Below, one piece after another: positions 1 to 8,952 of a DNA stretch of 8,952 nt. Numbering within the stretch: the stretch's first letter is position 1; every line of letters begins with the position of its first letter. The notes under the pieces are model-generated. The model saw nothing but the letters and a program-made list of their open reading frames with translations. It searched no databases and was not told the DNA's origin. Location of the stretch: the NCBI GenBank assembly GCA_030765605.1, contig JAVCCG010000050.1:1-8952 (forward strand), given 5' to 3'. Made by a program: the position numbers and the translations under genes. This DNA is from Candidatus Alcyoniella australis (lineage in GTDB: Bacteria > Lernaellota > Lernaellaia > JAVCCG01 > Alcyoniellaceae).

Positions 1-243
1 AGTGAACAAATCGAGCGCTTCTACTTCCTAAGAAAGCCTCTTGATACGCGGCGCACGGTCGCCAATCGCCCGTTCGGACAGACTAGGCGCTGGGTGCTGT
101 TGTCGTTCATCCTGTTCTACTTCTCGCCGGGCGGGCTGCTGCGCTTGTTACGCGGGTCGATCGCTCGCCGCGAGCTACGGCGATTCGCAGTCGTCGGCCT
201 ACGGCTGCTCGTTGATGTCCTCGCCCCGCGCCGAACAGTATGA
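1..243 (+). CDS. 3' end of a gene entering from the left, possibly a radical SAM protein tail (partial)
   Basis: Frame 1 is open from the first base to a TGA at 241-243, giving 80 residues with no start codon inside the window. The translation begins SEQIERFYFLRKPLDTRR and continues through a hydrophobic stretch (WVLLSFILFYFSPGG, about residues 35-49) into a basic, leucine- and arginine-rich tail ending LAPRRTV. This looks like real protein: an ERFYF motif, a hydrophobic helix and alternating Leu/Arg are common at the C-termini of B12-binding radical SAM proteins. That family assignment is inference, since no catalytic motif lies in the window. The gene converges on the radical SAM gene that ends at 278, leaving only 34 bases between the two stops. 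Confidence is good that it is coding and low for function. Confidence 0.65.
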   Translation, partial: SEQIERFYFLRKPLDTRRTVANRPFGQTRRWVLLSFILFYFSPGGLLRLLRGSIARRELRRFAVVGLRLLVDVLAPRRTV

Positions 244-277
244 ATCTGATTGGCGTCTGCCGCAGCCGGGGTAACGG

Positions 278-1789
278 TTATTGCTCTGCGCGCCGGGTTT
301 CTTCTTCCGGCGACCGCCCCTCTTGGCAGTCCATCTCTTTGTGCGATCCCCTGTGCAGCATTCCTTCGACCAGCACCAAACCGGCGTACCACAGGCTGGA
401 GGCTCGCATCTGACCGCTCCGCAACAGGGAAACGATTTTCCAGGGGCGGCCATAGAACAGCAGGTGCGCCAACCAGTACAGGGCTTGCAGGGTGCGCGCG
501 CTCATCCCCGCGGGGACGAAGACCGGTCGGCCCAAATGGAGAGACCAGTTGTTCCAACTGGTGAACCCGGCCGCGCTCTGCGGGTCCGAGAGGTCGATTT
601 TAAGCAGATGCTTGACGTCCTGATAGAACCGCGACCCGGGCATCGGCATGGCCAAGTGGAACTTGGCGGTTGTCGGTCGCAGCCGCAGCGCCAGGCGGAT
701 TGTACGCAGGGCGCTGCCGATCGTCTCGCCCGGATAGCCGATGATCAGAAAGGCGTGGAACGGCAGGCCGGCTTCCCTGGTCCACGCGGCCGCCTTCAAC
801 GAGCGCTCGACCGTCAGGCCCTTGTTCATTGCCAGCAGCATGCGGGGCTCGCCGGACTCGAAACCGTATAGGATGTGCCTGCAGCCTGCCCTAACCATGC
901 TTTTAAGCAACCGGGGAGTGACCACATCGGCCCGCGTCTCGCACCACCATCCGATCCGCCGATCGAGTCCCGTCTTGACCAGCGTGTCGCAGAACTCGAT
1001 GCCGAACTCCTCGGACCAGGGGAAGGCCGCGTCGAGAAAGGCCAGGCCGTGAGTGTCGAACTCGCACAGATCGCGCTCAATCTCGCCGATCAGCCCAGCG
1101 ACCGAGCGATGGCGGAAGCGCGGCACGTACTTTTCCTGCGAGCAGAAGCTGCAATTGAACCTGCATCCGCGGGAGGCGCAGATCGGCAGCAGCGCTTCAC
1201 GCGCAATCGGCAGCCGTCGGTCGAGGTACCAGCCGATATCGATCAGACTCCAGTCGGGCAACGGCAGCTCGTCTAGGTTCTCAACTAACAGCGACGGCCC
1301 GTTGCACAGCTCGTTGATCTGCACCGCGCTGATGACCCCGGGGATTCCGACGCCGCTTTGGCCGGCCTCGATCCGTCGCGCCAGCTCCAACAACGGGCGC
1401 TCCCCCTCGCCGACCACGACATAGTCGGCCCAGCCCTCGGACAGGATCCTTTCGCGGAAGACCGCCGCGTGGATGTTGCCAAAGACGATCGCCCCGCCCC
1501 AGCCGCCTCGGCGCAACGCCTTCACGGTCTGGACGGTGAAGCAGTAGTTCCAGGTCAGCACCGAGAACCCGATCAATCGTGGGGAGAGCTCGATCAGGGC
1601 TTGCGCGCAACGCTGCGGGTCCATCGGACGGCGCACCGCGTCAATGATCGTCGTCTCCACCCCATTGGCCCGCAAATATCCCGCGAGCTGCACCAGCCCT
1701 AGCGGCGGCATCAGCATCGCGGTTTTCCAAGCCGCGTGGCTCATCTGGCTGAGCAACGGCGAACCCGGAACTATCAGGGCGACGCTCAA
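278..1789 (-). CDS. B12-binding domain radical SAM protein, second gene of a two-gene operon
   Basis: 503 residues. The N-terminal ~180 residues match a cobalamin-binding Rossmann domain as found in radical SAM enzymes: a PLGLVQLAGYL helix, GFSVLTW, GNIHAAVF, and VVVGEGE at about 125-130. No DxHxxG cobalamin-ligand motif is seen, as is common in radical SAM versions. The radical SAM core follows, with the [4Fe-4S] ligands C209, C213 and C216 in ASRGCRFNCSFC. Later core elements are FLDAAF, the GFESGEP strand (~309-315) and the IIGYPGET motif. A basic ~100-residue tail ends the protein. The start is TTG at 1789-1787, overlapping the upstream gene's TGA as TTGA, with GGGAG six bases upstream (1800-1796). 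It is a clear paralogue of the upstream gene. Family members methylate, cyclise or rearrange unactivated carbons; the substrate here is unknown. Confidence 0.9.
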   Translation of the reverse strand: MSVALIVPGSPLLSQMSHAAWKTAMLMPPLGLVQLAGYLRANGVETTIIDAVRRPMDPQRCAQALIELSPRLIGFSVLTWNYCFTVQTVKALRRGGWGGAIVFGNIHAAVFRERILSEGWADYVVVGEGERPLLELARRIEAGQSGVGIPGVISAVQINELCNGPSLLVENLDELPLPDWSLIDIGWYLDRRLPIAREALLPICASRGCRFNCSFCSQEKYVPRFRHRSVAGLIGEIERDLCEFDTHGLAFLDAAFPWSEEFGIEFCDTLVKTGLDRRIGWWCETRADVVTPRLLKSMVRAGCRHILYGFESGEPRMLLAMNKGLTVERSLKAAAWTREAGLPFHAFLIIGYPGETIGSALRTIRLALRLRPTTAKFHLAMPMPGSRFYQDVKHLLKIDLSDPQSAAGFTSWNNWSLHLGRPVFVPAGMSARTLQALYWLAHLLFYGRPWKIVSLLRSGQMRASSLWYAGLVLVEGMLHRGSHKEMDCQEGRSPEEETRRAEQ

Positions 1790-3243
1790 GCCTGTCTCCC
1801 GCCTCGGGTCAAGGGGTTGAGGAGCCTCAGCCAGATCAGGGCCATCGGCAGCAGGTTTCTTGGGCGCAATGTCCCGAACCTGATCAGGCGCAGCAGCACC
1901 GAGGGCCGGGAGTAGTGCCGGATCATTCCCTTGCGCTGCAAACGCAATAGGGTTCGGTCCGTCAAGGATGTGTAGTCGTAGCGGGCCTTGCGCTTGGAGC
2001 CTCGCAGCAGGCCGGTCCAGGCGGTCATCTCATCGCATTCGATGTCGTCCCGTGACTTCTGGATCAGCCAGTCGTGAAAACGGCTTCCGGGCAGCGGCAC
2101 GGCGATGTTGAACTTGAGTAAGTCCGGCCGCAGATCGAGCCCGTAGCTGATCGTTCGGCGAATCATCGCCTCGTCCTCCCAGGGGAAGCCGATCATGAAA
2201 AATCCGGTGGTGGATACCTTGATCCGGCGCAGAACGTCCATCGCCCGGCGCCCCTGTTCAACGGTCGTCCCCTTGCCGATGCGGGTCAGCGACTCGTCGG
2301 TGCCCGCCTCGAAGCCCACGGCCACATTGTGCAGCCCGATCTTGGCCAACTCCCGAAACAGCGGTTCGTCGATCCCATCGCTACGGGCCTCGATGCAGAA
2401 CCGGAAACTGAGGCTGGCTAAATCACGGCGCACACGGCGGACGAACTCTTCGCCCCAGGCCCTGTCCGGAGGGAAGTAGCTGTCGAGAAAGCCGAAGCTG
2501 CGAACGCCGTAGCGCCCAATATTTTCTTCGATTTCAGCCACCACCGAGGCGGGAGACCGGCGGCGGAACGGCTTGAGCAGTGCGTCCTGTGCGCACATGA
2601 AACAGTTGTAGGGGCAACCGCGTGAGGCCTGGATCGGCAACGTCGGCTCGTAGAGGAACAGCGAGGGATGGTAGTTATAACGCCCGATCGGCAGCCGGTC
2701 CCACGCAGGGTGTGGCAGCGAATCTAGGTTATGGATCAGCTCGCGCGGCTGAGTTGCCTGCAACTCCCCATTGCTTAGAAAGGAGATGCCGGCGATCCGT
2801 TCCAACGGCTCGGCACGACTCTGGTTGTCGAGCAGCTGCTTAAAAGTCAACTCCCCCTCGCCGTGGGCCACGATATCGAACCATCCGGTTCGCAACAGCG
2901 AGTCGGCGTAGACCGAGGCGTGTGTATTGCCCAACACGATCTTTCCCTGAAATCCCTCGCGCCGCAGGGCCTGCCCCAGGTCGCATACCGCGCTGTCGGA
3001 GGTCGTCAGGCAGGAGATGCCAACCAGCTCGTATCGTCCCTCGACGGCCAGGCGTGCGAGCTGCGCGGTGGGCGTGCGCTCCAAGAATTGGTCGTGAATA
3101 TCTACGGTGTGGTCGCCGTGCTCAGCGGCCTTCGCAGCCAAATAGGCCAGGTTGGCCGGCGGGATGGGGGGGACAATCAGGCTGCGATAAAGATAATTGG
3201 ACAGCAGATTATTCGCCGGATTGATCAGCAGTGCTTTCGCCAT
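1786..3243 (-). CDS. B12-binding domain radical SAM protein, first gene of a two-gene operon
   Basis: 485 residues. The N-terminal domain resembles the cobalamin-binding fold: LLINPANN, PPIPPANLAYLAAKA, VGISCLTTSD, LGNTHASVYAD and IVAHGEGE (~124-131). The radical SAM core carries C210, C214 and C217 in ASRGCPYNCFMC, followed by GFLDSYFP, VGFEAGTDES (~309-318) and MIGFPWEDE (~350-358). The AVPLPGSRFHD segment near 381-391 matches AMPMPGSRFYQ in the downstream gene, so the two are paralogues. The ATG at 3243 opens the leftward operon; a GGAG lies about 14 bases upstream, rather far, so the start is likely but not certain. The stop overlaps the next gene's TTG, implying translational coupling. 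The chemistry is radical SAM with a probable corrinoid cofactor; the substrate cannot be told. The C-terminal ~85 residues are basic and leucine-rich, which may suit membrane or lipid contact (inference). Confidence 0.9.
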   Translation of the reverse strand: MAKALLINPANNLLSNYLYRSLIVPPIPPANLAYLAAKAAEHGDHTVDIHDQFLERTPTAQLARLAVEGRYELVGISCLTTSDSAVCDLGQALRREGFQGKIVLGNTHASVYADSLLRTGWFDIVAHGEGELTFKQLLDNQSRAEPLERIAGISFLSNGELQATQPRELIHNLDSLPHPAWDRLPIGRYNYHPSLFLYEPTLPIQASRGCPYNCFMCAQDALLKPFRRRSPASVVAEIEENIGRYGVRSFGFLDSYFPPDRAWGEEFVRRVRRDLASLSFRFCIEARSDGIDEPLFRELAKIGLHNVAVGFEAGTDESLTRIGKGTTVEQGRRAMDVLRRIKVSTTGFFMIGFPWEDEAMIRRTISYGLDLRPDLLKFNIAVPLPGSRFHDWLIQKSRDDIECDEMTAWTGLLRGSKRKARYDYTSLTDRTLLRLQRKGMIRHYSRPSVLLRLIRFGTLRPRNLLPMALIWLRLLNPLTRGGRQA

Positions 3244-3443
3244 CTTGCAGCCATGACTCCAGATTAGGTGAGAACTACACTCTCGCTACACGGACGGCGG
3301 AATCAACTGTTTATCGCCAAGGACGACCATCCGGATGACCCGGGTAATACCGTCTGCTGCTTGGTTTTCCGGAAACCGCGGAACACTCAAGTAATTATGA
3401 TAGTATAAATGACTAGGCAGTTAAAGTGAAAGGAGTGCAGAGC
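3244..3443. promoter_or_regulatory. Divergent intergenic region with candidate promoters
   Basis: This gap separates the leftward radical SAM operon from the rightward membrane-protein gene and must hold both promoters. The only AT-rich stretch is about 3389-3425. On the minus strand TTCACT (3430-3425) and TATACT (3407-3402) are 17 bases apart, a fair sigma-70-type pair that would give a ~150-base leader before 3243. On the plus strand TATGAT (3396-3401) or TATAAA (3404-3409) could be a -10, but no good -35 is seen. The leader contains short palindromes centred on CCGG or CCCGGG: CATCCGGATG (3328-3337), ACCCGGGT (3338-3345) and GGTTTTCCGGAAACC (3363-3377, one bulge), plus two CTACAC repeats 11 bases apart (3275, 3286). 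No cobalamin riboswitch signature was recognised. Confidence 0.35.
3429..3435 (+). promoter_or_regulatory. Ribosome binding site AAAGGAG that decides the start of the membrane-protein gene
   Basis: AAAGGAG sits eight bases before a TTG at 3444. It lies inside the reading frame if the earlier GTG at 3426 were used. A strong Shine-Dalgarno at ideal spacing argues that TTG 3444 is the true start; the GTG at 3426 has only a weak AGG upstream. Confidence 0.6.
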
Positions 3444-5123
3444 TTGCGGGATATCCGGAACTCGGGCCGGGAAAAGCCCGCCTCCCCTTTATGCTCCAAG
3501 GCGCAATGGGCCGTCGCGGTGTTGCTTGCAGCCGCGACACTGCTGGTATTCGTATCGATCTCCGTCTGCGTCTACCCGGTCGACCTAGACGAGACGATGC
3601 GCTTCCTGGAGACCAGGCTGCTGCTCGATCATCAAGTGCTGCTCAAGGATTTCTTCTCCAACAACTTCGATCCGGGAGCCTGGATCGTCTTCGCTCCCCT
3701 GGCTTGGATCGCCCCGGCCGCCTGGTCGCCGCTGGTCTCGCGTTGTTACGGCATCGGGCTTCTGCTGCTGAGCCTGGCCTCGCTGCTGTGGATGCCTAGG
3801 CTGTTGCTCGAGCGGCGCTTCCCCCTAGCCACGACCTGCGCCCTGGCGCTGCTGGCCGCCTGTCCGCATTTGCTGTTCAAGGTTTCCGAGCTGCGTCAGG
3901 ACGCTGTGTGTGCAGCGGTCGGCTTGCTAGGCATGGTCCTCTTGCTTGGGTCTCAATCCGGACGGGGGCGGCTCGGCGGAGTGCTGGCAATTTGGGCCGC
4001 AGTCTGCCTGCGGGGCGAGATGGCGCTGATTCTGGCTCCCCTCGCGCTGGCCGCCAGCCTCGAGGTCCGCGCGCGCAGGCTGCGCCTCAGGTGGCTGGCA
4101 GCGTTGTTACTGACGCCGCTGGCGCTGCTCGTGTGTTCGCTGCCCTTTATTTGGCACTGGTCGTGGAGCGAGCTCGCCGAAGTCCCCGGGTATCTGTCGA
4201 TTGCGGTACTGGCCAAGGGCGACACCTCGGAGCCCTCTTACCGGGCCGACTTGTTCGGCATACTGCTGGTGGCGGTTCCAGCCTTGGTGGAGCTGTTCCG
4301 GCAGATCGCACGGCCCGAGCGCAGCCAGCTTCGCGCGCTCTCGCTGGCAGTGCTGGGCTCGGTCGGGCTGATCCTGGGTCTGCATCTGGTCGTAGGTGCC
4401 ACGTTTCTGCAGAACTACTGGAGCCAGATCTTTATGCTGGCGCCGTTCGCCGGCATTCGCTGGGCGCGTTGGCTGAGCGCCCTGCTGCACAGGTCTGGTC
4501 TCCAATCTCTGCGGGGATGGTCTCCTGCGCTGCTGGCCGCCTGCTCGCTGATAATGATCGCGGTGCCCGCCAAAGATTTCATTATGGTCCGTCACTCGTT
4601 CGCGTCGCTTTCCGCCTCAGCGCTCTGCGCGGACCAAGCGGGTAAAAACACGCGGCCGATCGAGTATCAAGATTTGCAAATCGAGTATCAAGCCTACTCG
4701 CCGCTGGCATTAAGCAGATCCCAACTCTGGCTGCAATCCACGGTCGGCGAACGTTTCTCGATCTACTCCAACGATTTCATCCCGTCGGTGGGAGAGACGC
4801 TTCCGCCCCATGTGGTCGCCAACCTAGACCAACTGCTGCGGATGCAGACCGCAATGGGCGATGACCCACGTTCGACCCGGATAAAGGCCGATCTAATGCA
4901 ACGCTTTCCCCAGGCCTTTTTCGCGGACAGCGGACAGAGCATGCGGCCCGGCGAGTACTATCTGGACCGTCGGCCGGACGTGATCGTGGCCGACGACGGG
5001 CTGCGGCTGTTGGTGCGGTTCGAGCCAGGGTTGTGTGAGCTGATCCGTAGCGACTATCGTCCGGCAATCAGCCGCGGGAACCTGCCTGTCTACCTCAAGC
5101 GCGCGGGCGGCGCCCCCAGGTAG
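3444..5123 (+). CDS. Polytopic membrane protein, probable GT-C (ArnT/PMT-like) glycosyltransferase
   Basis: 559 residues from TTG 3444, or 565 from the weaker GTG at 3426 (residue numbers here count from the GTG). Residues ~27-50 form the first membrane helix. A periplasmic loop follows with acidic residues D53, D55 and E56 (YPVDLDETMRF) and then LLKDFFSNNFDPGAWI. That order, helix then D/E pair then DFF-N-xP, is typical of lipid-dependent GT-C glycosyltransferases of the PMT/ArnT type, where the acidic loop is catalytic. About nine more hydrophobic segments run to ~383, e.g. ~105-123, 160-176, 185-210, 221-240, 274-292 and 303-325. A soluble ~180-residue C-terminal domain follows, rich in YQ and aromatic residues. 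Such enzymes move a sugar from a polyprenyl phosphate to lipid, protein or glycan outside the membrane. Acceptor and donor are unknown. The gene is transcribed alone, between two leftward radical SAM operons. Confidence 0.72.
   Translation: MRDIRNSGREKPASPLCSKAQWAVAVLLAAATLLVFVSISVCVYPVDLDETMRFLETRLLLDHQVLLKDFFSNNFDPGAWIVFAPLAWIAPAAWSPLVSRCYGIGLLLLSLASLLWMPRLLLERRFPLATTCALALLAACPHLLFKVSELRQDAVCAAVGLLGMVLLLGSQSGRGRLGGVLAIWAAVCLRGEMALILAPLALAASLEVRARRLRLRWLAALLLTPLALLVCSLPFIWHWSWSELAEVPGYLSIAVLAKGDTSEPSYRADLFGILLVAVPALVELFRQIARPERSQLRALSLAVLGSVGLILGLHLVVGATFLQNYWSQIFMLAPFAGIRWARWLSALLHRSGLQSLRGWSPALLAACSLIMIAVPAKDFIMVRHSFASLSASALCADQAGKNTRPIEYQDLQIEYQAYSPLALSRSQLWLQSTVGERFSIYSNDFIPSVGETLPPHVVANLDQLLRMQTAMGDDPRSTRIKADLMQRFPQAFFADSGQSMRPGEYYLDRRPDVIVADDGLRLLVRFEPGLCELIRSDYRPAISRGNLPVYLKRAGGAPR
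4659..4700 (+). repeat. Imperfect 21-bp tandem repeat inside the membrane-protein gene
   Basis: ATCGAGTATCAAG occurs at 4659-4671 and again at 4680-4692, a 21-base period that keeps frame and encodes IEYQDLQ followed by IEYQAYS. Only the first 13 bases of each unit match. It may be a small old duplication at the start of the soluble C-terminal domain. Confidence 0.5.
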
Positions 5124-5159
5124 ATGCAAAACCCGCCGATCCTCTTAGCCCGGGCCGTT

Positions 5160-6203
5160 TCAGTCGCTGACCAGCCCCGGCATCAGCCTGGAGAATCCCA
5201 GAAGCCGCGAGGCGTTCTCAAAATGGCGCACAGCCAGTCGTAGGCGGCCGTTGTTGGGCAGAAACGTGGCCCAGGCCAGGTGGGGGGGGGGGCCGTAAGC
5301 GCGACAGCCGCTGCAGGGGCCGCAGAGGTCGAACCTGCGCCGGGCCTGGCAGGAGCGGAACTCAATCATCTCCGGCCCGTTGACCACTTCGCGCCATGAC
5401 CTGTACCTGAAGCCGGGGCTGAGCACCTCGGAGTAATTGCGCTGGACGGTCTGCTCGTCCGAGTGGCCGTACCCGTGATGCATAAGGTCTCCGTTGCAGT
5501 TTATCCAGTAGGGGCCCTGCCAAGCGAACAGGCATTGTTTGCGATTGCTCGACTTGTACGACGGTCCGGTCCGCGCACCGGCCCGCTCGTCGGCCTTGAG
5601 TCTGACTCCGTCGATGCCCGGAATGCGCCAGCTCGGCTCAAGCAGCCCGGCCTCGGAGCGGTTGTCATCGATAAGCACCATCTGGATCACAATCGAGGTT
5701 GAAGAGCGTTTTTTCAGCTTAAGCTCGGCCAGCATGCGGACGTTGTCCGCCAGCTGGCGATAATCAGCTCCGCGGCGCACCCTCTCGTACGTTTGCGCGT
5801 TGACGCCGTCGATGCCGATCAGGAACTGTCCCAGCCCGGCATCGAGCAGGTCGGAGGACAGCTCGGGCGTTAGCAGGGTGCCGTTGGTGGGCAACTGCGT
5901 GATGATCCCGTTACGCGTGCAATGCTCAACCAACTCGGGCAGGTCGGGGTGCAGGCAGGACTCCCCTGCTCCGTTGAGGTAAACGAACTCGAGGAAGTCC
6001 TTGCCGCCGTCGACGATCTGCTGAAAGAGGCGCTTGTCCATGTCCCCGTCGGGCCGGTCAAGGCTCGAGCGGTTGCAGAAGACGCAGTCGAGGTTACACC
6101 TGCTGGTGACCTCGATGGCGCAACACAGGGGCATGCCCGAGCACTTCGAGGCGCTGGCCAGATAGTCGCGCATTGACCGCAGGCGGTTGGCTGGATTGTT
6201 CAT
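5160..6203 (-). CDS. Radical SAM protein with SPASM-like C-terminal cysteine region
   Basis: 347 residues. The core ligands are C36, C40 and C43 in EVTSRCNLDCVFC. LNGAGESCLHPDL (~76-88) matches the SAM-binding 'GGE' strand plus the LHPD motif typical of SPASM/PqqE-MoaA relatives. LPTNGTLL (~104-111) and LIGIDGV (~128-134) are further core strands. The C-terminal region begins at C224 (KQCLFAW), continues WINCNGDLMHHGYGH (C236), and ends with C285, C294, C297 and C300 (CGPCSGC). This resembles a SPASM auxiliary-cluster domain, but the usual Cys after the DGD-V turn reads His-His, so the cluster set may be incomplete. There is no B12 domain. The start ATG overlaps the methyltransferase stop as ATGA, with AGGG just upstream. 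SPASM enzymes modify peptides, sugars, aminoglycosides or lipids; the substrate here is unknown. Eleven consecutive C's on the coding strand encode G304-PPP. Confidence 0.88.
   Translation of the reverse strand: MNNPANRLRSMRDYLASASKCSGMPLCCAIEVTSRCNLDCVFCNRSSLDRPDGDMDKRLFQQIVDGGKDFLEFVYLNGAGESCLHPDLPELVEHCTRNGIITQLPTNGTLLTPELSSDLLDAGLGQFLIGIDGVNAQTYERVRRGADYRQLADNVRMLAELKLKKRSSTSIVIQMVLIDDNRSEAGLLEPSWRIPGIDGVRLKADERAGARTGPSYKSSNRKQCLFAWQGPYWINCNGDLMHHGYGHSDEQTVQRNYSEVLSPGFRYRSWREVVNGPEMIEFRSCQARRRFDLCGPCSGCRAYGPPPHLAWATFLPNNGRLRLAVRHFENASRLLGFSRLMPGLVSD
5282..5292 (+). repeat. G11 homopolymer inside a coding region
   Basis: Eleven G's in a row on the + strand (C's on the coding strand) encode residues 304-308 (GPPPH) of the SPASM-like radical SAM gene. 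A slip here would replace the last ~40 residues but spare all the cysteines. The protein after the tract reads naturally (AVRHFENASRLLGFSR), so the count shown is probably the in-frame one. Confidence 0.9.
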
Positions 6204-6814
6204 CGGCCCTGCGCGGTGATCATAAAGGACAGAAACCGCGGATTGCGCAAGACGATCGTCTCAATCTGCCGAAACCCCGATCGACCGAGCTTTTCCGCCC
6301 ATTCCCCAGGCGTGTTGTGTTGCCTGCCGGTCTCGAAATATCTGTAAAATATCCTGTGGAAACGCGGGGTGTCTTTTAAGGGCGGAGCCCACTCGAAAAT
6401 AACGGCCACCCCCTTGGGGTCCAACAGCTGGCGGCAGACCCTCAGCAGCTCGAGATGCTCGGCCTCGGGCAGGTGGTGCAGCACGTGCGATATCAGAACT
6501 CCCTGAAAAAGCTCGTCGCCTGTGAACAGTTCAGTGGGCGCAGCCGAGAGGAAGCGATAGGCTCGATGCTGTTGTCGGCAGATCTCAATGCGCAACGGGT
6601 CGGTATCCAGGCCAAGATATTGTTGTGGGAAGAACAGCTCGACGAAGCGTCCGGTGCCACAGCCGATGTCGAGCCAGGCTCCCGGATGCTGCGCAATGAT
6701 CTCGGCCAGCAGCTCGTTTTTCTGCTCTGAATCTCCCTCTGCCAGCCGTTGCAGCATGTCCCATTGGCGAGGAAAGCGTTTAAGTACCCGGTAGAGCTGT
6801 TGCTTGACAATCAT
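6200..6814 (-). CDS. Class I SAM-dependent methyltransferase
   Basis: 204 residues, typical for a small Rossmann-fold methyltransferase (Methyltransf_11/25 type). Motif I is WLDIGCGTGRF (D49-G55), binding S-adenosylmethionine. The acidic residue ending strand 2 is D70 in YLGLDTDP, and HVLHHLPEAEH (~110-120) is the post-motif segment common in small-molecule O/C/N-methyltransferases. EWAPPLKD (~141-148) and GFRQIETIVLRN are the later strands. An N-terminal ~40-residue helical cap (FPRQWDMLQRL) may help hold the substrate. The start ATG overlaps a TGA in the shifted frame of the upstream radical SAM gene as ATGA, and its own stop overlaps the next start as ATGA, so it is the middle of a coupled operon. 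The methyl acceptor cannot be deduced. Confidence 0.88.
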   Translation of the reverse strand: MIVKQQLYRVLKRFPRQWDMLQRLAEGDSEQKNELLAEIIAQHPGAWLDIGCGTGRFVELFFPQQYLGLDTDPLRIEICRQQHRAYRFLSAAPTELFTGDELFQGVLISHVLHHLPEAEHLELLRVCRQLLDPKGVAVIFEWAPPLKDTPRFHRIFYRYFETGRQHNTPGEWAEKLGRSGFRQIETIVLRNPRFLSFMITAQGR

Positions 6815-6909
6815 TTCCTGATCGACAGCATCCTAAGCAGGGAACGCTCGGGCATGGCCGAGAACATCAATTTGTTGAAACGATACTCTGCCATCGGCCG
6901 GTAGAGCCG
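6811..6909 (-). pseudogene. Out-of-frame C-terminal tail of the upstream radical SAM gene
   Basis: Reading the minus strand from 6909 in the other frame gives 32 sense codons: RLYRPMAEYRF, then NKLMFSAMPERSLLRMLSIRK, then TGA at 6813-6811. This basic, leucine/methionine-rich sequence reads like a genuine B12-radical SAM C-terminus. Its TGA overlaps the methyltransferase ATG as ATGA, the same coupling as the next gene pair. The zero-frame tail after L463 (AALPADGRVSF... to TAG at 6835-6833) looks unnatural. Removing one base, or adding two, near 6910 would join the frames and give ~495 residues. Confidence 0.7.
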
Positions 6910-8299
6910 CGAGAGCAGCCAGGAAACGGGAATCGATATACATTAAGATTTTATCGTCGATAAAGTACGAGGAGAACGACAACCCGAGCAGCATCCGCCT
7001 GTCGATGTCGCCAGCAGGGCTGAGATTGGGCATATCGAAGCTCACGGACCCCCATTGTTCTAAGCTCTCCGGCGGTTGAAAGCCCTGCTGGACAGAGGAA
7101 TAATAAAGCTGGGTCTGCGGATAGGGCGCGTAAAAGTAGAGTGGCGAGGAGAGTACGTTCGGGTTCAATCGGTGTAGTTTTCTTATCAGTCGGATCGTTT
7201 GGCGGATGTCATCCAGCCTCTCCCCCGGCAGATTGATAATGAATGACAGGTACAATTGAATCTGGTATTTGCTGAGTCGGGTGATCTGCGCTTCGATTTG
7301 TGCAATCGATTCACTTTTATTCAATTGTTGTCGCATGCTGGGCGATCCAGATTCGATCCCAATACTGATACGTCTGAGACCGGACCGCGCCAGCAGCGCC
7401 AGAAAAGGCTCGTCCATGCGGCTGATCGAATCGATATCAACCCCTTGAATCATATATGTCAGTGGTGTCTTGCAAAGCCCCTCAACTATCGTCTCGGAAC
7501 GCTGGTCGTTGCAAAAGAAGTTGTCGTCAATAAAATAGATCTCGTCGAATCTATATTGATCGTGAAGGTCTCGCAGCTCGTTAAGCACGCGCTCCGCGCC
7601 CAACGCCCTCCAACGTCCCTTGTTGACGATCGAATTGTAGCAATAGGCGCACTTCCTGTGGCAGCCCCTGGACGATTGGTAGGCCAGGCTCCGCCTGCCG
7701 TTGTACTTCGGCAGATAGCGCTCGATATTTAAAAGCTGGTATGCGGGAGTCGGAATCCGTGCGGGATCGATCAGCGGCGTATCGGGTGTAACTGTTATCT
7801 GATCTCCTTGTTTGAACGCCAATCCGCAAATATCGTTCAACTCAGCGGGCGACGCCCCCTCCGACAGGCGTTGCGCAACCTCGCTGAAAATAAATTCTCC
7901 CTCGCCACGAACAACGATATCGACCAGGGAGCTGCCGGCAGTCTGCTCCGGCACGAGGCTCGGATGAACGCCTCCCCAGACAATCGGAACATCAGAGATC
8001 TCCCTGATCATCGCGGCCACGGCCAACGCGCTGGAGATCATCGGCCCGGTATTGGTCGTGATTCCAACGAGGATGCAGTTGCGGCCCAGCACCTCACGCA
8101 CCTTGGACTGCCAATTGGAATCTGATCTTAGATCAATGATTTCTATATCGAAAGTATCGGGCAAACCGCTGGCGATGCTGAGCAATCCTAACGGTACTAC
8201 GTTGGCCTTTCGCAACCTCTCCCAGAACCCGGAATGTGGTTGAATCAGCAGTACCGTGGGTTTCCCTTTGATTGTCATCTGATATGCCGATCCGCGCAT
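6833..8299 (-). CDS. B12-binding domain radical SAM protein with frameshifted C-terminus
   Basis: 488 residues as read from ATG 8299. The reading frame is open to 8614, but that extension overlaps the RidA-like gene and is Cys/Trp/Ser-rich noise. ATG 8299 lies four bases after the RidA-like stop, with AGGTTGAG just upstream; ATG 8278 (481 residues) is the alternative and matches where the conserved domain begins (KPTVLLIQPHSG). The N-terminal domain is B12-type: NVVPLGLLSIASGL, VGITTNTGP, WGGVHPSLVPE (~108-118) and IVVRGEGEFIF. The core has C213, C217 and C220 in SSRGCHRKCAYC, then FIDDNFF (~256-262), ISIGIESGS (~311-319) and INLPGE. The C-terminus appears frameshifted near 6910, after L463. 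It is less similar to the two left-hand radical SAM proteins than they are to each other. Hand-counted GC is low in places (37-55% in four sampled 60-base lines), against >70% in sampled lines of neighbouring genes. The reaction is unknown. Confidence 0.85.
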   Translation of the reverse strand: MRGSAYQMTIKGKPTVLLIQPHSGFWERLRKANVVPLGLLSIASGLPDTFDIEIIDLRSDSNWQSKVREVLGRNCILVGITTNTGPMISSALAVAAMIREISDVPIVWGGVHPSLVPEQTAGSSLVDIVVRGEGEFIFSEVAQRLSEGASPAELNDICGLAFKQGDQITVTPDTPLIDPARIPTPAYQLLNIERYLPKYNGRRSLAYQSSRGCHRKCAYCYNSIVNKGRWRALGAERVLNELRDLHDQYRFDEIYFIDDNFFCNDQRSETIVEGLCKTPLTYMIQGVDIDSISRMDEPFLALLARSGLRRISIGIESGSPSMRQQLNKSESIAQIEAQITRLSKYQIQLYLSFIINLPGERLDDIRQTIRLIRKLHRLNPNVLSSPLYFYAPYPQTQLYYSSVQQGFQPPESLEQWGSVSFDMPNLSPAGDIDRRMLLGLSFSSYFIDDKILMYIDSRFLAALAALPADGRVSFQQIDVLGHARAFPA

Positions 8300-8303
8300 A
8301 TTC

Positions 8304-8747
8304 TCAACCTGATTCTTTGCTATCGCGGACACACAGAACCTCAATCTCCACCAGCAGCTCCGGCCGGCACAGACGGGCTTCCACGCAGGTCGATGCTGGC
8401 AGTCGCTCAAGGTTCTGCTGCTTGAAGAACTCAATGCGTTCCTCGGCAAGTTCTTGATAATTTCTATCGATATCGCGTAGATAGAGCCTAGTATGCACCA
8501 CGTCGTGCCATTGGAAGCCCTCGGTCTTGAGTAGTTCTGTGACGTTGTGGAACATACGTTGCGTTTGAGCCCGCAGGTCGCCCACGTTGACGGTCTGGCC
8601 GCGTTCGTCAACACTGGCCGTGCCCGAGAGCATCATTATCGACACTCCCCGAATATCCAAGCGCATTCCACGGCTGAATGGCACTGGTTTATCGTAATCG
8701 TAAGCCTCGCAAAGCACTTGAGGCGCATGGACGGTCTTCTTGATCAT
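8304..8747 (-). CDS. RidA/YjgF-family (UK114-like) protein, first gene of the operon
   Basis: 147 residues from ATG 8747. A TTG at 8762 would add five codons, but GGAG at 8760-8757 is then inside the gene and is well placed (9 bases) for the ATG. Features of the RidA fold: IMMLSGTASVDERGQTV, VGDLRAQTQRMFHNV, VVHTRLYLRDI and a C-terminal CRPELLVEIEVLCV. Canonical RidA enzymes use an arginine in PARSCVEV to hydrolyse reactive enamines/imines; here the matching stretch is PASTCVEA, with no arginine, so standard imine deamination is doubtful. The phrase CRPELLVEIE recalls the RidA-like part of chorismatase-type proteins (family recollection, not a search). It sits four bases from the radical SAM start, which implies a pathway role rather than housekeeping. 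A ligand-binding or other enzymatic role is equally possible. Confidence 0.85.
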   Translation of the reverse strand: MIKKTVHAPQVLCEAYDYDKPVPFSRGMRLDIRGVSIMMLSGTASVDERGQTVNVGDLRAQTQRMFHNVTELLKTEGFQWHDVVHTRLYLRDIDRNYQELAEERIEFFKQQNLERLPASTCVEARLCRPELLVEIEVLCVRDSKESG

Positions 8748-8888
8748 AACGTAATTCTCCAATAAGCATTGGGAATAGATAAGAATTCAGATCCTATGCC
8801 GCACCCAGTTCTTTGCACACAGATTCGCATTACACGGCCTTTCTGTCAATAGCGCTCGCGGCTTGTGTAGGTAGCACACAAACGAAAC
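8748..8888 (-). promoter_or_regulatory. Upstream region of the four-gene operon with possible promoter elements
   Basis: This region must carry the operon promoter. A perfect TTGACA lies on the minus strand at 8849-8844, but no convincing -10 follows at 16-18 bases (GAATCT at 17). TAGGAT (8796-8791) is a weaker -10 candidate with TGTGCA 17 bases upstream. A perfect 6-bp inverted repeat with a 7-base loop, TTGTGT(8863-8868)...ACACAA(8876-8881), could be an operator or a short hairpin. GGAG at 8760-8757 is the ribosome binding site of the RidA-like gene. No protein gene is apparent here. Confidence 0.3.
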
Positions 8889-8952
8889 TGAATCGCCCCG
8901 GGTTCTCCGGAGACTCGGTTAGTTGAGTCCAGCCACCGCGGCTGGTGTCTCA
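8889..8952. mobile_element. Possible end of an IS3-family insertion sequence running off the right edge
   Basis: From 8889 the sequence reads TGAATCGCCCCGGGTTCTCC and then GGAGACTC, starting with TG. It resembles the terminal inverted repeats of a group of IS3-family elements (TGAACCGCCCCGGG...GGAGACT type), recalled from general knowledge and not checked by search. Two short hairpins follow: GACTC/GAGTC (8912-8916, 8925-8929) and a perfect 6-bp stem CCAGCC/GGCTGG with a 5-base loop (8929-8934, 8940-8945). The transposase genes, target duplication and far end are outside the window. Confidence 0.4.

Follow-up and report, generated by a model that had tools for sequence, protein, structure and literature searches.

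Gene content of the locus

The window, i.e., the whole stretch of DNA analysed (8952 bp), is the complete contig C50 of a 4.29 Mb draft genome that consists of 157 contigs and is an estimated 98% complete. Between positions 278 and 8762, within less than 9 kb, it carries three B12-binding radical SAM genes, one more radical SAM gene, a methyltransferase gene and a RidA-family gene. The genome is rich in radical SAM loci of this kind, with 66 candidates at a first look. Around the homologues examined, the cluster is not conserved. Also within the cluster, on the opposite strand (3426–5123, +), lies a gene for a 565-aa membrane protein, which by eye resembles ArnT/PMT-type glycosyltransferases and has no Pfam or NCBIfam matches. 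The features relevant to the third B12-binding radical SAM gene (8299–6811, −) are listed below.

8304–8762, minus strand: RidA/YjgF-family protein, upstream neighbour (PF01042, 3.5e-19)
6911–8299, minus strand: B12-binding radical SAM protein, intact in-frame part (residues 1–463), start ATG 8299–8297
6905–6920, minus strand: frame-change site, placed by profile alignment and codon-frame preference, extent approximate
6833–6910, minus strand: zero-frame tail with TAG, non-homologous, carried by no homologue examined
6811–6909, minus strand: shifted-frame tail, the ancestral C-terminus (LYRPxAxxR...MPE and 11 further residues), with TGA
6200–6814, minus strand: class I SAM methyltransferase, downstream, in ATGA overlaps with the shifted-frame stop and with the next gene
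5160–6203, minus strand: radical SAM protein without a B12 domain, next gene, with a weak likeness to metalloenzyme maturases

The product of the affected gene matches PF02310 (4.9e-14, residues 33–141), followed by PF04055 (1.8e-19, residues 208–372), both above the curated cut-offs, and its translation contains the CxxxCxxC motif of the radical SAM core (SRGCHRKCAYC). Judged by these domains, it is a B12-binding radical SAM protein. The order of PF02310 and PF04055 is shared with the BchE/HpnJ group, and BchE and HpnJ are the best resemblances in NCBIfam; however, the scores (136.9 bits against a cut-off of 481.35 for BchE and 121.7 against 577.6 for HpnJ) lie far below the equivalog cut-offs, as do all NCBIfam scores, and the protein is assigned to neither equivalog. 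Matches in the PDB cover the catalytic domains only and leave the tail uncovered. A model of the read-through protein, derived from only three sequences, was poor, with a mean pLDDT of 52 and values of about 30 in the tail.

Reading frames at the gene end

The last 32 codons of the gene are out of frame with the remainder. Counting M1 from the ATG at 8299–8297 (a second in-frame ATG is located at 8278), residue L463 is encoded by CTC 6913–6911. After this point, the zero frame continues with 25 residues, AALPADGRVSFQQIDVLGHARAFPA, up to TAG 6835–6833, while the shifted frame encodes 32 residues at 6909–6814, RLYRPMAEYRFNKLMFSAMPERSLLRMLSIRK, followed by TGA 6813–6811. The third frame reaches a stop within 15 codons. 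The shifted-frame TGA overlaps the methyltransferase ATG (6814–6812) in an ATGA sequence, and the methyltransferase and the next radical SAM gene overlap in the same manner at 6203–6200. These recomputed coordinates and translations agree with an earlier note on this DNA, which had described both tails and the two ATGA overlaps. At the site itself (roughly 6905–6920), CT and CG form short dinucleotide runs of about two units each, and a homopolymer is absent.

The codon usage of the genome changes frame at the same place. Up to about position 6911 the zero frame is preferred (+8.6 nats vs. −26.2 for the shifted frame), and past it the preference passes mildly to the shifted frame (+3.6 vs. −2.5 nats).

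Comparison with homologues

Homologues with 30–40% identity are present throughout six other genomes of the same class and also in more remote genomes. A scan of the genome_contigs set turned up a single, remote locus. With the zero-frame protein as a query, the alignments to homologues extend about as far as the frame change. The full reading frames were extracted, and the C-termini of the homologues, e.g., LAARLYRPVARWRLARRFFRLMPEKWLFQKWMDVS and AARLYSRIIRWRARRMFLSCMPETALINFYRQRH, resemble the shifted-frame tail of the window. The motif LYRPxAxxR...MPE lies in a single open frame in the homologues examined; in the window it is missing from the zero-frame product and is encoded in the other frame. 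None of the full reading frames examined carries a tail similar to the zero-frame one. The closest homologue (40% identity, L037:7267-9048) features about 60 extra residues past the shared C-terminus, and another B12 radical SAM reading frame overlaps this extra tail.

A profile was built from 22 homologues with the window's own sequence left out. The shifted-frame protein scored 43.6 bits against this profile, compared with 16.7 bits for the zero-frame protein and 14.5 bits for the protein cut at residue 463. The best score among shuffled-tail controls (200–400 versions) was 27.1 bits. Scored alone, the shifted tail received 23.4 bits and the zero-frame tail −2.4 bits. The position of the stop is conserved as well: in seven homologues it lies exactly 11 residues past MPE (LPE in one of them), as in the shifted frame of the window, and in several others 12 residues past it, counting only alignment-based values and rows with a clear MPE. 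As the window-free profile shows, the shifted tail is the ancestral one; on the evidence of the homologous sequences, it is the conserved C-terminus of the family. The proposal of the earlier note that a frameshift hides the true C-terminus is thus borne out. The findings named there as contrary to it, namely homologues ending in the zero-frame tail or a lack of homologues matching the shifted 32 residues, were looked for and did not occur.

The spacing of conserved residues gives an indication of the size of the indel. In 12 of the 22 homologues, the nearest one among them, the Tyr of LYRP follows the conserved Asp (IDxK) at a distance of 19 residues; in the window it would be 18 residues if one base were simply skipped. 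The latter distance also occurs in three divergent homologues. The family spacing therefore points to a net two-base loss, which fits the length better than a one-base gain. The earlier note had spoken of a one-base difference; the change of frame itself stands, and its size is refined by this comparison. Among the genes compared, the frame change was seen in this gene of this genome alone.

Frame breaks in the rest of the genome

A six-frame codon-usage Viterbi scan covered a 707-kb sample of this genome, of which 645 kb was coding. In 29 places one frame passed directly into another on the same strand, and almost all of these were ordinary gene overlaps of the ATGA type. Five candidates were classified as frameshifts, using a criterion that recovered 118 of 160 simulated mid-gene indels (74%). 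When inspected, two of the five had the look of normal ends of genes, which leaves at most about three that look like broken genes or remnants. The frame break of the window was not called by the scan, the sensitivity of which for indels placed 100 nt from the gene end was 54 out of 120 simulated cases. Judged by the 707 kb sampled, frameshifts are not widespread in the assembly.

Two other loci are worth describing. At L073:750-1269 (G000:C26), a HAD-phosphatase-like gene is seemingly split over two frames (FDLDSTLFSTELR and PLPGAARFVNRVYRAGAVVCYLTGRD); with a weak Pfam match (PF03767, 0.018), it is possibly another broken gene. At L066:102-528 (G000:C1), the start of a four-helix protein similar to bAvd/23S-rRNA-IVP (PF22296, 3.7e-5) breaks off after about 60 residues and a different frame carries on past the break, so the locus is probably a remnant.

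Origin of the frame change

The gene end is broken or mis-assembled in an ordinary way and is not a case of programmed frameshifting. A ribosomal shift would restore the full length, since the other frame encodes the conserved protein; however, the region is single-frame in all homologues examined, a return to the length of the family would take a rare −2 shift, and the site has neither a slippery homopolymer nor a stop codon. Direct reading of the sequence revealed no Shine-Dalgarno-like stimulator upstream. No stimulatory RNA structure was found, as three overlapping stretches fold within the range of dinucleotide-shuffled sequences (z = −1.29, 0.53 and −0.69), and each homologous reading frame examined is continuous across the site. 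In the absence of a slippery run, unusual RNA structure and conservation, it is very unlikely that programmed frameshifting produces a full-length protein from the present sequence. The remark in the earlier note that no slippery homopolymer is visible is upheld and extended by these results. Just as improbable is a lineage-specific programmed −2 or +1 shift yielding two forms of the enzyme, with and without the tail, tuned to the coupling with the methyltransferase. Reversible slippage that switches the tail (phase variation) could make use of the dinucleotide repeats found there, but slipped-strand switching typically takes longer runs than these, which have only about two units, and the homologues are unbroken at this place, so this explanation is also highly improbable. 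The least credible reading takes the zero-frame tail for a functional C-terminus specific to the lineage and the match of the shifted frame for a coincidence. The zero frame is indeed open over 25 codons, but both the tail-alone scores and the agreement of the shifted-frame stop with the family speak against it.

The two remaining explanations are a real mutation and a sequencing or assembly error. A survey of prokaryotic reading-frame transitions attributed homology-validated singletons to sequencing errors or recent indels (Antonov et al., PMC3711429). An error, with the gene of the organism intact and ending in the shifted-frame tail, is a serious possibility, though somewhat short of an even chance. 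The window is an entire contig, short and isolated, from a draft genome, the tail past the break is still family-like and the ATGA spacing of the operon is kept, hence there is no sign of decay; homology-validated singleton frameshifts are also often errors (PMC3711429). On the other hand, few frame breaks occur elsewhere in the genome, the site has no homopolymer, and the two-base loss suggested by the spacing would be a less usual sequencing error. A genuine recent mutation of the gene end is slightly favoured over an assembly error, in a split that was judged and not measured, as the assembly is not generally frameshifted. It is consistent with homologue tails that lie in one open frame with a conserved stop position and with the change of codon usage at the site, and the same survey (Antonov et al.) found singletons near the 3′ end likelier to be indel mutations than those elsewhere (PMC3711429). 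Against the mutation stand the shortness of the 8952-bp contig, whose ends on both sides are consistent with low coverage or a strain mixture, the general expectation that homology-validated singletons are sequencing errors (PMC3711429) and a poorly known background of terminal frameshifts, given the sensitivity of the detector near gene ends.

If the recent mutation is real, a small indel confined to this genome, more probably a net two-base loss than a one-base gain, would have struck the stretch of short CT/CG dinucleotide repeats some 100 bases ahead of the stop. The truncated product would retain the B12 and radical SAM domains but terminate at TAG 6833 without the conserved tail. From this TAG it is 18 bases to the methyltransferase ATG, and an AGGA is located a few bases upstream of that start; the downstream genes are thus probably still translated, either by reinitiation or from the methyltransferase's own ribosome-binding site. 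The strain may then have one impaired enzyme among the three B12 radical SAM enzymes of the cluster. In annotating the locus, a frameshift flag is due at the automatic gene end (TAG 6833), the unusual 25 residues before it are not to be taken for a new domain, and both the conserved tail and the tight ATGA coupling of the operon need to be recognised.

Comparison with known systems

In none of the homologue neighbourhoods examined does a methyltransferase adjoin the homologue. The frame change itself resembles the singleton indel-disrupted genes of the GeneTack category (PMC3711429): it is a homology-validated transition, occurs in one genome, lies near the 3′ end and is devoid of a recoding motif. 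The gene of the window shows no feature that distinguishes it from this category.
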